A DNA stretch of 64,000 nt from Blastococcus sp. VKM Ac-2987 (GTDB lineage: Bacteria; Actinomycetota; Actinomycetes; Mycobacteriales; Geodermatophilaceae): assembly GCF_026967805.1 (NCBI RefSeq), contig NZ_JAPVBG010000001.1, positions 1,240,047 through 1,304,046 of the forward strand, read 5' to 3'. Of this stretch, positions 1 through 64,000 are shown piece by piece. Position 1 is the stretch's first letter, and every line of letters starts with the position of its first letter. Made by a program: the position numbers and the translations under genes. The notes beneath the pieces were generated by a model. That model did no database searches and had not been told where the DNA came from. It was given only the letters and a program-made list of their open reading frames with translations.

Positions 1-2943
1 GGTCCACGGCCCACCCGCGTCCGCCGTCCCCAGCCCACCGGTCACCGACCGGTCGAAGGAGTCGGCCGCCAGCACCGAGGAGGTGACGGTCACGCCGCGC
101 TCGACGGTGGTGCTCGCTCCGTCGTCGTCGGTCACCGTCAGGCGCGCCGTGTACGTGCCGTCCTTCGCGTACTCGTGGGTGGCGCGGACACCGGTGCCGG
201 TGCCCCCGTCACCGAAGTCCCAGGCGTACGAGACCACGGTGCCGTCTGCATCCGCCGAGCCGGAGGCGTCGAAGGAAGCGCTGCGCCCCGCCCCGGCGAC
301 GGTGAACTCGGCCGTCGGCGCGGCGTTCGGCGGCGGCGCGGTGACGGTCACGCTCCCCGTCCGGCGCGCGGTCGCACCGTCGTCGTCCGTGACGGTGACG
401 GTCACCTGGTAGGTGCCGGCGGACGCGTAGGAGTGGGTCGCCGTCACGCCGCTGCCCGTGCTGCCATCGCCGAAGTCCCAGGCGTACGAGGCGATGGTGC
501 CGTCGGTGTCGCTCGAACCGCTCGCGTCGAGGGACGCGTCGAGGTGGTTCACCGTCGAGGTGAAGTCCGCGGTCGGCGCGATGTTCGTCGCCGTACCGCT
601 GCGACCCACGGCGACGTGGGCGGCGACCCGGTCGGCCGGCAGGGCCGTCGGGTAGATCGCGACCTCGTCGATGGACCCGGTGAAGGTGCGGGCACCGGAC
701 CAGACGTTGTCGTAGCCGATGCGCCAGTAGCCGTTGAACACCTGCGCCGACGTGGTGTCGGCGCGTGCGGCGACCTGCTTGCCGTCGACGTACAGCACCA
801 TGCCCTTGTCGCCCAGCGTGGCAGCGACGTGGTGCCACGTGCCGTCGTTGTACGCGGTCGGACTGGTGACGACGCGCATGGCGCCCGGGTAGACGCCGAA
901 GTTCACCCGGCCGCTGGTGTCCAGGTAGACCAGCCGGTCGTAGCTGTCGCTGACAGCGGTGGTCGCGCTGCTGAAGCCGAGGATCCGCCCGCCGGTGCGC
1001 GAGGAGGTCTTGAACCACGCCTCCGCCGTGAACGTCTGCGGGCCCGCCGTGGCGGTGCTCGTGGAGGCGTAGGAAGAGGTGCTGTCGCTGAAGGTGAAGG
1101 CCCGGTCGGCGTCACCGGCCAGCGCGCCGGCCGCGTCCTTGGCGACCGAGCTGCCCAGCGTCAGGTCCGCGGTGCCGCCCAGGTTGAACGCGGTGGACCC
1201 GGCGGTCTCCCCCAGCGACCAGTGGCTGATGGCGCCGTCGGCCCGGACCACGTCGGCGTAGGGCCGCGCCGGGCCGCCGGTCGGCACGTCGACCGGCGTC
1301 CAGCCGGAGGTGGCGACATTCCCCATGGGATCGGTCGCGGTCACCCGGTACCGGTGCGAACCCGCGGCCAGGCCGGTGTCGCCGACGGTGATGGTCGGCA
1401 GGTTCCACCACGAGGACGCGCGCGTGACGGTGTGGACCGGGGTGGCCGAGTCGTCGCGGTAGAGGCGGTAGGTCAGGTTCTCGTTGTCCGCGTCGCTGGT
1501 CGTCTTCCACGAGACGCGCACCGCGCCGGCCCCGACCGTCGTGAGGGTGGGCTCCATGCCGGTCGCCACCGGGCCGACCTTGTTCGGCGCCTGGGACGGG
1601 AAGGCGAAGCGGACCAGGCCCTGCTGGCCGACGCCGTTGACGCGGGGGAACTCGCCGGCGTAGACGACGTACTGGTCGTTGCCCGTGACGCTCCAGCCCG
1701 CCTGGTACTGCCCGGTGATGCTGCCCTGCGTGAGGACCGGGTACCAGTTCTGCAGCGCCGGCGCCGGCTTGCCCTGGAAGTTGGCGTTGCGGCTCGTCCC
1801 GTTGACGGTGGTGTGCTGCGTCAGGCTGAACGCCGTCGCGTGCTTCCAGATCTGGGAGGGGGCCGAGTCCGGCCAGCCGCCGATGGAGCTGCAGTTGTGC
1901 ATGTGCGAGGCGATGTAGAGCGCCTCGCCGGTCGCGAAGCTGGAGTAGTTGTCGCCGTAGCAGTGGGCGACGAAGCGCAGCTCGCCGCCGTCGGCGGCCG
2001 CGGCGAAGGTGCCCTCGAGGTTGCCGGTGCCCCTGAAGTCGTAGGCGCTGCCGTAGACGGTCGCGCCGTCGGTGGACAGGCCCCAGATCGCCGAGCCGGT
2101 GCCCTGGTTGGTCACCAGCTTGTTCACCGCGAACGGCTTCGTCGCCCCCGAGACCGCGTCGAGGGCACCGACGCCCGTGGCCGCCTGCCCGTTGAGACTG
2201 GCGAACCGGCCACCGGCGACGACCTGGGAGCCACCTCCGGTGACCACCAGGGCGAGCACCTCGTTGCTGCCGTTCGTGGCCGAGGCACCAGGGACGGGGG
2301 CCCACGGGAGCAGCGCGCCGGTGGCGGCGGACACCGCGGCGAGGCGGGTGCGGCTCACCGAGCCGACGGCGGAGATGTTGCCGCCGAAGTAGACGGTCGA
2401 GTCCGTGGCCGCGATCGCCCGGATCTGCCCGCTGACGCTGGGCTTGAAGTCGGGGACCAGCTGACCGGTGGCGGTGTCGTAGGCGGCGATCCGGTTGCGG
2501 ACCTCCCCGTTGGCGCGGTTGAAGTCGCCCCCGACGTAGATGCGGCGGCCGTCCGGCGAGGCGGCGACCGTCAGCGCCTGGCCGTTGAGGTCCGGCGTGA
2601 AGGAGGTGATGAGCTCGCCGGTGCGGATGTCGTAGGCGAGCAGGTTGTTGCGGACGGTCTCCCGCGTGCCGGCGGGCGCCCCGGCCGGCCGGGCAGTGCT
2701 GAACCGCCCCGCGACGTAGACGGTGTTCCCGACCACGACCTGCGACCACGCGACACCGTCGATCTGCACGGTGGGCAGCCCGTCGGCGGTGACGGTCACC
2801 GGCGTGGCCGGGTTCGTCGGGTCCAGGGGCGCGGAGTCGGCCGACGCCGCCGGGGCCAGGAACCCGAAGGTTCCGCCCATAAGCAGGAGGCTCAATCCGC
2901 CCGCGATCCACCGCCGGGTCGTTCCCGACCGCCGTGCCGTCAT
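1..2943 (-). CDS. Secreted PKD/LamG-domain surface protein with N-terminal propeller (3' end beyond window)
   Basis: Reading down the minus strand from ATG 2943 gives 981 open codons to the window edge, so the C-terminus is missing. Twin arginines and a hydrophobic core (about residues 13-33, ending APAASA) form a signal peptide. Residues about 45-455 hold repeated short units with VYVAG/VYFGG-like strands typical of a beta-propeller. About 460-545 resembles a fibronectin type III domain. About 565-765 is a LamG/concanavalin-like domain (phrases such as WHHVAATL and SIDEVAIY). Two PKD domains follow (about 785-850 and 875-955), each with the hallmark YAWDFGDG. The last visible residues (ADSFDRSV) open a further domain. 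It is probably an exported cell-surface or matrix protein, and its neighbour is an exopolysaccharide cluster. GGGGGAA lies just before the ATG. Substrate and ligand are unknown. Confidence 0.85.
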   Translation of the reverse strand, partial: MTARRSGTTRRWIAGGLSLLLMGGTFGFLAPAASADSAPLDPTNPATPVTVTADGLPTVQIDGVAWSQVVVGNTVYVAGRFSTARPAGAPAGTRETVRNNLLAYDIRTGELITSFTPDLNGQALTVAASPDGRRIYVGGDFNRANGEVRNRIAAYDTATGQLVPDFKPSVSGQIRAIAATDSTVYFGGNISAVGSVSRTRLAAVSAATGALLPWAPVPGASATNGSNEVLALVVTGGGSQVVAGGRFASLNGQAATGVGALDAVSGATKPFAVNKLVTNQGTGSAIWGLSTDGATVYGSAYDFRGTGNLEGTFAAAADGGELRFVAHCYGDNYSSFATGEALYIASHMHNCSSIGGWPDSAPSQIWKHATAFSLTQHTTVNGTSRNANFQGKPAPALQNWYPVLTQGSITGQYQAGWSVTGNDQYVVYAGEFPRVNGVGQQGLVRFAFPSQAPNKVGPVATGMEPTLTTVGAGAVRVSWKTTSDADNENLTYRLYRDDSATPVHTVTRASSWWNLPTITVGDTGLAAGSHRYRVTATDPMGNVATSGWTPVDVPTGGPARPYADVVRADGAISHWSLGETAGSTAFNLGGTADLTLGSSVAKDAAGALAGDADRAFTFSDSTSSYASTSTATAGPQTFTAEAWFKTSSRTGGRILGFSSATTAVSDSYDRLVYLDTSGRVNFGVYPGAMRVVTSPTAYNDGTWHHVAATLGDKGMVLYVDGKQVAARADTTSAQVFNGYWRIGYDNVWSGARTFTGSIDEVAIYPTALPADRVAAHVAVGRSGTATNIAPTADFTSTVNHLDASLDASGSSDTDGTIASYAWDFGDGSTGSGVTATHSYASAGTYQVTVTVTDDDGATARRTGSVTVTAPPPNAAPTAEFTVAGAGRSASFDASGSADADGTVVSYAWDFGDGGTGTGVRATHEYAKDGTYTARLTVTDDDGASTTVERGVTVTSSVLAADSFDRSVTGGLGTADAGGPWT

Positions 2944-2949
2944 GCTTCC

Positions 2950-2976
2950 CCCACGTGCTCAGCCGTGGGACCCACG
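2950..2976 (-). promoter_or_regulatory. Competing hairpins over the ribosome binding site of the PKD protein
   Basis: In the transcript, CGTGGG (2976-2971), CCCACG (2969-2964) and a second CGTGGG (2955-2950) follow each other. The middle block can pair with either copy. Pairing with the downstream copy leaves an 8-base loop and buries the start of the GTGGGGGAA ribosome binding site. As DNA, 2964-2976 is a palindrome and CACGTG occurs twice, 21 bases apart (2952 and 2973). It could be an RNA switch for translation or a protein operator; the sequence alone does not decide. Confidence 0.4.
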
Positions 2977-3040
2977 TGATCCCCCCGGACGCGGCGAACA
3001 CTAAGCGTGACGATCATGAAGGTGCCAGGCATTCACCCGT

Positions 3041-3123
3041 CACTCGATCAGGTGCATCACCCCAGGTGGGAGGGCGTCGCCGCACCGGTCGCTGGCTTTC
3101 CTGTGACTCAAAGTGATCGAGTG
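3041..3123 (-). ncRNA. Candidate structured leader RNA (riboswitch-like) upstream of the PKD protein
   Basis: A perfect 10-bp closing stem (3123-3114 with 3050-3041, CACTCGATCA/TGATCGAGTG) encloses 63 bases. Inside, on the minus strand, are TCACAGGAAAGCC, a short arm, GGCGACGCC, a CCCACCTGGG arm and a GGTGATGCACC hairpin. The layout (closing helix, purine-rich conserved-looking joint, two arms) and the CACAGG...GACGC wording recall the c-di-GMP-I (GEMM) class, but the match is loose and I cannot assign a family. It sits about 100 bases before the start codon of a secreted protein, in a 464-base gap (2944-3407) with no credible gene. Confidence 0.35.
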
Positions 3124-3252
3124 CAGTCACGGGGCAACGGTGGCTCGGCGTGTCCACCCATCGGCGAGCCTGCGGCGCGACGTGCCGACCCCGGCGGCGG
3201 GGCGCGTTCCTGGACCGCCCGTCACCGGGCCGCCCGAGCGATCCATCGCAGC

Positions 3253-3270
3253 CTCCCCCTAACGGGGGAG
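3253..3270 (-). terminator. Hairpin after the polysaccharide deacetylase
   Basis: A perfect 7-bp stem, CTCCCCC-GTTA-GGGGGAG on the minus strand, lies about 140 bases past the deacetylase stop. There is no T-run. It is a plausible end for the exopolysaccharide operon. Confidence 0.4.
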
Positions 3271-3407
3271 CCCCGCGCTACTCCGTGGTGCCGAGGACCG
3301 CCGCGACCACGCGCGGGAGGACTCGCCCCGCCGGCGTCCGGGTCTGCGAGCCGGTGCCGCAGGTAACGACTCCGAGGACGACCGCCTGCGGCTCGGACGG
3401 GGTGGGG

Positions 3408-4148
3408 CTAGCGACGCCGGAGCAGCCTCAGGTGGTGCCGCGCCATGCGCGCGAGCAGGTGCGCGGCGGTATCGCCGGGGCTGACGTAGCAGCGGGGCAA
3501 CGTGAACCGGTCGCCCGGGTCGTAGTCGCCGGTGACGCAGGCGTGGTCGTACCCGGCCGCGCGGACCGCGTCGGCCGCCGCGGCGTCGAAACTGCCGTAG
3601 GGGTAGCAGAAGCCCGCGACCTCCGCCTGCAGCACGTCCTCGAGGACCCGGCGGCTCTCCCGCACCTCGGCGTCGAGCGCCCCGGGGTCGGCTCCGGCCA
3701 GCCGCGGGTGGGTCATGGTGTGGCTGCCCACCTCGTGGCCGGCGGCGGCGACGGCGCGCACCTGCGCCGCGTCCATGATCGGCAGCTGCGGCCCCTCGTC
3801 CCACTCGTTGCGACCGGCGATGCGCCCGGCCACCACGTAGACGGTGCCGGTCATGCCGTGCCGCTGCAGCACCGGCACGGCGTGCTCCAGGAAGTCGGTG
3901 TACCCGTCGTCGAAGGTGAGGCCCACCAGCCCACGGGACTCCCCGCGCTCCGCGGCGTGCAGCAGCTCGGCCAGGGACACCCCCCGGAGGCCGAGCCGGC
4001 CGAGCAGCCGCAGGTGCCGGTCGAGCCGGTCGGGGTGCACGCGCAGGCGGTGCGGATCGGGCTCCGTGGAGGGGCTGATCGAGTGGTACATGAAGATCGG
4101 CGGGGTGACGGTCCTGCCCGTCGCGTCACCGCCGGCTCGCCCGGTCAC
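3408..4148 (-). CDS. Polysaccharide deacetylase (NodB-homology, CE4)
   Basis: A 246-residue carbohydrate-esterase 4 protein. The metal/catalytic motif TFDDGY is at about 78-83, the second metal motif HTMTH at 143-147, and CYPYGSF further on. It opens with a PPIFMYHSI strand as in many exopolysaccharide deacetylases. The family removes N- or O-acetyl groups from glycans at or outside the membrane. No signal peptide is evident. GTG 4148 is chosen because GGAGGA precedes it and it overlaps the stop of the upstream glycosyltransferase as GTGA. It is the last gene of the leftward exopolysaccharide operon, so modification of that polymer is the likely job (inference). Confidence 0.9.
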   Translation of the reverse strand: MTGRAGGDATGRTVTPPIFMYHSISPSTEPDPHRLRVHPDRLDRHLRLLGRLGLRGVSLAELLHAAERGESRGLVGLTFDDGYTDFLEHAVPVLQRHGMTGTVYVVAGRIAGRNEWDEGPQLPIMDAAQVRAVAAAGHEVGSHTMTHPRLAGADPGALDAEVRESRRVLEDVLQAEVAGFCYPYGSFDAAAADAVRAAGYDHACVTGDYDPGDRFTLPRCYVSPGDTAAHLLARMARHHLRLLRRR

Positions 4149-5353
4149 CGTCGTCCTCCTCCGCCCCGTGCCGTTCCGACGAGCGACCGCACCTGGTCGA
4201 CCAGCTCGTCCTGGTACCGCTCCCCGGCGTGCCGGGCGCGGGCCGTGCGCGCGTCGTCCAGGGCCGCCTGCCGGAAGCCGTCCCAGTCGGCGACGACCCG
4301 CTCCACGGCATCGGCCCACTCGGTCACCCGGCCGGGCGGGACGGCCTGCACCGCGGTGTAGCCCGCCGCCGCCTCCCGCAGCCCGCTGGTGTCGGAGACG
4401 ACGAGCGGGCGCGCGGCCAGGACCGCCTCGACGGTCGTGAGCCCGAAGGACTCCTCACCCACCGACGGGACGAGCACCACGTCCGCGTCGGCCAGGTGCG
4501 GCCAGACGTCGGACCGGAAGCCGGCGAAGCGCACCCGCTCGGCCAGCTCCGGCGTCGCGGCCGTGCGCCTGAGCTCGGTCTCGAACCACTCGTAGCCCTC
4601 GAACACCGACCCGACCAGCTCCAGCTGCACGTCGACCCCGCGGCGCAGCAGTTCCCGGACCACCGCCAGCGCCACCTGCGGCCCCTTCCGGGGGGACAGC
4701 CGCCCGACGTAGAGCAGGCGGAGCGGCCTCTCCGGCGCCGACCGGGCCGGCACGGTCCCGGCCGGGCCCCGGACGGCGTTGTAGACGACCGCGGCGCGCC
4801 GCCGGACGCGCGGCGCCACGTCGGCGAGGACGTCGAGGGTGAAGCGGCTGTTGGCCACCACCCGGTCGGCCAGCAGGGGGCAGAGCGCCATCCCCCGGCG
4901 CAGCATCCGGGGCGCGGACTCCTCCGCCTCGTGCACGTGGCACAGCGAGGGGCTGCCGGCCAGCCGGGCCAGGAGCGGCCACGACGGCAGGGTGAGGGTG
5001 TTGACGTACACCCCGGCGCCGCCGTACCGGCGGATCAACCGGAGCGCGGGCAGGGCACCGAGCAGCGCATCGGCGAGCAGCCGGACCGCACCACGGGGCC
5101 GCATCGCGGCGTTCCGCAGCACCGGCATCCGGCACAGGACCACGCGCAGCCCGCGGGCCGCCAGCTCGCCGACCAGCGGGCCCGGACCGGGCAGCACCAC
5201 CGTGACGTCGAACCGGGTGGCCAGGGCGGTCGCGGAGTCCAGCAGCACCCGGTCGGCGCCGTACAGCTCCGCACCGGGGTGGACGACCAGCACGCGCCGG
5301 CTACTCCCGCGGGCCGCGCCTCCCGGCCGCCGTCCGCCGGTGGACGACGGCAC
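4145..5353 (-). CDS. Glycosyltransferase family 4 protein
   Basis: 402 residues with the GT-B fold layout of GT4 enzymes. The N-terminal half begins with the strand RVLVVHPGAELYGADR, where the acceptor-side loop lies. The C-terminal half holds LLYVGRLSPRKG and the donor-binding acidic region around VPSVGEESFGLTTVEAVLA (EX7E-type). It should transfer a sugar from a nucleotide donor to the lipid-linked glycan at the inner membrane face. The GTG start lies 2 bases after the stop of the DUF4352 gene, and its own stop overlaps the deacetylase start, so it is translationally coupled within the operon. Donor and acceptor cannot be read from sequence. Confidence 0.88.
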   Translation of the reverse strand: MPSSTGGRRPGGAARGSSRRVLVVHPGAELYGADRVLLDSATALATRFDVTVVLPGPGPLVGELAARGLRVVLCRMPVLRNAAMRPRGAVRLLADALLGALPALRLIRRYGGAGVYVNTLTLPSWPLLARLAGSPSLCHVHEAEESAPRMLRRGMALCPLLADRVVANSRFTLDVLADVAPRVRRRAAVVYNAVRGPAGTVPARSAPERPLRLLYVGRLSPRKGPQVALAVVRELLRRGVDVQLELVGSVFEGYEWFETELRRTAATPELAERVRFAGFRSDVWPHLADADVVLVPSVGEESFGLTTVEAVLAARPLVVSDTSGLREAAAGYTAVQAVPPGRVTEWADAVERVVADWDGFRQAALDDARTARARHAGERYQDELVDQVRSLVGTARGGGGRR

Positions 5354-5355
5354 GG

Positions 5356-5997
5356 TCAGCGCCCGGGACCGGTGAAGACCAGGAAGGGTGCTCCGGCCTG
5401 GTACCCGACCGACAGGCTGATCAGGTCACGGTCACCGGCGGGGACGCTGAACACGTAGACCCCGAGCTCGCTCTCGTCCGGCTGCAGCATGCCGCTGAAC
5501 GGTGCGACCGAGGGGTCGTCCAGCGGGGACGCCGGGGCCAGCTCGGTGCCGTGGGCGAGGTCGACGGCGACGCCGTCCAGGGACACCGGCTCGCCGGTGC
5601 CGTTGGTGATGCGGACGGTCACCCGCAGCGCCGGACCGGCGATGTTGCCGGGGCCCTGACCGGTGCCCTCGATGGCCTCCAGGGACTCCACCTCGGCGGT
5701 GATGCCGTTGCCCACCGCGGCCTGCTGGTCGAGGGCCACGGGCTCCAGGCTCGGCGGGAGCTCGTCGACCACGCTCGTCGGACCGGTGGGCTCCGGCGTC
5801 ACCGGCGCCGGAGCCAGCTCCACCGGTGGGGCCAGGGACGTGGGCGCGGCCGACGCCCCCGGCTCGCCCGCACTGCCGCCGCCCCCGGGCTCGCGGACGA
5901 CGAGGACGACGAGCAGGACCGCGGCCAGGAGGGCCACCAGCCCGCCACCGAGGACCAGCCGGCGCCGGGCGGTGGGTGCCGGAGGGGAAACGCTCAT
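5356..5997 (-). CDS. Membrane-anchored DUF4352-like protein
   Basis: 213 residues. A short cytoplasmic start is followed by one membrane helix (about 15-35, LVLGGGLVALLAAVLLVVLVV), a Gly/Pro/Ser/Ala-rich linker to about 95, then an Ig-like beta domain with ALRVTVRITNGTGEPVSL and a closing YQAGAPFLVF. This is the DUF4352/telokin-like pattern of extracytoplasmic actinobacterial proteins. The start ATG 5997 overlaps the stop of the CDP-alcohol phosphatidyltransferase (ATGA). Its place inside the exopolysaccharide operon suggests an accessory or assembly role outside the membrane. No enzymatic residues are recognised. Confidence 0.75.
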   Translation of the reverse strand: MSVSPPAPTARRRLVLGGGLVALLAAVLLVVLVVREPGGGGSAGEPGASAAPTSLAPPVELAPAPVTPEPTGPTSVVDELPPSLEPVALDQQAAVGNGITAEVESLEAIEGTGQGPGNIAGPALRVTVRITNGTGEPVSLDGVAVDLAHGTELAPASPLDDPSVAPFSGMLQPDESELGVYVFSVPAGDRDLISLSVGYQAGAPFLVFTGPGR

Positions 5998-6755
5998 CGG
6001 GGCAGCCTCTTCATCTCGTGGAACCACTTGACCGAGGCGAGGGCCAGGAATCCGGCCGCCGCCAGGAACAGCACCGCGTACGCGGGGACGAACAGCCACG
6101 GGAGCCCGTAGCCGACGAACAGGCAGGCCAGCAGGCCGTAGTCGGTCGGCAGCGTCAGCAGGGAACGCGCCACACCGGCCCGCTGGGCCGTGGGCTGCGC
6201 GCGGGTGGCGACACCGTGCTGGGCGCGCAGGGCCTCGTTGAGCATCGTGGCGAAGTAGGTCACCGCGTCGACCAGGCAGTAGCCGAGCGGCACCAGCAGC
6301 ACCCAGGTCTCGACGACGTCGAACCGGTACAGGCCGATCACCAACCCGAGGTGCAGACCCGTCGCCTTCGCGGCGTCGACCATGTGGTCCAGCCACTCCC
6401 CCGCCGGCGAACCGCCGCCGCGGAGCCGGGCCACCTGGCCGTCGGCGGAGTCGAGGGCGTAGCCCAGCACCAGGCAGGCGGCGACGACGAGGCCCAGCGG
6501 GACCGACGGCCGGACGAGCGCGAGCAGGGCGATGCCCGTGGCGGTGAAGACGGCGCTGATCCCGGTGACCGCGTTCGGCGTGAGCCCGGCCCGGTAGGCG
6601 AGCGCGGCCAGCAGGCGGCCGAACGGGCGGTTGACGAACCGGGAGTAGGCCGGTGCGCCGACGGCGCCCTTCTGCGCCGAGGACAGCCGCCGCAGGACCA
6701 CGCGCAGCGCCTCGGGCGGCGTGCCGTCCGGTCGGTGGTCGACGGTCGCGGTCAC
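5994..6755 (-). CDS. CDP-alcohol phosphatidyltransferase family protein
   Basis: 253 residues with the full catalytic signature of the family: D102, D105-G106, A109-R110, G119, D123 and D127 (DG-x2-AR-x8-G-x3-D-x3-D). About six membrane helices follow. These enzymes move a phospho-alcohol from a CDP-linked donor onto an alcohol acceptor; classic members make phospholipids. Here the gene is locked between two glycosyltransferases by GTGA and ATGA overlaps, which hints that it adds or builds a phosphodiester-linked group on a glycan or lipid carrier (inference). GTG 6755 is preferred over 6866 because of the overlap with the upstream stop. Confidence 0.85.
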   Translation of the reverse strand: MTATVDHRPDGTPPEALRVVLRRLSSAQKGAVGAPAYSRFVNRPFGRLLAALAYRAGLTPNAVTGISAVFTATGIALLALVRPSVPLGLVVAACLVLGYALDSADGQVARLRGGGSPAGEWLDHMVDAAKATGLHLGLVIGLYRFDVVETWVLLVPLGYCLVDAVTYFATMLNEALRAQHGVATRAQPTAQRAGVARSLLTLPTDYGLLACLFVGYGLPWLFVPAYAVLFLAAAGFLALASVKWFHEMKRLPR

Positions 6756-7996
6756 TGCTGCCCCGCCCGTAGCTGCGGCACCGACTCCGGAGCGGACGTC
6801 GGCAAGGGGATGACGACGCCCGGGACCGCCGCCGGACGGGGAGCCCGTCGGCCGCGCGGCGACCACGTCCCGGACCGGCGGCCGCTGGGCCGGCGCGCCG
6901 GGACGTCGCGGTCGCTCAGCCGGCGCGCCAGCTGCTCGTACCCCGATGCCACGTCGTCCCAGTCGTACCGCTCGGCCAGACCGGTGGCGCGGCGCCCGGC
7001 GGCGCGCACCGTCGCGGGAGCGGCCTCCGCCTCGTCGACCAGCCGCGCGACGTCGGCCGCGTCCGCGAAGTAGCGCCCGGCGTCCGCGGCCACCTCGCGG
7101 TTGAAGTCGACGTCGAAGGCCAGGACGGCCGCGCCGGCGCCGAGCGCCCGCAGCAGCGAGGGGTTGGTACCGCCGACCGAGTGCCCGTGCAGGTAGGTGA
7201 AGGCGGAGGCGTAGAGCTGGTCAAGCTGCTGCTGGTCCCAGACACCGCCGAGGAAGCGCACCCGGTCGTCGGCGAGCGCGTGCACGTGCCGGGTGTAGTC
7301 GTCGGCGTACGGCGCCGAGCCGACCACGACCAGCGGCTTGCGGGCCCCGCTGCGCCGGTAGCCGTCGACGATCACGTCGACGTGGTTCTCCGGCTCGAAG
7401 CGGGCGACCACCAGGTGGTAACCGCCGGGCGTGAGCCCCAGCTCGGCGAGCCGGTCGGCACCGGGCCGGACCAGCGGGGCGCCGTAGGTGAGCAGGCTCG
7501 TCGGCGCCCCGAACTCCGTCCGGTAGTAGTCGGCGATCCCCTGCGCGTCGGCGATGAGGGCGTCCGACCACCGCACGGCCAGGGCCTCCGCGGCCCGGTA
7601 GTAGCGCTGCCCGACCGGGCCCCACTTGGCCCGCTTCCACTCCAGCCCGTCGACGTGCGTGGCGACCGGGATGCCGAACGCACGCAGGGCCGGCAGCAAC
7701 GGCGCGTTGGCGGCGTTGAACACGAAGGCGGCGTCGCTGCGGTGGGCCACGAGGTGGGCCACCGAGAGCGCCGAGTGGGTCAGCGTCTCCAGCGCCCGCG
7801 TGCGGGCCGCCGGGAGGTGGACCAGGTCCATGCCCAGGTGCCGGGCCGGCCGCTCGTCCTGGCCCGGGGTGGTCCGGCAGTACACCACCACCTCGTGGCC
7901 GCGATCGGCCAGCCGACGGCCGACCTCCTCCACGGCGGTCTCGAACCCACCGTAGCGAGCGGGCACGCCGCGCGTGCCGACCATGGCGATCCGCAT
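6752..7996 (-). CDS. DUF1972-type glycosyltransferase
   Basis: 414 residues opening with MRIAMVGTRGVPARYGGFET, the hallmark of the DUF1972 N-terminal domain of rhamnosyltransferase-like GT4 enzymes (WchF/Cps2T type in other bacteria). The C-terminal half has the GT-B donor site, with HGHSVGGTNPSLLRALG as the acidic/nucleotide region. It probably adds the second sugar after the phosphoglycosyltransferase makes the first lipid-linked residue. GGAGGGG precedes ATG 7996. About 155 bases separate it from the upstream sugar transferase stop, and its 3' end overlaps the CDP-alcohol transferase. The open frame continues far upstream but that part is non-coding in style. Rhamnose specificity is only a family tendency. 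Confidence 0.9.
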   Translation of the reverse strand: MRIAMVGTRGVPARYGGFETAVEEVGRRLADRGHEVVVYCRTTPGQDERPARHLGMDLVHLPAARTRALETLTHSALSVAHLVAHRSDAAFVFNAANAPLLPALRAFGIPVATHVDGLEWKRAKWGPVGQRYYRAAEALAVRWSDALIADAQGIADYYRTEFGAPTSLLTYGAPLVRPGADRLAELGLTPGGYHLVVARFEPENHVDVIVDGYRRSGARKPLVVVGSAPYADDYTRHVHALADDRVRFLGGVWDQQQLDQLYASAFTYLHGHSVGGTNPSLLRALGAGAAVLAFDVDFNREVAADAGRYFADAADVARLVDEAEAAPATVRAAGRRATGLAERYDWDDVASGYEQLARRLSDRDVPARRPSGRRSGTWSPRGRRAPRPAAVPGVVIPLPTSAPESVPQLRAGQQ

Positions 7997-8151
7997 GGCC
8001 CCTCCGTCCGTGTCCCGGCGCGTGCGGCTCCACCGACCCGGTGGACGCCGCCTCGACGCCTCTCTCACCAGGAGCTTCGGCGAAGAGACGGCTGACGAGG
8101 CCTTTCGGCGGGAGCGCGTGACCCGTGCGAGTGACGCCCGGACGAGGTGGG

Positions 8152-9645
8152 TCAGTAGGCCCCGGAGCTGGAGAGCACGGCCCGTCCGGTCTTCCAGAGG
8201 ATGAGCAGGTCGAGGGCGAGCGACCAGTTCTCCACGTACCGCAGGTCCAGCCGGACGGACTCCTCCCACGACAGGTCGCTGCGGCCGGAGATCTGCCACA
8301 GACCGGTCAGGCCCGGCTTGACCAGCAGCCGTCGGCTGACCGACGTGTCGTAGCGCGCCACCTCGTCGGGCAGCGGCGGCCGCGGACCGACCAGCGACAT
8401 GGACCCGCCGAGCACGTTGAGCAGCTGGGGCAGCTCGTCCAGCGACAGGCGGCGCAGCAGCCGGCCGACCGGGGTCACCCGGGGGTCGGTCCGCATCTTG
8501 AACAGCAGGCCGTCCGAGATGTTGTCCTTCCGCAACTGCTCCAGCTGGCGGTCGGCGTCCACCACCATGCTGCGGAACTTGAGCATCGTGAACGGCTTCC
8601 CGTTGAGGCCGACGCGCTCCTGCCGGAACAGCACCGGCCCGGGGCTGGTGCAGGCGACAGCGGCGGCGATCAGCGCCAGGACCGGCGCGAGCAGCAGCAG
8701 CGCGACGCCCGCGACGACCCGGTCCAGCCCACCCTTGACCACCCGGCGCCAGCCCTCGAAGGAGGGCTGCTCGACCGCGAGCAGGGGCAGCCCCTCGAAG
8801 GGGCGGATGTGCAGCCGGGGACCGGCCACCTCGATGAGCCCGGGGGCCACCAGGAGCTCGATGCCGGTGCCCTCGAGCTGCCAGGACAGCTGCCGCAGGT
8901 ACTGCGCGGCGGTCTCGCTGGCCGAGGTGACCGCGATGGTGTCCGCGTCGTGCGCCGCCGCGAGGGCCAGCACGTCGTCGAGGCCACCGACCGGCACGCC
9001 GGCCAGGCCGGCCACCCGGACCCGGTCGGCCGGGGTCACCGCGGCCGCCACGACCTCCAGACCGGCGTACCGCTCGCGCTGCAGCCGGGTCACCAGCTCG
9101 AGAGCCGCTCCACCACGACCCACCACGACGACCCGCTTGGTGCATCGCCCGGCCGCCCGGAGCCCGCGCAGGCGGGCACGGGCCAGGAACCGGACGAGCA
9201 GGGTGGCGCCGGTCAGCGCGGGGATGGCGACGAGGACGAGGGCCCGGCTGAGTTCCAGGGCGGTGACGTAGGAGATGAAGCTGGCGGAGGCGAGGAGGAG
9301 GAAGCCGGCCCGGCCCACCCGCCGGTACTCGTCGCTGCCGGTGCCGTACACCCGCTCGGAGTAGGCGCCGGTGGCCCCGAGCAGCGGCGGCCAGGCGACC
9401 AGGAGGACCACCGCCGCCCACAGCAGCGGCGTACCGATCGCGATCTGGTCCGCGCGGGGCACGAGGACGGCGGCTCCGGCGACGCCGGCGAGCACGGTCT
9501 CCGTCGCGATCAGCGCGGCGGTGTAGTACCGCACCCAGGCGGGCGCCGGACGACGCGCGAGCGGCCTGGACGCCGGGTTCGACCTCCCGGACGCACCGGA
9601 CAGGACGTCGGCCCCGGTGCTCGCCTGGTGGCGTTCCAACAGCAT
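8152..9645 (-). CDS. Polyprenyl glycosylphosphotransferase (exopolysaccharide initiating enzyme)
   Basis: 497 residues in the WbaP/CpsE-type layout: four or five N-terminal membrane helices, a Rossmann-like CoA_binding_3 segment (about 165-280, with RVVVVGRGGAALEL), then the bacterial sugar transferase domain from about residue 300. Catalytic-domain landmarks are PVLFRQERVG, FTMLKFRSM, SLDELPQLLNVL, GPRPPLP and KPGLTGLWQI. It moves a sugar 1-phosphate from a UDP-sugar to undecaprenyl phosphate, starting each repeat unit of the polymer. It is the first gene of the cluster and has a 208-base upstream gap with a dyad at 9733-9760. No flippase, polymerase or chain-length gene is in the window; they may lie elsewhere. 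Confidence 0.93.
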   Translation of the reverse strand: MLLERHQASTGADVLSGASGRSNPASRPLARRPAPAWVRYYTAALIATETVLAGVAGAAVLVPRADQIAIGTPLLWAAVVLLVAWPPLLGATGAYSERVYGTGSDEYRRVGRAGFLLLASASFISYVTALELSRALVLVAIPALTGATLLVRFLARARLRGLRAAGRCTKRVVVVGRGGAALELVTRLQRERYAGLEVVAAAVTPADRVRVAGLAGVPVGGLDDVLALAAAHDADTIAVTSASETAAQYLRQLSWQLEGTGIELLVAPGLIEVAGPRLHIRPFEGLPLLAVEQPSFEGWRRVVKGGLDRVVAGVALLLLAPVLALIAAAVACTSPGPVLFRQERVGLNGKPFTMLKFRSMVVDADRQLEQLRKDNISDGLLFKMRTDPRVTPVGRLLRRLSLDELPQLLNVLGGSMSLVGPRPPLPDEVARYDTSVSRRLLVKPGLTGLWQISGRSDLSWEESVRLDLRYVENWSLALDLLILWKTGRAVLSSSGAY

Positions 9646-9732
9646 GCGTTCCCCCGAACGATCTCACTCACCGTGATCGGACCCGCACTCGGCGGTGGAT
9701 CACGAACGGCTGAGCAGCCACTTCTCGTGCGC

Positions 9733-9760
9733 GTGGGTGTTGATTGCGACCAACACTCAC
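9733..9760 (-). promoter_or_regulatory. Dyad upstream of the exopolysaccharide initiating gene
   Basis: GTGTTG-8 bases-CAACAC (9737-9742 and 9751-9756) extends to 10-base arms with a single mismatch. It lies about 90 bases before the sugar transferase start in a 208-base gap with no gene. The symmetry and spacing suit a dimeric repressor or activator site. The binding protein is unknown. Confidence 0.45.
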
Positions 9761-9853
9761 AGAGAGTCATCGAAAGGGTCAACGCGAATGGTGCCGCTTC
9801 ACCCGATCGGGCCGAACGGGTGCACCGGCCGCCGTTCTGGCGGAGGGGATCGG

Positions 9854-10420
9854 TCAGCTCCGGGGGTGGACCTGGTTCTGCGCGGCCTCGAGGCCGCCGG
9901 CGAGGAGCGCCTCGGCGGCGTCGGCCGCCTCGACGATCAGCAGGTCCAGCTCCTTGCGCTCGGTGGCCGAGAAGTCCTTGAGGACGAAGTCGGCCGGATC
10001 CTGCCGGCCGGGCGGCCGGCCGATGCCCACCCGCACGCGCAGGTAGTCCTTCGTGCCGGACGAGCGGGTGATCGACCGCAGGCCGTTGTGGCCGCCTTCG
10101 CCGCCGCCGCGCTTGAGCCGCACGGCCGAGAAGGGGATGTCGAGCTCGTCGTGGACGACGACGAGCTGCTCGGGCGGCAGCTTGTGGTAGTCCAGCAGGC
10201 CACGGACCGGGCTGCCGGACTCGTTCATGTAGGTCGACGGCACGGCGAGCACGACCCGCCGTCCGGCCAGCCGTCCCTCACCGGAGACCGCCCGGGCACG
10301 GGCGCCCTTGCCGGGGGTGAGCCGGATCCCGGCGCGCCGGGCCAGCTCGTCGACGACCATCGCGCCGACGTTGTGCCGGTTGCCGGCGTAGCCGGGGCCC
10401 GGGTTGCCCAGACCGACCAC
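9854..10420 (-). CDS. pth: Peptidyl-tRNA hydrolase
   Basis: Pth frees tRNA from prematurely released peptidyl-tRNA and is essential in bacteria. Visible family marks are [17 protein letters not shown] (catalytic His in NRHN), [16 protein letters not shown] and [12 protein letters not shown]. From GTG 10420 it is 188 residues, but this start removes most of the first beta strand (family proteins normally begin a few residues before VGLGNPG). The same frame continues upstream through PEGPFLV to a CTG at 10501 that has TGAGG before it, overlapping the rplY stop. The true start may therefore be non-standard. It lies directly after rplY, as in mycobacteria. Confidence 0.93.
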
Positions 10421-10450
10421 GAGGAACGGGCCCTCGGGGACCGGGGACGC

Positions 10451-10483
10451 CGCAGGGGCGCCGGCGGTGCCGGCGCCCCTGCG
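10451..10483 (-). terminator. Perfect 15-bp hairpin between rplY and pth
   Basis: CGCAGGGGCGCCGGC (10451-10465) and its exact complement (10469-10483) are separated by 3 bases. With no T-run it could act as a Rho-independent-like stop, an attenuator, or simply coding sequence if pth starts at CTG 10501. Confidence 0.5.
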
Positions 10484-10509
10484 GGCCGTGCTCTCGGTCA
10501 GCGGATGCC

Positions 10510-11226
10510 TCAGCCGTTGTCGGCGGACTTCTCGGCCGAGTCCATCGACTCGCCGCTGCCCTGGTCCTGCGGCTCGGGCACGACGTCGCCCTCGCCGGCA
10601 CCCTCGGCCGCCTCGTCGGACTCCTCGCGCTCGATGCCGGCCTCGGCCTCGGCCTCGGCCAGCTCGGCCTCCAGCGCCTCGGCGGTGGGTGCACCCAGGA
10701 AGCCGATGACCAGCGCCTCCGGGTCGGTGATCAGCGTCGACCCGGCGGGCAGCACGAGGTCGCCGGCGGTGATGCCCTGACCGGCCTCGCGACCGGTGAC
10801 GTCGACCTCGATGCTCTCGGGCAGGCGGGTGGCGTCGGCCTCGACCGAGACGGTGTTGAGCTGGTGGTTCGGGATGGAGTCGGGCGCGGGCTGCCCGACG
10901 ATCACGATCGGCACGTCGACGGTGGTCTTCTCGCCGCGGCGGACGAGCAGCAGGTCGACGTGCTCGTGCTGGCGGGTCAGCGGGTCGCGCTGCACGGCCT
11001 TGGTCAGCGCCAGCTGGTCCTTGCCGTCCAGGGTGATGGTCAGCAGGACGTTGGAACCGCCGTTGCGCAGCGCCGCGGCGAACTCGCGGGCCGGCAGGGA
11101 CAGGTGGACGACGTCCTGGCCGTGCCCGTAGAGAACGGCCGGGACGCGGCCGGCACGGCGGGTGCGGCGGGCGCTGCCCTTGCCGAACTCGGTGCGGGTC
11201 TCGGCGTCGAGGCGGAAGTCGGCCAC
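10510..11226 (-). CDS. rplY: 50S ribosomal protein L25 (long CTC/TL5 form)
   Basis: 238 residues. The N-terminal L25 domain that binds 5S rRNA (about 1-95) includes [21 protein letters not shown]. It is followed by the TL5-type beta domain (about 100-185) and a long acidic Ala/Glu-rich tail. The long form is usual in Actinobacteria, where it is also called Ctc, a general stress protein. GTG 11226 is chosen because GAGGAG precedes it and the protein then begins [10 protein letters not shown]; longer in-frame starts lack family similarity. Peptidyl-tRNA hydrolase follows on the same strand. Confidence 0.93.
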
Positions 11227-11358
11227 GGTGGTGTGCTCCTCAGAAGAGTGGATCGGTCTGCGGTCCGGCGACCGGGCGCAGCACACCCCACGGGGCACAC
11301 GCACGTCGATCACGGAGTACGGGCGGACCGTCTCCCTCGCCGGGCAACGGGAGACAGG

Positions 11359-12426
11359 TTACCCCAGCGAGCCGGGGTGCCGGTCGCGCCCCTGCCTCCG
11401 GCGGGCCAGGACCGCGTCGAGCACCAGGCGGGCGCACGCCTCGACGTCCCTGCCCGTGGTGTCGACGGTGATCTCGGCGTCGGTGGGCACCTCGTAGGGA
11501 TCGCTGATGCCGGTGAACGCCGGGATCTCCCCACGGCGCGCCTTCGCGTAGAGCCCCTTGCGGTCCCGGGCCTCGCACTCGGCCAGCGGGGTGGCGACGT
11601 GCACCAGCACGAAGCTGTCCCGCCCGGCCTGGGCCGCCACCTCGCGCCGGACGTCGGCCCGCACGGCGGCGTACGGGGCGATCGGCGCGCAGACGGCGAT
11701 CCCGCCGTGCTTGGCGACCTGCGCGGCCACCCAGCCGATCCGCCGCACGTTGGTGTCGCGGTCCTGCTGCGAGAAGCCGAGCCCCGCCGACAGGTGGGAG
11801 CGGACCTCGTCGCCGTCGAGCAGCGTGACGGTGGAGCCGGCCTCGAGCAGCAGCTCCACCACCCGCCCGGCGATCGTCGACTTGCCCGCCCCGGACAGGC
11901 CGGTGAAGAACAGCACCGTGCCGCCCGTCCGGGCCGGCTCCGGGTCGACCCGGTCGCCCAGGAGGGTGCCGCCGTACCGCGCGGCCAGGTCGGCCCAGGC
12001 CACCTCCGGGGAGGCGGCGGTCACCGGCACGAGCACCAGCTCGACCTCGCGCCCGGCCTCGCGGACGCCGGCCCACGCGGCGGCGCCGGCGGAGACCGAG
12101 GCGGAGTCGGCCGGGGTCCCGGCCACCGGCAGCAGCGCGAGCACCTGCGCGGGCAGCTCCGCCGGGTCGGCGGGAGGCCGGCCGACCCAGGCCGCCGGGG
12201 CCGTCCACCCGCGCTCGGCCAGCCGCCGCGCGACCGTGGCGGGTGAGCGCCACCGCGGGAGCTCGGCCACCACCAGCCCGTCGCCCTCGCGGACGGCCAC
12301 CGGCACGCCCTGGGCGTCCTCGAAGTCGTCGCCGGGAGGCAGGTCGGGCACCGCCGCGGCCAGGCCGAAGGAGTAGCGGGCCACGGCGGCGACCTGGGCG
12401 TCACCGAGTCGGGAGCGGGCTGGCAC
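11359..12426 (-). CDS. cysC: Adenylyl-sulfate kinase with unusual N-terminal extension
   Basis: 355 residues. The C-terminal half (from about 168) is an APS kinase: P-loop GLSGAGKST at about 176-184, DGDEVR, DRDTNVRRIGWVA, and FTGISDPYEVP. It phosphorylates adenylyl sulfate to PAPS. The first about 165 residues match nothing I can name with confidence; phrases such as DFEDAQGVPVAV recall the N-terminal part of ATP sulfurylase, so it may be a worn relative of a Sat-CysC fusion. No cysD or cysN is nearby. GTG 12426 has GGGAGG at a normal distance, whereas ATG 12435 would have it touching the codon. It sits alone between prs and rplY, after a hairpin. Confidence 0.8.
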   Translation of the reverse strand: MPARSRLGDAQVAAVARYSFGLAAAVPDLPPGDDFEDAQGVPVAVREGDGLVVAELPRWRSPATVARRLAERGWTAPAAWVGRPPADPAELPAQVLALLPVAGTPADSASVSAGAAAWAGVREAGREVELVLVPVTAASPEVAWADLAARYGGTLLGDRVDPEPARTGGTVLFFTGLSGAGKSTIAGRVVELLLEAGSTVTLLDGDEVRSHLSAGLGFSQQDRDTNVRRIGWVAAQVAKHGGIAVCAPIAPYAAVRADVRREVAAQAGRDSFVLVHVATPLAECEARDRKGLYAKARRGEIPAFTGISDPYEVPTDAEITVDTTGRDVEACARLVLDAVLARRRQGRDRHPGSLG

Positions 12427-12439
12427 GCCGGCCATCCTC

Positions 12440-12469
12440 CCAGGGCGCCGTGCGCCCCCGGCGCCCTGG
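12440..12469 (-). terminator. Hairpin after prs
   Basis: A perfect 10-bp stem (12440-12449 with 12460-12469, CCAGGGCGCC and its complement) with a 10-base loop starts 13 bases past the prs stop. The T-run is missing, as is usual in this GC range. Confidence 0.55.
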
Positions 12470-12481
12470 CGGGTCAGCGGC

Positions 12482-13462
12482 TCAGCTGGCCCCGTCGAAC
12501 AGGCTGGTGACCGAGCCGTCCTCGAAGACCTCCTTGATCGCGCGCGCCAGCAGCGGGGCGATCGAGAGGACGGTGAGCTTGTCGAAGTGGCGCTCCGGCT
12601 CGATCGGCAGCGTGTTGGTCACGATGACCTCGCTGACCTTGCTGTTGGACAGCCGCTCGACCGCGGCGCCCGACAGCACGCCGTGCGTGGCCGTGACGAT
12701 CACGTCCGCGGCACCGGCGTCGAAGAGCGTCTCGGCGGCCTTCACGATCGTGCCGCCGGTGTCGATCATGTCGTCGACCAGGATGCAGACCCGGCCCTCG
12801 ACCTCGCCGACCACGCGGTTGGCGACGACCTCGTTGGCGACCAGCGGGTCGCGGGTCTTGTGGATGAAGGCCAGCGGGGTGCCGCCGAGCTTGTCGCTCC
12901 AGCGCTCGGAGACCCGGACCCGGCCGGAGTCGGGCGAGACGACGGTGATGTCGCGGTCGCCCCAGCGCTCGCACACGTGCTTGACCAGCAGGTCGAGGGC
13001 GAAGAGGTGGTCGACGGGGCCGTCGAAGAAGCCCTGGATCTGGGCGGTGTGCAGGTCCACGGTCATCAGCCGGTCGGCGCCCGCGGTCTTGAACATGTCG
13101 GCGACCAGGCGGGCGGAGATGGGCTCGCGGCCGCGGTGCTTCTTGTCCTGCCGGGCGTAGGGGAAGAACGGCGCCACGACGGTGATCCGCTTGGCCGACG
13201 CGCGCTTGAGCGCGTCCACCATGATCAGCTGCTCCATGAGCCAGGTGTTGATCGGGGCGGTGTGGCTCTGCACCACGAAGGCGTCGCAGCCGCGCACCGA
13301 CTCCTCGAACCGCACGAAGAGCTCGCCGTTGGCGAACTCGTAGGAGGCCGTGGGGGTGGGCGTCACGCCCAGGTGACCGGCGATCTCGTCGGTCAGCGCC
13401 GGGTAGGCCCGACCGGAGAAGAGCATCATGCTCTTGCTGTTCGCCTGCCGGATGGCACTCAT
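12482..13462 (-). CDS. prs: Ribose-phosphate diphosphokinase
   Basis: 326 residues, full length for a class I PRPP synthetase, which makes 5-phosphoribosyl 1-diphosphate from ribose 5-phosphate and ATP for nucleotide, His, Trp and NAD synthesis. Seen are FANGELFVRFEESVRG, the flexible-loop and metal region PYARQDKKHRGREPISA, TVDLHTAQIQGFFDGPVDHL and the PRPP-binding signature VDDMIDTGGTI. ATG 13462 follows glmU by 13 bases, which keeps the glmU-prs pair found in many Gram-positive genomes. UDP-GlcNAc and PRPP supply are then co-expressed. Confidence 0.96.
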   Translation of the reverse strand: MSAIRQANSKSMMLFSGRAYPALTDEIAGHLGVTPTPTASYEFANGELFVRFEESVRGCDAFVVQSHTAPINTWLMEQLIMVDALKRASAKRITVVAPFFPYARQDKKHRGREPISARLVADMFKTAGADRLMTVDLHTAQIQGFFDGPVDHLFALDLLVKHVCERWGDRDITVVSPDSGRVRVSERWSDKLGGTPLAFIHKTRDPLVANEVVANRVVGEVEGRVCILVDDMIDTGGTIVKAAETLFDAGAADVIVTATHGVLSGAAVERLSNSKVSEVIVTNTLPIEPERHFDKLTVLSIAPLLARAIKEVFEDGSVTSLFDGAS

Positions 13463-13475
13463 CGGCTCGCTGTCC

Positions 13476-14987
13476 CTAGCTGTCGGAGTCCGCACGGGAG
13501 GACTCGGACCGGTCCTCCCGGGGTGCCTCGGTCCGGCTCTCGGCCGCTGCCGCGGCCTCCGCAGCGGGCGTTCCGGACCGTCGGCGACGCACCCAGCCTG
13601 CCACATTCCGCTGGGGTGCCCGAGCGACGGCCATGGCGCCCGGGGGGACGTCGGAGGTGATGACCGACCCGGCGGCGGTGTAGGCGCCGTCCCCCACCGT
13701 GACCGGCGCCACGAGCATGGTGTCGGAGCCGACCCGCACGTGGTCGCCGATGGTCGTCCGGTGCTTGGCCACGCCGTCGTAGTTGACGAAGACGGTGGCC
13801 GCGCCGATGTTCGCGCCCCGGCCGATGGTGGCGTCGCCGACGTAGGACAGGTGCGGCACCTTCGACCCCTCCCCCACCTCCACGTTCTTGGTCTCCACGA
13901 AGGCGCCGACCTTGGCGCGGCCTGCCAGCCGCGTGCCCGGGCGCAGGTAGCTGAACGGGCCGACGACGGACTCCGGCCCGATGACCGCGCCGAGGCAGTG
14001 CGACCGGACGACGGAGGCACCCTCTCCCACCTCGGTGTCGACCAGCGTCGTGTCCGGTCCCACCTGCGCGGCCGCACCGACCGAGGTCGCCCCTTCGAGC
14101 TGGGTGCCGGGCTTCAGGACGGCGTCGGGGCCCACCGAGACCGTGACGTCGACCCAGGTGGTCGCCGGGTCGACGACGGTGACCCCGCTGCGCATCAGCT
14201 CGTCGAGCACCCGGTCGTTGAGGGTCCGCCGGCGGGCGGCGAGCTCCCGGCGGTCGTTGCAGCCGAGGACGTCGTCCGGGTCGTCGGCGCGCACCGCGGC
14301 CGTGGGCGCACCGCCGGCGACCAGCGGGGCGAGCGCGTCGGTCAGGTACTGCTCGCCCTGCGCGTTCGACGAGCCGAGCCCGGCCAGCACCCGTCGTAGC
14401 GTGCCGGCGTCGGCGACGTAGACGCCCGCGTTGACCTCGCGGATCGCCCGCTGCTCCGCCGTGGCGTCGCGCTCCTCGACGATGGCCTGCGGCGCACCGC
14501 GCCCGTCCCGGACGATCCGGCCGAGCCCGGTCGGGTCGTCGACCTCGGCGGTCAGGACGGTGAAGACGCTGCCGGCCGCGTCGTGCGCCGCCACGAGAGC
14601 CTGGAGCGTCCGGGCCGTCAGCAGCGGGGAGTCCCCGTTGACGATGAGGACGGCGCCCTCGAGGTCGGGCACGGCGGCCAGCGCGACGGCGGCGGCGTGG
14701 CCCGAGCCGAGCTGCTCCTCCTGGAGGACGGGCAGCGCGGCGGGCGCGACCTGCGCCAGGTGCTGCTCCACCTGGTCCCGACCGGAGCCCACGACGACGA
14801 CGGTCGCGCCGGCGCGCAGCGGCGCGGCGGCCGCGAGCACGTGGCCGAGCATGCTGCGCCCCCCGAGGGCGTGCAGCACCTTGGGGCGCGACGAGCGCAT
14901 GCGCGTGCCCTGCCCGGCGGCCAGGACCACGACGGCGGCCACGGGCGGAACGGGTGCGGGGGTGGCAGCGGGCTGCACGTGGGTCAC
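13476..14987 (-). CDS. glmU: Bifunctional GlmU (GlcNAc-1-P uridyltransferase / GlcN-1-P acetyltransferase)
   Basis: 503 residues. The N-terminal uridyltransferase domain starts with VVVLAAGQGTRMRSSRPKVL (nucleotide binding) and carries NGDSPLL. From about residue 255 the left-handed beta helix of the acetyltransferase runs through hexapeptide repeats to GAMAVARAPQRN. A charged Ala/Glu/Arg tail follows, as in mycobacteria. It makes UDP-GlcNAc for peptidoglycan. GTG 14987 has GAGGAG upstream and yields a natural start; the frame stays open further but would run into the tRNA. It is probably transcribed with prs and downstream of tRNA-Gln. Confidence 0.95.
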   Translation of the reverse strand: MTHVQPAATPAPVPPVAAVVVLAAGQGTRMRSSRPKVLHALGGRSMLGHVLAAAAPLRAGATVVVVGSGRDQVEQHLAQVAPAALPVLQEEQLGSGHAAAVALAAVPDLEGAVLIVNGDSPLLTARTLQALVAAHDAAGSVFTVLTAEVDDPTGLGRIVRDGRGAPQAIVEERDATAEQRAIREVNAGVYVADAGTLRRVLAGLGSSNAQGEQYLTDALAPLVAGGAPTAAVRADDPDDVLGCNDRRELAARRRTLNDRVLDELMRSGVTVVDPATTWVDVTVSVGPDAVLKPGTQLEGATSVGAAAQVGPDTTLVDTEVGEGASVVRSHCLGAVIGPESVVGPFSYLRPGTRLAGRAKVGAFVETKNVEVGEGSKVPHLSYVGDATIGRGANIGAATVFVNYDGVAKHRTTIGDHVRVGSDTMLVAPVTVGDGAYTAAGSVITSDVPPGAMAVARAPQRNVAGWVRRRRSGTPAAEAAAAAESRTEAPREDRSESSRADSDS

Positions 14988-15021
14988 GGATCTCCTCGGT
15001 CGGCGACGACGGACGGCTGGC

Positions 15022-15097
15022 TGGCTGGGGGACTCGGACTCGAACCGAGACTGCACGGCACCAAAGGCCGGCGGGCTGCCGATTACCCCATCCCCCA
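15022..15097 (-). tRNA. tRNA-Gln (anticodon UUG)
   Basis: The minus strand folds as a cloverleaf: acceptor TGGGGGA with TCCCCCA, D arm GGGTAATCGGCAGCCC, anticodon loop CTTTGGT (UUG), T arm CTCGG-TTCGAGT-CCGAG, and an encoded CCA (15022-15024). The outermost anticodon-stem pair (C27-U43) does not match. It lies 34 bases upstream of glmU. Confidence 0.93.
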
Positions 15098-15304
15098 CAC
15101 CGGTGCCGCTGCCGGCCCGGGGGCGCCGGTGCACCGGCGCCCGGAGCGAGCCTAGGGCCCGAGGGCCGGAGCGGGCATCTGCCCCGGGGGGCGGCCGCTC
15201 CGCCGCTCCGGTCGCCGGCTTCCCTACGGTCCCGTAGGTTACGGCTACGGAGCCGGGCCAGAGCCGCGCCGGCCGCATCCCACCTCGGTCGCCCCGGAGG
15301 CCCC

Positions 15305-16297
15305 TTGTCCGCTCCTGCTCGTACCCGGCCCTTGGCGCCACCGCGCGCCGCAGAACCGCACGCCGGGTTGCCGGCCAACGCGATCGGCCGGCGCAAGAGC
15401 GTCCTCGAGATCGTGACGCTCTACGCCTTCGTGGTCGTGCCGTTCCTGGCGATCGCGGCGATCGTCCCGGCCGTGTGGGGCTGGGGGCTGTCCTGGCTCG
15501 ACGTCGGGCTCGCCGTCGGCTTCTACTTCTTCACGCTGCTCGGCGTGACCGTGGGCTACCACCGGTACTTCACGCACGGCTCCTTCAAGGCCAAGCGCCC
15601 CCTGCGGCTGCTGCTGGCCGTCGCGGGCTCGATGGCCGTGCAGGGCCCGGTCGTGCAGTGGGTGGCCGACCACCGGCGGCACCACGCCTTCTCCGACCGC
15701 GACGGCGACCCGCACTCGCCGTGGCGCTACGGCACCGACGCCCGCGCCCTGCTCAAGGGCATGTTCCACGCCCACCTCGGCTGGCTGTTCGAGCGGCGCA
15801 AGACCAGCCAGGAGCGCTACGCCCCCGACCTGATGAAGGACTCCGCGCTGGTCACCACCGACCGGCTGTTCACGGTGTGGGCGGCGATCAGCCTCTTCCT
15901 CCCGGCCGTCATCGGCGGTCTGGTGACGGCGAGCTGGGCGGGCGCCTGGACGGCCTTCTTCTGGGCGGGCCTGGTCCGCATCGGGCTGCTGCACCACGTC
16001 ACGTGGTCGATCAACTCGGTCTGCCACGTCGTCGGCGACCGCCCGTTCGTCTCCCCCGGCCGCGACCGGGCGACGAACTTCTGGCCGCTGGCGATCCTCA
16101 GCGCGGGCGAGTCGTGGCACAACCTGCACCACGCCGACCCGACCTGCGCCCGGCACGGTGTGCTGCGCGGTCAGATCGACATCAGCGCCCGCACCATCTG
16201 GGTCTTCGAGAAGCTCGGCTGGGCGTGGAACGTGAAGTGGCCCGACCCGGTGCGGCTCGCGGCCAAGCGTCGCGTCCCCGCTGCGGCGACCAGCTGA
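15305..16297 (+). CDS. Acyl-CoA / fatty acid desaturase
   Basis: 330 residues with the three histidine boxes that bind the di-iron centre of membrane desaturases: HRYFTH (about 86-91), HRRHH (123-127) and HNLHH (about 272-276). Hydrophobic pairs of helices lie at about 37-82, 100-118 and 190-230. It introduces a double bond, usually delta-9, into an acyl chain at the membrane using O2 and an electron donor. The TTG start at 15305 has GGAGG five bases upstream; other in-frame starts lack a site. A TetR regulator follows 88 bases on, past a strong hairpin. No ferredoxin or reductase is adjacent. Confidence 0.92.
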   Translation: MSAPARTRPLAPPRAAEPHAGLPANAIGRRKSVLEIVTLYAFVVVPFLAIAAIVPAVWGWGLSWLDVGLAVGFYFFTLLGVTVGYHRYFTHGSFKAKRPLRLLLAVAGSMAVQGPVVQWVADHRRHHAFSDRDGDPHSPWRYGTDARALLKGMFHAHLGWLFERRKTSQERYAPDLMKDSALVTTDRLFTVWAAISLFLPAVIGGLVTASWAGAWTAFFWAGLVRIGLLHHVTWSINSVCHVVGDRPFVSPGRDRATNFWPLAILSAGESWHNLHHADPTCARHGVLRGQIDISARTIWVFEKLGWAWNVKWPDPVRLAAKRRVPAAATS

Positions 16298-16318
16298 CGG
16301 TCCCCTCCCCGGCGTCTC

Positions 16319-16361
16319 CTCCGCCCGGGCCCCCCGGTATCTCCCGGGTGCCCGGGCGGAG
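16319..16361 (+). terminator. Hairpin after the desaturase
   Basis: A 12-bp perfect stem (16319-16330 with 16350-16361, CTCCGCCCGGGC and its complement) has a 19-base loop that itself contains CCGGG. It begins 22 bases past the desaturase stop and should separate it from the TetR gene. Confidence 0.6.
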
Positions 16362-16385
16362 CCGTCTTCCGGGCACGATGGCCCC

Positions 16386-17027
16386 GTGAGCACGCGGAGC
16401 GCGGCGTCCCCGGCCGGGTCCCGTCCACGGCGGGGCCGGGTCCGCATGACCGGTCCCGAGCGGCGCAGCCAGCTGCTCGACGTGGGCCGCGAGCTGTTCG
16501 CCCTCAAGGGGTTCGACGCCACCTCCGTCGAGGAGATCGCCGCGCACGCCGAGGTGAGCAAGCCCGTCGTCTACGAGCACTTCGGCGGCAAGGAGGGGCT
16601 GCACGCCGACGTCGTCGACCGGGAGATGCACCGCCTGGTCGACCGGTTCGGCACCGCCCTCTCGGCACCCGGCCAGCCCCGTGAGCTGCTCGAGCGCGCC
16701 GCCCTGGTCCTCCTCGACTACATCGAGGCGGACACCGACGGCTTCCGGGTGCTCACCCGCGACGCACCGGTGACCAGCGGCGGCGGCTCGTTCGGGTCGC
16801 TGATCGGCGACCTCGCCCACCAGGTGGAGCACGTCCTGGCCCGGGAGTTCGCCGCCCGCGGCTACCGGCCGGAGCTGGCCCCGCTCTACAGCCAGGCGCT
16901 GGTAGGCATGGTGGCGCTGGTCGGTCAGTGGTGGCTGGAGACGCGCTCCCCGGGCAAGCACGAGGTGGCCGCCCAGCTGGTCAACCTGGCCTACAACGGG
17001 CTGTCCCGCCTCGACCCGCACCCGTAG
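16386..17027 (+). CDS. TetR family transcriptional regulator
   Basis: 213 residues. The helix-turn-helix is at about 22-66: RRSQLLDVGRELFALKGFDATSVEEIA then HAEVSKPVVYEHFGGKEGL. The C-terminal ligand domain contains LEARA-like helices and VGQWWLE. A TetR gene also lies beside glmU/ispE-region genes in mycobacteria (Rv1019 position), and the family includes fatty-acid regulators such as FasR, so control of the desaturase is a fair guess but not shown. GTG 16386 has no clear ribosome binding site; ATG 16446 (MTGPERRS) is a possible shorter start. Confidence 0.88.
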   Translation: MSTRSAASPAGSRPRRGRVRMTGPERRSQLLDVGRELFALKGFDATSVEEIAAHAEVSKPVVYEHFGGKEGLHADVVDREMHRLVDRFGTALSAPGQPRELLERAALVLLDYIEADTDGFRVLTRDAPVTSGGGSFGSLIGDLAHQVEHVLAREFAARGYRPELAPLYSQALVGMVALVGQWWLETRSPGKHEVAAQLVNLAYNGLSRLDPHP

Positions 17028-17049
17028 CCGGGCCCGGAGGGCCGCCCGG

Positions 17050-17994
17050 TCAGGGGAGCACGCGGGCGCCGGGCACCGGCCCGGTGACCGCCCGCACGGT
17101 GCGGAAGACGCCCACCCCGGCGAGCTCGGCGGCCAGCCGGACGGCGCCCTGCTCGTCGGGCGCCAGGGCCGCCACCGTGGGGCCCGACCCGCTCACCAGC
17201 GCGGCCAGGGCGCCGGCGTCCTGCGCCGCACGCAGGGCCCGGCGCAGGTCCGGCCGCAGGCTCAGCGCGGCGGGCTGCAGGTCGTTGGAGAGCGCCGTCG
17301 CGAGGTCGGCGGCCGTGCCCGAGCGCAGGGCGGCGAGGACCGGCCCGGCCGGGGTCGGCTCGGCGACGTCGGGCACCCGGCCCCCGGCCCGCAGCCGGTC
17401 GAGCTCGCCGTAGACGGCCGGCGTCGACAGCCCCTCCCCGGCGATGCCCAGCACCCAGTGCCACCGGCCGGCGGCCAGCACCGGCGTCACCTGCTCACCG
17501 CGGCCGGTGCCGAGGGCGACCCCGCCGACGAGCCCGAACGGCACGTCGCTGCCGAGCCGGGCGGCCAGCCCCAGCAGGTCCTCCCGCGCGGCCCGGGTAC
17601 CCCACAGCGCGTCGAGGGCCACCAGCGTCGCCGCGGCGTCCGCGCTCCCACCGGCCAGGCCGGCGGCCACCGGGATGCTCTTCGCGACGTGCAGCTCGGC
17701 GTCCGGGCGCACGCCGGCGGCGCCGGCCAGCAGCTCGGCGGCCCGCCAGACCAGGTTGGTGCGGTCGGCGGGCACCTGCCCGGGCCCGCCCGCCACGCCG
17801 GTGCCCTCGCCGGTCAGCCGCAGGGTCAGGCCCTCGCCGGGCCGGGCCGTGACCGTGTCGTGCAGCGACACGGCGAAGTAGACCGTGGCCAGGCCGTGGA
17901 AGCCGTCCTCGCGCGGCGGGCCCACGCCGAGGTGGACGTTCAGCTTCGCCGGCGCCCGGACGACGACGGCGTCCCCGGCCGCGCCGTCGCTCAC
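17050..17994 (-). CDS. ispE: 4-diphosphocytidyl-2-C-methyl-D-erythritol kinase
   Basis: 314 residues of GHMP-kinase fold. N-terminal [23 protein letters not shown], the ATP loop [17 protein letters not shown] and the C-terminal [13 protein letters not shown] are the three GHMP motifs. It phosphorylates CDP-methylerythritol in the MEP isoprenoid pathway, here feeding undecaprenyl and menaquinone synthesis. The GTG start overlaps the rsmA stop as GTGA, so the two are coupled; rpfB-rsmA-ispE is the same order as in M. tuberculosis. A short GC-rich dyad (17028-17049) sits between its stop and the convergent TetR gene. Confidence 0.95.
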
Positions 17995-18896
17995 GGCTGC
18001 ACCGGGTCGGTGGCGGCCAGGCGGGCGAAGTCGGTGACCGAGAGCTGCTCACCGCGGGCCGAGGGGTCGATGCCGGCCGCGCGCAGCCGCACCTCGGCCG
18101 CGGCCGGGCTCCCCGCCCAGCGGGCGAGCGCCGCCCGCAGGCCCTTGCGACGCATCCCGAAGGCGGCGTCCACCACGGCGAAGGTCGCCCGCCGGTCCCC
18201 CGGCGGCGGCGGACGCCGGACCAGCTCGACAAGGCCGGAGTCGACGTTGGGCTCGGGCCAGAAGACCCGGCGGCCGACGTTTCCGGCGCGGCGCACCTCG
18301 CCGTACCAGGCGGCCTTGACCGACGGGACGCCGTAGGCGGGCGTCCCGGGGGCCGCGGCGAGCCGCTCGGCCACCTCGGCCTGGACCAGGATCATGGCCC
18401 GGTCCAGGGTGGGCAGCAGCTCCAGCAGGGTGAGCAGCACCGGGACGGCGACGTTGTAGGGCAGGTTCGCCACGAGCGCCGTCGGCGGCCGCCCGGGCAG
18501 CTCGGTGACGCGTAGGGCGTCGCCCTCGACGACGGTCAGCCGGTCGGCGAGGTCGGGGCGGCGGGCGGCGACGGTCCGCGGCAGCAGCGCGGCCAGCCGC
18601 GGATCGATCTCCACCGCCGTCACGTGCGCCGCCGCGGGCAGCAGGCCCAGGGTCAGCGAGCCGAGGCCTGGGCCCACCTCGAGCACGACGTCGTCGGGCC
18701 GGACGCCGGCGGTGCGCACGATCCGCCGGATCGTGTTCGCGTCGTGCAGGAAGTTCTGCCCCAGGCTCTTGGTGGGACGCAGCTCGAGCTGCTGGGCCAG
18801 GTCGCGGATCGCGGCCGGGCCCAGCAGCCCGCTGGTCTGCTCGGGTTCGGTGCTCAGCGGGATCAGCTGAACAGGCGGGGTCCGCAGTGCGGCCAC
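17991..18896 (-). CDS. rsmA: 16S rRNA (adenine1518/1519-N6) dimethyltransferase
   Basis: About 301 residues, KsgA family. SAM-binding motif I is [16 protein letters not shown], the catalytic motif is NLPYN (motif IV), and N-terminal [10 protein letters not shown] is diagnostic. It dimethylates two adjacent adenines in the 3' helix of 16S rRNA late in small-subunit assembly. The family region starts near [13 protein letters not shown]. The only GTG in frame close before it is at 18896, 34 bases inside the end of rpfB, so translation may depend on ribosomes finishing rpfB. CTG codons at 18866 and 18857 are other options. Start confidence is low, function high. Confidence 0.93.
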
Positions 18897-19954
18897 TGAC
18901 CGGCACCGGAGCGCTGGTACAGCAGCTGCGCCCGGTAGGTCTGCTCGTCGGGCGAGGCGGCCGACGGCAGCCCGGAACCGCCCACGCCCTGCCAGGTGGC
19001 CGTGGAGAACTGGTACAGCCCGTGGTACTTGCCGGTCCCGCTGACCGCGGTCGGCCGGCCGCCGGACTCGCAGGCGGCGAGGGCGGCCCAGTTCAGGCCG
19101 TCGGCGGAGGGGCGGTTCGTGGGGCGGGCCTTGGTGCCGACCGTCACGAGCTCGTCGACCGGCGCCCGGGTGACGCTGGTGGACAGCTGCTCGCGGCCGG
19201 TCTCCTGCCCGTCGACCACGGTCACCCGGTAGGTGGTCGACTGCTCGCCGTCGACGCCCGGCCGGGTGACCGTCTCGTCGCCCTGGAAGGCCGCGGCGTC
19301 CTCGGCCTCCACCCGGCCGTGCGCGACCGGGGTGACCTCGGTGACGTCGGAGACCTGCACCCGGTACACCTGCAGGCGCATCCGGTTCAGCAGCGCCTGG
19401 GTGGGCTTGAGGCTGGTGCGGTCGGTGTCGCTCAGCGCGATGCCCTGCTCGGCGAGGAGGTCGCCGGCGGTCGCGGCCGTCGTGGTGACCACGCGCTCGG
19501 CGCCGTCGGCCACGAGCACGATGTCCTTGGGCGTGGTGATCGTCAGCTGCATGCCCTCGAGCGGCAGGCGGTCGCTGCGGCTGGCGGAGAGCACCAGACC
19601 CTCGGCCCGGAGGCCGAGCTGGTCGAGCGCCTCCTCGACCGACAGCGCGGTCACCTGCACCTGGCGGGAGACGCCGTCGATGGTGAGCTCGAGCGGCCGG
19701 GCCCGGTTGAGGACGACGGTGGAGCCGTCGCTCACCCGCTGGTCCGCGGCCGGCAGGACGACGTCCTGGGCGGCGAGGGTGAGGCCCTCCTCCTCCAGCA
19801 CGTCGCCCACGGTGTCGGCGTAGGTGCCGACCTCGCGGGCCTGCCCGTCGATGGTCAGCACGACGGACTTCTGGGCGAGGAAGAAGGCCAGCGTCCCGCC
19901 CACGAGTCCGAGGAGGACGAGGGCGAAGAGGCTGAACTGCAGGGAGCGGCGCAC
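18863..19954 (-). CDS. rpfB: Resuscitation-promoting factor, RpfB type
   Basis: 363 residues, nearly the length of M. tuberculosis RpfB. A signal anchor (about 3-26, [20 protein letters not shown]) is followed by three DUF348 repeats, one G5 domain (about 215-290), and the lysozyme-like Rpf domain (about 295-363) with [13 protein letters not shown] (catalytic Glu), [13 protein letters not shown] and the Cys near the end. Rpfs cleave peptidoglycan glycan strands and help dormant cells regrow. GTG 19954 is preferred because GGAAG precedes it and the hydrophobic anchor then begins at once; the upstream in-frame ATG 20071 adds 39 atypical residues. An inverted repeat lies at 20118-20150. Confidence 0.94.
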
Positions 19955-20117
19955 GACACTTCCAGGGGTCACAGAGCCCGGGCAGGAGATCGGCTGGGCC
20001 GCAGGGAGCGGCCCGACCGTGATCCCGGCTCGGACGGCGGCCGCCCGGGGAGCCGGGGCAGTGGGCGCCACCCGGGTCGTTCTCCACCCCGGCTGTCGAT
20101 CACGACACGATAACGAA

Positions 20118-20150
20118 CACTCGTCGCGTGGCTACGGTGCACGACGAGTG
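20118..20150 (-). promoter_or_regulatory. Inverted repeat upstream of rpfB
   Basis: CACTCGTCG (20118-20126) and CGACGAGTG (20142-20150) are perfect 9-base arms with a 15-base spacer, about 165 bases before the rpfB start in a 340-base gap. The 33-base span is about three helical turns. It may be an operator or a leader hairpin. I looked for the ydaO (c-di-AMP) riboswitch often found before actinobacterial rpf genes and did not find its conserved blocks. Confidence 0.4.
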
Positions 20151-20293
20151 AAGCAGACCTCGCAGCCGCTCACCGTGGGCGCGCCGGTACCCCTCGTGAC
20201 GGCCGTGCCGGGTGGGACGGGTGGTACGGATGTGCCGTCACCCGACCGGGGGTGATCAAGGACACCGGCTGCGCGGGCGCCGGACGCGCGGTC

Positions 20294-21133
20294 TCAGCCC
20301 GCCAGCGCGGGGGCGCTCGAGCGCACCGGCCGGAGCCAGCTGAACAGGAAGACGGTCACGGCCAGGCCGGCCGCCAGCGCGGAGAAGCCGCCGGCCACGA
20401 GGGCCACCGGCAGCACGTCGAAGTCCCCGCGGACCCGCTCCCCCAGGTCCAGCCCGGCGCGCAGCAGCAGGGTGCCGAACGGGAGCAGCGCCGTCACGCT
20501 GGCCGCAGCGGTCACCAGGTGCGCCGTCCAGGTCCGCAGCGCCTCGTCGATCGGCACGTCTGCGCCCTGGGCCGGCATCGGCCGGACCAGCGCCCGGAGC
20601 AGCGCCCCCTCGGCCAGCAGCCAGGCCACCAGCGGCACGACCACGACCGCCCAGGCGGTGGTGCTCCCCAGCTCGCCGTCGGACCACAGCCACCCGGCGG
20701 TCGCCAGCTCTGCGGCGACCACCAGGCGCATCGTCCAGACCAGCCAGGCGGAGATCTGCTCGCCCTGCCGCGGGCGGCGCGGCGGGGAGGTCAGCGTCCA
20801 GCGCGGGCGGGGGCGCGTCACCTCGGCCAGCAGCACGCCCGCCAGCAGACCCATCGCGAGCAGGGGGAGCCACAGGAAGACCGATGCCTCCGCGAGGAGC
20901 ACCACGCTGGCCACGATCCCGGCCAGGCCGAGGAGCAGGCCCAGCCCGCGCCACCGGCGTCCGTGCGCCGCCTGCCGCCGCAGCGCCGCCAGCCCCTCGG
21001 GGGTCGGCTCGGCCAGTTCCACCCCTCCGCCGGCGACCGCCCGGCGATCCGCCGCCAGCTTCCAGGCGCGGGCCAGCAGCACGCCCGGCACGAGCAGAGC
21101 GACGAAGACCACGACCGCGATGAGACGACCCAC
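20294..21133 (-). CDS. Conserved membrane protein of unknown function
   Basis: 279 residues with about seven hydrophobic segments: 1-20, 62-80, 85-105, about 128-150, 155-175, 205-225 and 238-262. Short charged loops include EPTPEGLAALRRQAAHGRRW. No catalytic or transport motif is recognised. The final nucleotide-biased codons and high GC3 support real coding. GTG 21133 is the only start that keeps the first helix, but no ribosome binding site precedes it, so it may be leaderless. It lies between tatD and rpfB, where mycobacteria have no gene, so it may be specific to this lineage. Confidence 0.7.
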   Translation of the reverse strand: MGRLIAVVVFVALLVPGVLLARAWKLAADRRAVAGGGVELAEPTPEGLAALRRQAAHGRRWRGLGLLLGLAGIVASVVLLAEASVFLWLPLLAMGLLAGVLLAEVTRPRPRWTLTSPPRRPRQGEQISAWLVWTMRLVVAAELATAGWLWSDGELGSTTAWAVVVVPLVAWLLAEGALLRALVRPMPAQGADVPIDEALRTWTAHLVTAAASVTALLPFGTLLLRAGLDLGERVRGDFDVLPVALVAGGFSALAAGLAVTVFLFSWLRPVRSSAPALAG

Positions 21134-21211
21134 GGGTCAAGTGTGCATCGGTTCTCCGCCCGTGTGGTGCGACCCCGTTCCAGCCGGTCGCCCGGGAGGC
21201 GGAAACTCTCC

Positions 21212-22117
21212 TCAGCGAGGGGCGGGCTGCTGCTCCCAGGGACCGAAGACGCGTTCGGCGGTGGCGGTGAGGGTGTGGCAGAGCTCGACCAGTTCCGTGC
21301 CGGTGACCTCTGCGAGCGCCCGGACCGTGTGCGGCACCAGCCGCGAGGCGTTCGGGCGGCCCCGGAACGGCGCAGGGGTGAGGAACGGGGAGTCGGTCTC
21401 CACCAGCAGCTGGTCCACCGGGGTCAGCGCGGCCGCCTCGCGCAGGTAACCGGCGTTGCCGAAGGTCAGCGTGCCGGCGAAGGAGAGCACGTACCCCCGT
21501 TCGACGCACGCCTTGGCGAACACGGCGTCGCCGGAGAAGCAGTGGAAGACGGTGTGCTCGGGAGCGCCCTCGTCCTCGAGCACCCGCAGGATCTGCTCGT
21601 GCGCGTCCCGGTCGTGGATCACCAGCGCGACGCCGCGCTCCTTGGCGATCCGGATGTGCGCGCGGAACGACGCCTCCTGGGCCGGCCAGCCCTCCGGGCC
21701 GGTGCGGTACCGGTCCAGGCCGGTCTCCCCCACCGCCCGCACCCGCGGCAGCGCGGCCAACCGGTCGATCTCGGCCAGCGCCGCGTCGGACGCCCCGCCC
21801 CCGCCGGCCTCGTTGGGGTGCAGCGCGACGGCGGCGAGCACGTTGGGGTGCCGGGCCGCCAGCTCCGCCGACCACCGGGACGATGCGACGTCGACACCGA
21901 CCTGCACCAGCCGGGTCACGTTCACCGCGGCGGCGGCTGCGATCTCGGCGTCGACGTCGTCGTCCGACGCCCACTCGCCGTGCTCGTCGCCGGCCGGCCG
22001 CTCCCCCAGGACGATGTCCAGGTGCGTGTGGCTGTCCAGCGCCGGGGCCGGGAGCGGCTCCGGCGACGGCGGCGGCTCGCCCCGCCGGTTCGCGCGGGAC
22101 GAGGCCGAGCGACTCAT
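21212..22117 (-). CDS. tatD: TatD family metal-dependent DNase
   Basis: 301 residues, slightly longer than usual because of a Pro/Arg-rich N-terminus. The metal ligands of the amidohydrolase-like barrel are visible: DSHTHLD, the VGETGLD glutamate, [17 protein letters not shown] and ETDSPFL. TatD proteins are Mg-dependent 3'-5' exonucleases or DNases acting in DNA repair and quality control. ATG 22117 overlaps the metG stop (ATGA), and the metG-tatD-rpfB order is conserved in Actinobacteria. [11 protein letters not shown] has Arg where many relatives have Asp-Tyr, a minor variation. Confidence 0.93.
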
Positions 22118-23913
22118 TCCCCGCCCTCCTCCAGGCGCCGGAGCTCCTCGTCGACGATCGACGGGTCCAGCTTGGTGAAGATCGGCTTCGGCGGGGCCAG
22201 CGGCGTCCCGGGGGCCGGGAGCGGCGTGGAGGCCCAGACCGCCTGCCCCTGCTCGTAGGAGCCGGTGATGATCGGGTACGGCGAGCCCTCGTCGAGGTCG
22301 GTGACCTCCTCGACCCGCGGCGCGACCGACCAGGTGCCGGTCCCGCCGAGCAGCTCGTGCACCTGCTGCGAGGAGTGCGGGAGGAACGGCGTCAGGAGGG
22401 CGTTGCAGTCCTTGATCGCCTGGAGCGCGGTGTGCAGGACGGTGTCCCGGCGGGCCGGGTCCTCCTTGAGCTTCCACGGCGCCTGGTCCGACAGGTACTT
22501 GTTCGCCTCGCCGACGACCCGCATGGCCTCGGTGATCGCGGCCTTCTGCCGGTTGCGCGAGAGCAGCTCGCCCACGGGGGCGAACGCGCCCGACGTGGTG
22601 GCCAGCAGCGCGCGGTCGTCGTCGGTCAGGTCGCCGGGCGTCGGGACGGCGCCGACGTTCTTCGCCGCCATCGAGACGCTCCGGTTGACCAGGTTGCCCC
22701 AGCCGGCGACCAGCTCGTCGTTGTTGCGGCGCAGGAACTCCGCCCAGGTGAAGTCGGTGTCCTGGTTCTCCGGGCCGGCGACGGCGATGAAGTAGCGCAG
22801 CGCGTCGGCGTCGTACCGGGCGAGGAAGTCCCGCACGTAGATGACCACGTTGCGGGAGGAGGAGAACTTGCGTCCCTCCATGGTCAGGAACTCGCTGGAG
22901 ACGACCTCGGTGGGCAGGTTCAGCCGGCCGTAGGAGCCCGGCGTCCCGCCCTTGTCGCCCTCGCCGTTGTAGCCGAGCAGCTGGGCCGGCCAGATCTCGG
23001 AGTGGAAGACGATGTTGTCCTTGCCCATGAAGTAGTAGGCGTCGGAGTCCGGCGACTGCCACCACCGGCGCCACGCGTCCGGGTCCCCCGACCGGCGGGC
23101 CCACTCGATGGACGCGGACAGGTACCCGACCACGGCGTCGAACCAGACGTAGATGCGCTTGTCGGGGCGGTCGCGCCAGCCGTCCAGCGGCACCGGGACG
23201 CCCCAGTCGATGTCGCGGGTGTAGCTGCGCGGCTTGAGGTCGGTGAGCAGGTTGACGCTGAAGTTGAGGACGTTCGGGCGCCAGCTCTTCCGGGTGCCCA
23301 GCCAGTCGCCCAGCGCCCGGGTGAACGCGGGCAGGTCGAGGAAGTAGTGCTCCTCCTCGACGAACTTCGGCGTCTCACCGCTGATCTTGCTGACCGGGTT
23401 GACCAGGTCGATCGGGTCGAGCTGGTTGCCGCAGTTGTCGCACTGGTCGCCGCGCGCACCGTCGTAGCCGCAGATCGGGCAGGTGCCCTCGATGTAGCGG
23501 TCGGGCAGGGTGCGGCCGGTCGACGGGCTGATCGCGCCGAGCGTCGTCTTCGGGAAGACGTAGCCGTTCTTGAGCAGGCCGAGGAAGATCTCCTGGCTGA
23601 TCTGCGCGTGGTTGGCCGTCGTCGTCCTCGTGAACAGGTCGTAGCTGAGCCCGAGGGACTGCAGGTCCCCGACGATGACCCGGTTGTTCCGGTCGGCGAT
23701 CTGCCGGGGCGTGATCCCCTCGGCGTCGGCGGCGACGGTGATCGGGGTGCCGTGCTCGTCGGTGCCGCTGACCATGAGGACCTCGTCCCCGGCCATCCGG
23801 TGGTACCGGCTGAAGACGTCGGAGGGGACGCCGAACCCGGAGACGTGGCCGATGTGCCGCGGCCCGTTCGCATAGGGCCAGGCGACTGCGGTCAGGATGT
23901 GCCGATCACTCAC
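22114..23913 (-). CDS. metG: Methionyl-tRNA synthetase
   Basis: 599 residues. The class I HIGH motif appears as PRHIGHVSG, the KMSKS loop as KFSSSR, and a two-knuckle zinc site as [19 protein letters not shown]. The anticodon-binding helical domain follows (GWGNLVNRS region). It charges tRNA-Met and initiator tRNA. The C-terminal tRNA-binding (EMAP-like) domain found in some bacteria is absent, as in other Actinobacteria. The KFSSSR loop replaces the textbook KMSKS, a substitution usual in this subgroup. GTG 23913 is the start. It is the first gene of the metG-tatD pair. Confidence 0.96.
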
Positions 23914-23973
23914 GCCGCTGAGCCTAGGCGGCGGGGTCCAGCCGGTCGCCCGGCCGGGCTGCCGGCGCGGGCC

Positions 23974-24633
23974 TCAGCGCTGCGAGACGACGTTCGTGGC
24001 CGGGCCGGACGGGTCGGTGTCGACCGGGCCGAGGAGGGCGAGGCCGCCGAGCGCCAGGGCGATGAGCCCGAGGGTGACCGTGCACAGCGAGCGGTGCAGG
24101 GTCACCGGGTCGGGCCGCCGCGCCCGCACCCGCGGGCCCTGCAGCACCCACTGCCGCGCCGACGGAGTGCCGGCGAGGAGCAGCTTGCCGGCCGGCACCG
24201 CGAGCGCCGCCGCGAACAGCAGCGGCAGCGGGACGCCACCGGTGAGCGCCTCCGGTACCGGCACCACGACCGCGACGACGCCCAGCATCGAGAGCACGCC
24301 GAGCTCGGCGGAGGAGGTGACCACCACGAGCGTGCGGCCGGAGCCGTCGATCAGCGCCGCGCCCGCACCGGCGGTCAGGACGATCCAGCCGGCCAGCACG
24401 ACCAGCCCGAGGACGACCAGCCAGCCGGCCGGCCGCACCGGTGCGGCCAGGACGGCGTCGACCCGGGTCAGGCCCGTGGCCAGCAGACCGGTGGCCTCTC
24501 CGACGGCGAGCAGGCCGGCGCCGAGCACGCTGACCGGCACCCGGCGGCGCGCGCCGCCGGAGCGCTGGGACGCCACGGGTCCCGCCGAGCGTGCGTACGG
24601 GGACCCGAGGGTGTCGAGGACGGTGCTCGCCAC
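23974..24633 (-). CDS. Membrane protein of unknown function
   Basis: 219 residues with five hydrophobic segments (about 33-55, 68-95, 105-130, 133-152 and 178-200) and a basic N-terminus. The middle carries LIDGSGRTLVVVTSSAELG. No recognised family motif. The codon pattern and lack of a better frame support a real gene. It is divergent from corA with a 183-base gap that must contain both promoters, and ends 60 bases before the metG start, so it is not in the metG operon. Function unknown. Confidence 0.65.
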   Translation of the reverse strand: MASTVLDTLGSPYARSAGPVASQRSGGARRRVPVSVLGAGLLAVGEATGLLATGLTRVDAVLAAPVRPAGWLVVLGLVVLAGWIVLTAGAGAALIDGSGRTLVVVTSSAELGVLSMLGVVAVVVPVPEALTGGVPLPLLFAAALAVPAGKLLLAGTPSARQWVLQGPRVRARRPDPVTLHRSLCTVTLGLIALALGGLALLGPVDTDPSGPATNVVSQR

Positions 24634-24816
24634 GAAGCTGCTCTCCCTGACCGGTGGGGGCTGTCCCCGCTCAGGTCGGCGCGCCGCGCGGGCCGCTGGA
24701 CGCCGCGCCGGCCGGACTCACCCCTGCGGGGCAGGACGGCCGCACGGGCAGGCGGCCCGGCACGCCTACGCTGCACACCGCACGAACGACCAGCCGGGGA
24801 GGAGGGCGGACCCGCC

Positions 24817-25938
24817 GTGAGCACCAGCGACGACCTGCCGGCCGCACCGCTCCAGCTGCCCTCCCAGGTGCCGCCGGGATCGCCACCGACCCTGCGCCCC
24901 CGCCCGGCCGGGCAGCAGCAGCGGATGCCGACCCGCCGCCCCGAGACGGCGGCCGTCATCGACTGCGCCGTCTACGTCGACGGCCGGCGCCAGGAGCCGG
25001 TGGCCGCGGAGGACGCGCTGCCGGTCGCCGAGGAGCTCGGCGGGTTCGTGTGGCTGGGCCTCTACGCGCCGGACGAGCACGAGCTGGGGGCGATCGCCGG
25101 GGAGTACGACCTGCACCCGCTCGCGGTCGAGGACGCCGTCTACGCCCACCAGCGGCCGAAGCTGGAGCGCTACGACGACGCCCTGTTCATGGTCCTCAAG
25201 ACCGCGACGTACATCGAGCACGAGGAGCTCACCGCGACCAGCGAGGTCGTGGACACCGGCGAGGTGATGGTCTTCCTCGGGCCGAACTACGTCATCACGG
25301 TCCGGCACGGCGACCACGGCGGGCTGGCCGAGCTCCGGCAGCGGCTGGAGGAGCAGCGCGAGCTGCTGTGCCTCGGCCCCGCCGCCGTGCTCTACGCCGT
25401 CGCCGACCTGGTGGTGGACTCCTTCGTCGATGTCGCCGCCGCGGTCGAGCAGGACGTCGAGGAGCTGGAGGCCTCCGTGTTCAGCCCCCAGCGCACCGAC
25501 GACGTCGGCCGGCTCTACCAGCTCAAGCGGCAGCTGATGTCGCTGCGGCGCGCGGTGTCCCCGCTGGAGGTCCCGCTGCAGAAGCTGGCCGAGCGGCCCG
25601 TCGACGTCGTCCCCGATGCGATGCGCTCGTACTTCCGGGACGTCCTCGACCACGCCATCCGGGTGCGCGACCAGGTGGCCGGACTCGACGAGCTGCTCAC
25701 CTCGATTCTGCAGGCGTCGCTGGCCCGGACCCAGATGGCCGACAACGAGGACATGCGCAAGATCTCGGCCTACGCCGGCATCATCGCCGTCCCCACCGCC
25801 ATCGCCGGGATCTACGGGATGAACTTCACGTACATGCCCGAGCTCGACGAGCCGTGGGGCTACCCGGCTGTGCTGCTGGTGATCCTCACGGCCATCGTGC
25901 TGCTCTACCGCGGCTTCAAGCGCAACGGCTGGCTCTAG
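24817..25938 (+). CDS. corA: CorA-type magnesium/cobalt transporter
   Basis: 373 residues. A soluble alpha/beta N-terminal domain (about 45-290) includes LAVEDAVYAHQRPKLERYDDALFMVLKT. Two C-terminal helices carry the selectivity signature YGMNF at the end of the first helix. CorA forms a pentamer that admits Mg2+ (or Co2+, Ni2+) across the membrane. GTG 24817 has GGAGGAGGG about ten bases upstream. The first about 45 residues are Pro-rich and poorly conserved. It is transcribed alone and ends 38 bases before palindrome element 1. Confidence 0.93.
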   Translation: MSTSDDLPAAPLQLPSQVPPGSPPTLRPRPAGQQQRMPTRRPETAAVIDCAVYVDGRRQEPVAAEDALPVAEELGGFVWLGLYAPDEHELGAIAGEYDLHPLAVEDAVYAHQRPKLERYDDALFMVLKTATYIEHEELTATSEVVDTGEVMVFLGPNYVITVRHGDHGGLAELRQRLEEQRELLCLGPAAVLYAVADLVVDSFVDVAAAVEQDVEELEASVFSPQRTDDVGRLYQLKRQLMSLRRAVSPLEVPLQKLAERPVDVVPDAMRSYFRDVLDHAIRVRDQVAGLDELLTSILQASLARTQMADNEDMRKISAYAGIIAVPTAIAGIYGMNFTYMPELDEPWGYPAVLLVILTAIVLLYRGFKRNGWL

Positions 25939-25976
25939 CCCGTCCGGCCCTCGCGGCCCTCTCCACCCCCGCCCCA

Positions 25977-26036
25977 GGCATAGGAGGCTTTGCCTACGGT
26001 TTCGCAGCCGAATCCGTAGGCATAGCTTCCTATGCC
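25977..26036. repeat. Palindromic element 1 (60 bases) flanking the DUF559 gene
   Basis: The 23-base arms GGCATAGGA...CCTACGG and CCGTAGG...TCCTATGCC pair with two mismatches around a loop containing GCCGAAT. It is clearly less GC-rich than its surroundings. A near copy sits at 27062-27120 on the other side of the DUF559 gene. Both could end transcription in either direction. The shared loop and compensating base changes argue for a specific repeated element. Confidence 0.85.
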
Positions 26037-26128
26037 CGCCTGAAGCCTCTTCCGCGGCTCACCCATGAGTTGTCCACAGATCGCTGCGCCGGCTCCAACC
26101 GAGTGGGCGTGCCGACGAGGCTGCCCTC

Positions 26129-27052
26129 ATGGATTGGCGGAAGGCAATCGTCGACACAGTGGGCGACCACGGCGGGCTGGCCACGCGCCGGCAGTTGCTC
26201 GAGCGGGTACCGCGCCAGGTGCTCGACAGCCATGTCGGCCGCGGCTACCTCGTGCGGGTCTTCCCCAGGGTCTACCGGCTGCGGAACTGCGTCGAGGACG
26301 ACGCGCTGACGCTGCGGGCGGCGCTCCTGCACGCCGGGCCGGTTGCGGCACTGAGCCACACGACCGCACTCGCCGTGTGGGGGCTGCGCCCGCTGGAGCG
26401 GCCACTTCACGTGACGGTGGACCAGAGCGTCAAGAGAGCCGGAGCACCCGACCTGCTCGTGCACCGCCGGCTGCGCTTCGAGCCGGAGTCCGCGCAGTGC
26501 GTGCAGCGGCGCGATCTCCGCATCACGACACTGCCCCGGACCGTCATCGACTCGTGGCCCTTGCTGCCGACCGTGGAGCGCCGTCCGCTCGCCTTGGACC
26601 TCAGCAATCGCGGCCTGGTCACCGCGCGACATCTCGACGAGGCACTGGCGGAGCGCCCCAATGTCGCGGGCCGGCGCGGCCTGCGGCAGACCATCGATCT
26701 CATCGCCGACGGCTGCAGGAGCGAACTCGAGGCCCACGGCGTCCTCACCGTCTTCCGGCACCGTTCGCTGCCGCCGAGCGTCGGCCAGTACCCGGTGCAG
26801 CTGCCGGCCCGTCGGATCAAGCTCGACCGGGCATGGCCAGAGGTGAAACTGGCGGTGGAGCTGGACGGCGCCCGGCACCACACCTCACCGGCGGACCGCC
26901 GCAAGGACCTGGCCCGCGACCGGGAGCTCGCCGCGCTCGGCTGGGTCGTCCTCCGCTTCACGTACGCGGACGTCCTGCGCGATCCCGAGGGCGTGCGCGC
27001 GAAAGTGCTCGCGGTCTACCGCGCTCGCCTCGCACAGCTGCAGGTGAGCTGA
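26129..27052 (+). CDS. AbiEi-like winged-helix plus DUF559 (Vsr-type nuclease fold) protein
   Basis: 307 residues. The N-terminus (about 1-90) resembles the AbiEi_4 antitoxin-type winged helix (GGLATRRQLLERVPRQVLDSH, GRGYLVRVFPRVYRL, ALSHTTALAVWGL). The C-terminus (about 230-300) resembles DUF559, a Vsr/PD-(D/E)XK relative: VELDGARHH, then RRKDLARDRELAALGWVVLRFTYADVL. Such proteins are common lone genes in Actinobacteria with no proven role; a DNA-binding nuclease is the family inference. No toxin partner is adjacent, so it is not an ordinary AbiE pair. It is bracketed at 93 and 10 bases by matching palindromes, an arrangement reminiscent of a nuclease with its own repeats. Confidence 0.8.
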   Translation: MDWRKAIVDTVGDHGGLATRRQLLERVPRQVLDSHVGRGYLVRVFPRVYRLRNCVEDDALTLRAALLHAGPVAALSHTTALAVWGLRPLERPLHVTVDQSVKRAGAPDLLVHRRLRFEPESAQCVQRRDLRITTLPRTVIDSWPLLPTVERRPLALDLSNRGLVTARHLDEALAERPNVAGRRGLRQTIDLIADGCRSELEAHGVLTVFRHRSLPPSVGQYPVQLPARRIKLDRAWPEVKLAVELDGARHHTSPADRRKDLARDRELAALGWVVLRFTYADVLRDPEGVRAKVLAVYRARLAQLQVS

Positions 27053-27060
27053 GACTTCGC

Positions 27061-27121
27061 AGGCATAGGAAGCCTTGCCTGCGGATCAGGGCCGAATACG
27101 CAGGCAAAGCCTCCTATGCCT
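27061..27121. repeat. Palindromic element 2 flanking the DUF559 gene
   Basis: AGGCATAGGAAGCCTTGCCTGCG pairs with CGCAGGCAAAGCCTCCTATGCCT around a loop containing GCCGAAT. Compared with element 1, the stem pair A-T inside CCTACGG/CCGTAGG has become G-C in CCTGCG/CGCAGG, a compensating change. It separates the DUF559 stop (9 bases) from the convergent rsmI stop (10 bases). Confidence 0.85.
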
Positions 27122-27130
27122 GTGACGGGG

Positions 27131-27967
27131 CTAGGACTTGGCGGCGACGACGGCGTCGTAGACGGTGCGGCGCGGGAGGCCGGTGCGTTCCACGACCGCC
27201 CGGATGGCGTCCTTGCGGGTGGCGCCCGCCGCCTCCTCCGCTGCGACCTCGGCCGCGAGCTCGGCCGGCGTGAGCTCCACGGCCCGCTCGGGTGCGCCGG
27301 CGACGACGAGGGTGATCTCGCCGCGCACCCCGTCGGCGGCCCAGGCGGCCAGCTCGGCCAGCCCGCCGCGCCGGACCTCCTCGTGGGTCTTGGTCAGCTC
27401 GCGGCAGACGGCGGCCGGCCGGTCGTCCCCGAGCACGGCCGCGGCGTCGGTCAGCGCGTCGGCCAGCCGGTGCGGGGACTCGAAGAACACCATCGTGCGG
27501 CGCTCGTCGGCCAGCGACGCGAACCGCGACCGCCGCTCACCGCCCTTCCGCGGCAGGAAGCCCTCGAAGCAGAACCGGTCCACCGGCAGGCCCGAGACCG
27601 CCAGCGCGGTGGTCACCGCCGACGGCCCCGGCACGGAGGTGACGACGACGCCGGCGTCGATGGCGGCCCGCACGAGCGTGTAGCCCGGGTCGGAGACCGA
27701 GGGCATCCCGGCGTCGGTGAGGAGCAGGACCGTCCGCCCCTCGGTCAGGGCCGCCAGGAGCCCGGGCAGCCGGGCGCGCTCCACCGACTCGTGGAAGGTG
27801 ACCACCCGACCGGTGAAGGTGACCTCGAGGTCGGCGGCCAGCCGGTGCAGCCGCCGGGTGTCCTCGCAGGCGAGGACGTCGGCCGTGGCCATCGCCGCCC
27901 GGAGCCGCGGGCCGACGTCACCGGGCTGCCCGAGGGGCGCCCCACCCAGCACCAGCCGTCCGCTCAC
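27131..27967 (-). CDS. rsmI: 16S rRNA (cytidine1402-2'-O)-methyltransferase
   Basis: 278 residues of the tetrapyrrole-methylase-like SAM fold. Seen are VLGGAPLGQPGDVGPRLRAAMATADVLACEDTR, then LLTDAGMPSVSDPGYTLVRAA (SAM site), PGPSAVTTALAVSGLPVDRFCFEGFLPRK and RELTKTHEE. It 2'-O-methylates C1402 in the decoding centre of 16S rRNA. GTG 27967 matches the family start; no strong ribosome binding site is seen. It is divergent from pmt with a 53-base gap, the same pairing as Rv1003/Rv1002c in M. tuberculosis. Ser replaces Thr in the N-terminal APLG segment of some relatives, which is unremarkable. Confidence 0.95.
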   Translation of the reverse strand: MSGRLVLGGAPLGQPGDVGPRLRAAMATADVLACEDTRRLHRLAADLEVTFTGRVVTFHESVERARLPGLLAALTEGRTVLLLTDAGMPSVSDPGYTLVRAAIDAGVVVTSVPGPSAVTTALAVSGLPVDRFCFEGFLPRKGGERRSRFASLADERRTMVFFESPHRLADALTDAAAVLGDDRPAAVCRELTKTHEEVRRGGLAELAAWAADGVRGEITLVVAGAPERAVELTPAELAAEVAAEEAAGATRKDAIRAVVERTGLPRRTVYDAVVAAKS

Positions 27968-28020
27968 GCCGACGAGCCTGTCACGACCGGGCGGCCGGGT
28001 GCGCCACCTACCCTGACCGC

Positions 28021-29553
28021 ATGGCGGTGCTGGCACCCGAGCGGGCGGACGAGGACCCGCACGGGGCCCCGCACCCGGCGGCGCCGCGGGTGCGCCGCCT
28101 GCCGCCGCCCCGGCCCCGCCGCGACGTCGTCGCGCTGCCCGACGACCGCCGGACGGCGTGGATCATCGCCGCCGTCCTGGGCGCGCTGGCCCTGGCCACC
28201 CGGCTCTGGGGGCTCGCCTACCCCCGCGAACTGCTGTTCGACGAGGCGTACTACCCGCCCCAGGCGGAGGAGCTGCTCACCTGGGGGCACGAGTACAACC
28301 GCGGCTACACGTTCATCGTCCACCCACCGCTGGGCAAGTGGCTGATCGCGGCCGGCGAGGGCCTGTTCGGCTACGACTCGTTCGGCTGGCGCCTCCCCTC
28401 GGCGGTGGCCGGCTCGATCGCCGTCGTCGTGCTGTTCCGGCTGGGGCGCCGGCTGACCGGTTCCACGCTGGTCGGCCTGCTCGCCGGGGTGCTCCTGCTC
28501 GTCGACGGGTTCGCGTTCACGATCTCCAGGGTCGGCCTGCTCGACGTCTTCCTGCAGGTGTTCGTCCTCGGCGCGGTGGCCTGCCTGGTGGTCGACCGCG
28601 ACGTCGTGCGGGCCCGGGTGCGAGCGGCCGGCGAGGTCGCGGGCGGCGGTTTCCGGCTCGGTCCGCGCGGCTGGCGGATCGCGGCCGGCGTCCTCTTCGG
28701 CTGCGCCTGCGCGGTCAAGTGGAGCGGGGTCTGGTTCCTGGCCTTCTTCGCCGTGCTGTCGCTGTTCTGGGAGCGGGCGGCCTGGCGGGACGCCGGGGTG
28801 CGGCGACCCACCCGGACGGCGGCCCGCCGCGGGCTGCCAGGTGCGCTCTGGGCGCTGGCCGCCGTCCCGGTGCTCACCTACCTCGCCTCGTTCACCGGCT
28901 GGTTCCTGGGCGAGACGTCGCAGGGCAGGGCGTGGGCGCAGCAGAATCCCGACACCGCCTACCCGTGGGTGCCGGACGCGCTGCGGTCGCTGTGGCACCA
29001 GCACGCCGAGTGGCTCCGGTTCCACAACGGGCTCTCCAGCCCGCACCCCTGGGAGTCCGGCCCCTGGTCGTGGCTGGTCAACGGCCGGCCGATCCTGCTG
29101 TGGAACCCGCAGGGCATCGTCGACTCCCAGGGCGAGCAGGTGGTGCGCTACATCCTCATGGTCGGGACGCCGGTCCTCTGGCTGGCCTTCGCGCCCGCGA
29201 TGCTCTGGCTGCTCTGGCGGATCGCCGCCCGGCGGGACCCGGCCGCCCTTCCCGTCGCCGTCGGGATCGCCGCGGGCTGGCTCACCTGGTTCGTGAACCT
29301 CGACCGGACCATGTTCATCTTCTACATGGCGCCGGCGCTGCCGTTCTTCGTGCTCGCGGTCGCCCTGGTGCTGCAGGACGTGGTCGGGCGGCCCGGCAGC
29401 GGCGGGTGGCGCCGGCGCGCGGGGCTGGCCGTCGCCTGCGGGTACGTCGCCGTCGTGGCGGCCACCTTCGTCTTCTTCTGGCCGGTGCTCACCGGGCAGC
29501 CCCTCTCGCACGCCGAGTGGCTGCAGCGCATGTGGTTCCCGTCCTGGTTCTGA
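28021..29553 (+). CDS. pmt: Dolichyl/polyprenyl-phosphate-mannose-protein mannosyltransferase
   Basis: 510 residues, GT39 family. The first periplasmic loop has the catalytic acidic pair in LLFDEAYYPPQAEELLTWG, and HPPLGKWLIAAGE follows. About ten or eleven membrane helices alternate with loops, and the C-terminal PMT_4TMC-like region ends MWFPSWF. It transfers mannose from polyprenyl-phosphate-mannose to Ser/Thr of exported proteins during Sec transport, as Rv1002c does in M. tuberculosis. ATG 28021 is the only sensible start and lies 53 bases from the divergent rsmI gene. The window's Thr/Ser-rich exported proteins are possible targets (inference). Confidence 0.95.
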   Translation: MAVLAPERADEDPHGAPHPAAPRVRRLPPPRPRRDVVALPDDRRTAWIIAAVLGALALATRLWGLAYPRELLFDEAYYPPQAEELLTWGHEYNRGYTFIVHPPLGKWLIAAGEGLFGYDSFGWRLPSAVAGSIAVVVLFRLGRRLTGSTLVGLLAGVLLLVDGFAFTISRVGLLDVFLQVFVLGAVACLVVDRDVVRARVRAAGEVAGGGFRLGPRGWRIAAGVLFGCACAVKWSGVWFLAFFAVLSLFWERAAWRDAGVRRPTRTAARRGLPGALWALAAVPVLTYLASFTGWFLGETSQGRAWAQQNPDTAYPWVPDALRSLWHQHAEWLRFHNGLSSPHPWESGPWSWLVNGRPILLWNPQGIVDSQGEQVVRYILMVGTPVLWLAFAPAMLWLLWRIAARRDPAALPVAVGIAAGWLTWFVNLDRTMFIFYMAPALPFFVLAVALVLQDVVGRPGSGGWRRRAGLAVACGYVAVVAATFVFFWPVLTGQPLSHAEWLQRMWFPSWF

Positions 29554-29562
29554 CCAGGGAGC

Positions 29563-30036
29563 TCAGGAGTGGTACTCGTGGACGACGGCGTGCCCCCTGC
29601 CGCGGCCGATCATCGCCCGGTTGACCGGCACCGTCACCACGAAGGCGACCGCGAGGGCGACGGCGAGCGAGCCCCAGAACAGCGGTGACGCGAGCCCGGC
29701 GTCCATCGCGCCCGGGATCGCCAGCATGATCCCGTTGTCCACCACCTCCATGACGACGATGGAGACGGTGTCGGCAGCCAGCGCCACCCTCACCGCCGCG
29801 CGCAGCGGCAGGCCCGAGCGCAGCACCGGCGCGATGGTCAGCGAGTAGCCGAAGACGAACGCCAGTGAGACCGCGAGCGCGATCGTGGCGCCGTCGGACC
29901 AGCCCAGCGCGGTGCCGATCACCATGCCGAGCACCTCGCCGATGGCGCAGCCCGCGAGGCAGTGCAGGGTCGCGCTGACCGCGGGCCGGGTGAGCGCCCG
30001 CCCCTCCGACGTGTCCGCGTGGTGGTTCTCGGTCAT
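29563..30036 (-). CDS. DUF4396 membrane protein
   Basis: 157 residues with about four helices. It carries the DUF4396 hallmark LHCLAGCAIGEVLGMVIGTALGW near residue 25 and a second half with VDNGIMLAIPGAMDAGL. The two Cys in HCLAGC and the His-rich start (ENHHAD) could bind metal or thiols, but the family function is unknown. AGAGAGG lies before ATG 30036. The gene stands alone, its stop 9 bases from the convergent pmt stop. Confidence 0.85.
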   Translation of the reverse strand: MTENHHADTSEGRALTRPAVSATLHCLAGCAIGEVLGMVIGTALGWSDGATIALAVSLAFVFGYSLTIAPVLRSGLPLRAAVRVALAADTVSIVVMEVVDNGIMLAIPGAMDAGLASPLFWGSLAVALAVAFVVTVPVNRAMIGRGRGHAVVHEYHS

Positions 30037-30241
30037 GGCGACACCTCTCTCGACAGGTTCGCAAGGGCCGGCGCGATCCCGCGCGCACGCCCGTGACCCG
30101 CCTGCCGCCGGAGGCGGGCGGGCCGGAGCCGGTGCCGGGGGCGGCGGCCGCGGACGTGCCGTGCGCGGTACCGGTCGGGCAGGGCGAGGACGTCGTCGCC
30201 CGCGGGCGTTCGCCCCGCCCGCGGACGTCAGGCCGAGGAGG

Positions 30242-30886
30242 TCAGGCCGGGGAGGCGGGCTGCAGCTGCGGCAGGACCAGGGCCCAGAAGGAGTCCAGCC
30301 GGCCGGCGAGGTCCCGCCGGGCGCTCAGCTCCTGGGACACCTGCTGCATGCCGAAGAAGCTGGCCACGATCACCTGGGCGGTGCCCACCGGGTCGGCCGC
30401 GGCGTTGATCTGCCCCCGCTGCTGCCCCTGGGTGATCAGCTGGGCGAGCGCGTGCTGCCAGCCGACGTAGGGCTGCGGCAGCTTGGCCAGGGCGTCCGGC
30501 GGGAGCTCGGACATCAGCCGCTTGGAGGCCCGGACGACCGGGTCCCTCGCGAACTGCTCACCGGCCACGTAGGTGACGGCGACCAGGGCGGACAGGGCGT
30601 CGTCGTGGGAGTCGATGACCCCGCGGAGCATGACCGGCCAGGTCTCGAACATCTGGTGGACGACGGCGACCGCGACGCTCTCCTTGGACTCGAAGTGCCA
30701 GTAGAGCGCACCCTTCGTCATCCCGGTGCCGGCGACGATGTCGTTCAGGGACGTGGCCATGTACCCGCGCTCGCTGAACTCCCGGGCGGCGATGTCGATG
30801 ATGAGCTGACGGGTGGCGGCGCTGTCGCTCGCCCGACCGCGGGCGCGCCGCACCGGGGACGAGGCGCCCACCGGTGTCTCAGCCAT
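30242..30886 (-). CDS. TetR regulator of the gamma-butyrolactone-receptor-like (ScbR) type
   Basis: 214 residues. The DNA-binding part is nearly the textbook ArpA/ScbR form: IAAREFSERGYMATSLNDIVAGTGMTKGALYWHFESKESVAVAVV. A tryptophan in QPYVGWQHAL lies where these receptors use a Trp to bind the lactone. Members repress target promoters until a butyrolactone or similar signal binds. No AfsA-type synthase or biosynthetic cluster is near. The 205-base gap to the DUF4396 gene carries no obvious dyad. It could sense a foreign or unrelated ligand. Confidence 0.85.
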   Translation of the reverse strand: MAETPVGASSPVRRARGRASDSAATRQLIIDIAAREFSERGYMATSLNDIVAGTGMTKGALYWHFESKESVAVAVVHQMFETWPVMLRGVIDSHDDALSALVAVTYVAGEQFARDPVVRASKRLMSELPPDALAKLPQPYVGWQHALAQLITQGQQRGQINAAADPVGTAQVIVASFFGMQQVSQELSARRDLAGRLDSFWALVLPQLQPASPA

Positions 30887-31021
30887 GGAACCGCCTCCCG
30901 CGGGACGCCCTGCCCCGCACCGACGGGCAGCCTAGCCGTCGCGGCGCTGCGTTCCCCCGCTCCGACGCGACGACGGCGCCGCCAGGGACGGGACCCCGGC
31001 GGCGCCGGGCGCTGTACTGGG

Positions 31022-31095
31022 TGGAGCTGAGGGGATTTGAACCCCTGACCCCCTCGATGCGAACGAGGTGCGCTACCGGTCTGCGCCACAGCCCC
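31022..31095 (-). tRNA. tRNA-Ala (anticodon CGC)
   Basis: Acceptor GGGGCTG pairs with CAGCTCC and keeps the alanine identity G3-U70 pair. Anticodon arm CCTCG-TTCGCAT-CGAGG reads GCG codons. T arm is AGGGG-TTCAAAT-CCCCT. The discriminator A is at 31022 and CCA is not encoded. Confidence 0.95.
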
Positions 31096-31124
31096 AAGTG
31101 CAGGAGGAAGACTACCGCCCGGCT

Positions 31125-31157
31125 CCTCCGGCCCTGCCACCGGGGCAGGGCCGGAGG
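31125..31157 (-). terminator. 14-bp hairpin after sepX
   Basis: CCTCCGGCCCTGCC (31125-31138) is the exact complement of 31144-31157, with a 5-base loop. It begins just past the sepX stop and before tRNA-Ala, all on the minus strand. Confidence 0.65.
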
Positions 31158-31171
31158 CCCGTGTCGACCAC

Positions 31172-31909
31172 TCAGGCGCCGATCACGCGCGGCGGCTGGT
31201 ACTCGTCGATGTCGGCGAAACCGATGTCGTCGTCGTCGAGGCCCACGACGGCGCTGTTCTGCCACCCGACGGGCGCCGGCGTGCGCGCGGCGACGACCCG
31301 TCCCGGACGGAGCGTGCGCACCGGGGCGAGCGGGAGGCTCGGGTGCTGCAGCGCGGGCAGGGCCGCCTGCGCGACCGTCTCGTGCGTCTCGGGCGACGCC
31401 GTGCGCTGGACGGGCGCCGGCACCTCGGCCGGCACGGGCGCCGGGCGGGCGGCGGGCCGGACGGAGGCCCGCACGGCCTGCCGCGCGGCGGACCGGGCGG
31501 CGCGGCGGGCGGCGAGCCGCTCGCGACGAGCCACCTTCCGCAGCACCAGCACGTAGCCGACCGTCGCGACGGTGAAGACCGCCTGGGCGATCCACAGCCA
31601 CGGGGTGAGGAGCAACGCCCCGGCCAGCGAGGCGAGCGTGAGGGCCACCAGGCCACCCAGCGCCCGCCGGCGCAGCGCGTGCACATCCACCTTCAGCTCA
31701 CCGGTGGTGCGCAGGACGTCGCGGTCGATCGACACCCGCTCGGTCTCGGCATGCCGCACCGGGTCCACCGACCGCCGGCGCTGCAACGTCCGACCCGAGT
31801 CGGCAAGCTCCGCACGACCGTCCTGCGCGTCACCGCGGGTCACCACCATGGGCACCAGCACGACGAACCACAGCACGACCAGCGCGGCCAAGAGCACGCC
31901 CGATCCCAT
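31172..31909 (-). CDS. sepX: Divisome-associated membrane protein SepX/GlpR type
   Basis: 245 residues: one N-terminal helix (about 4-25), a basic/charged linker, a pair of helices at about 90-130, then an Ala/Arg/Pro-rich tail with the acidic end DDDDIGFADIDEY. Position beside rimJ, the gephyrin-like gene and galU matches Rv0996 and the actinobacterial SepX/GlpR gene. SepX supports division in Streptomyces, and GlpR is the membrane partner of the MoeA-like Glp in Corynebacterium. ATG 31909 has AGGTGG upstream; GTG 31936 is an alternative. Identification rests on layout and context more than on motifs. Confidence 0.75.
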   Translation of the reverse strand: MGSGVLLAALVVLWFVVLVPMVVTRGDAQDGRAELADSGRTLQRRRSVDPVRHAETERVSIDRDVLRTTGELKVDVHALRRRALGGLVALTLASLAGALLLTPWLWIAQAVFTVATVGYVLVLRKVARRERLAARRAARSAARQAVRASVRPAARPAPVPAEVPAPVQRTASPETHETVAQAALPALQHPSLPLAPVRTLRPGRVVAARTPAPVGWQNSAVVGLDDDDIGFADIDEYQPPRVIGA

Positions 31910-32088
31910 AGGAACACCACCTGTCACATCAGTCACTCGCCGGGCGAGGTTATGCAGGTCAGCAGGTGGGATCCGGGAGGCGCGCGGGCGTGTCGCCGAT
32001 GTGTTGTGGGACCGGTGTGACGGGGGACGGCGTGTCGCCGTCGGCCACCCTCGCGGCGGTCACGCTGCGTGCTATGCCGACGAGCCGA

Positions 32089-32721
32089 TCAGTCGACGGG
32101 TCGACCCGGGGCCGTGGCCTGCCAGCGGTCGAGGACACCCCGCGGCAGGTCGTCGGCGAGCAGCGCGTACGCCAGGTGGTCGCGCCAGGCGCCGTCGATG
32201 TCCAGGTAGCGCCGCAGCAGGCCCTCCTGCTGGAAGCCCAGCCGCTCCACCAGCCGCTGGCTGGGCAGGTTCTCCGGGCGGATGTCGGCCTGCAACCGGT
32301 GCAGGCCGACGGGCCCGAAGGCGTGGTCGCACACCAGCGCCACGGCCAGCGAGGCGATGCCCCGGCCGGCCACCGACCGGTCGATCCAGTAGCCGAGGTA
32401 CCCGGCGCGCAGCGCGCCCCGGACGACGTTGTCGACCGTCACCTGGCCGACCAGCCGGCCCTCGTGCCGCACGGCGAACGGCAGCGACGTGCCCAGCCGT
32501 GCCCGGCGGGCCATCATCCGCCGCATCGCCCGGTAGGCCGCCGGCGTGTGCCGGGCCTGCCAGCCGACGGTGGCCGTCGGCTCCCAGGGGCGCAGCCAGT
32601 CCTCGTTGGCCGAGCGGACGCGGCTCCACTCCACCGCGTCGCGCCGGCGCAGCGGGTGCAGCTCGACCGGTCCCCAGGACAGGATCGCGGGCCAGCCGGG
32701 GTGCAGGTCGGGATCGATCAC
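32089..32721 (-). CDS. rimJ: GNAT N-acetyltransferase, RimJ/RimL type
   Basis: 210 residues. The acetyl-CoA loop lies in RSVAGRGIASLAVALVCDHAF, preceded by GYLGYWID and followed by HRLQADIRPENLPSQRLVERLGFQQEG, as in RimJ. Enzymes of this type acetylate the N-terminus of ribosomal S5 or other proteins; in Actinobacteria this copy travels with galU and glp. GTG 32721 begins 11 bases after the glp stop and is probably co-transcribed. Substrate not shown. Confidence 0.9.
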   Translation of the reverse strand: MIDPDLHPGWPAILSWGPVELHPLRRRDAVEWSRVRSANEDWLRPWEPTATVGWQARHTPAAYRAMRRMMARRARLGTSLPFAVRHEGRLVGQVTVDNVVRGALRAGYLGYWIDRSVAGRGIASLAVALVCDHAFGPVGLHRLQADIRPENLPSQRLVERLGFQQEGLLRRYLDIDGAWRDHLAYALLADDLPRGVLDRWQATAPGRPVD

Positions 32722-32732
32722 GGATGCCTGCG

Positions 32733-34184
32733 TCAGCCGCCGAGCAGCAGCGGCATGACGGTGACCAGACCGCCGGCGGCCACCTCGGTGACGTCCTCGT
32801 CGATGACGATCAGGCAGTTCGCGCGCGCCATGCGGGCTAGGAGCGCGTCGGTGGCCTCCCCCACCGGCTCGACGACGTAGCCGCCGTCGGGGTGCCGCAT
32901 GACGGTGCCGTGCAGGTACTGGCGGTACCCCAGCGGGGAGAGCAGCGGCTGCCCGGCGATGGCCTGCACGGTGCGGCGGAACAGCTGGCGCTTGCCCAGC
33001 ATCAGCCGGATGGCGGGCCGGACGAACACCTCGAAGGCGACCAGCGCGGCGACCGGCTCCCCCGGCACGCAGATGACCGGCACCTCGTCCGGGCCGAGCC
33101 GGCCGAAGCCCTGCGCGGGGCCGGGGTGCATCGCGACCTGGCGGAAGCGCATCCGGCCGAGCCCGGCCAGCGCCTCCTGCACCATGTCGAACCCGCCGCT
33201 GGCGAAGGTGCCGGAGATGAGCACCAGGTCGCTGCGCAGCAGCTGGCTCTCCAGCACCTCGGTCAGGCGCCGCTGGTCGCTGGGCAGGCGCCCCGACCGG
33301 TAGGCGTCGGCCCCGGCGTCCCGGGCCGCCGCGGCGAGCGCGTAGCTGTTGACGTCGACCACCTGACCGGGCGCCGGGGCGGCGCTCACGTCCACCAGCT
33401 CGCTGCCGGCGCTGAGCACGACCACCCGCGGCCGGGGGCGGACGAGCACCCGCTCCCGCCCCACGGCGGCCAGCAGGCTGATCTGGGCGGGGCCGATCGG
33501 GGTCCCGACGTGCACCGCGGGGTCCCCCGGCGCGACGTCGTCGCCGGTGCGGCGGACGTAGCTGCCGGCCGGCGGCCCGGCCTGGACCTCCACCCGGGCC
33601 GCGCCGTTGTCGGTCCACACCCCCGGGACGACGACGTCGGCGCCGGAGGGGAGCATCGCACCGGCGGCGACCTTCAGCGCCAGCCCCGGCCCGATCGACG
33701 ACGGCGCACCGGCCCCGGCCACGCTCTCCCCGACGACGGCCAGCTCCACCGGCGCGGCCACGGAGGCGGCCGCGACGTCCTCCGCGCGGGCGGCGTAGCC
33801 GTCCAGCGCGGCCTGGTCGAAGGCGGGCAGCGCCCGCTGGCTGACGACGTCCTCGGCGCAGAGCAACCCCTGCGCGTCGAGCACGGCCAGCTCGATCGGG
33901 TCCGGCTGCGGCACGGCGGCGAGGATCTCGTCGAGGTGCCGCTCGACGGTGCGCACCTGCGGCGAGGCGTCGGAGCGGCCGTCGGCCGGCAGCGGCACCG
34001 GGCCGGTCACCCCGCGCGGCGCGGGGACGCCGTCACCGGCCGGCTCGGCCGAGCTCCCGCCGTCCCGCGGCCCGGTGACCCGGGGAGGTGCCATGGGCAT
34101 GTCGACCTGGGCGGTGTCCCGGTGCACCCGGGGTTCTCCGCCGCCGATGTTGCCGTCGTCGCTCTGCCCGGACATCCTCACCAC
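32733..34184 (-). CDS. glp: Gephyrin-like MoeA-family protein (Glp)
   Basis: 483 residues. After about 75 low-complexity residues comes the MoeA core: VRTVERHLDEILAAV, FDQAALDGYAARAEDV, the MPT-binding-like domain with VVVLSAGSELVD and SGTFASGGFDMVQEAL, and the C-terminal MoeA domain IV. Classic MoeA inserts molybdenum into molybdopterin, but the copy next to sepX/rimJ/galU in Actinobacteria is Glp, which in Corynebacterium binds FtsZ and the membrane receptor GlpR. The usual catalytic phrase SGGVSxGxxD is altered to SGTFASGGFD, fitting a non-enzymatic role (inference). The start is uncertain: GTG 34184, ATG 34175 or a later ATG. Confidence 0.85.
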   Translation of the reverse strand: MVRMSGQSDDGNIGGGEPRVHRDTAQVDMPMAPPRVTGPRDGGSSAEPAGDGVPAPRGVTGPVPLPADGRSDASPQVRTVERHLDEILAAVPQPDPIELAVLDAQGLLCAEDVVSQRALPAFDQAALDGYAARAEDVAAASVAAPVELAVVGESVAGAGAPSSIGPGLALKVAAGAMLPSGADVVVPGVWTDNGAARVEVQAGPPAGSYVRRTGDDVAPGDPAVHVGTPIGPAQISLLAAVGRERVLVRPRPRVVVLSAGSELVDVSAAPAPGQVVDVNSYALAAAARDAGADAYRSGRLPSDQRRLTEVLESQLLRSDLVLISGTFASGGFDMVQEALAGLGRMRFRQVAMHPGPAQGFGRLGPDEVPVICVPGEPVAALVAFEVFVRPAIRLMLGKRQLFRRTVQAIAGQPLLSPLGYRQYLHGTVMRHPDGGYVVEPVGEATDALLARMARANCLIVIDEDVTEVAAGGLVTVMPLLLGG

Positions 34185-34287
34185 CGTCGTCCCGCGGTGC
34201 CGTCTCCCGGCACCGCCCGTGCGGCAGCGCCGGCCCTGGCGGGGCCGGCGTACCGCCGCGGTCCGATCGTGCCCTCGCGGGCGCCGG

Positions 34288-35208
34288 TCAGGACGACGAC
34301 GCGCCCTCGGCGGGCAGCTCGGTGACGAAGTCGCGCAGCCAGCCGCGCAGCGCCGGGCCGAGGTCGTCGCGCTCGGCGGCCAGCCGGATGACCGCCTTGA
34401 GGTAGTCCAGCTTGTCGCCGGTGTCGTAGCGCCGGCCGCCGAAGACCACGCCGTGGACCGGCTCGCCGCGCTCGACGAGGGTGGCCAGCGCGTCGGTCAG
34501 CTGGATCTCCCCGCCGCGGCCGGGCGCGGTCTTCCGCAGCACCTCGAAGATCTCCGGGGCCAGCACGTAGCGCCCGATGATCGCCAGGCTGCTGGGCGCC
34601 TCGTCGACGGGCGGCTTCTCCACCAGACCGGTCACCGCCACCACGTCGCCGCCGTCGGCGGTGGGCTCGACGGCCACGGCGCCGTACTTGTCGATGTTCT
34701 CCCGGCCGACGTCGAGCAGCGCGATCACCGAGCCGCCGTGCTCGGCCTGCACCGCGAGCATCTGCTCGAGCAGGTGGTCGCGGGCGTCGATGATGTCGTC
34801 GCCCAGCAGCACCGCGAACGGCTCGTCGCCGACGAACGCGGCGGCCTGCAGGACGGCGTGGCCCAGACCCTTCGCCTCGCCCTGGCGGACGAAGTGCACC
34901 TGCGCCACGTCGGAGGACTCGTGCACCGCGTCGAGCCGGCTCTGGTCGCCCTTCTTCTCCAGGGCGGCCTCCAGCTCGGGGGTGCGGTCGAAGTAGTCCT
35001 CGATCGAGGCCTTGCCGCGGCCGGTGACCATGAGCACCTCGGGCAGGCCGGCGCGCGCGGCCTCCTCGACGATGTACTGCAACGCCGGCCGGTCCACGAC
35101 CGGGAGCAGCTCCTTGGGCACGGCCTTGGTCGCGGGCAGGAAGCGGGTCCCCATGCCGGCGACGGGGATGACCGCCTTGCGGGCCGGGCGGGTGCTGGGC
35201 GTCGACAT
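34288..35208 (-). CDS. galU: UTP-glucose-1-phosphate uridylyltransferase
   Basis: 306 residues. Nucleotide loop AVIPVAGMGTRFLPATKAVPKELLPVVDRP, then VLLGDDIID, TGLVEKPP and GGRRYDTGDKLDYLKA identify GalU. It makes UDP-glucose, the donor for exopolysaccharide, trehalose and galactose interconversion; the glycan cluster at 3408-9645 is a likely consumer. ATG 35208 starts the protein. It is divergent from the 5-FTHF cyclo-ligase with a 26-base gap, the same pair as Rv0993/Rv0992c. Confidence 0.96.
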   Translation of the reverse strand: MSTPSTRPARKAVIPVAGMGTRFLPATKAVPKELLPVVDRPALQYIVEEAARAGLPEVLMVTGRGKASIEDYFDRTPELEAALEKKGDQSRLDAVHESSDVAQVHFVRQGEAKGLGHAVLQAAAFVGDEPFAVLLGDDIIDARDHLLEQMLAVQAEHGGSVIALLDVGRENIDKYGAVAVEPTADGGDVVAVTGLVEKPPVDEAPSSLAIIGRYVLAPEIFEVLRKTAPGRGGEIQLTDALATLVERGEPVHGVVFGGRRYDTGDKLDYLKAVIRLAAERDDLGPALRGWLRDFVTELPAEGASSS

Positions 35209-35234
35209 GCGGGCAGCCTAGCTAGCCTGCGCCG

Positions 35235-35828
35235 ATGAGCGCCGGGCCCGCTGGGAGCACCCCCAAGGCAGCGGTCCGCGCCGCACTGCTGCGCCGCCGG
35301 CGCGACCGTGGCCTCGACGAGCGGGCGAGGGGCTCCGCCGCGGTGGCCGCGACCCTCGCCGCGCGGCTGGCGGGGACGCCGGTGATCGCGGCGTTCGTGC
35401 CGGACGGGGCCGAGGCCGGCTCCGGCCACCTCCCCGGGGCCCTCGCCGCGACCGGTGCCCGCGTGCTGCTGCCGGTCGTGCCCGCGCGGGGCGGCGAGCT
35501 GGACTGGGCGGAGCACTCCGGCGAGCTCGTGCCCGGCCGGTTCGGCCTGCTGGAGCCCCCGGGGCCGCGGCTGGGCCGCGCGGCGATCGGCGCGGCCGGT
35601 GCCGTGGTCGTCCCGGCGGTCGCGGTCGCCCGCGACGGGGCCCGGCTGGGCCGCGGCGGCGGGTACTACGACCGCGCCCTGCGGCACGCCCGACCGGGCG
35701 CGGTGCTGGTCGCCGTCGTCTTCGACGACGAGCTGGTCGACCGGCTGCCCACCGAGCCGCACGACGCGCGGGTGACCGCCGTGGTGACCCCGTCCGGCGG
35801 ATGGCAGGCGCTACCGGCGGGTCACTGA
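35235..35828 (+). CDS. 5-formyltetrahydrofolate cyclo-ligase
   Basis: 197 residues. The phosphate-binding signature LGRGGGYYDRALRH and the N-terminal KAAVRAALLRRRR are standard for the family, which converts 5-formyl-THF with ATP to 5,10-methenyl-THF and so returns stored folate to the one-carbon pool. ATG 35235. It lies divergent from galU as in other Actinobacteria, and ends 43 bases before the MatC gene on the same strand. Confidence 0.94.
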   Translation: MSAGPAGSTPKAAVRAALLRRRRDRGLDERARGSAAVAATLAARLAGTPVIAAFVPDGAEAGSGHLPGALAATGARVLLPVVPARGGELDWAEHSGELVPGRFGLLEPPGPRLGRAAIGAAGAVVVPAVAVARDGARLGRGGGYYDRALRHARPGAVLVAVVFDDELVDRLPTEPHDARVTAVVTPSGGWQALPAGH

Positions 35829-35870
35829 CACAGTGGACCCGCCGCAGACCCCGACGCCGTGGGAGGGACC

Positions 35871-37208
35871 GTGTCCCCCGAGATCGTGACCATCCTGGCG
35901 CTGGTCGTCATCTTCGCCATCGCCACGTTCCTACCGATCAACATGGGGGCGCTGGCGTTCGTCGCCGCCTTCGTCGTCGGCACCCTGTCGGTCGGGCTGA
36001 CGACCGACGACATCATCGGCGGCTTCCCCGCCGGGCTGGTGCTGACGCTGATCGGCGTCACGTACCTGTTCGCCATCGCGCAGAACAACGGCACCGTCGA
36101 CCTGCTGGTCCGCGGTGCGGTGAAGCTGGTCGGCGGCCACGTGGCCGCCATCCCCTGGGTGATGTTCTTCGTGACGGCGGTGCTCACCGCCATCGGGGCG
36201 CTGTCCCCGGCGGCGGTGGCGATCATCGCGCCGATCGCGCTCACCTTCGCCGCGCGGCACGGGATCAGCCCGCTGCTGATGGGGATGATGGTCATCCACG
36301 GCGCCCAGGGCGGCGGCTTCTCCCCCATCAGCGTCTACGGCGTCACGGTCAACACCATCGTGGACAACGAGGGCCTGCCCAGCAGCCCGCTGGCGGTGTT
36401 CCTCGGGGCGCTGTTCTTCAACATCGCCATCGCGCTCGTCCTGTTCTTCGTCCTGGGCGGCCGGAAGCTGATCGGCCGCAAGGTGGCCGCGGAGCCGATC
36501 CCGCACAGCGAGCACGCCCACGGCACGCTGGTCCGCGGCCACGGGGCCGCGCCCGGGCCCGGTGTCGGCGGGGACGACGACGAGCACATCCACCCCGACC
36601 GCCCGGAACCCGTCCGGTTCGAGCAGGTCCTCACGCTGATCGGGCTGGCCGTCGTCGCCGTGCTGGCCCTGGTCTTCGACCTGGACATCGGGTTCGTGGC
36701 GATCACCGTCGCCGTCGTCCTGGCGCTGTTCTCCGCGCAGCAGCACAAGGGCGCGGTCACCCAGATCAGCTGGTCGACGATCCTGCTGATCGCCGGCGTG
36801 CTGACGTTCGTCTCCGTGCTGGAGGCGGCCGGCACCATCGACTACGTCGGCGACGCCGTCATCGGGCTCGGCGTGCCGCTGCTCATCGCCCTGCTGCTGG
36901 CCTACATCGGCGGGGTGGTGTCGGCCTTCGCCTCGTCGACGGCGATCATCGGCGTCGCCATCCTGCTCGCGGTGCCGTTCCTGGAGGCCGGCCAGATCAG
37001 CGCCGTGGGCGTCGTGGTCGCCCTGTCGGTCGCCTCGACCATCGTGGACGTGAGCCCGTTCTCCACGAACGGGGCGCTCGTCCTGGCCAACGCGCAGGAC
37101 GTCGACCGCGACCGCTTCTACAAGCAGATCCTGGCCTACGCCGCGATCGTCGTGGCCGTCGGACCGCTGCTGTCGTGGCTGGTCTTCGTCGTCCCCGGGT
37201 GGCTGTGA
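35871..37208 (+). CDS. Dicarboxylate/malonate carrier, MatC/SLC13-like permease
   Basis: 445 residues and about 11-12 membrane helices, split by a His/Asp/Glu-rich cytoplasmic loop (about 210-250). The N-terminal half matches the MatC_N pattern (FLPINMGALAFVAAFVVG, GGFPAGLVLTLIGVTYLF, GAQGGGFSPISVYG); the second half has the SLC13-like hairpin region SSTAIIGVAILLAVPF and STIVDVSPFSTNGALVLAN. It should import a dicarboxylate such as malonate. GTG 35871 has GGGAGGG four bases upstream, better than GTG 35859. It precedes CaiB-type and carboxyltransferase genes. Confidence 0.85.
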   Translation: MSPEIVTILALVVIFAIATFLPINMGALAFVAAFVVGTLSVGLTTDDIIGGFPAGLVLTLIGVTYLFAIAQNNGTVDLLVRGAVKLVGGHVAAIPWVMFFVTAVLTAIGALSPAAVAIIAPIALTFAARHGISPLLMGMMVIHGAQGGGFSPISVYGVTVNTIVDNEGLPSSPLAVFLGALFFNIAIALVLFFVLGGRKLIGRKVAAEPIPHSEHAHGTLVRGHGAAPGPGVGGDDDEHIHPDRPEPVRFEQVLTLIGLAVVAVLALVFDLDIGFVAITVAVVLALFSAQQHKGAVTQISWSTILLIAGVLTFVSVLEAAGTIDYVGDAVIGLGVPLLIALLLAYIGGVVSAFASSTAIIGVAILLAVPFLEAGQISAVGVVVALSVASTIVDVSPFSTNGALVLANAQDVDRDRFYKQILAYAAIVVAVGPLLSWLVFVVPGWL

Positions 37209-37293
37209 CCCACCTGGCGCGAGATACCTCAGCGCTGAGAGACTTTTCGAGCGCCTCCGGCGAACCGGCGGCCACGGACCGAGGGAGCCCACC

Positions 37294-38481
37294 ATGCCCG
37301 GACCTCTCGACGGCGTCCTCGTCGTCGACCTCACCCGCGCCCTGGCGGGGCCGCACGCCGCGATGATGCTGGGCGATCTCGGCGCCCGCGTCATCAAGGT
37401 GGAGAGCCCCGGTAGCGGGGACGACACCCGCGGCTGGGGGCCGCCGTTCGTGCAGCCGGAGCAGGGTGACCGCGAGTCGACGTACTTCCTGTCGACGAAC
37501 AAGAACAAGGAGTCGATCACCCTCGACCTCAACGACGAGGCGGACAAGAGGGTCCTCACCGAGCTGCTGCGGCGCGCGGACGTGCTGCTGGAGAACTTCC
37601 GTCCCGGCACGCTGGCGCGGCTCGGTTTCGGCACCGACGTGCTCGCCGGGCTGAACCCCCGGCTGGTCACCCTCGCCATCAGCGGCTTCGGCCACGACGG
37701 CCCCGAGGGCGGCCGGGCCGGCTACGACCAGATCGCCCAGGGCGAGGCCGGGCTGATGTCGCTGACCGGCTCGGGGCCCGACGACCCGCAGCGGGTCGGC
37801 GTCCCGATCGGCGACCTGCTGGCCGGCATGTACGGCGCCTACGGCGTGGTCGCCGCGCTCGTGGAGCGGGAGCGGACCGGCCGCGGTCAGGTGGTGCGCA
37901 CCTCGCTGCTGGCCGCGATCGTCGGTGTGCACGCCTTCCAGGGGACGGCGTGGACGGTGGCCGGGAAGGTCGGCGCCGCGCAGGGCAACCACCACCCCTC
38001 GATCGCCCCCTACGGCCTGTTCCACTGCAAGGACGGCAGCGTGCAGCTGTCCTGCGGCAGCGAGTCGCTGTGGCGGAAGCTGTGCGCGGAGTTCGACCTG
38101 GACCCCGAGGCGCCGGGGCTGGCGACCAACGGGGAGCGGGTGGACCGCCGCCAGGAGGTCATCGAGCTGCTGGAGGGCGTCTTCGCCGACATCCCTCCCG
38201 AGGACCTGCTCGCCCGGCTGAACGCCGCCGGCATCCCCGCGGGGAAGGTGCGCACCATCGACGAGGTCTACGGGTGGGACCAGACGCTCTCCCAGGGCCT
38301 GCTCGTCGACGTCGAGCACGCGACGCTGGGCGCCCTGCAGCTGCCCGGGCCGCCGCTGCGCTTCTTCTCGCCCGGTGCCGACGGCGAGACCGAGACCACC
38401 CGGCGGGAGCACGCCGCTCCCCCGGTGCTCGGCGCCGACGGCGACGCGATCCGCGCATGGCTGGACGGTTCGACCCCGTGA
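37294..38481 (+). CDS. CaiB/BaiF family CoA-transferase
   Basis: 395 residues, class III CoA-transferase. Marks are LTRALAGPHAAMMLGDLGARVIKVE, FLSTNKNKESITLDL, the catalytic-Asp region VGVPIGDLLAGMYGAYGVVAAL and the helical cap with PSIAPYGLFHCKDG. It moves CoA between acyl groups. ATG 37294 follows GAGGGAG; its end overlaps the carboxyltransferase start as GTGA. With the upstream MatC carrier and downstream AccD3-like protein, a path that activates and processes an imported dicarboxylate can be proposed, but the acyl substrate is not readable. A CTCAGCGCTGAG palindrome lies at 37228-37239. Confidence 0.92.
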   Translation: MPGPLDGVLVVDLTRALAGPHAAMMLGDLGARVIKVESPGSGDDTRGWGPPFVQPEQGDRESTYFLSTNKNKESITLDLNDEADKRVLTELLRRADVLLENFRPGTLARLGFGTDVLAGLNPRLVTLAISGFGHDGPEGGRAGYDQIAQGEAGLMSLTGSGPDDPQRVGVPIGDLLAGMYGAYGVVAALVERERTGRGQVVRTSLLAAIVGVHAFQGTAWTVAGKVGAAQGNHHPSIAPYGLFHCKDGSVQLSCGSESLWRKLCAEFDLDPEAPGLATNGERVDRRQEVIELLEGVFADIPPEDLLARLNAAGIPAGKVRTIDEVYGWDQTLSQGLLVDVEHATLGALQLPGPPLRFFSPGADGETETTRREHAAPPVLGADGDAIRAWLDGSTP

Positions 38482-40007
38482 GCGAGCGACCCGCCCGGCT
38501 CGACGCCCGGGCCCTGCGCGACCTGGTCCTCGACCCCGGGTCGTGGCGGTCCTGGGACTCCCCCGTCCCACCCCGCGACGTCACCCCCGGCTACGCCGCC
38601 GAGCTGGCCCGCGCGGCGGAGCAGTCGCGGCAGGACGAGTCGATCATCACCGGGGAGGGGACGCTGTGCGGCCGCCGCGTCGCCGTCGTCGCCGGAGAGT
38701 TCGGCTTCCTGGCCGGCTCCATCGGCGTCGCCGCCGCGGAACGGCTGACCGCGGCCGTGGAGCGGGCCACCGACGAGGGGCTGCCGCTGCTGGCGGCCCC
38801 GGTGTCCGGCGGCACCCGGATGCAGGAGGGCACCGTCGCCTTCCTCCAGATGATCGGCATCACCGCGGCCATCGCCCGGCACAAGGAGGCCGGGCTGCCC
38901 TACCTGGTCTACCTGCGCCACCCCACCTTCGGCGGCGTGCTCGCCTCCTGGGGCTCGCTCGGGCACGTCACCATCGCCGAGCCCGGGGCCTCGATCGGCT
39001 TCCTGGGCCCGCGGGTGTTCGAGGCGCTCTACGGCGAGCCGTTCCCCGCGGACGTGCAGACCGCGGAGAACCTCGCCGAGCACGGCATGATCGACGCCGT
39101 CGTCCCGCACGAGGAGATCGCCGAGGTCGCCGACCGCGCCCTGCGGGTGCTCTCCGCCCGGCAGACCTGGCACCAGGACGTCCGGGACGCCGAGCGCCCC
39201 ACCCCCGACGACGGCACCGACGCCGACGACCCGGAGGACGGGCGCAGCGCCTGGGACGTCGTGACGGCGTCCCGGCGCGCGGACCGGCCCGGGGTGCGGC
39301 GGCTGCTGCGCACCGCGGCCACCGACGTCGTCGGCCTGTCGGGGACCGGGGCCGGGGAGAAGGACCCGGGTCTGCTGCTGGCGCTGGCCCGCTTCGGCGG
39401 GGCCCCGTGCGTGGTGCTGGGCCAGGACCGGCGCGGGCAGTCGATGACGGCGCCGTTGGGCCCGGCCGCGCTGCGGGAGGCCCGCCGCGGCATGCACCTG
39501 GCCGAGCAGCTGCGGCTGCCGCTGGTGACGCTCATCGACACCCCGGGGGCGGCGCTGTCCCGCGAGGCGGAGGAGGGCGGTCTGGCCGGGGAGATCGCCC
39601 GCTGCCTGCACGACCTGGTGGTGCTCAAGGCGCCGACGCTGGCGGTGCTGCTCGGGCAGGGCACCGGCGGCGGGGCGCTGGCGCTCGTGCCGGCCGACCG
39701 GGTGCTGGCCGCCGCGAACGGCTGGCTGGGCCCGCTCCCGCCCGAGGGCGCCTCGGCGATCGTGCACCGCACCGTCGACCGGGCCGACGAGATGGCGGCG
39801 GACCAGGGGGTGCGCGCCACCGACCTGTGGCGGGCCGGGATCGTCGACCGGGTGGTGCCCGAGCGGCCCGACGCCGCCGACGAGCCGGCCGAGTTCTGCC
39901 TGCGGCTCGGCCGGGTGCTGGGCGAGGAGCTGGCCGGCCTGCTCGGCCGGGACGACACCGAGCGCTACCGCACCCGGCTGCACCGCTACCGCAACCTCGG
40001 CCGCTGA
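38478..40007 (+). CDS. accD3: Acyl-CoA carboxyltransferase, AccD3-like
   Basis: 509 residues holding both carboxyltransferase halves in one chain. The N-terminal half (AccD-like, about 30-240) has GGTRMQEGTVAFLQM and LASWGSLGHVTIAEPGASIGFLGPRV; the C-terminal half (AccA-like, about 260-500) has LVTLIDTPGAALSREAEEGG and LGQGTGGGALAL. The layout and wording follow M. tuberculosis AccD3 (Rv0904c), whose substrate is not settled. The zinc-ribbon Cys of classical AccD are absent. No biotin carboxylase or biotin carrier gene lies near, so it must borrow an AccA-type partner or act in decarboxylation or transfer. GTG 38478 overlaps the CoA-transferase stop. Confidence 0.88.
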   Translation: MSERPARLDARALRDLVLDPGSWRSWDSPVPPRDVTPGYAAELARAAEQSRQDESIITGEGTLCGRRVAVVAGEFGFLAGSIGVAAAERLTAAVERATDEGLPLLAAPVSGGTRMQEGTVAFLQMIGITAAIARHKEAGLPYLVYLRHPTFGGVLASWGSLGHVTIAEPGASIGFLGPRVFEALYGEPFPADVQTAENLAEHGMIDAVVPHEEIAEVADRALRVLSARQTWHQDVRDAERPTPDDGTDADDPEDGRSAWDVVTASRRADRPGVRRLLRTAATDVVGLSGTGAGEKDPGLLLALARFGGAPCVVLGQDRRGQSMTAPLGPAALREARRGMHLAEQLRLPLVTLIDTPGAALSREAEEGGLAGEIARCLHDLVVLKAPTLAVLLGQGTGGGALALVPADRVLAAANGWLGPLPPEGASAIVHRTVDRADEMAADQGVRATDLWRAGIVDRVVPERPDAADEPAEFCLRLGRVLGEELAGLLGRDDTERYRTRLHRYRNLGR

Positions 40008-40014
40008 CCCCACT

Positions 40015-40037
40015 GTTGATCAGGTCACCTGATCAAC
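40015..40037 (+). terminator. Hairpin after the carboxyltransferase
   Basis: GTTGATCAGG-TCA-CCTGATCAAC, a perfect 10-bp stem with a 3-base loop, begins 8 bases past the stop. It is the first of two hairpins in a row. Confidence 0.65.
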
Positions 40038-40042
40038 GGTGC

Positions 40043-40072
40043 TCCTGGCTCACCGCCGACGGTGAGCCAGGA
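40043..40072 (+). terminator. Second, 13-bp hairpin
   Basis: TCCTGGCTCACCG (40043-40055) and its exact complement (40060-40072) have a 4-base loop. A third copy of GTGAGCCAGG follows at 40082-40091 and could pair with the first arm instead. Confidence 0.55.
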
Positions 40073-40180
40073 CCACCGGTGGTGAGCCAGGGCCCACGAT
40101 GCCGCGCCGCCACGGCTGGCACCATCGACGTCAGCGCACCGCGAGGTGCGATCCGCACCGAGCTGGAGCACCGAGCCGAC

Positions 40181-40633
40181 ATGGCGCACCCCGCAGGCCC
40201 TGGCCCCACCGAGCCGGTCGTCCGGCCCGCGCCGCACCGGTGGGTCTGGTACGCCCTCGGCGGCGGGCTCCCCGAGCGGCACCGCGCCTGGGTGCTGCAC
40301 GACACGACCACCGACACCTGGTGGATGCGGCACGTCGCCCGGATGCTCGTCCAGCTGGCGGTGCCGATCGCGCTGGTGGTGACCCTGCTGCCCGCCCCGC
40401 TGGCGCTGCGCCTGGCGGTCGCCGGTGGCGGGATCTTCCTGGGGCTCATCTTCTCGTTGGCCTACATGCCGGAGACCACCGAGAACCGGGTGGTCAAGGC
40501 CGGCTACCCGGCGGGCACCGCCACCGCGGTCCGGGACCGGGCCGGCCTCGGCCGCCAGCAGCGGGAGACCGAGCGGAAGCGTGCCGCGGCGGCCAGGCGG
40601 GCCGCGCGCTACCGGGGGCGCACCGGCCGCTGA
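40181..40633 (+). CDS. DUF5313 membrane protein
   Basis: 150 residues. The DUF5313 pattern is clear: WVWYALGGGLPERHRAWVLHDTT, WWMRHVARMLVQ, two helices (about 58-76 and 82-98), then YMPETTENRVVKAGYP and a basic tail. The family is actinobacterial and of unknown function. ATG 40181 has no strong ribosome binding site (GAGCCGAC just before). It converges on the UvrA-like gene, whose stop lies 9 bases beyond. Confidence 0.85.
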   Translation: MAHPAGPGPTEPVVRPAPHRWVWYALGGGLPERHRAWVLHDTTTDTWWMRHVARMLVQLAVPIALVVTLLPAPLALRLAVAGGGIFLGLIFSLAYMPETTENRVVKAGYPAGTATAVRDRAGLGRQQRETERKRAAAARRAARYRGRTGR

Positions 40634-40642
40634 TCCCGTGCG

Positions 40643-43033
<2,391 letters not shown>

Positions 43034-43049
43034 CAGGCCTCCGGGCCGC

Positions 43050-43460
43050 TCAGGTCAGCTGCTGGATGCGGATCATGTTGCCCGCCGGGTCTCGGAAGGC
43101 GCAGTCGCGGAGGCCGTAGGGCTGGTCGGTCGGCTCCTGGACGACCTCGGCGCCGCCTCCCTCCAGCTTCGCGAAGGTGCCGTCGAGATCGGTCGTGGCC
43201 AGGTTGACGCCGAAGAAGCTGCCCTTGGCCATCAGCTCAAGGATGGTGCGCTGGTCCTCGTCGGTCAGGCCCGGGCCGGCGGTCGGCGGGTGCAGCACGA
43301 TCGCGGTGTCGGGCTGCCCGGGCGGGCCGACCGTGATCCAGCGCAGGCCCTCGTACCCGACGTCGAGGCGGACCTCGAAGCCGAGGACGTCGCGGTAGAA
43401 GGCCAGCGAGGCCTCCGGGTCGGAGTGCGGGAGGAAGCTCGAGTGGATGGTGATGTCCAT
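43050..43460 (-). CDS. VOC (glyoxalase/bleomycin-resistance) family protein
   Basis: 136 residues with the paired beta-alpha-beta-beta-beta modules of the VOC fold: SFLPHSDPEASLAFYRDVLGFEVRLD at the start and DCAFRDPAGNMIRIQQL at the end, where a metal-ligand Glu is normally found but Arg/Gln lie here. The function could be binding or sequestration rather than catalysis. ATG 43460 is 5 bases after the stop of an AraC regulator, a common actinobacterial operon pair. The UvrA-like ATPase follows, so the three genes may form a small stress or resistance operon (inference). Confidence 0.88.
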   Translation of the reverse strand: MDITIHSSFLPHSDPEASLAFYRDVLGFEVRLDVGYEGLRWITVGPPGQPDTAIVLHPPTAGPGLTDEDQRTILELMAKGSFFGVNLATTDLDGTFAKLEGGGAEVVQEPTDQPYGLRDCAFRDPAGNMIRIQQLT

Positions 43461-43465
43461 GGCCG

Positions 43466-43936
43466 TCACGCTAGGGACGGCTCCGGAGCCGGCGCTTCTC
43501 GATTCCTGACCGGTCTGGTCACCCGCTTGGCCACGCACGCCGGCATCCCCGCCGTCGCCCGGCCCTCCTGGCGTCGGTAGACGCTGGGCGGCATGCCGAC
43601 CAGCTCGGCGAAACGGGTGCTGAAGGTGCCCAGCGACGAGCAGCCGACCGCGAAGCAGACCTCGGTGACGCTGAGGTCGCCGCGCCGCAGCAGGGCCATC
43701 GCCCGCTCGATGCGACGGGTCATCAGGTACGCGTAGGGGGACTCGCCGAAGGCGGCCCGGAACTCGCGGCTGAGGTGCCCGGCCGACATGTGCGCGCCCC
43801 GCGCCAGCGCCTCGACGTCGAGCGGCTGGGCGTACTCCCGGTCGATCCGGTCCCGGACCCGGCGCAGCCGCGCGAGGTCGCGCAGCCGCTGATCTGCGGC
43901 GGATCCGCTGGTCACCCCGGGATCGTGCCACGTCAC
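43466..43936 (-). CDS. AraC family transcriptional regulator
   Basis: 156 residues, essentially only the double helix-turn-helix domain: DREYAQPLDVEALARGAHMSAGHLSREFRAAFGESPYAYLMTRRIERAMALL and VTEVCFAVGCSSLGTFSTRFAELVGMPPSVYRR. No sensor domain is present, so it may act without ligand, as in SoxS/MarA-type regulators. It is immediately upstream of the VOC gene and probably controls this operon. GTG 43915 (VTSGSAADQ) is a possible shorter start. Confidence 0.9.
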   Translation of the reverse strand: MTWHDPGVTSGSAADQRLRDLARLRRVRDRIDREYAQPLDVEALARGAHMSAGHLSREFRAAFGESPYAYLMTRRIERAMALLRRGDLSVTEVCFAVGCSSLGTFSTRFAELVGMPPSVYRRQEGRATAGMPACVAKRVTRPVRNREAPAPEPSLA

Positions 43937-44059
43937 GGCGACGCGGACCCGGTGCTCCTCCCTCCCGGCATGAGAGCACTCTCACGCGCAGGCCACGGCT
44001 CCCTCATGCTCGACGGGAAGGGTCTGGACGACACCGACTCCCGACCCGGAAGGCACCTC

Positions 44060-44539
44060 ATGCGTCTCGCCCCCGCCCTGCTCGCACCGCTGACCGTCCT
44101 GGCGCTCGCCGGCTGCGGAGGCGATCCGACGGACGAGACCGCGGCCGGTGCCTCGACCGCCACGTCGACGTCCACCTCCACGTCGACGGCCACCGTCACG
44201 TCCCCGTCGTCCAGCGCCGCCCAGCAGCCGCCGACGGACTCCGGGTCACCGCAGACCCCTGGGACGCGGCCGGCTCCGGACACCTGCACCGACCTGCCCG
44301 AGTCGGCCGACGGCGGCTACGCGGTCGCCGACGCCGGCACGGTCACCGTGACCCGGAACGGTGACCGCCTGGTCCTGGGCCAGGTGGCCCCGGCCGCCGG
44401 CTGGGAGACCGAGTCGGTCGAGGAGGAGGACCGCGAGATCGAGGTCGAGTTCCGCGGCGACGGCATCGAGCTCGACTTCGAGGCCGAGATCGAGGACGGC
44501 GGCCGCCTCGACGTCGAGGTCTGCCACGACGACGACTGA
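44060..44539 (+). CDS. Lipoprotein of unknown function
   Basis: 159 residues. The signal ends in the lipobox LALAGC, so the Cys should be lipid-modified and the protein held on the outer face of the membrane. A Thr/Ser/Pro-rich linker (about 30-75, a candidate site for Pmt mannosylation) leads to a small beta-rich, very acidic domain with VTVTRNGDRLVLGQVAPAAGW and EEEDREIEVEF; two Cys (in DTCTDL and EVCHDD) may form a disulfide. GGAAGG precedes ATG 44060. The domain is not recognised. Confidence 0.8.
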   Translation: MRLAPALLAPLTVLALAGCGGDPTDETAAGASTATSTSTSTSTATVTSPSSSAAQQPPTDSGSPQTPGTRPAPDTCTDLPESADGGYAVADAGTVTVTRNGDRLVLGQVAPAAGWETESVEEEDREIEVEFRGDGIELDFEAEIEDGGRLDVEVCHDDD

Positions 44540-44699
44540 TCGCCCCGACCCCGGCGCGGACGCCCGCCGCGCGCGGGCGCAGGGGTGACACTCCGCCACG
44601 CGCGTGGACGCGCGGTGCGGGGATGGCGCATCATTGGCAGTCGCCGGGTGCGAGTGCCAACTCGGCGCCCACCTCCGCACGACCAGGGAGAGCACCACC

Positions 44700-45044
44700 G
44701 TGCCCACGTACCAGTACGCCTGCACCAACGCCGAGGGCAAGCACGAGTTCGAGGTCGTGCAGTCCTTCAGCGACCCGTCCCTGACCGAGTGCCCCGAGTG
44801 CGGCGCCCCGGTGCGCAAGGTCTACGGCTCGGTCGGCGTCGTCTTCAAGGGCTCGGGCTTCTACCGCACCGACAGCCGGAAGAGCAGCTCGGCGTCGGAG
44901 ACCGCGGGCAACGGCTCGTCCACCGGCACCTCGACGCCGGCGGCGGCCAAGGAGGGCTCGTCGAGCAAGGAGGGCTCGTCGAGCTCCACCGGCTCCTCGA
45001 CCACGTCGACGACGTCCGGCAGCGGGGCCAAGGCCGCCAACTGA
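44700..45044 (+). CDS. FmdB-family zinc-ribbon protein (Rv0991c-like)
   Basis: 114 residues. An N-terminal FmdB domain (PTYQYACTN, QSFSDPSLTECPECGAPVRKVYGSVGVVFKGSGFYRTDSR) is followed by a Ser/Thr/Gly-rich tail. In M. tuberculosis the equivalent gene (Rv0991c, Ruc) is a redox-regulated chaperone that uses its zinc cysteines as the switch. Here only C8, C31 and C34 are present; the second Cys of the first knuckle is lost within an AEGK insertion, with H15 nearby. GTG 44700 has GGGAGAG upstream. Confidence 0.88.
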   Translation: MPTYQYACTNAEGKHEFEVVQSFSDPSLTECPECGAPVRKVYGSVGVVFKGSGFYRTDSRKSSSASETAGNGSSTGTSTPAAAKEGSSSKEGSSSSTGSSTTSTTSGSGAKAAN

Positions 45045-45132
45045 CGGCGGCGGGTCGTCCACAGGGACGTCCGCTCTCCACAGTTCGCCGCGGCCGGGGC
45101 CCGTGCGGGTCCCCGGCGCGCAGGGTCGGGGC

Positions 45133-45756
45133 ATGCCGCGCCTGCGCCGTCCCCGCTCCCCGCTGCTGGTGGCCCGCCGGGCCGCGGCCGCCCTGCTCGC
45201 CGCCCTCGCGCTGGCGCTCGCCCTCCGGCCGGGGCCGGCCCCGGCCGGGGAAGCCGCACCGGCCACCGTGCCCGTCGTGGTCGCCGCGGCCGACCTGGCC
45301 GCCGGTACCGCGCTGACCCCCGATCACCTCGCACTGGTCCGGCTGCCGCCGGGGGCGGTGCCCGACGGCGTCGTGGGCACCCCCGGGCTGCTGGTGCACC
45401 GGGTGCTCGCCGGGCACGTCCGCCGCGGTGAGCCGCTCAGCGACGCCCGGCTGGTCGGCGCCGGGCTGAGCTCGCTGCTGCCACCGGGGCAGGTGGCGGC
45501 CCCCGTGCGGCTGGCGGACCTGACGGTCGCCGCGCTGGTCCGCGCCGGCGACCGGGTCGACGTCCTCGCGACCGGGACCGAGCCGGGCTCCGCCGACCGG
45601 GTGGCCGGGGGCGCGCTCGTCCTGGCCGCGCCCGCCGCGGACGCGGGCGACCCCGGTGCCGGGCTGCTGGTGCTGGCCGTGGACGAGGCCACCGCGGCGC
45701 GGCTCGCCGCCGCCTCGGCCGGCGCCACGCTCACCGTCAGCCTGCCGCCGCCCTGA
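45133..45756 (+). CDS. SAF-domain (CpaB/RcpC-like) protein
   Basis: 207 residues. A basic start and hydrophobic helix (about 15-35) act as a membrane anchor, followed by the SAF domain (about 45-115: VPVVVAAADLAAGTALTPDHLALVRLP, then HVRRGEPLSDARL) and a second part resembling the CpaB RcpC region (GDRVDVLATG). CpaB is a Flp-pilus assembly protein, but no tad genes are nearby; the same lone SAF gene lies next to the FmdB gene in other Actinobacteria. ATG 45133 is the family-like start. Role unknown. Confidence 0.8.
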   Translation: MPRLRRPRSPLLVARRAAAALLAALALALALRPGPAPAGEAAPATVPVVVAAADLAAGTALTPDHLALVRLPPGAVPDGVVGTPGLLVHRVLAGHVRRGEPLSDARLVGAGLSSLLPPGQVAAPVRLADLTVAALVRAGDRVDVLATGTEPGSADRVAGGALVLAAPAADAGDPGAGLLVLAVDEATAARLAAASAGATLTVSLPPP

Positions 45757-45794
45757 GACCACCGGTCGCGCGGATCCGGGACCGGACGGCTTGG

Positions 45795-46220
45795 ATGGGC
45801 GGCGTGCTCACCGGTTTCAAGGAGTTCCTGTTCCGCGGCAACGTCGTCGATCTCGCCATCGCGGTGGTGATCGGCGCGGCGTTCACCGACGTGGTCAACG
45901 CCTTCGCCGAGTCGTTCCTCACCCCGCTCATCGGCCTGGCCGGTGGCGGGGGCGAGCTGGGCGGGACCGTGCAGGTGGACGGTCAGACCTTCAGCTGGGG
46001 CGCCTTCGTCAGCCAGGTGATCACCTTCGTCCTGACCGCGGCGATCCTCTACTTCGTCGTCGTGCTGCCGGTGCGCCGGCTGTTCGACCGCCGCGCGCGC
46101 GGCGAGGAGCCCGGCCCGGTCGGCCCCACGGAGCTCGAGATGCTCGTCGAGATCCGCGACCTGCTGCGCGCCCAGCAGGGCCTGGGACCGGCGGCCCCGA
46201 CCCGCCCGCCGGCGCCCTGA
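45795..46220 (+). CDS. mscL: Large-conductance mechanosensitive channel
   Basis: 141 residues. The N-terminal amphipathic helix and TM1 FKEFLFRGNVVDLAIAVVIGAAF, the periplasmic loop, TM2 FVLTAAILYFVVVLPVRRLFDRR and the cytoplasmic bundle match MscL. It opens under membrane tension to save cells from hypo-osmotic burst. The TM1 pore region GNVVDLAIAVVIGAAF is typical. The periplasmic loop is Gly-rich. ATG 45795 starts at MGGVLTGFKEF. It ends 7 bases before the stop of the convergent YbaK-like gene. Confidence 0.95.
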   Translation: MGGVLTGFKEFLFRGNVVDLAIAVVIGAAFTDVVNAFAESFLTPLIGLAGGGGELGGTVQVDGQTFSWGAFVSQVITFVLTAAILYFVVVLPVRRLFDRRARGEEPGPVGPTELEMLVEIRDLLRAQQGLGPAAPTRPPAP

Positions 46221-46227
46221 ACCGGGC

Positions 46228-46917
46228 TCAGTCGCTGCCCCAGTGCGGCGGCCGGTCCTCGAGGTAGCGCCGGTCGTCGTCGGAGACGTCGGACGGGCGC
46301 TCACCCCAGCCGACGTCGCTCTCGTCGGGCGCCCGCTCGCGCGGCGGCAGCACGGGTGCGGGGGGCGGGGCGGCGGGCAGTGGCTGGCCGAGCCCCGCCA
46401 GCACCACCGCGCCGGGGAGCGCGGCCAGCAGCGCCCCGGGCACTGCGAGCTTGCCGCCCCGGGTGCCCGAACCGACGACCACCAGCTCCGCCTCGGCGAC
46501 GGCGGGGTCGACCAGCACCGGCCAGGCCGCGGGCAGGCCCACCGGGGTGATGCCGCCGTAGGCCATGCCGCTCTCCGCCACGGCGACGTCCTGGGGGGCG
46601 AAGGATGCCTTCCGCGCGCCGAGGTGCCGGCGCACCAGCCCGTTGACGTCGGCGCGGGTGGTGGCCAGCACCACGCAGGCGGCCAGCGTGGTCTCCCCGC
46701 CGCGCCGCGAGGCGACGACGACGCAGTTGGCGGAGGCGGCCAGCGGCACGTCGTAGGCCTCGGAGAACGCCGCCGTGTCGGCGAGGTCCTCGGCGATCTC
46801 GGCCACCCACGCGGCACCGGGCAGCCCCGGCAGTGCGGCGGCGACCGGCGGGGCCAGCAGGTCGGGCCGCTCGACGGCCGGCAACCAGTCGAGCGAGCCG
46901 AGGACGGGGGCGTTCAT
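46228..46917 (-). CDS. YbaK/EbsC-type aminoacyl-tRNA deacylase domain protein
   Basis: 229 residues. Residues about 30-185 follow the YbaK/ProX fold: ASANCVVVASRRGGETTLAACVVLATTRADVNG, the lysine in GARKASFAPQDV, the GGITPVGLP loop and VVGSGTRGGKLAVPG. Members deacylate mischarged tRNAs, but the substrate of this actinobacterial subtype is unknown. A Pro-rich linker and an acidic tail (DRRYLEDRPPHWGSD) follow. ATG 46917 is 138 bases from the divergent VOC gene. Confidence 0.85.
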   Translation of the reverse strand: MNAPVLGSLDWLPAVERPDLLAPPVAAALPGLPGAAWVAEIAEDLADTAAFSEAYDVPLAASANCVVVASRRGGETTLAACVVLATTRADVNGLVRRHLGARKASFAPQDVAVAESGMAYGGITPVGLPAAWPVLVDPAVAEAELVVVGSGTRGGKLAVPGALLAALPGAVVLAGLGQPLPAAPPPAPVLPPRERAPDESDVGWGERPSDVSDDDRRYLEDRPPHWGSD

Positions 46918-47055
46918 CGGGCGGCGGGGAGGGACGGCACGGCTCGATCCTCGGCCACCGGGGCCCACCGGCGCAGCGCGGGGTGGCGGTATCGCTGCGC
47001 CCGCCGTCCGGGCTCCGGCTGTCCGCCGCCGTCCCGGAGCGCCAGGATGGAGACC

Positions 47056-47415
47056 ATGATCGGTCAGCTGCACTCCGTCGTGATCGACGCACCCGACCCG
47101 TACGCGCTCGCCGGCTTCTACGCCGACCTGCTGGGCATGGAGGTGAGCAAGGGCGGGCCCGGCGACGACTGGGTCGTCCTCACCGGCGCCGGGTACCGCA
47201 TCGCCTTCCAGCAGGCGCCGGACCTGCGGCCCCCCGCCTGGCCGGACCCGGAGCGCCCCCAGCAGTTCCACCTCGACATCCGGGTCGCCGACGTCGAGGA
47301 GGCCGAGCCGAAGGCGCTCGCGATCGGCGCCCGGAAGCTGCCCGGTGGCGGTGGCGACTTCCGGGTCTACGCCGACCCGGTGGGCCACCCCTTCTGCCTG
47401 GTGTGGGACGCGTGA
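47056..47415 (+). CDS. VOC family protein
   Basis: 119 residues with two VOC modules: IGQLHSVVIDAPDPYALAGFYADLLG with a first-module His, and FHLDIRVADVEEAEPKAL ending DPVGHPFCLVW. This is the common small actinobacterial glyoxalase-like type of unknown substrate. GGAG lies just before ATG 47056, while ATG 47047 would add MET. Its stop overlaps the thioesterase start as GTGA, so both are made together. Confidence 0.88.
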   Translation: MIGQLHSVVIDAPDPYALAGFYADLLGMEVSKGGPGDDWVVLTGAGYRIAFQQAPDLRPPAWPDPERPQQFHLDIRVADVEEAEPKALAIGARKLPGGGGDFRVYADPVGHPFCLVWDA

Positions 47416-47825
47416 GCGAGCAGCAACCGGTGGACCTCACGGTCGCCAGCCCCTTCGTGGCGGCGATGAAGTTCACCGTCACCGAGCGCAGCGGCACCCG
47501 CGTGGCCGGGCACGTCGACCTCGGCCCCGACCAGCACACCCCGTGGGGCGTGGTGCACGGCGGCGTCTACTGCTCGGTGGTCGAGTCCGCCGCCAGCATC
47601 GGCGCCAGCACGGCGGTGCGGGAGCAGGGGCAGTTCTCCGTCGGCGTCAACAACAACACCGACTTCATCCGCTCGACGACCAGCGGCCGGGTCGACGTCG
47701 TCGCCGAGCCGGTCCAGCAGGGGCGGACCCAGCAGCTGTGGCAGGTGCTGCTCACCCGCGCCGAGGACGGCAAGCTGGTGGCGCGCGGCCAGGTGCGGCT
47801 GCAGAACGTCCCGCTGCCGGGTTAG
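47412..47825 (+). CDS. PaaI-type hotdog thioesterase
   Basis: 137 residues of hotdog fold. The catalytic-helix phrase TPWGVVHGGVYCSVVESAASI and the strand QFSVGVNNNTDFIRSTTSG are typical of the PaaI/YbgC-like group that hydrolyses aromatic or small acyl-CoAs. The nucleophile position in HGGVYCSVVES is Glu, as in the Asp/Glu class. It is coupled to the VOC gene by a GTGA overlap, and its TAG overlaps the stop of the convergent gene by 4 bases. Confidence 0.9.
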   Translation: MSEQQPVDLTVASPFVAAMKFTVTERSGTRVAGHVDLGPDQHTPWGVVHGGVYCSVVESAASIGASTAVREQGQFSVGVNNNTDFIRSTTSGRVDVVAEPVQQGRTQQLWQVLLTRAEDGKLVARGQVRLQNVPLPG

Positions 47826-48736
47826 CCGAGCACCGCCGGGTCGAGCACGACCGAGAAGAGCGCGCGCGGGTCCTGGAGCGTCGCGGGTGGCCGGGCGGCC
47901 GCCCGCGGCACCACCCGGTCCCAGCGGGCGGTCCGCCGGTGCGGCAGCAGCTCCCGGCCCTGGAACCGGTACTCCCCCACCACCTCGCCGACCAGCAGCC
48001 CGGCGCCGTGCTCGATCGGCAACCCCACCGGGTCGCCGGGTGCCATCTCGTCGAGGAAGGCCGAGAGCTGGCGCAGGTCCTTGGCCGGGCGGCGGCCGGA
48101 GATCTCCCTGGCCAGGGCGCGGAGCTCGACGGGATCCAGCCCGGTCGCGTCGACGTCGATGCCCGACTGGGTGCCGAGCCCGATGACCCCGGCCGCCAGG
48201 CAGGCGCCCAGCTCGCCGTGCGCCCGCGGCCGCACCACCCACACCCGCACGCCCTCGGGCTCGGGGGCCGGTGGCAGGTCGTCCGGGCCCGGCCAGAGGT
48301 AGGGCAGGTCGTCGGGCTCGGGGCCGAACCGCTCGGTGAACCGGCCGCGGTAGAAGTCGGGGTCCTTGGCGACCAGGTTCGAGCGGTGCGAGAGGTGCAG
48401 CGCCTCGTTGCCGATCCAGGACGGAAGGAGGCCGGCGGCTGCCAGCTCGGCCTGCGGCACCCCGACGACGTCCGGCGCGAACTCACCGATCAGCGTCTCG
48501 GTGCTGTCGGCGAAGCCGCGCTCGCGCCAGGCCCGCACCATGGCCAGCCCGTAGCTCACCAGCGCCGCCGTCCGGCCGCGCCACATGGTGACGGCGGGGT
48601 GGCTGGCCCAGCCGTAGTCGGGCAGCTCCAGCGCCCGGAGGATCTGGAGGGTCTCCACCCGCTGCTTGCCCAGGCGCGGGGAGTCGAGCAGCCGCGCGCT
48701 CTCCTCGAAGTCGGGCACGGGCACGAAGGTCTGCAT
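47822..48736 (-). CDS. DenV-like pyrimidine-dimer glycosylase family (MSMEG_6728 type) with extra C-terminal domain
   Basis: 304 residues. Residues about 1-150 resemble the T4 endonuclease V (Pyr_excise) relatives called MSMEG_6728 family: FVPVPDFEESARLLDSPRLGKQRVETLQILRAL, HPAVTMWRGR, then SWIGNEALHLSHRSNLVAKDP. From about 165 a second domain appears (VRVWVVRPRAHGELG...GVIGLGTQSGID, DPVGLPIEHGAGLLVGEVVGEY) that resembles PUA/EVE-like modules of Mrr/McrB-type restriction proteins. A UV-lesion or modified-base DNA enzyme is plausible, but catalytic residues cannot be assigned with certainty. It converges with the thioesterase. Confidence 0.7.
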   Translation of the reverse strand: MQTFVPVPDFEESARLLDSPRLGKQRVETLQILRALELPDYGWASHPAVTMWRGRTAALVSYGLAMVRAWRERGFADSTETLIGEFAPDVVGVPQAELAAAGLLPSWIGNEALHLSHRSNLVAKDPDFYRGRFTERFGPEPDDLPYLWPGPDDLPPAPEPEGVRVWVVRPRAHGELGACLAAGVIGLGTQSGIDVDATGLDPVELRALAREISGRRPAKDLRQLSAFLDEMAPGDPVGLPIEHGAGLLVGEVVGEYRFQGRELLPHRRTARWDRVVPRAAARPPATLQDPRALFSVVLDPAVLG

Positions 48737-48767
48737 CGCGGGCGTTCCTGCCCCTGCGGGGACCGGG

Positions 48768-49067
48768 TCAACCGCCGAGCGCCCGCAGCGCCGCCTCCCA
48801 GCGGGCCTGCCGGGCCTCGTCGTCCTGGTCCCACCAGGCCGGTCCGCGCTCGCCCAGGCCGGTCTTGGCCAGCTGCACGCGCGCCCGGGCAGCGGCCACC
48901 GCGTCGTCGTCGCCCCGGCTGGTCCGGACGGCGGAGCGGGCGACCCCGAGGTGGTGCAGCAGCCGGGCGCGGACGTCGTCCGGCAGGGCCGGGTCGGCGG
49001 TCCGCCACCGCCGGCCGTCGACGACGATCCAGCGGCCGTCGTCGGTGCGCTCGACCTCCCGGGTCAT
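48768..49067 (-). CDS. Small conserved actinobacterial protein
   Basis: 99 residues beginning TREVERTDDGRWIVVDGRRWR, then an Ala/Arg-rich helix DDAVAAARARVQLAKTGLGERGPAWWD. Relatives are often mislabelled as biopolymer transporter Tol; nothing in the sequence supports transport. ATG 49067 overlaps the sirtuin stop (ATGA), so both are translated together. Function unknown; it may assist or be a substrate of the deacetylase. Confidence 0.75.
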   Translation of the reverse strand: MTREVERTDDGRWIVVDGRRWRTADPALPDDVRARLLHHLGVARSAVRTSRGDDDAVAAARARVQLAKTGLGERGPAWWDQDDEARQARWEAALRALGG

Positions 49068-49909
49068 GCCAGCCGGCGGGTCAGCTCGGGCAGGACGACG
49101 CCCAGCGGGGCGTCGACCTTGAGCGAAGCCTTCCCATCGCCGCGGGTCGGCCCGGAGTTGACGATGGCGACCGGGATGCCGCGCTTGGCGGCGTGGATGA
49201 CGAACCGGTAGCCGCTCATCACGGTCAACGACGAGCCGAGCACCAGCAGTGCCCGGGCGTCGTCGACCAGCGCGAAGCAGGCGTCGACGCGGTCCCGCGG
49301 CACGGTCTCCCCGAAGAAGACGACGTCGGGCTTGAGCGGGCCGCCGCCGCACGCCAGGCAGCCGACCATCACGAACCCGTCGAGCGCCTCCTCGGGCAGC
49401 TCGACGTCGCCGTCGGGGTTGACCTCGTCGGTCGGCTCGGGCCGGAAGCCGGGGTTGACCGCCCGCAGCCGCACGTCGAGGGCGGCACGTGCGGCGACGT
49501 CGCCGCAGGCGAGGCAGACGGTGCGGTCCAGCCCGCCGTGCAGCTCCAGGACGTCGCGCGCTCCGCCGGCCTGGTGCAGCCCGTCGACGTTCTGGGTGAT
49601 CACCGCCGCCACCGCGCCGGCCTGCTGCAGGGCGGCGACGGCCCGGTGGCCGGCGTTCGGCCGGGCCTCGGCGATCTGCCACCAGCCCACGAAGCTGCGC
49701 GCCCAGTAGCGGTGCCGGCCGCGGGGGTCGCGGGTGAAGGTCTGGTAGGTCATCGGGGTGTGCCGGCGCAGCGACCCGGTGGCGCCCCGGTAGTCCGGGA
49801 TGCCGGAATCGGTGGACAGCCCGGCGCCGGAGAGGACGAGCGCGCCGCCGTCGCCGAGCAGGCCGGCGAGCTCGGAGAGGCCCTCGACGGGAGAGGTCGC
49901 TACGGTCAC
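49064..49909 (-). CDS. NAD-dependent protein deacetylase (sirtuin)
   Basis: 281 residues, Sir2 family. NAD-binding GAGLSTDSGIPDYRG, QNVDGLHQAGG and the catalytic LHGG are present, with a zinc site from two CLACG knuckles (about 130 and 185). The family removes acetyl or longer acyl groups from lysines, for example on acyl-CoA synthetases. The class-specific region shows LKPDVVFFGE and LGSSLTVMSGYRF. GTG 49909 is chosen for length and family start. It is divergent from the ion-channel gene with a 124-base gap. Confidence 0.93.
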   Translation of the reverse strand: MTVATSPVEGLSELAGLLGDGGALVLSGAGLSTDSGIPDYRGATGSLRRHTPMTYQTFTRDPRGRHRYWARSFVGWWQIAEARPNAGHRAVAALQQAGAVAAVITQNVDGLHQAGGARDVLELHGGLDRTVCLACGDVAARAALDVRLRAVNPGFRPEPTDEVNPDGDVELPEEALDGFVMVGCLACGGGPLKPDVVFFGETVPRDRVDACFALVDDARALLVLGSSLTVMSGYRFVIHAAKRGIPVAIVNSGPTRGDGKASLKVDAPLGVVLPELTRRLA

Positions 49910-50033
49910 TCCGCCATCGTCCCTGCCGAGCTGCGGATCCGCCGCCGCCCCGACCGAGGAGGCCGACCGTCGTCCGCACGCCGTTCGCCCGGACCACCCA
50001 CCGCCACGCACGCGCACGCCGCCGGGGCATCGC

Positions 50034-51047
50034 GTGACCGGGTGGTGGTGGGACGTCCTGGGCCTGGCGATCGTGGCCTTCGCGGTGGTCGACGAGGGGC
50101 GGACGACGCTGGCGGTGGCCAGCGGGCCCGGCCCGCTCACCCGGCTGATCACCGACGGCGTGTGGCGGCTGGCCCGGCGGCCGGCCGTGGCGGACGCGGC
50201 GCCGGTGCGCTTCGTGGGTGGCCCGGGGGTCATCGTCATCGCGGTGACCGTCAGTGCGTGGTTCGCCCTGCTCTGGCTGGGCTGGTCGCTGGTCTTCTTC
50301 GGCGACGACGAGGCGGTCGTCGGCTCCTCGAGCGGCGCCCCGGCCACGGCCTGGGAGCGGTTCTACTTCGCCGGGTACAGCGTCGTCACGCTGGGCAACG
50401 GCGGCTACCAGCCGACCGGGGCCGGCTCCCAGCTGGCCACCGTCGGCGCCGCGCTCAGCGGGATGCTGCTCATCACCCTCGGGGTCTCCTACCTGACCTC
50501 GGTGATCTCCGCGGTGGTCGGCAAGCGCAGCTTCGCCTCGCAGGTGACCGGCTTCGGGAGCACCGGCGCCGAGGTGGCGGCCGGCCTGGCGGTGCCCGGC
50601 ACGGCCTACCCGGCGGTCGTGTCCCTGTCGTCGCTGTCCTCGACCCTGACGACGCTGGCCCAGCAGCACCGGGCCTACCCGCTGCTGCACGCCTACCGCC
50701 CGCGGGCAGCGCAGCTCGGCACCGCCCCGGCGGTCGCGGTGCTGCTCGACGCGACCCTGGTGCTGTCCTCGTCGGCCGATTCGGCCGAGCGGCTCCCGGC
50801 CGGGCTGCGCCGATCGATCGTCTCCGCCGTGCAGCAGTACGTCACGCACGCCCCCACGACCGGGGGCGACCGCGCCCCGGCGGCGCCGGCGCTGGACCCC
50901 GCGGAGATCGCCCGGGCCGGGCTGCGGGCCGACCCGGCGGAGCTCGCCGCGCTGACCGCGGAGTACGCCGAGGTGCGCGACGAGCTCTCCCGGCGGATCG
51001 GGGCGGCCGGCTACGGGTGGCCCGGGGACGACCGCCCGCCGTCCTGA
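50034..51047 (+). CDS. Potassium-channel-like two-pore-helix membrane protein
   Basis: 337 residues. Helices are at about 3-22, 62-85 and 128-150, with a pore loop between the last two: FAGYSVVTLGNGGY, where TLGNGG replaces the standard TVGYG filter. A soluble C-terminal part (about 160-337) has no clear RCK/TrkA signature. The family is the actinobacterial lone ion-channel type; ion selectivity is uncertain because of the altered filter. The frame is open back to 49800 but that part overlaps the sirtuin gene; GTG 50034 gives VTGWWWDVLGL as the start. Confidence 0.8.
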   Translation: MTGWWWDVLGLAIVAFAVVDEGRTTLAVASGPGPLTRLITDGVWRLARRPAVADAAPVRFVGGPGVIVIAVTVSAWFALLWLGWSLVFFGDDEAVVGSSSGAPATAWERFYFAGYSVVTLGNGGYQPTGAGSQLATVGAALSGMLLITLGVSYLTSVISAVVGKRSFASQVTGFGSTGAEVAAGLAVPGTAYPAVVSLSSLSSTLTTLAQQHRAYPLLHAYRPRAAQLGTAPAVAVLLDATLVLSSSADSAERLPAGLRRSIVSAVQQYVTHAPTTGGDRAPAAPALDPAEIARAGLRADPAELAALTAEYAEVRDELSRRIGAAGYGWPGDDRPPS

Positions 51048-51068
51048 CCGCCGGTCGGGACCGGCTGC

Positions 51069-51524
51069 TCAGCCGGTGGTGACCGCCTGCTCCAGCCGGG
51101 TCAGCATCGCGTCCTGCATGCGCGCCAGGCCCTTGGGGGCGAAGGTGCGCTCGAAGAAGCCGCCGATGCCGGTGGCGCCGGTCCAGGTGGTGCGCGCCCG
51201 CACCGTGCTGAGCCCGGCGTCGGCGGCCGCGACGGTCCAGGTGGTCACCATGCTGGAGTTGGTGTCGGTCTCCACGAGCGCCCCGTCCGGGGTCTCGGTG
51301 ACGACGACGTCCTGCTCGCGCACCCGCTTCGAGGTGGCCTGCAGCCGCCAGTGCACCTTGGTGCCGGCGCCTTGCCCGCCGGCGTCCACGCGGTACTCGC
51401 TGTACTGCTCGGGGAGCACCTGCGGCCGGGTGACGGCGTAGTCGGCGAGCGCGGCGCGCACGACGTCCGCCGGTGCCCGCAGGACTCTTTCGGTGGTGGC
51501 GACGACCTGACCCATGGCGCCCAT
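51069..51524 (-). CDS. SRPBCC (START-like) domain protein
   Basis: 151 residues of the polyketide-cyclase/SRPBCC type: ATTERVLRAPADVVRAALADYA at the start, then GTKVHWRLQATSKRVREQDV and a C-terminal helix GFFERTFAPKGLARMQDAMLTRLEQA. The fold binds hydrophobic ligands, and the substrate is unknown. GGAGGG lies before ATG 51524; ATG 51515 is possible. It is 20 bases downstream of the small membrane-protein gene and may share its transcript. Confidence 0.88.
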   Translation of the reverse strand: MGAMGQVVATTERVLRAPADVVRAALADYAVTRPQVLPEQYSEYRVDAGGQGAGTKVHWRLQATSKRVREQDVVVTETPDGALVETDTNSSMVTTWTVAAADAGLSTVRARTTWTGATGIGGFFERTFAPKGLARMQDAMLTRLEQAVTTG

Positions 51525-51544
51525 CCTGCCCTCCGGCGGATCGG

Positions 51545-51910
51545 CTACGCCTGCCCCTCCTCGTTGTTGAGGTAGGAGCAGCGGAACCGGGCGCCGGCCA
51601 TCGCCTCGGTGAAGCGCGCCTCCCACAGCGGGTCGTCCGCCGGGATCTCGTCGAACACCCGCTCCTCGAGCACCTCCGGGTGCCCGTCGGGCCCGGGGCA
51701 GCTGCGGCGCAGCAGCACCCGGGTCACGCCGTCGACCTCGTCGTGCGCGGCGCTCCAGCGGGCTGCGGCGACGGCCCGCTCCCGCCACACCCGCTCGCGC
51801 GCGGGCAGCGCGCGTCCCGCGGGCTGCGGCACCGAGACGGCCCAGACGACGATCCCGGTCAGCAGCAGGAGCAGCAGCACAGCCGCCAGGACGCCGACCA
51901 TGCCCAGCAC
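51545..51910 (-). CDS. Small membrane-anchored protein of unknown function
   Basis: 121 residues: one N-terminal helix (about 3-27, GVLAAVLLLLLLTGIVVWAV), then a charged extracytoplasmic or cytoplasmic part with two Cys (RRSCPG and FRCSYL) and an acidic VLEERVFDEIPADDPLWE. No family recognised. GTG 51910. It lies between the LuxR regulator and the SRPBCC gene, all on the minus strand. Confidence 0.65.
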   Translation of the reverse strand: MLGMVGVLAAVLLLLLLTGIVVWAVSVPQPAGRALPARERVWRERAVAAARWSAAHDEVDGVTRVLLRRSCPGPDGHPEVLEERVFDEIPADDPLWEARFTEAMAGARFRCSYLNNEEGQA

Positions 51911-51946
51911 GGTAACCCCGCCGGGCCCGATCGGCGGGGCTCCGGG

Positions 51947-52642
51947 TCAGACCTCGACGGGAGCGGCGGTCAGGGCGTGCGCGCCGCAGGTGCAGCCGTT
52001 GCGGGCCGACAGGACCATCGAGACCGCGTGCGCCCGGTCGCGGGCGCCCAGCTTGCGCAGGATCGCCTTGACGTGGGACTTCACGGTGTCCTCGGAGATG
52101 AAGAGGTTCTCGCCGATCTTCCGGTTCGACTGGCCGAGGATCAGCTCGTCGAGGACGTCGGACTCGCGGCGGGTCAGCGGGACCTCGGGGGTCAGCTCGC
52201 GGCCCACCGGCGCGCCGCCGCCCTCGACCCGGCGGATCTGCGGGTCGACGACGATCCGCCCGGCGCGGGCGGCCAGGACGGCCCAGCCCAGCAGGGTGGC
52301 GGAGGTGTTCATCAGCAGGTAGCCGCGGATGCCGGCGGCCAGCGCCTCGTTGACCACGGCGGGGTCCTCGGAGGTGGCGACCGCCACGATCGCCGTCCGC
52401 GGGAAGCGACGGCGCAGGTCGCGGACTGCGTTCAGCGTGGCGCCGCGCCCGGAGCCGAGCTCGACGACCACGGCGTCGGGACGGGCGGACTCGGCCAGCG
52501 GCACCGCGCGTCGGGTCTCCCCGGCGGCGCCGACGGCCTGCATGCCGGCGGTCTCGTCGATCATGCCGACGAGGCCGCGACGCAGGACCGGGGCGTCGGC
52601 GAGGACGAGGACTCGGGTGACGCCCGTGCTGGGGATGGACAC
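51947..52642 (-). CDS. LuxR/NarL-type regulator with degenerate receiver domain
   Basis: 231 residues. The C-terminal LuxR helix-turn-helix (about 155-220) is canonical: PLTRRESDVLDELILGQSNRKIGENLFISEDTVKSHVKAILRKLGA. The N-terminal receiver (about 9-125) has lost the chemistry: the phospho-Asp position in AVVVELGSG is Glu (E61), and the conserved Lys in GYLLMN is Met. It is therefore likely an atypical response regulator not switched by a histidine kinase. The tail has a CTCGAH Cys pair. GTG 52642 with GGAG upstream is preferred; ATG 52684 is possible. It is divergent from the cstR-like gene. Confidence 0.88.
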   Translation of the reverse strand: MSIPSTGVTRVLVLADAPVLRRGLVGMIDETAGMQAVGAAGETRRAVPLAESARPDAVVVELGSGRGATLNAVRDLRRRFPRTAIVAVATSEDPAVVNEALAAGIRGYLLMNTSATLLGWAVLAARAGRIVVDPQIRRVEGGGAPVGRELTPEVPLTRRESDVLDELILGQSNRKIGENLFISEDTVKSHVKAILRKLGARDRAHAVSMVLSARNGCTCGAHALTAAPVEV

Positions 52643-52790
52643 GCTGGTGGCTCCGCTCACGTTCGGTGACGACCTGACCTGCATTCCATCGACCGGGTGA
52701 ACCCACTGCTTGAGCAGCACTTTCCGCGGAATCCCACCGGCGGTCGGAGTGCCGCCGCCGCAGGTGTGCGGGTGGGCACCGACCCGCAGG

Positions 52791-52826
52791 TTGCGGATAC
52801 CCCCTGGGGTATCCATACTCGGGTCG
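52791..52826 (+). promoter_or_regulatory. Promoter with CsoR/CstR operator; probably leaderless
   Basis: TTGCGG (52791-52796) and CATACT (52814-52819) are spaced 17 bases. Between them lies GGATACCCC-CT-GGGGTATCC (52795-52814), a perfect 9-base-arm palindrome of the type bound by CsoR-family repressors. Transcription would start about 7 bases after the -10, at the GTG start codon itself (52826). Confidence 0.75.
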
Positions 52827-53092
52827 TGGACATCCCGCAGGGCGAGCTGACCGACGTCGTCAAGCGCCTCAAGCGCGTCGAGGGCCAGATCGGCGGCATC
52901 GTGAAGATGATCGAGGACGGCCGGGACTGCTCCGCCGTGGTCACCCAGCTGGCCGCGGCATCGAAGGCGCTGAGCAAGGCCGGGTTCGCCGTCGTCTCCA
53001 CCGGGATGCGCTACTGCTCGACCAACGAGGACGCCGAGACCCGCGAGATCGACCTCCGCGAGTTCGAGCGCCTCTTCCTCTCCCTGGCCTGA
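52826..53092 (+). CDS. cstR: CsoR-family repressor, persulfide-sensing CstR type
   Basis: 88 residues, all-helical CsoR/RcnR family: DVVKRLKRVEGQIGGIVKMIEDGRDC and a second Cys in STGMRYCST. Copper CsoR uses Cys-His-Cys; here C35 and C64 are kept, but the His position four residues before the second Cys is Gly60. This is the two-Cys arrangement of CstR, which senses per/polysulfides through a Cys-Cys link. The genes that follow (rhodanese, persulfide dioxygenase fusion, TauE) match CstR operons. GTG 52826 coincides with the predicted transcription start. The frame is open further upstream but would cross its own operator. Confidence 0.88.
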   Translation: MDIPQGELTDVVKRLKRVEGQIGGIVKMIEDGRDCSAVVTQLAAASKALSKAGFAVVSTGMRYCSTNEDAETREIDLREFERLFLSLA

Positions 53093-53119
53093 CCCTCCCA
53101 CCGACGCTCGGAGCACACC

Positions 53120-53425
53120 GTGAACGCAGAGGTACCCCAGCTCACCCCCGCCCAGGTCGCCGACCGCACCGACGCCGTCGTCCTCGACGTCCGCGAGGCC
53201 GCCGAGCTCACCGAGGGCCGCATCGCCGGCAGCGTCCACATCCCGCTCGGGCAGCTGCCCGCCCGCGCCGCCGAGCTCGACCGCGGCCGCCCGGTCGTCA
53301 CGGTCTGCCGGAGCGGCGGGCGCAGCTCCCGGGCGGCGCGGTTCCTCGCCGACCAGGGCTACGAGGTGGCCGACCTCGCCGGCGGCATGACCGCGTGGGT
53401 CGCCGAGGGCCGTCCGACCGCCTGA
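53120..53425 (+). CDS. Single-domain rhodanese
   Basis: 101 residues. Rhodanese fold with VVLDVREAAELTEGRIAGSVHIPL and the active loop VCRSGGRSSRAA (catalytic Cys in CRSGGRS). It moves sulfane sulfur between thiols. ATG or GTG 53120 lies 27 bases after the cstR stop, so it is the second gene of the persulfide operon. It probably hands sulfur to or from the following dioxygenase. Confidence 0.93.
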   Translation: MNAEVPQLTPAQVADRTDAVVLDVREAAELTEGRIAGSVHIPLGQLPARAAELDRGRPVVTVCRSGGRSSRAARFLADQGYEVADLAGGMTAWVAEGRPTA

Positions 53426-53456
53426 CCGACGTCCATTTTCACTGATAGATACCCCT

Positions 53457-53484
53457 ACCCTGTACCGTACCCTGTACCGTACCG
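53457..53484 (+). promoter_or_regulatory. Tandem 12-base repeat before the persulfide dioxygenase
   Basis: ACCCTGTACCGT occurs twice head to tail (53457-53468, 53469-53480) followed by ACCG, right before GAGGAG and the ATG. Just upstream is GATACCCC (half of the CstR-type operator) in a short AT-rich patch. It may be an internal promoter or operator. Confidence 0.45.
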
Positions 53485-53494
53485 AGGAGCGTTC

Positions 53495-54874
53495 ATGCAG
53501 ATCGACATCATCGAGACCACCGGCCTCGGCGACCGCAGCTACCTGGTCAGCGCCGACGGTGTCGGCGTGGTCATCGACCCGCAGCGCGACATCGACCGGG
53601 TGCTCGCGCTCGCCGAGAAGCGGGGCGTCCGCATCGCGCTCGTGGCCGAGACCCACGTCCACAACGACTACCTGACCGGCGGGCTGGAGCTGGCCCGCAC
53701 CGTCGGAGCCGGGTACGCCGTCCCGGCCGGGGACACCGTCGCCTACGAGCGGGTCCCGGCCGCCGACGGCGACGTGCTCGAGGCGGGACCGATGCGGCTG
53801 CGGGTGATGCACACCCCCGGGCACACCCACCACCACGTCAGCTACGTGCTCACCGACGCCGACGGGCAGACCCAGGCGGTGTTCACCGGCGGCTCGATGC
53901 TCTACGGCTCGACCGGCCGCACCGACCTGGTCGGCCCCGAGCACACCGACGAGCTCACCCATGCCCAGTACCACTCGGTGCGCCGGCTGGTCGACGAGCT
54001 GCCCGCGGGCACCCCGGTCTTCCCGAGCCACGGATTCGGTTCGTTCTGCGCTGCCACCCCGACCAGCGGCGACTCGTCCACCGTCGGCGACCAGGCGCGG
54101 GTCAACCCGGCGCTCACGCAGGACGAGCGGACCTTCGTCGACCAGCTCATCGCCGGCCTCACCGCCATCCCGGCCTGGTACGCCCACATGGGTCCGGCGA
54201 ACGCCGCCGGCCCCGCGCCGGTGGACCTGTCGATGCCGCGGCCGGTCGACCCCGACGAGCTGGCCGTCCGGCTGGCCTCCGGCGAATGGGTGATCGACCT
54301 GCGCAGCCGGACCGCGTTCGCCGCCGGACACCTGCCCGGTGCGCTGAACTTCGAGCTGGCCATCGCGAACTTCGTCACCTACGTCGGCTGGCTGGTCCCG
54401 TGGGGCGCGCCGGTCACCCTGCTCGGGGAGACCGGGGAGCAGGTCGCCGCGGCCCGCCGCGAACTGGTCCGCATCGGCATCGACCGGCTCGCCGGCGCCG
54501 CGATCGGCAGCCCCGAGGCCCTGGCCGCCGGCCGGGACCTGGGCGCCTACCCGGTCAGCGACTTCACCGGCCTCGCCGACGCGATCGGCACCGACCCCCA
54601 CCTGGTGGTCCTCGACGCCCGCCGCGACGACGAGCGCGCCGGCGGCGGGGTGCGCGGCTCGCTGCACATCCCCATCCACGACCTGCCCGGCCGGCTCGAC
54701 GAGGTCCCGGCCGGCGACGTGTGGGTCTACTGCGGCTCCGGCTACCGCGCCTCCATCGCCGCCTCGATGCTCGCCCGCGCCGGCCGCCGCCCGGTGCTGG
54801 TCGACGGCGGCTACGGCGACCCGGACACCGGCGCGGCCGCCGCCGGCCTGCACGCCCGTCCCGCCACCACCTGA
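53495..54874 (+). CDS. Persulfide dioxygenase-rhodanese fusion (CstB/ETHE1-like)
   Basis: 459 residues. The metallo-beta-lactamase domain (1-240) has HVHNDYLTGG (54-63) and HTPGHTHHH, the mononuclear-iron site of persulfide dioxygenases. Two rhodanese domains follow. The first (about 250-345) has no Cys at its active loop (VTLLGETGEQ) and is probably structural; the second (about 355-455) has the catalytic C413 in YCGSGYRAS. This is the CstB layout, which oxidises glutathione- or other persulfides and turns products into thiosulfate or sulfite. It lies downstream of CstR and rhodanese genes and upstream of a TauE exporter. Confidence 0.92.
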   Translation: MQIDIIETTGLGDRSYLVSADGVGVVIDPQRDIDRVLALAEKRGVRIALVAETHVHNDYLTGGLELARTVGAGYAVPAGDTVAYERVPAADGDVLEAGPMRLRVMHTPGHTHHHVSYVLTDADGQTQAVFTGGSMLYGSTGRTDLVGPEHTDELTHAQYHSVRRLVDELPAGTPVFPSHGFGSFCAATPTSGDSSTVGDQARVNPALTQDERTFVDQLIAGLTAIPAWYAHMGPANAAGPAPVDLSMPRPVDPDELAVRLASGEWVIDLRSRTAFAAGHLPGALNFELAIANFVTYVGWLVPWGAPVTLLGETGEQVAAARRELVRIGIDRLAGAAIGSPEALAAGRDLGAYPVSDFTGLADAIGTDPHLVVLDARRDDERAGGGVRGSLHIPIHDLPGRLDEVPAGDVWVYCGSGYRASIAASMLARAGRRPVLVDGGYGDPDTGAAAAGLHARPATT

Positions 54875-54900
54875 CCGACGATCCAGAGGACGACAGCCCC

Positions 54901-55343
54901 GTGAACTCCCGCACCACCGCCCTGATCACCCCCGCCGAGCTGACCGACCGGCTCACCGGCGACACCGCACCCACCCTGGTCGACGTGCGCACCCCGGCCG
55001 AGTACGAGACCGCGCACATCCCCGGCTCGATCAACATCCCGCTGCCGCTGGTGACCGAGCACGCCACCGCGCTGGCCGCGGCCGGGCCCGCTGGGCCCTG
55101 GAACGCCAGGTCCGCCTGGTCGCCGGTGGTCTGGTCGTGACCAGCATCCTGGCCAGCCTGCGCTTCCCCCGAGCCCGCTTCCTCGCCGGGGGTGTCGGCG
55201 CCGGGCTGACCACCGCCGCGGTCACCGACACCTGCGCCATGGGCGCGGCGCTGTCCCGGCTGCCCTACAACCGCGGCGGTCGCGCGGTGACCCTGCGCGA
55301 CGCGGTGCAGGTGCTCCGGGCGTCCGGCAGCACCACGTCGTGA
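54901..55343 (+). pseudogene. Broken rhodanese-DUF2892 fusion gene
   Basis: The GTG frame from 54901 encodes the first half of a rhodanese (TLVDVRTPAEYETAHIPGSINIPLPLV) and then goes out of register at about 55080-55089. The next frame carries the usual C-terminal part of such fusions: RWALERQVRLVAGGLVV, ATDTCAMG-like TDTCAMGAALSRLPYNRG. The middle of the rhodanese with its catalytic Cys is missing, so a deletion of several dozen codons plus a frame change has occurred. The tail's TGA overlaps the TauE GTG. It probably makes no active enzyme, although the tail could be translated on its own from GTG 55137. Confidence 0.85.
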
Positions 55344-56113
55344 CCGTCGCGATCGTCCTCGGCCTGGTCATCGGGGCGCTGGTCGGCCTGCTCGGCGGCG
55401 GCGGGTCGATCCTGGCCGTCCCGGCGCTGGTCTACGCCGCCGGGCAGGACCTGCCGCAGGCGGTCGCGACGTCGCTGCTCGTCGTCGGCATCACCGCGCT
55501 GGTGGCGCTGCTCCCGCGGCTGGGGAGGGGCCAGATCGCCTGGCGGATCGCGCTGCTGTTCGGCGCGGCCGGCATCGCCACCGCCTTCGCCGGCGCCGCG
55601 GTCAACCGGCTCCTCCCACCCGAGGTCGTGCTCGGCCTGTTCGCCGCCCTGATGGTCGGCGCCGGTGTCCGGATGCTGTCGGAGAAGCCCACCACCGGCG
55701 CCGCCTGCGCCGCCGACGGCGGCCGGGTCGATTGGCGCCGCTGCCTGCCCCGCACCCTGGCCGGCGGGCTCGCCGTCGGGTTTCTCACCGGCCTGCTGGG
55801 CGTCGGCGGCGGCTTCCTGATCATCCCGGTGCTGGTCGTCGTCCTGGGCCTGGCGATGGAGGTCGCGATCGGCACCTCCCTGCTGGTCGTCGCCGTCAAC
55901 TCCGCCGCCGGGTTCGCCGCGCACGCCGGCGGCGCACCCCTGGACGTACCGGTCACCGTCGCGTTCACCGCGGCCGCCGTCGTCACCGCGCTGGCCGCCG
56001 GCCGGCTCGCCACCCGGCTGGACACCGCGCGACTGCGCCGCTGGTTCGCCTACCTGGTGTTCGTCGTCGCTGCCGGCATCCTCGTCCAGATCACCGCGGC
56101 CCTGCTCGGATGA
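55340..56113 (+). CDS. TauE/SafE family sulfite exporter-like permease
   Basis: 257 residues with about eight helices in two repeats, each opened by a Gly-rich phrase: GALVGLLGGGGSILAVPALVY and GFLTGLLGVGGGFLIIPVLVV. These are the TauE/SafE hallmarks. The family moves sulfur-containing anions, often sulfite, out of the cell, which fits the final step of persulfide detoxification. The GTG start overlaps the stop of the broken rhodanese gene. An unusual Cys-containing cytoplasmic loop (TGAACAADGGRVDWRRCL) separates the halves. Confidence 0.92.
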   Translation: MTVAIVLGLVIGALVGLLGGGGSILAVPALVYAAGQDLPQAVATSLLVVGITALVALLPRLGRGQIAWRIALLFGAAGIATAFAGAAVNRLLPPEVVLGLFAALMVGAGVRMLSEKPTTGAACAADGGRVDWRRCLPRTLAGGLAVGFLTGLLGVGGGFLIIPVLVVVLGLAMEVAIGTSLLVVAVNSAAGFAAHAGGAPLDVPVTVAFTAAAVVTALAAGRLATRLDTARLRRWFAYLVFVVAAGILVQITAALLG

Positions 56114-56219
56114 CCGACGTCACCGCGCGGGACGTGCCAGTGGGGTGCCAACCGCTGCTCTGACCAGCGGCGAAGCGGGCGGTTCGGCGGATTTCTTACA
56201 CACCAGCAGCTACGGCCGT

Positions 56220-56399
56220 TCAGGCGTCGTGCAAGTCCCGGTGGTCTGGGCAGAGGACACGCCCCTCGCCGTCACGAGACAGCCCCTCCGTGCGACCGCA
56301 CGCCCGGCACCGCTGCCCACGCTGCTCGTCCCTGTCGATCGGCCACCAGACCACCGAAGTCCCCTCGTTCGTTCCGACGCCGACATCGTGGCCGACCAC
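56220..56399 (-). CDS. Possible 59-residue zinc-ribbon protein
   Basis: A short reading frame GTG 56399 to TGA 56220 ends in RCRACGRTEGLSRDGEGRVLCPDHRDLHDA-like sequence: a CxxC, 15 residues, then CxxH spacing suited to a zinc knuckle. GC-rich third positions are seen in most codons. GGGG abuts the start, so the ribosome binding site is poor, and the start may differ. No family is recognised. It lies in an accessory region with several broken genes, so a remnant is also possible. Confidence 0.4.
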   Translation of the reverse strand: MVGHDVGVGTNEGTSVVWWPIDRDEQRGQRCRACGRTEGLSRDGEGRVLCPDHRDLHDA

Positions 56400-56407
56400 C
56401 CCCTGTC

Positions 56408-56686
56408 ATGTTCCCGTCGGCGACCTCGCCGGCCGGCGCCACCGCTGCGCTCGCCGAGCTCGCGCTGAATGCCGCGGACCACGAGCTCGCCGCGCGGGTG
56501 CTCGGCGATGCGACCGCGCCGGTGGGGCCTGACGGGCACGGGTGGATCCAGACTCATGGGGCCCACTGGCGCTACGAGGTCGGCTGGAACTTCCACCCGC
56601 TGTGGGACGCGTCGGCGGCGCGCGAGCTCACTGCCACGATCCGGTTCAGCGCCGCCGACCTGGCCGCGGTCTCCCGCCTCCTGTAG
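56408..56686 (+). CDS. Hypothetical 92-residue protein
   Basis: Third positions are GC-rich and the composition is protein-like: an Ala-rich helix AALAELALNAADHELAARVLGDATA, then GHGWIQTHGAHWRYEVGWNFHPLWD and TIRFSAADLAAVSRLL. No domain is recognised. It is divergent from the possible zinc-ribbon frame. Coding is likely but unproven. Confidence 0.5.
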   Translation: MFPSATSPAGATAALAELALNAADHELAARVLGDATAPVGPDGHGWIQTHGAHWRYEVGWNFHPLWDASAARELTATIRFSAADLAAVSRLL

Positions 56687-56992
56687 TCGGGTCGGCGCCG
56701 GCTGCGACGCTGCGTCTGTCAGGTCGCGGGCGAGGACCGCCTCGTGGTGCTCCAACGCCGGGACGCCACAGCTGCTTGCGGTCGGCGGCGGCGTTCAGTG
56801 CACCGTGCGACTCGTAGCCTGCCGCGCTGGTCTCGCTGGGGATCCGGGCCGTGACGTGCCACTGAGGGCCGACGGCCCTGCTGGCGGTGACTTTCGCTCG
56901 ATGCGGGGCCGGCCGACGGCGGCGGAGTCTGACGATAAGCCGGCGGACCGGGAGCGACCCGGACGCGGCTGGTGCGCGGAGATGAGACAGCG
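56687..56992. other. 306-base gap with no recognised feature
   Basis: No reading frame on either strand has convincing protein-like composition, and no RNA gene or clear hairpin was seen. It should carry the promoter of the SHOCT gene. Confidence 0.5.
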
Positions 56993-57253
56993 ATGATGGA
57001 CTGGTACGACGGCGACCACATGACCGGCTGGGGCTGGGCCGGCATGACCCTCGGCAGCCTGCTGTTCATCGCCCTACTCGTCCTGGGCGGGATGCTGCTC
57101 ATCAGCGCCACCCGGCAGGCCGACCGCCCGGCTGAGCCGGTCCGCTCCCCGGAGCAGCTGCTGGCCGAGCGGTTCGCCCGCGGCGAGCTCAGCGACGAGC
57201 AGTTCCGGCAGCAGCTGACCACGCTGCGCGACACCGGCGCACGAACCCCCTGA
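56993..57253 (+). CDS. Small SHOCT-domain membrane protein
   Basis: 86 residues. One helix (about 18-40, MTLGSLLFIALLVLGGMLLI) preceded by Trp/Gly-rich WYDGDHMTGWGWAG, then the SHOCT motif SPEQLLAERFARGELSDEQFRQQLTTL at the C-terminus. SHOCT segments are short oligomerisation modules. Such proteins are common beside copper-resistance genes in Actinobacteria. GGAGATGAG precedes ATG 56993. Confidence 0.82.
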   Translation: MMDWYDGDHMTGWGWAGMTLGSLLFIALLVLGGMLLISATRQADRPAEPVRSPEQLLAERFARGELSDEQFRQQLTTLRDTGARTP

Positions 57254-57277
57254 CCGGTCCGGCCGGCAGTGGTGGGG

Positions 57278-57652
57278 CTACGCCACGAGTCGCAGGGCGG
57301 CGTCGCCGGGGCTCCAGGCGGAGGAGGTGTCCCCGGTGGGAGTTCCGAGGAGCAGGCCCAGGTGTGCCCGGGTACCGGCCAGCAGGGCGGCGGGCGCGGT
57401 CTCGGTGACCCCGTTGCGCGGCGCGGTCGCCACCGGCTCGACGCCGGCGGCCCGCCAGCGGGTGATCACCGCCCGCTCGGCGGTCAGCGCGGCGTCGTGG
57501 TCCAGGCCCACCCACTGCGCGACCAGCCGGTAGCCGCGGCCGACGTGGTTGCGCACGCGGGCGTCGACGCCGGTGACGCCGACCCTTGATCGCGCTGGCA
57601 GCGGGGTGGCCGCAGCCGCGCCCGGCGCCAGTTGATGACCCGACGGTCGCAA
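57278..57652 (-). pseudogene. Truncated GIY-YIG/T5orf172-like protein fragment
   Basis: The 124-residue frame contains RVRNHVGRGYRLVAQWVGLDHDAALTAERAVITRWRAAGVEP and PRNGVTETAP, resembling the C-terminal part of GIY-YIG-like proteins found on actinobacterial mobile elements (HQRRGW...EQAVLRRWR...GGWTET pattern). The N-terminal part with the GIY-YIG catalytic residues is not present upstream, where the copper promoter region begins. It is probably a remnant of a mobile-element gene, though a short standalone protein cannot be excluded. Confidence 0.5.
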
Positions 57653-57696
57653 CCCGTGGCCACCAGGTCGTTGCTGAGTCCGCCAGCACTAGCAGG

Positions 57697-57715
57697 TATA
57701 CCCGCGGGGGGTATA
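57697..57715 (+). promoter_or_regulatory. CsoR-type operator before the copper ATPase
   Basis: TATACCC-GCGGG-GGGTATA has perfect 7-base arms with a 5-base spacer, close to copper-responsive CsoR/RicR sites. TATAGC at 57712-57717 could be the -10. It lies about 90 bases before the ATPase start. The only CsoR-family gene in the window is the CstR-type one, so the matching repressor may be elsewhere. Confidence 0.65.
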
Positions 57716-57806
57716 GCGTTGGCAATGGCACACGGTCCGGTGACGCCACCTGAGCCGCCCCCACCGGGGTAGGGATCAGGCCGTTCGACGCGAGGGTTGG
57801 AAGACC

Positions 57807-60044
57807 ATGTCAGATCCCATGAGCCGTTCTGGTTCCCACCACACGGGGCACTCCGACGCGGCCGCGGCCGCGGCCGGGCACGATCACGGGTCGACCCACG
57901 GGCAGGGCATGCCGGTCGGTGACGGTGCCGGCGACATGCGCCTTTCCGTTGAGGACCCGATGCAGGCCGCGTCTCCCGACCACGGCGTTCACGCCGGTCA
58001 CGGCGGCGGCGACCACGTGGCGATGTTCCGGCGGCTGTTCTGGCTGATGCTGGCGCTGGCGGTGCCGACGGTGCTGCTCAGCGGCATGTTTGCCGACATC
58101 GTGGGCTACTCGCTGCCCGACGTCCCCGGCCTGATGTGGGTTTCTCCGGTGTTGGGCACGGTCATCTACGTCTGGGGTGGCCGGCCGTTCCTCACCGGCG
58201 CGATCGGTGAGATCCGAGCCCGCAAGCCCGGGATGATGCTGCTCATCGGCATGGCCATCACCGTGGCCTTCGTCGCCTCCTGGGGCTCCACGGCCGGCCT
58301 GCTCTCCCACGAGCTGGACTTCTGGTGGGAGCTGGCGCTGCTGATCGTGATCATGCTGCTCGGCCACTGGCTGGAGATGCGGTCGCTGGCGCAGACCTCC
58401 TCGGCGCTGGACTCACTCGCCGCGCTGCTGCCCGACGAGGCGGAGAAGGTCGTCGGCGACAAGGTGGTCACCGTGCCGCCGGCCGAGCTGGCCCTCGGCG
58501 ACGTGGTCATCGTCCGCCCGGGCGGGCGGGTGCCGGCCGACGGGCAGGTCGTCGACGGCACCGCCGACGTCGACGAGTCGATGATCACCGGGGAGTCCAA
58601 GCCGGTGCGCCGCGGCCCCGGGGACGCCGTGGTGGCCGGCACCGTCGCCACCGACACCGCGATCCGGGTGCGGGTCGCCGCGGTCGGTGAGGACACCGCG
58701 CTGGCCGGCATCCAGCGGCTGGTCGCCGAGGCGCAGTCCTCCACCACCCGCGCGCAGCTGCTGGCCGACCGAGCCGCCGGCTGGCTGTTCTGGTTCGCCA
58801 TCGCCGCCGCCGCGATCACCGCCGTCATCTGGACCGTCTACGGCACCCCGGAGGACGCACTCACCCGCGTCATCACGGTGCTGGTCATCGCGTGCCCGCA
58901 CGCACTCGGCCTGGCCATCCCGCTGGTCGTGTCGATCTCCACCGAGCGGGCCGCCCGCGGCGGGGTGCTGGTCAAGGACCGCGGCGCGATGGAGCGGATG
59001 CGAACCGTCGGAACGGTCTTGTTCGACAAGACCGGGACGCTGACCAAGGGCGAGCCGGCGGTCAACCACATCGCCGGTGCCGGCCTGGCCGAGGACGAGG
59101 TGCTGGCGCTGGCCGCGGCCGCGGAGGCCGACAGCGAGCATCCGCTGGCCCGCGCGATCGTCGCGGCAGCCGGCCACCGCGGCCTGACGGTTGCGCCGGC
59201 GACCGAGTTCCGCGCGTCGGCCGCCGTGGGGGTCACTGCCACCGTCGACGGGCGCACCGTCGCCGTCGGCGGGCCGCACCTGCTGGCCGAGCACGGCCTG
59301 ACCCCACTGCCGGACACCGGGTCGTGGGCGGAGACCGGCTCGACGGTGCTGCACGTGCTGGTCGACGGGCACATCGTCGGCGCACTCGGCCTGGCCGACG
59401 AGGTCCGGCCGGAGTCCCGCGAGGCCGTCGACGCGCTGCAAGCCCTGGGCATCGAGGTCGCCATGATCACCGGCGACGCCGAGCCGGTCGCCCGCGTGAT
59501 CGCCGCCGAGCTCGGCATCGACCAGGTGTTCGCCGGGGTGCGCCCGGAGCACAAGGCCGAGAAGGTCGCCGAGCTGCAGCGCCGGGGGCGGTCGGTCGCG
59601 TTCACCGGCGACGGCGTGAACGACGCCCCCGCGCTCGCCCAGGCCGACGTCGGCATCGCGATCGGGGCGGGCACCGACGTCGCGATCGCCTCCGCCGGCA
59701 TCATCCTGGCCTCCTCCGACCCCCGCGCGGTGCTGTCGGTCATCCGGCTGTCTCGGGCGAGCTACCGCAAGATGCAGCAGAACCTGTGGGCCGGGGCCGG
59801 CTACAACCTGCTCGCGGTGCCGCTGGCCGCTGGAGTGCTCGCCCCGATCGGCTTCATCCTGCCGATGGAGGTCGGCGCGCTGCTGATGAGCCTGTCCACC
59901 GTCGTCGTGGCGTCCAACGCCCAGCTGCTGCGGCGGCTGGACCTGCGGCCGGAGGCCAGCGTCGCCGAGGTCACCGCGGGCCACACGGGCCGGGCCCGGG
60001 GTGCGGCCACGGACGCCGAGCCGGCCGCCGCCGGCCGGCACTGA
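57807..60044 (+). CDS. copB: Copper-translocating P-type ATPase, CopB (CPH) type
   Basis: 745 residues. A long His/Met/Gly-rich N-terminus (1-75) replaces the usual CxxC domains. TGES (actuator), the membrane metal site CPH in IACPHALG, the phosphorylation motif DKTGTLTKG, SEHPLARAI (His of the HP motif) and the hinge TGDGVNDAPAL are all present. CPH marks the CopB-type subgroup, usually associated with copper export; exact ion preference is not certain. Its promoter has a CsoR-type operator. DUF6153 and DUF305 genes follow in the same direction, forming a copper-tolerance block. Confidence 0.92.
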   Translation: MSDPMSRSGSHHTGHSDAAAAAAGHDHGSTHGQGMPVGDGAGDMRLSVEDPMQAASPDHGVHAGHGGGDHVAMFRRLFWLMLALAVPTVLLSGMFADIVGYSLPDVPGLMWVSPVLGTVIYVWGGRPFLTGAIGEIRARKPGMMLLIGMAITVAFVASWGSTAGLLSHELDFWWELALLIVIMLLGHWLEMRSLAQTSSALDSLAALLPDEAEKVVGDKVVTVPPAELALGDVVIVRPGGRVPADGQVVDGTADVDESMITGESKPVRRGPGDAVVAGTVATDTAIRVRVAAVGEDTALAGIQRLVAEAQSSTTRAQLLADRAAGWLFWFAIAAAAITAVIWTVYGTPEDALTRVITVLVIACPHALGLAIPLVVSISTERAARGGVLVKDRGAMERMRTVGTVLFDKTGTLTKGEPAVNHIAGAGLAEDEVLALAAAAEADSEHPLARAIVAAAGHRGLTVAPATEFRASAAVGVTATVDGRTVAVGGPHLLAEHGLTPLPDTGSWAETGSTVLHVLVDGHIVGALGLADEVRPESREAVDALQALGIEVAMITGDAEPVARVIAAELGIDQVFAGVRPEHKAEKVAELQRRGRSVAFTGDGVNDAPALAQADVGIAIGAGTDVAIASAGIILASSDPRAVLSVIRLSRASYRKMQQNLWAGAGYNLLAVPLAAGVLAPIGFILPMEVGALLMSLSTVVVASNAQLLRRLDLRPEASVAEVTAGHTGRARGAATDAEPAAAGRH

Positions 60045-60123
60045 GCGGTCCGGACACCCGGGCAGCGTAGGTGGCAGGCGGTCGCTTGGGCCGTCGTAGC
60101 CTCGGACGGAAAGGGGGGTAGGG

Positions 60124-60597
60124 ATGGCGGCACGAGGATGGACGGCGCTGCTGCTGCTGGCCGCCGTCTTCGCGATGCACGGCCTTCAGTGCACCGCCGC
60201 CGGCACCGATCACGCGGCCGGACACGGTGCCGCCACGGTCGCCGTGGCCCCTGCCGGGCTGCTCGACGGCGGCGCGCACACCAGCGCGGCGAGCACTCCG
60301 ACCGACGCGCACGGTGCCCACCGCGACATCAGCGCGATGATCGTCGCCGCTGCTGCTCCCGTGGCAGGCCTGCTCGCCGCCGGGCACGACAGCACGCCGG
60401 CCGATCAGGGCGGGCACCTGTGGACGCTGTGCCTGGCCGTGCTCGCCGCCGGCCTGGCCGTGCTGCTCACCCTGCTGCTGCCCCGCACCCCGGCGCTGCC
60501 CGGCCCGCCCCGGGCACGGCTACGCCCCCGACTGCCCGCCGGCCTGGCACCGCTCCGGCCGCCGGACCTGCACGCCCTCTGCTTGCTGCGGACCTAG
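60124..60597 (+). CDS. DUF6153-like membrane protein
   Basis: 157 residues. Signal or first helix (about 6-24, LLLLAAVFAMHGLQCTA), a His-containing extracytoplasmic stretch (GTDHAAGHGA, DAHGAHRD), then a second helix GHLWTLCLAVLAAGLAVLLTLLLP and a Pro/Arg-rich tail. The MHGLQC and HLWTLCLAVL phrases fit DUF6153, which often sits beside DUF305 and copper genes. Possibly a periplasmic metal-binding helper. GGAAAGGGGGG lies before ATG 60124. Confidence 0.75.
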   Translation: MAARGWTALLLLAAVFAMHGLQCTAAGTDHAAGHGAATVAVAPAGLLDGGAHTSAASTPTDAHGAHRDISAMIVAAAAPVAGLLAAGHDSTPADQGGHLWTLCLAVLAAGLAVLLTLLLPRTPALPGPPRARLRPRLPAGLAPLRPPDLHALCLLRT

Positions 60598-60696
60598 GCC
60601 GACCGCCACCACCGCCCCACCCCAGCCCCGCGCTGGCCCGGCGGCGGTGTGCGCGCACGCCCACCGGTCCACCCCCGCAGCCAGGAGATCCCAGCC

Positions 60697-61341
60697 ATGC
60701 CCCGCACCACGACACGCCTGACCGTCCTCACCGCCGCCCTGATCGCCGGCGCTCTCGTCCTCGCCGGCTGCGCCGACGACGACTCCGACGCCGCCGGGCA
60801 CGGCTCGATGATGAACGGCGGAAGTTCCTCGACCAGCTCGTCGGCCGAGCAGGCCGAGTTCAACGACGCCGACGTCGCGTTCGCCCGCGAGATGATTCCC
60901 CACCACCGGCAGGCGATCGCCATGTCCGAGCTGGCCCAGACTCGCGCCGCCGACCCGCGGGTGCTCGACCTGGCCGCCCGCATCCAGGCCGCGCAGGACC
61001 CCGAGATCGAGATGATGACCGGCTGGCTGCAGGACTGGGATGCCGACGCCGGCCACATGAACGACGGCATGGACGACGGCATGGGCGGCATGGACCACGG
61101 CGAGGGCGGAATGATGTCCGAGGGCGACATGCAGGCCCTGATGGCCGCCACCGGTCCGGAGTTCGACCGCCTCTTCCTGACCGGGATGATCGCCCACCAC
61201 CAGGGCGCGGTACAGATGGCCGTCGAGGAGTCCGCCAACGGGCGCAACGACGAGGCGATCGCATTGGCCGCATCCATCCGCGACAGCCAGAACGCCGAGA
61301 TCGCCGAGATGCAGCAGCTGCTCACCGAGCTCGGCGGCTGA
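60697..61341 (+). CDS. DUF305 lipoprotein
   Basis: 214 residues. The lipobox LVLAGC makes it a probable lipoprotein. Two DUF305 halves each carry a His pair: FAREMIPHHRQAIAMSELA and FLTGMIAHHQGAVQMAVEE. Between them lies a Met/His/Gly-rich stretch (MNDGMDDGMGGMDHGEGGMM). DUF305 proteins are ferritin-like helical bundles exported by Actinobacteria and are often copper-induced; a periplasmic copper buffer is a reasonable inference. GGAG lies 8 bases before ATG 60697. It is the last intact gene of the copper block. Confidence 0.88.
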   Translation: MPRTTTRLTVLTAALIAGALVLAGCADDDSDAAGHGSMMNGGSSSTSSSAEQAEFNDADVAFAREMIPHHRQAIAMSELAQTRAADPRVLDLAARIQAAQDPEIEMMTGWLQDWDADAGHMNDGMDDGMGGMDHGEGGMMSEGDMQALMAATGPEFDRLFLTGMIAHHQGAVQMAVEESANGRNDEAIALAASIRDSQNAEIAEMQQLLTELGG

Positions 61342-61423
61342 CCCAGCCGCGGCGGGGCGGGCCGACCGCCCGCCCCGCCGCACCGCCTGCCTGTTCCGTG
61401 ACTGGGCCATCCGGAGTTCTCGC

Positions 61424-62102
61424 ATGCGCTTGTCCCGCACCACCCGTTCCACACTGGCCGGCACCGCCCTGGTGGCCCTGCTGACCGGCTGATCGCGGTC
61501 GGCGACGACGGCCGGACGGCCGCGGTCGGTCCGGTGATCGACCTGATGGGGTTCGCCGTCGCCGGGCCGGACCACTACCTGGCCTCCGGCCATCCGGGCC
61601 TGCGCACCGACCTGCCCAACCCGGTCGGGCTCATCGCGAGCACCGACGGCGGTGAGACCTGGACACCGCTGTCCCGCGCCGGGGAGTCCGACTTCCACGC
61701 CCTCACCGCCCTGCCCGGCGGGGTAGCTCTCGGCTACGACGGCACACTGCGCCGCACCGCCGACGGAACCACCTGGGAGCAGCTGGCCATCCCCGCCGAA
61801 CCGCACACGCTCACCGCCGCCGCCGACGGCCAGGTACTGGCCACCACCGGTACCGGCCTACTGCGCTCGCCCGACGCCGGCACGACGTGGGTGCCGGTGC
61901 AGGGCGCTCCGCTGCTGCAGGCAGTCGCCTGGACCGACGACGGCACCGCCGCGGTCGGCATCACCCCCGACGGCGTGGTGTAGATCAGCACCGACGCCGC
62001 CGGCACCTGGCAGCAGCGGGCGCAGCTGGCGGCGCCGCACGCCGTGGCCGCGGCCGCCGACGACGGCGGTGGCCTGCGCGTGGTGGCCGTGACCGAGTCC
62101 GG
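61424..62102 (+). pseudogene. Decayed F510_1955-type propeller (glycosyl hydrolase-like) gene
   Basis: ATG 61424 encodes a lipoprotein-style signal that stops at 61490-61492 just before the expected lipobox Cys. In another frame the propeller resumes: VIDLMGFAVAGPDHYLASGHPG, IASTDGGETWTPL, SDFHAL, then LLRSPDAGTTW. An in-frame TAG at 61981-61983 interrupts it, after which ISTDAAGTWQQ continues. Its 3' end runs straight into the TetR remnant. So a deletion near 61490, a nonsense codon and a lost end are all visible. Intact relatives are exported BNR/VPS10-like proteins near copper genes. Confidence 0.85.
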
Positions 62103-62615
62103 CCGGCGCAGCCCGGCCAGGGTCATGGTGACCAGCCGCCGGACCACGGCGTCGGAGTGCAGGTCGGCGGCCGCCGACAACGCGCCGAGCACGTAGCCGG
62201 CCAGCTCGTCCGGGGACACGTCGCCGCGCAGCTCGCCGGCGGTGATGCCCTCGGCGAGCAGGTCGCGGAGGAAGTCGCGCAGGTGGCGTCGCGCGTGATC
62301 GACGTGGGCGCCACGGTGCAGCCGGACCGCCAGTTCGGAGCCCGCGTGCTAGCCGGACATCCCCAGGTAGGCCAGCAACACCGCCTCCAGCCGGTCACCT
62401 GGGCCGGCGGCGTCCCGGACCTGGACCAGGTGCTCGAGGTGGCTGGTGACCTGCCGGGTGTGCCAGGCCGTCAGCAGCGCCTCGACATCGGGGAAGTACC
62501 GGTACAGGGTGGCGTGGCCGATACCGGTCCGCTGCGCGATCTGCGACATGGTGACCGCGGCCGGGCCGTGCTCGGCGACCAGCGCGGCGGTCGCGTCCAG
62601 GGCCGCGTCGTGCAC
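62103..62615 (-). pseudogene. Decayed TetR regulator
   Basis: The helix-turn-helix is still legible from GTG 62615: TAALVAEHGPAAVTMSQIAQRTGIGHATLYRYFPDVEALL. The frame hits TAG at 62351-62349 after YLGMSG, and the ligand domain continues in the same frame beyond it (SELAVRLHRGAH, LLAEGITAGELRGDVSPDELAGYVLGAL). The extreme N-terminus is missing, and the natural stop is not evident. It is flanked by other broken genes on both sides. A truncated 87-residue DNA-binding protein could still be made. Confidence 0.82.
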
Positions 62616-62620
62616 GGCGC

Positions 62621-63021
62621 GGCAGCTACATCGCCACCGACGTGATCACCTGGGCGGTGATCGTGCCGCTGGCTCTGGCATCGCTGCTGACCGGCGTCGT
62701 GCAGTCGGTGGGCACGTCCTGGGGGCTGGTGCGGCACTGTGGGTGGTGGTCAAGCTGGCGCTCACCGTCGTCGCCACCGCACTCCTGCTGCTGCACACCC
62801 AGCCGATCGGCCACCTCGGCTCGGGGGCGGCCGCTGGCGGCACTTTCGGGTCCGCCCTCGACGGCATGCGCGTGCGGCTGGTCGTCGACGCGACCGCCGC
62901 GCTGCTCGTCCTCCTCGGCGCGACGGCGCTGGCGGTCTACACGCCGCGCGGGGTGACCCGCTTCGGGCGCCCCGCCCCACAGAGCCGCGCGGCCTCCCAG
63001 GGACTCACAGCGCACAGCTAG
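62621..63021 (+). pseudogene. Decayed small membrane protein
   Basis: One frame gives DVITWAVIVPLALASLLTGVVQSVGTSWGLVRH; at about 62740 the protein continues only in another frame: WVVVKLALTVVATALLLLHTQPIGHLG, then LLVLLGATALAVYTPRGVTRFGR to TAG 63021. A one-base loss explains the shift. The N-terminus is absent because the TetR remnant abuts directly. It resembles small actinobacterial membrane proteins of unknown function. Confidence 0.78.
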
Positions 63022-63197
63022 CGGTGCCGCGCTCCGGCGCCTCGTCCGGCGGCTCCACGAACGGCAGCGCCATCGCCGCCAGCTTCGTCTGCAGGTTCAG
63101 GTCGCTGGTCGCGACGGACACCGCCGCCCCGGGATGCGCACTCTGCAGCAGCATGGAGGCGACGAGGCGGTCGTCGGGCACGGTGAGGTCCAGCCAG
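63005..63197 (-). pseudogene. 3' fragment of a PIN-domain gene abutting tRNA-Arg
   Basis: The minus-strand frame ending at TGA 63005 reads LDLTVPDDRLVASMLLQSAHPGAAVSVATSDLNLQTKLAAMALPFVEPP, like the C-terminal part of a PIN (VapC-like) nuclease, including the ATSD-LN acidic end. Read upstream, the frame enters the tRNA-Arg 3' end, so the first two thirds of the gene are missing exactly at the tRNA boundary. This is what integration or excision at a tRNA would leave. Assignment to PIN rests on a short segment. Confidence 0.6.
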
Positions 63198-63270
63198 TGC
63201 CCCCGGCAGGATTCGAACCTGCGACACACGGTTTAGGAAACCGATGCTCTATCCCCTGAGCTACGGGGGC
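63198..63270 (-). tRNA. tRNA-Arg (anticodon CCU)
   Basis: Acceptor GCCCCCG pairs with CGGGGGC. D arm GCTCAGGGGATAGAGC, anticodon loop TTCCTAA (CCU, reads AGG), T arm GCAGG-TTCGAAT-CCTGC. Discriminator A is at 63198, and CCA is not encoded. A known favourite of integrases in Actinobacteria. Confidence 0.95.
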
Positions 63271-63454
63271 CTCGGGGCGGTTCTCCCCGCGCCCGGACCT
63301 TCGCGGAGAGGCTAACGGGTGACCCCGCGGAACCCTCGCTGCACCCGACTCGTCGGTACGGAGGAGACACGGCGCGGTTCCAGCGGGTTACCGTGCTGGG
63401 GCACATACCGAGCTCCGGCAACGGCGCCGGGGTCATGGAGGGTGGACGACAACG

Positions 63455-63775
63455 ATGGAGACCACGGTGGTCGACGTCCCCGAGCGGGGACGCTTCGAGG
63501 TGCGGCAGGGCGAGCGGGTCGTCGGACTGGCCAGCTACCACGTCGAGAACGGGCAGATGACCCTTCCGCACACCGAGGTGGATCCCTCCGTCGGCGGCCA
63601 GGGCATCGGGACGAGGCTGGTCGCCGAGGTCCTCTCCGCGGCCCGGGACCGCGGGCTCACCGTGCTGCCGTACTGCTCGTTCATCCGGCACTACATCCAG
63701 CAGCACCCCGAGCTGGTCGACCTGGTCGCGGTCGACGACCGCCCGCACTTCGGACTGGAGACCGCCGACCGCTGA
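63455..63775 (+). CDS. Small GNAT-type N-acetyltransferase (YjdJ-like)
   Basis: 106 residues. The acetyl-CoA loop VGGQGIGTRLVAEVL and the end PYCSFIRHYIQQHPEL identify the short GNAT type (GNAT_acetyltr_2/YjdJ). The lead GRFEVRQGERVVGLASYHVENGQMTLPHTEV is also typical. Substrate unknown; some relatives protect against reactive groups. GGAGGG lies before ATG 63455. The upstream gap from tRNA-Arg (63271-63454) shows no other feature. Confidence 0.92.
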   Translation: METTVVDVPERGRFEVRQGERVVGLASYHVENGQMTLPHTEVDPSVGGQGIGTRLVAEVLSAARDRGLTVLPYCSFIRHYIQQHPELVDLVAVDDRPHFGLETADR

Positions 63776-63809
63776 CCGTCGCCGGACAGCGGCCACCTAG
63801 GCTGCGCGG

Positions 63810-64000
63810 ATGCCCGAGGGCCACACCCTGTTCCGCCTGGCGCGGGAGCAGCAGCTGCTGTTCGCCGGCCGCCCGGTGCACGTCACCAGCCCGCAAGGTC
63901 GGTTCGAGGCCGGCGCCGCGCTGCTCGACGGCCGCGAGCTGGACGAGGTCTTTTCCTACGGCAAGCACCTGTTCGCGCGCTTCGGCGGCGACAGCCTGCA
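63810..64000 (+). CDS. Fpg/Nei family DNA glycosylase (5' part only)
   Basis: The first 63 codons are in the window. PEGHTLFRLAREQ supplies the catalytic N-terminal Pro2-Glu3 after Met removal, and SYGKHLFARF holds the conserved Lys of the H2TH glycosylases. PEGH-type proteins group with endonuclease VIII (Nei2) of Actinobacteria, which removes oxidised pyrimidines. ATG 63810 lies 35 bases after the GNAT stop. The rest, including the zinc finger, is outside. Confidence 0.9.
   Translation, partial: MPEGHTLFRLAREQQLLFAGRPVHVTSPQGRFEAGAALLDGRELDEVFSYGKHLFARFGGDSL

Follow-up and report, generated by a model that had tools for sequence, protein, structure and literature searches.

We analysed a 64,000-nt stretch of the genome of Blastococcus sp. 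VKM Ac-2987 (hereafter the window), in which a gene for a DUF559-type protein lies between two palindromes, E1 and E2 (Table 1; gene calls were made with a simple codon model). Both palindromes are present where the initial annotation had placed them, with lengths of 60 nt and 59 nt. E1 is abutted by the 3' end of corA at the left border and E2 by the 3' end of rsmI at the right border. The two elements are near-perfect palindromes with the ends GGCATAGGA...TCCTATGCC, and their folds on the + strand are very stable (-46.8 kcal/mol for E1 and -40.3 kcal/mol for E2; z -9.5 and -7.2, respectively). Within the window, the exact word GGCATAGGA is confined to E1 and E2 and does not occur as scattered single words. 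U-tract terminators, i.e., GC hairpins with a trailing T run, were found at 0 sites within 25800-27300, and Rfam at gathering thresholds returned three tRNAs and nothing else for the whole window.

Table 1. Features of the DUF559 locus in the window.
Feature	Position	Strand	Remarks
corA-like Mg/Co transporter gene	24817..25938	+	PF01544 1.5e-56; TIGR00383 3.9e-59 (slightly below cut-off); gene call
E1, left palindrome, family A, 60 nt	25977..26036	.	brackets DUF559 gene
DUF559 gene, 307 aa	26129..27052	+	nuclease domain DUF559/MTES_1575 aa 229-296; weak AbiEi-like N-terminal part
E2, right palindrome, family A, 59 nt	27062..27120	.	brackets DUF559 gene
rsmI (16S rRNA 2'-O-methyltransferase)	27131..27967	-	TIGR00096 4e-58

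DUF559 is a catalogued domain of unknown function. The initial annotation had described the protein as an AbiEi-like DNA-binding part joined to a Vsr-like nuclease part. The nuclease part is borne out by Pfam matches to DUF559 (6.5e-11) and MTES_1575 (1.4e-10), while the AbiEi-like part is faint in this protein (AbiEi_4, 0.11). Further profile matches were to 3HRL ("endonuclease-like", 3.4e-7), to 3R3P ("mobile intron protein", 3.3e-4), which we take to be I-Bth0305I, and weakly to Vsr (0.21). Residues S198, E201, Q220, D233, E244, G247, H251, D260, and R263, among others, are invariant across 34 aligned sequences, and these include the conserved acidic and histidine residues of the nuclease domain (E201, D233, E244, H251, and D260). 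When ten relatives were scanned with Pfam at E 0.1, nine matched DUF559 or MTES_1575, several of them below the curated cut-off. An AbiEi-like N-terminal part was detected in the relative on L148 (AbiEi_1, 1.5e-4) and in the type-C protein on L190 (AbiEi_4, 4.3e-7, with AbiEi_1 and a weak match to DUF1707). Pfam did not find a DUF559 domain in the L190 protein and its AbiEi_4 match is clear, and for this reason the nuclease part of type C may be a further divergent family. Type-C relatives lie at L190:7505-8440 (genome G021), on L169 near 12108 (G000, the genome of our strain), and on L230 near 15609 (G014). Our strain carries three DUF559 genes by Pfam and a further divergent relative at G000:1192108.

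Copies of the palindrome within and between genomes

A search for further copies of the 60-base element found it dispersed: the 4.61-Mb genome contains 26 matches to the pattern GGCATAGGA N30-50 TCCTATGCC and 0 to a reversed control. E1 and E2 are members of a dispersed palindrome family and not a chance pair. A covariance model placed 33 copies (it scored 150 of 3771 candidates, and one tandem accounts for three overlapping places), and our set of 31 own loci combines the 26 exact copies with five from this model. One candidate, L206:1911, was a false element and was dropped. Tandem part-copies of the palindrome, likely the product of slippage, occur on L005 at about 1415-1560 (three in a row) and on L034 at about 1500-1600.

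These loci cluster at the ends of genes. Twenty of the 31 lie between convergent genes, seven in -- and three in ++ orientation, none between divergent genes, and one inside a gene. Compared with background gene pairs (67/396 convergent and 67/396 divergent), the 30 intergenic loci are enriched in convergent gaps (20/30; p 1.3e-8) and depleted from divergent ones (0/30; p 0.008), and all 30 are at most 47 nt away from a stop codon. Divergent placement was also rare among other copies having called neighbours (3/106). The TAG of the motif GGCATAG ends the adjacent gene in 5/29 own and 20/73 named copies. The single intragenic copy belongs to a cobaltochelatase-like gene (TIGR02442; L027:1501-1559, corresponding to G000:C6:605604-605662), in whose linker it lies in frame; several genus members have similar linker coding sequence (L260-L281), which may derive from the palindrome in these related species. 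Direct repeats flanking 138 elements were at chance level; the target-site duplications that mark a MITE of a classical transposon were not detected.

The initial annotation had called the palindromes covarying. Copies of our own genome do not show this because their paired changes barely exceed those of shuffled alignments (254 of 330 variable-position cells vs 243 +/- 5.6, largest 264; 30 copies). The signal is stronger in sampled copies of Blastococcus sp. DSM 46786 (137 of 168 cells paired vs 102 +/- 5.1) and B. capsensis (79 of 96 vs 53 +/- 5.7), though shared subfamilies may inflate it in these related species. Across 29 orthologous pairs, both sides had changed in a way that preserved pairing at 63 stem positions and one side had changed at 87, in a count that leaves out other two-sided changes.

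The exact pattern is present in 14 of the 60 genomes searched (our own included), all within one family of the sample, and a one-pattern search across 84,980 species returned 69 stretches, all from Blastococcus, Modestobacter, Geodermatophilus, or Trujillonella; viral contigs of IMG/VR gave 0 matches to the element pattern. The dialect GGCATGGGAAGCGAT... makes up most of the copies listed for G006, G007, and G022. With orthology judged via flanking proteins, the orthologous site is occupied for 16 of our 31 own sites (69 named loci), and density varies from 6 elements per 400 kb in G000 and 5 in G021 to 1 in G014 and 10 in G008. Individual sites differ as well: G021:889719 and G008:936776 are occupied where the corresponding site of G000 consists of two stops 13 nt apart, and at G000:1223855 and G008:765861 the TAG of the element has taken the place of the gene's own TGA, which is present in G021, G014, and G017. 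The latter genome, sister of G021 in a two-gene tree, has four relaxed matches compared with 23 strict ones in G021, and two of these four bracket its DUF559 gene.

Copy number follows the window-type DUF559 gene (at least 70% identity), in counts that mix strict and relaxed patterns. The eight genomes with this gene have 2, 4, 19, 23, 24, 26, 27, and 34 copies, and the 15 genomes without it have 0 (seven times), 1, 2, 2, 2, 7, 11, 12, and 13; at least 19 copies are thus found in 6/8 vs 0/15 genomes. The association (p 5e-4, or p 2.5e-3 with the bracketing pair subtracted) comes from statistics that ignore phylogeny, and there are exceptions in both directions, with 11-13 copies in G006, G012, and G022, which do not have the window-type gene, and few copies in G017 and G004, which do.

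Matched palindromes at DUF559 genes

Across the genus, 21 of 23 genomes have a DUF559-like gene at the corA/rsmI locus, although in G010 only its last 96 codons were called. Among the eight genomes with the window-type gene, both palindromes were recovered by regular expression in seven; in the eighth, G004, the regular expression found one and the flank alignment half of the second. Orthologues of the window gene in Modestobacter and Geodermatophilus pulveris are also bracketed (L045, L082, L089). Thirteen of the 15 remaining genomes carry a different DUF559-like gene at this place; the conserved residues align in 12 of these 13, and all four that were given to Pfam match DUF559, two of them above the cut-off. 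By eye, window-type palindromes were not seen at the rsmI end in the 15 other genomes. In G013, the gap between corA and rsmI consists of a single palindrome in 80 nt without a gene, which is the kind of empty site that the initial annotation had anticipated. G016 has a C-terminal gene remnant flanked, as judged by eye, by two similar hairpins.

At these loci, the left and right flanks of the gene resemble each other far more often than those of control genes. The match reached the control 95% line (at least 34) at 20 of 21 loci and the control 99% line (at least 42) at 15, with G013 and G016 left out due to overlapping windows. Segments were taken as the best match between the flanks (150 x 260 nt in the loci, 200 or 260 nt in controls), which biases scores upward, and controls were treated alike. 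Left and right copies match directly at some loci and inverted at others. Many DUF559-like genes are flanked by related palindromes to an extent that clearly exceeds control genes, and the repeat-plus-nuclease unit on the plan of REP elements and their RAYT transposase that the initial annotation had proposed is supported. Our own initial reading of the DUF559 gene as a mere bystander was dropped after these flank comparisons across genomes against control genes.

Palindromes and genes also change together. Palindrome similarity tracks DUF559 identity across 21 genomes (rho 0.62; 0/2000 permutations), and this persists when rsmI is accounted for (rho 0.61), while the correlation of the palindromes with rsmI itself is 0.15. 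It is weak among the 13 non-window corA/rsmI genes (rho 0.20; 173/2000 permutations). For 14 of 21 left copies, the closest of the 41 other palindromes is the partner across the gene, and in six of the remaining seven the closer palindrome sits in a genome whose gene has 78-94% identity.

Five 400-kb stretches contained nine DUF559-like genes detected with an HMM whose 49 seeds include corA/rsmI genes; five of the nine are corA/rsmI genes again because the stretches were centred near rsmI. Eight of them score 42-88, in the top 1.1% of 981 control genes (median 25), including three of the four away from corA/rsmI. The ninth, G000:1192108, has a control-like score (26, about the median); its flanks look matched by eye, but it was not counted, nor was a G017 gene between 690535 and 691557 that had been found through its palindromes. 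In G021, G014, and G000, the type-C genes occupy corresponding places and are probably orthologues, and hence are not independent of each other. Palindromes of type C were also seen at places remote from the DUF559-like genes detected (G000:1208992, G014:576784, G014:742715, and G017:814019; E 5e-6 to 0.02). The strict type-B pattern gave at most two copies per genome, by which measure type B has not been amplified as a family. Among DUF559 paralogues elsewhere in the genus, 11/24 reach the control 95% line (34), one of them exactly.

Outside the family, six of seven DUF559 genes are bracketed. A protein search yielded three Tsukamurella and two Arthrobacter genes, all five between palindromes of unrelated sequence (flank scores 87, 55, 80, 68, and 52). 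A Nonomuraea gene is unbracketed (26); a fourth Tsukamurella gene, encountered by chance in a control stretch, ranked first of 42 with a score of 69 vs a median of 21. Three of the four foreign palindromes examined are dispersed. With both strands and the bracketing copies included, the first Tsukamurella palindrome was found at 20 places spread over 8 records; for the second, there were 12 places in 9 records. The Arthrobacter palindrome of StoSoilB13 occurs at 10 places on two replicons, and that of ERGS1 at 3 places, all in the single record that carries its own gene. Fifteen dispersed Tsukamurella copies were inspected, taking the listed place per row and leaving out two gene-holding rows: 10 are convergent, 5 follow one gene, and 0 are divergent, and all lie at most about 31 nt from an annotated stop codon, with which some overlap. 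In Arthrobacter ERGS1:01, the DUF559-like gene is preceded by a tandem of three whole or half palindrome copies (L309:1149-1308).

A probable palindrome-nuclease partnership and its alternatives

We consider it probable that the window contains a unit in which a DUF559 nuclease gene lies between two cognate palindromes in the manner of REP/RAYT systems, with a Vsr-like nuclease replacing the Y1 transposase. At the level of sequence comparison, matched bracketing, lineage-specific palindromes, and dispersal of solo copies to gene 3' ends are established, as are gain and loss between species, higher copy numbers where the gene is present, and one empty site that retains a single palindrome. The palindrome-bracketed relatives in other bacteria suggest a mobile-DNA partnership like that of REP and its transposase, built on an unrelated enzyme. 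The DUF559 protein would bind its palindrome, which may be extruded into a hairpin or cruciform, and would nick or cut there; repair could then copy the palindrome to further sites, and the gene could be lost or exchanged along with one palindrome. Solo copies may be tolerated and perhaps even useful because they lie just 3' of stops, where, as hairpins or terminators, they would define RNA 3' ends in both directions.

The likeness to REP/RAYT is broad. The available part of one report describes a gene between two palindromes that co-vary with it and whose copy number follows it (PMC2817692), and that of another describes REPs as intergenic, near 3' ends, and donating TAG to flanking genes (PMC3733652). 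Here, the window gene and many relatives lie between two palindrome copies, although 13/24 genus paralogues and the Nonomuraea gene do not; palindrome and gene co-vary, copy number follows the presence of the gene (with the phylogenetic caveat given above), and the elements share the 3'-end placement and supply TAG to genes. The systems differ in that DUF559 is a nuclease of another family than Y1, that the palindromes are about 25-70 nt long with at most tens of copies in the genomes seen, and that left and right copies match directly at some loci and inverted at others. REP-type GTAG/CGTC end tetranucleotides were not encountered among the ends, which are GGCATAGGA...TCCTATGCC, GGCATGGGA, or unrelated.

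Among our 31 own loci, E1 and E2 alone have a DUF559-type gene next to them. Copies scattered with no link to DUF559 genes had been named as evidence against the unit, and this holds literally for the own copies except E1 and E2, but not across genomes, where the link exists. The scatter in our genome does not refute the unit because the REP/RAYT plan predicts it. We lean only narrowly towards the wider generalisation that proteins with DUF559 and an AbiEi-like N-terminal part are the enzymes of widespread actinobacterial selfish elements that recognise their own palindrome, bracket their gene with it, deposit solo copies at the 3' ends of genes, and swap in and out of fixed loci; the REP/RAYT lifestyle would then have arisen a second time, independently, with a Vsr-like nuclease instead of Y1.

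The strongest alternative, which we regard as rather unlikely, is that the palindromes serve as terminators in both directions or as hairpins at mRNA 3' ends and that a defence-type DUF559 cassette is exchanged at hot spots without ever touching them; both flanks would then match because the gene is exchanged together with its terminators. The initial annotation had offered a simpler form of this view, two related bidirectional terminators. As to placement this is probably right, given the 30/30 intergenic own loci close to stops and the very stable folds of E1 and E2. Long hairpins are moreover generally common at convergent gene ends, occupying 11/26 convergent gaps of 25-250 nt in G000 and 16/31 in G021 (elements included), compared with 2/50 and 1/48 divergent gaps. 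However, a terminator role leaves unexplained why each DUF559 gene has a different matched pair, why these pairs are lineage-specific, why near-identical copies are dispersed, and why their number follows the gene; it also sits poorly with the absence of U-tract terminators from 25800-27300 and with a copy inside coding sequence.

It is improbable that slippage, template switching, or gene conversion alone keep the palindromes alike without an enzyme of their own. Such homogenisation would fit the tandem part-copies on L005 and L034 and the finding that arms are closer to copies of the same genome than to the orthologous copy (on average 4.6 to own paralogues vs 7.9 to the orthologue; 28 pairs). 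The distance to the orthologue exceeds that to the own genome's copies in 25/28 pairs and that to the partner genome's copies in 18/25. Yet these processes predict neither the bracketing of DUF559 genes nor new sites. A true REP/RAYT system, in which a Y1 (HUH) transposase moves the palindromes past a bystander DUF559 gene, would account for the REP-like placement including the supply of TAG (as in the part of PMC3733652 noted above) but is hardly credible, given that the RAYT-type transposase PF01797 was detected in 0/23 genus genomes vs 5/14 control genomes and that the palindromes change along with the DUF559 gene.

The palindrome-nuclease unit also touches on other known systems. Vsr-like homing endonucleases share the nuclease domain, as judged from the match to 3R3P, and selfish cutting of their kind is plausible here; in contrast to them, no intron or intein was seen, and we know of no paired palindromes with dispersed solo copies among these enzymes. 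The N-terminal part recalls the AbiEi antitoxin of type IV toxin-antitoxin systems, most clearly in the proteins on L190 and L148. Unlike that antitoxin, nine of the ten relatives scanned match the DUF559/MTES_1575 nuclease, and an AbiEii gene was not present among the annotated neighbours inspected. The DUS/USS of Neisseriaceae, according to the available part of one report (PMC3630211), have genome-wide dialects and form stem-loops at terminators much like our palindromes; unlike these, the word GGCATAGGA is confined to two elements of the window instead of being scattered singly, and that part of the report says nothing of nuclease genes being bracketed. The available main text of RepRanger (PMC12306157) mentions no nuclease, RAYT, or DUF. 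Judged by titles, none of the 14 papers found to mention DUF559 concerns palindromes, and our literature search, which covered work other than preprints, found no earlier report of palindrome-bracketed DUF559 genes.

If DUF559 proteins act on their own palindromes, this would give the DUF559 family a function, identify what mobilises short palindromic repeats where a genome has no RAYT, and provide many natural enzyme-site pairs for specificity tests. It could also explain the concerted "dialects" of terminator-like hairpins in actinobacteria. Besides the palindromes, intergenic regions of several genus members contain a second repeat type that ends near GGTCCTTTCA, e.g., at G017:820325-821379 (L300/L301), at G014:737599, and on the 5' side of rsmI in G010 (L141) and G016 (L157). 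At one site, G017 has this second repeat type where four other species carry the palindrome.
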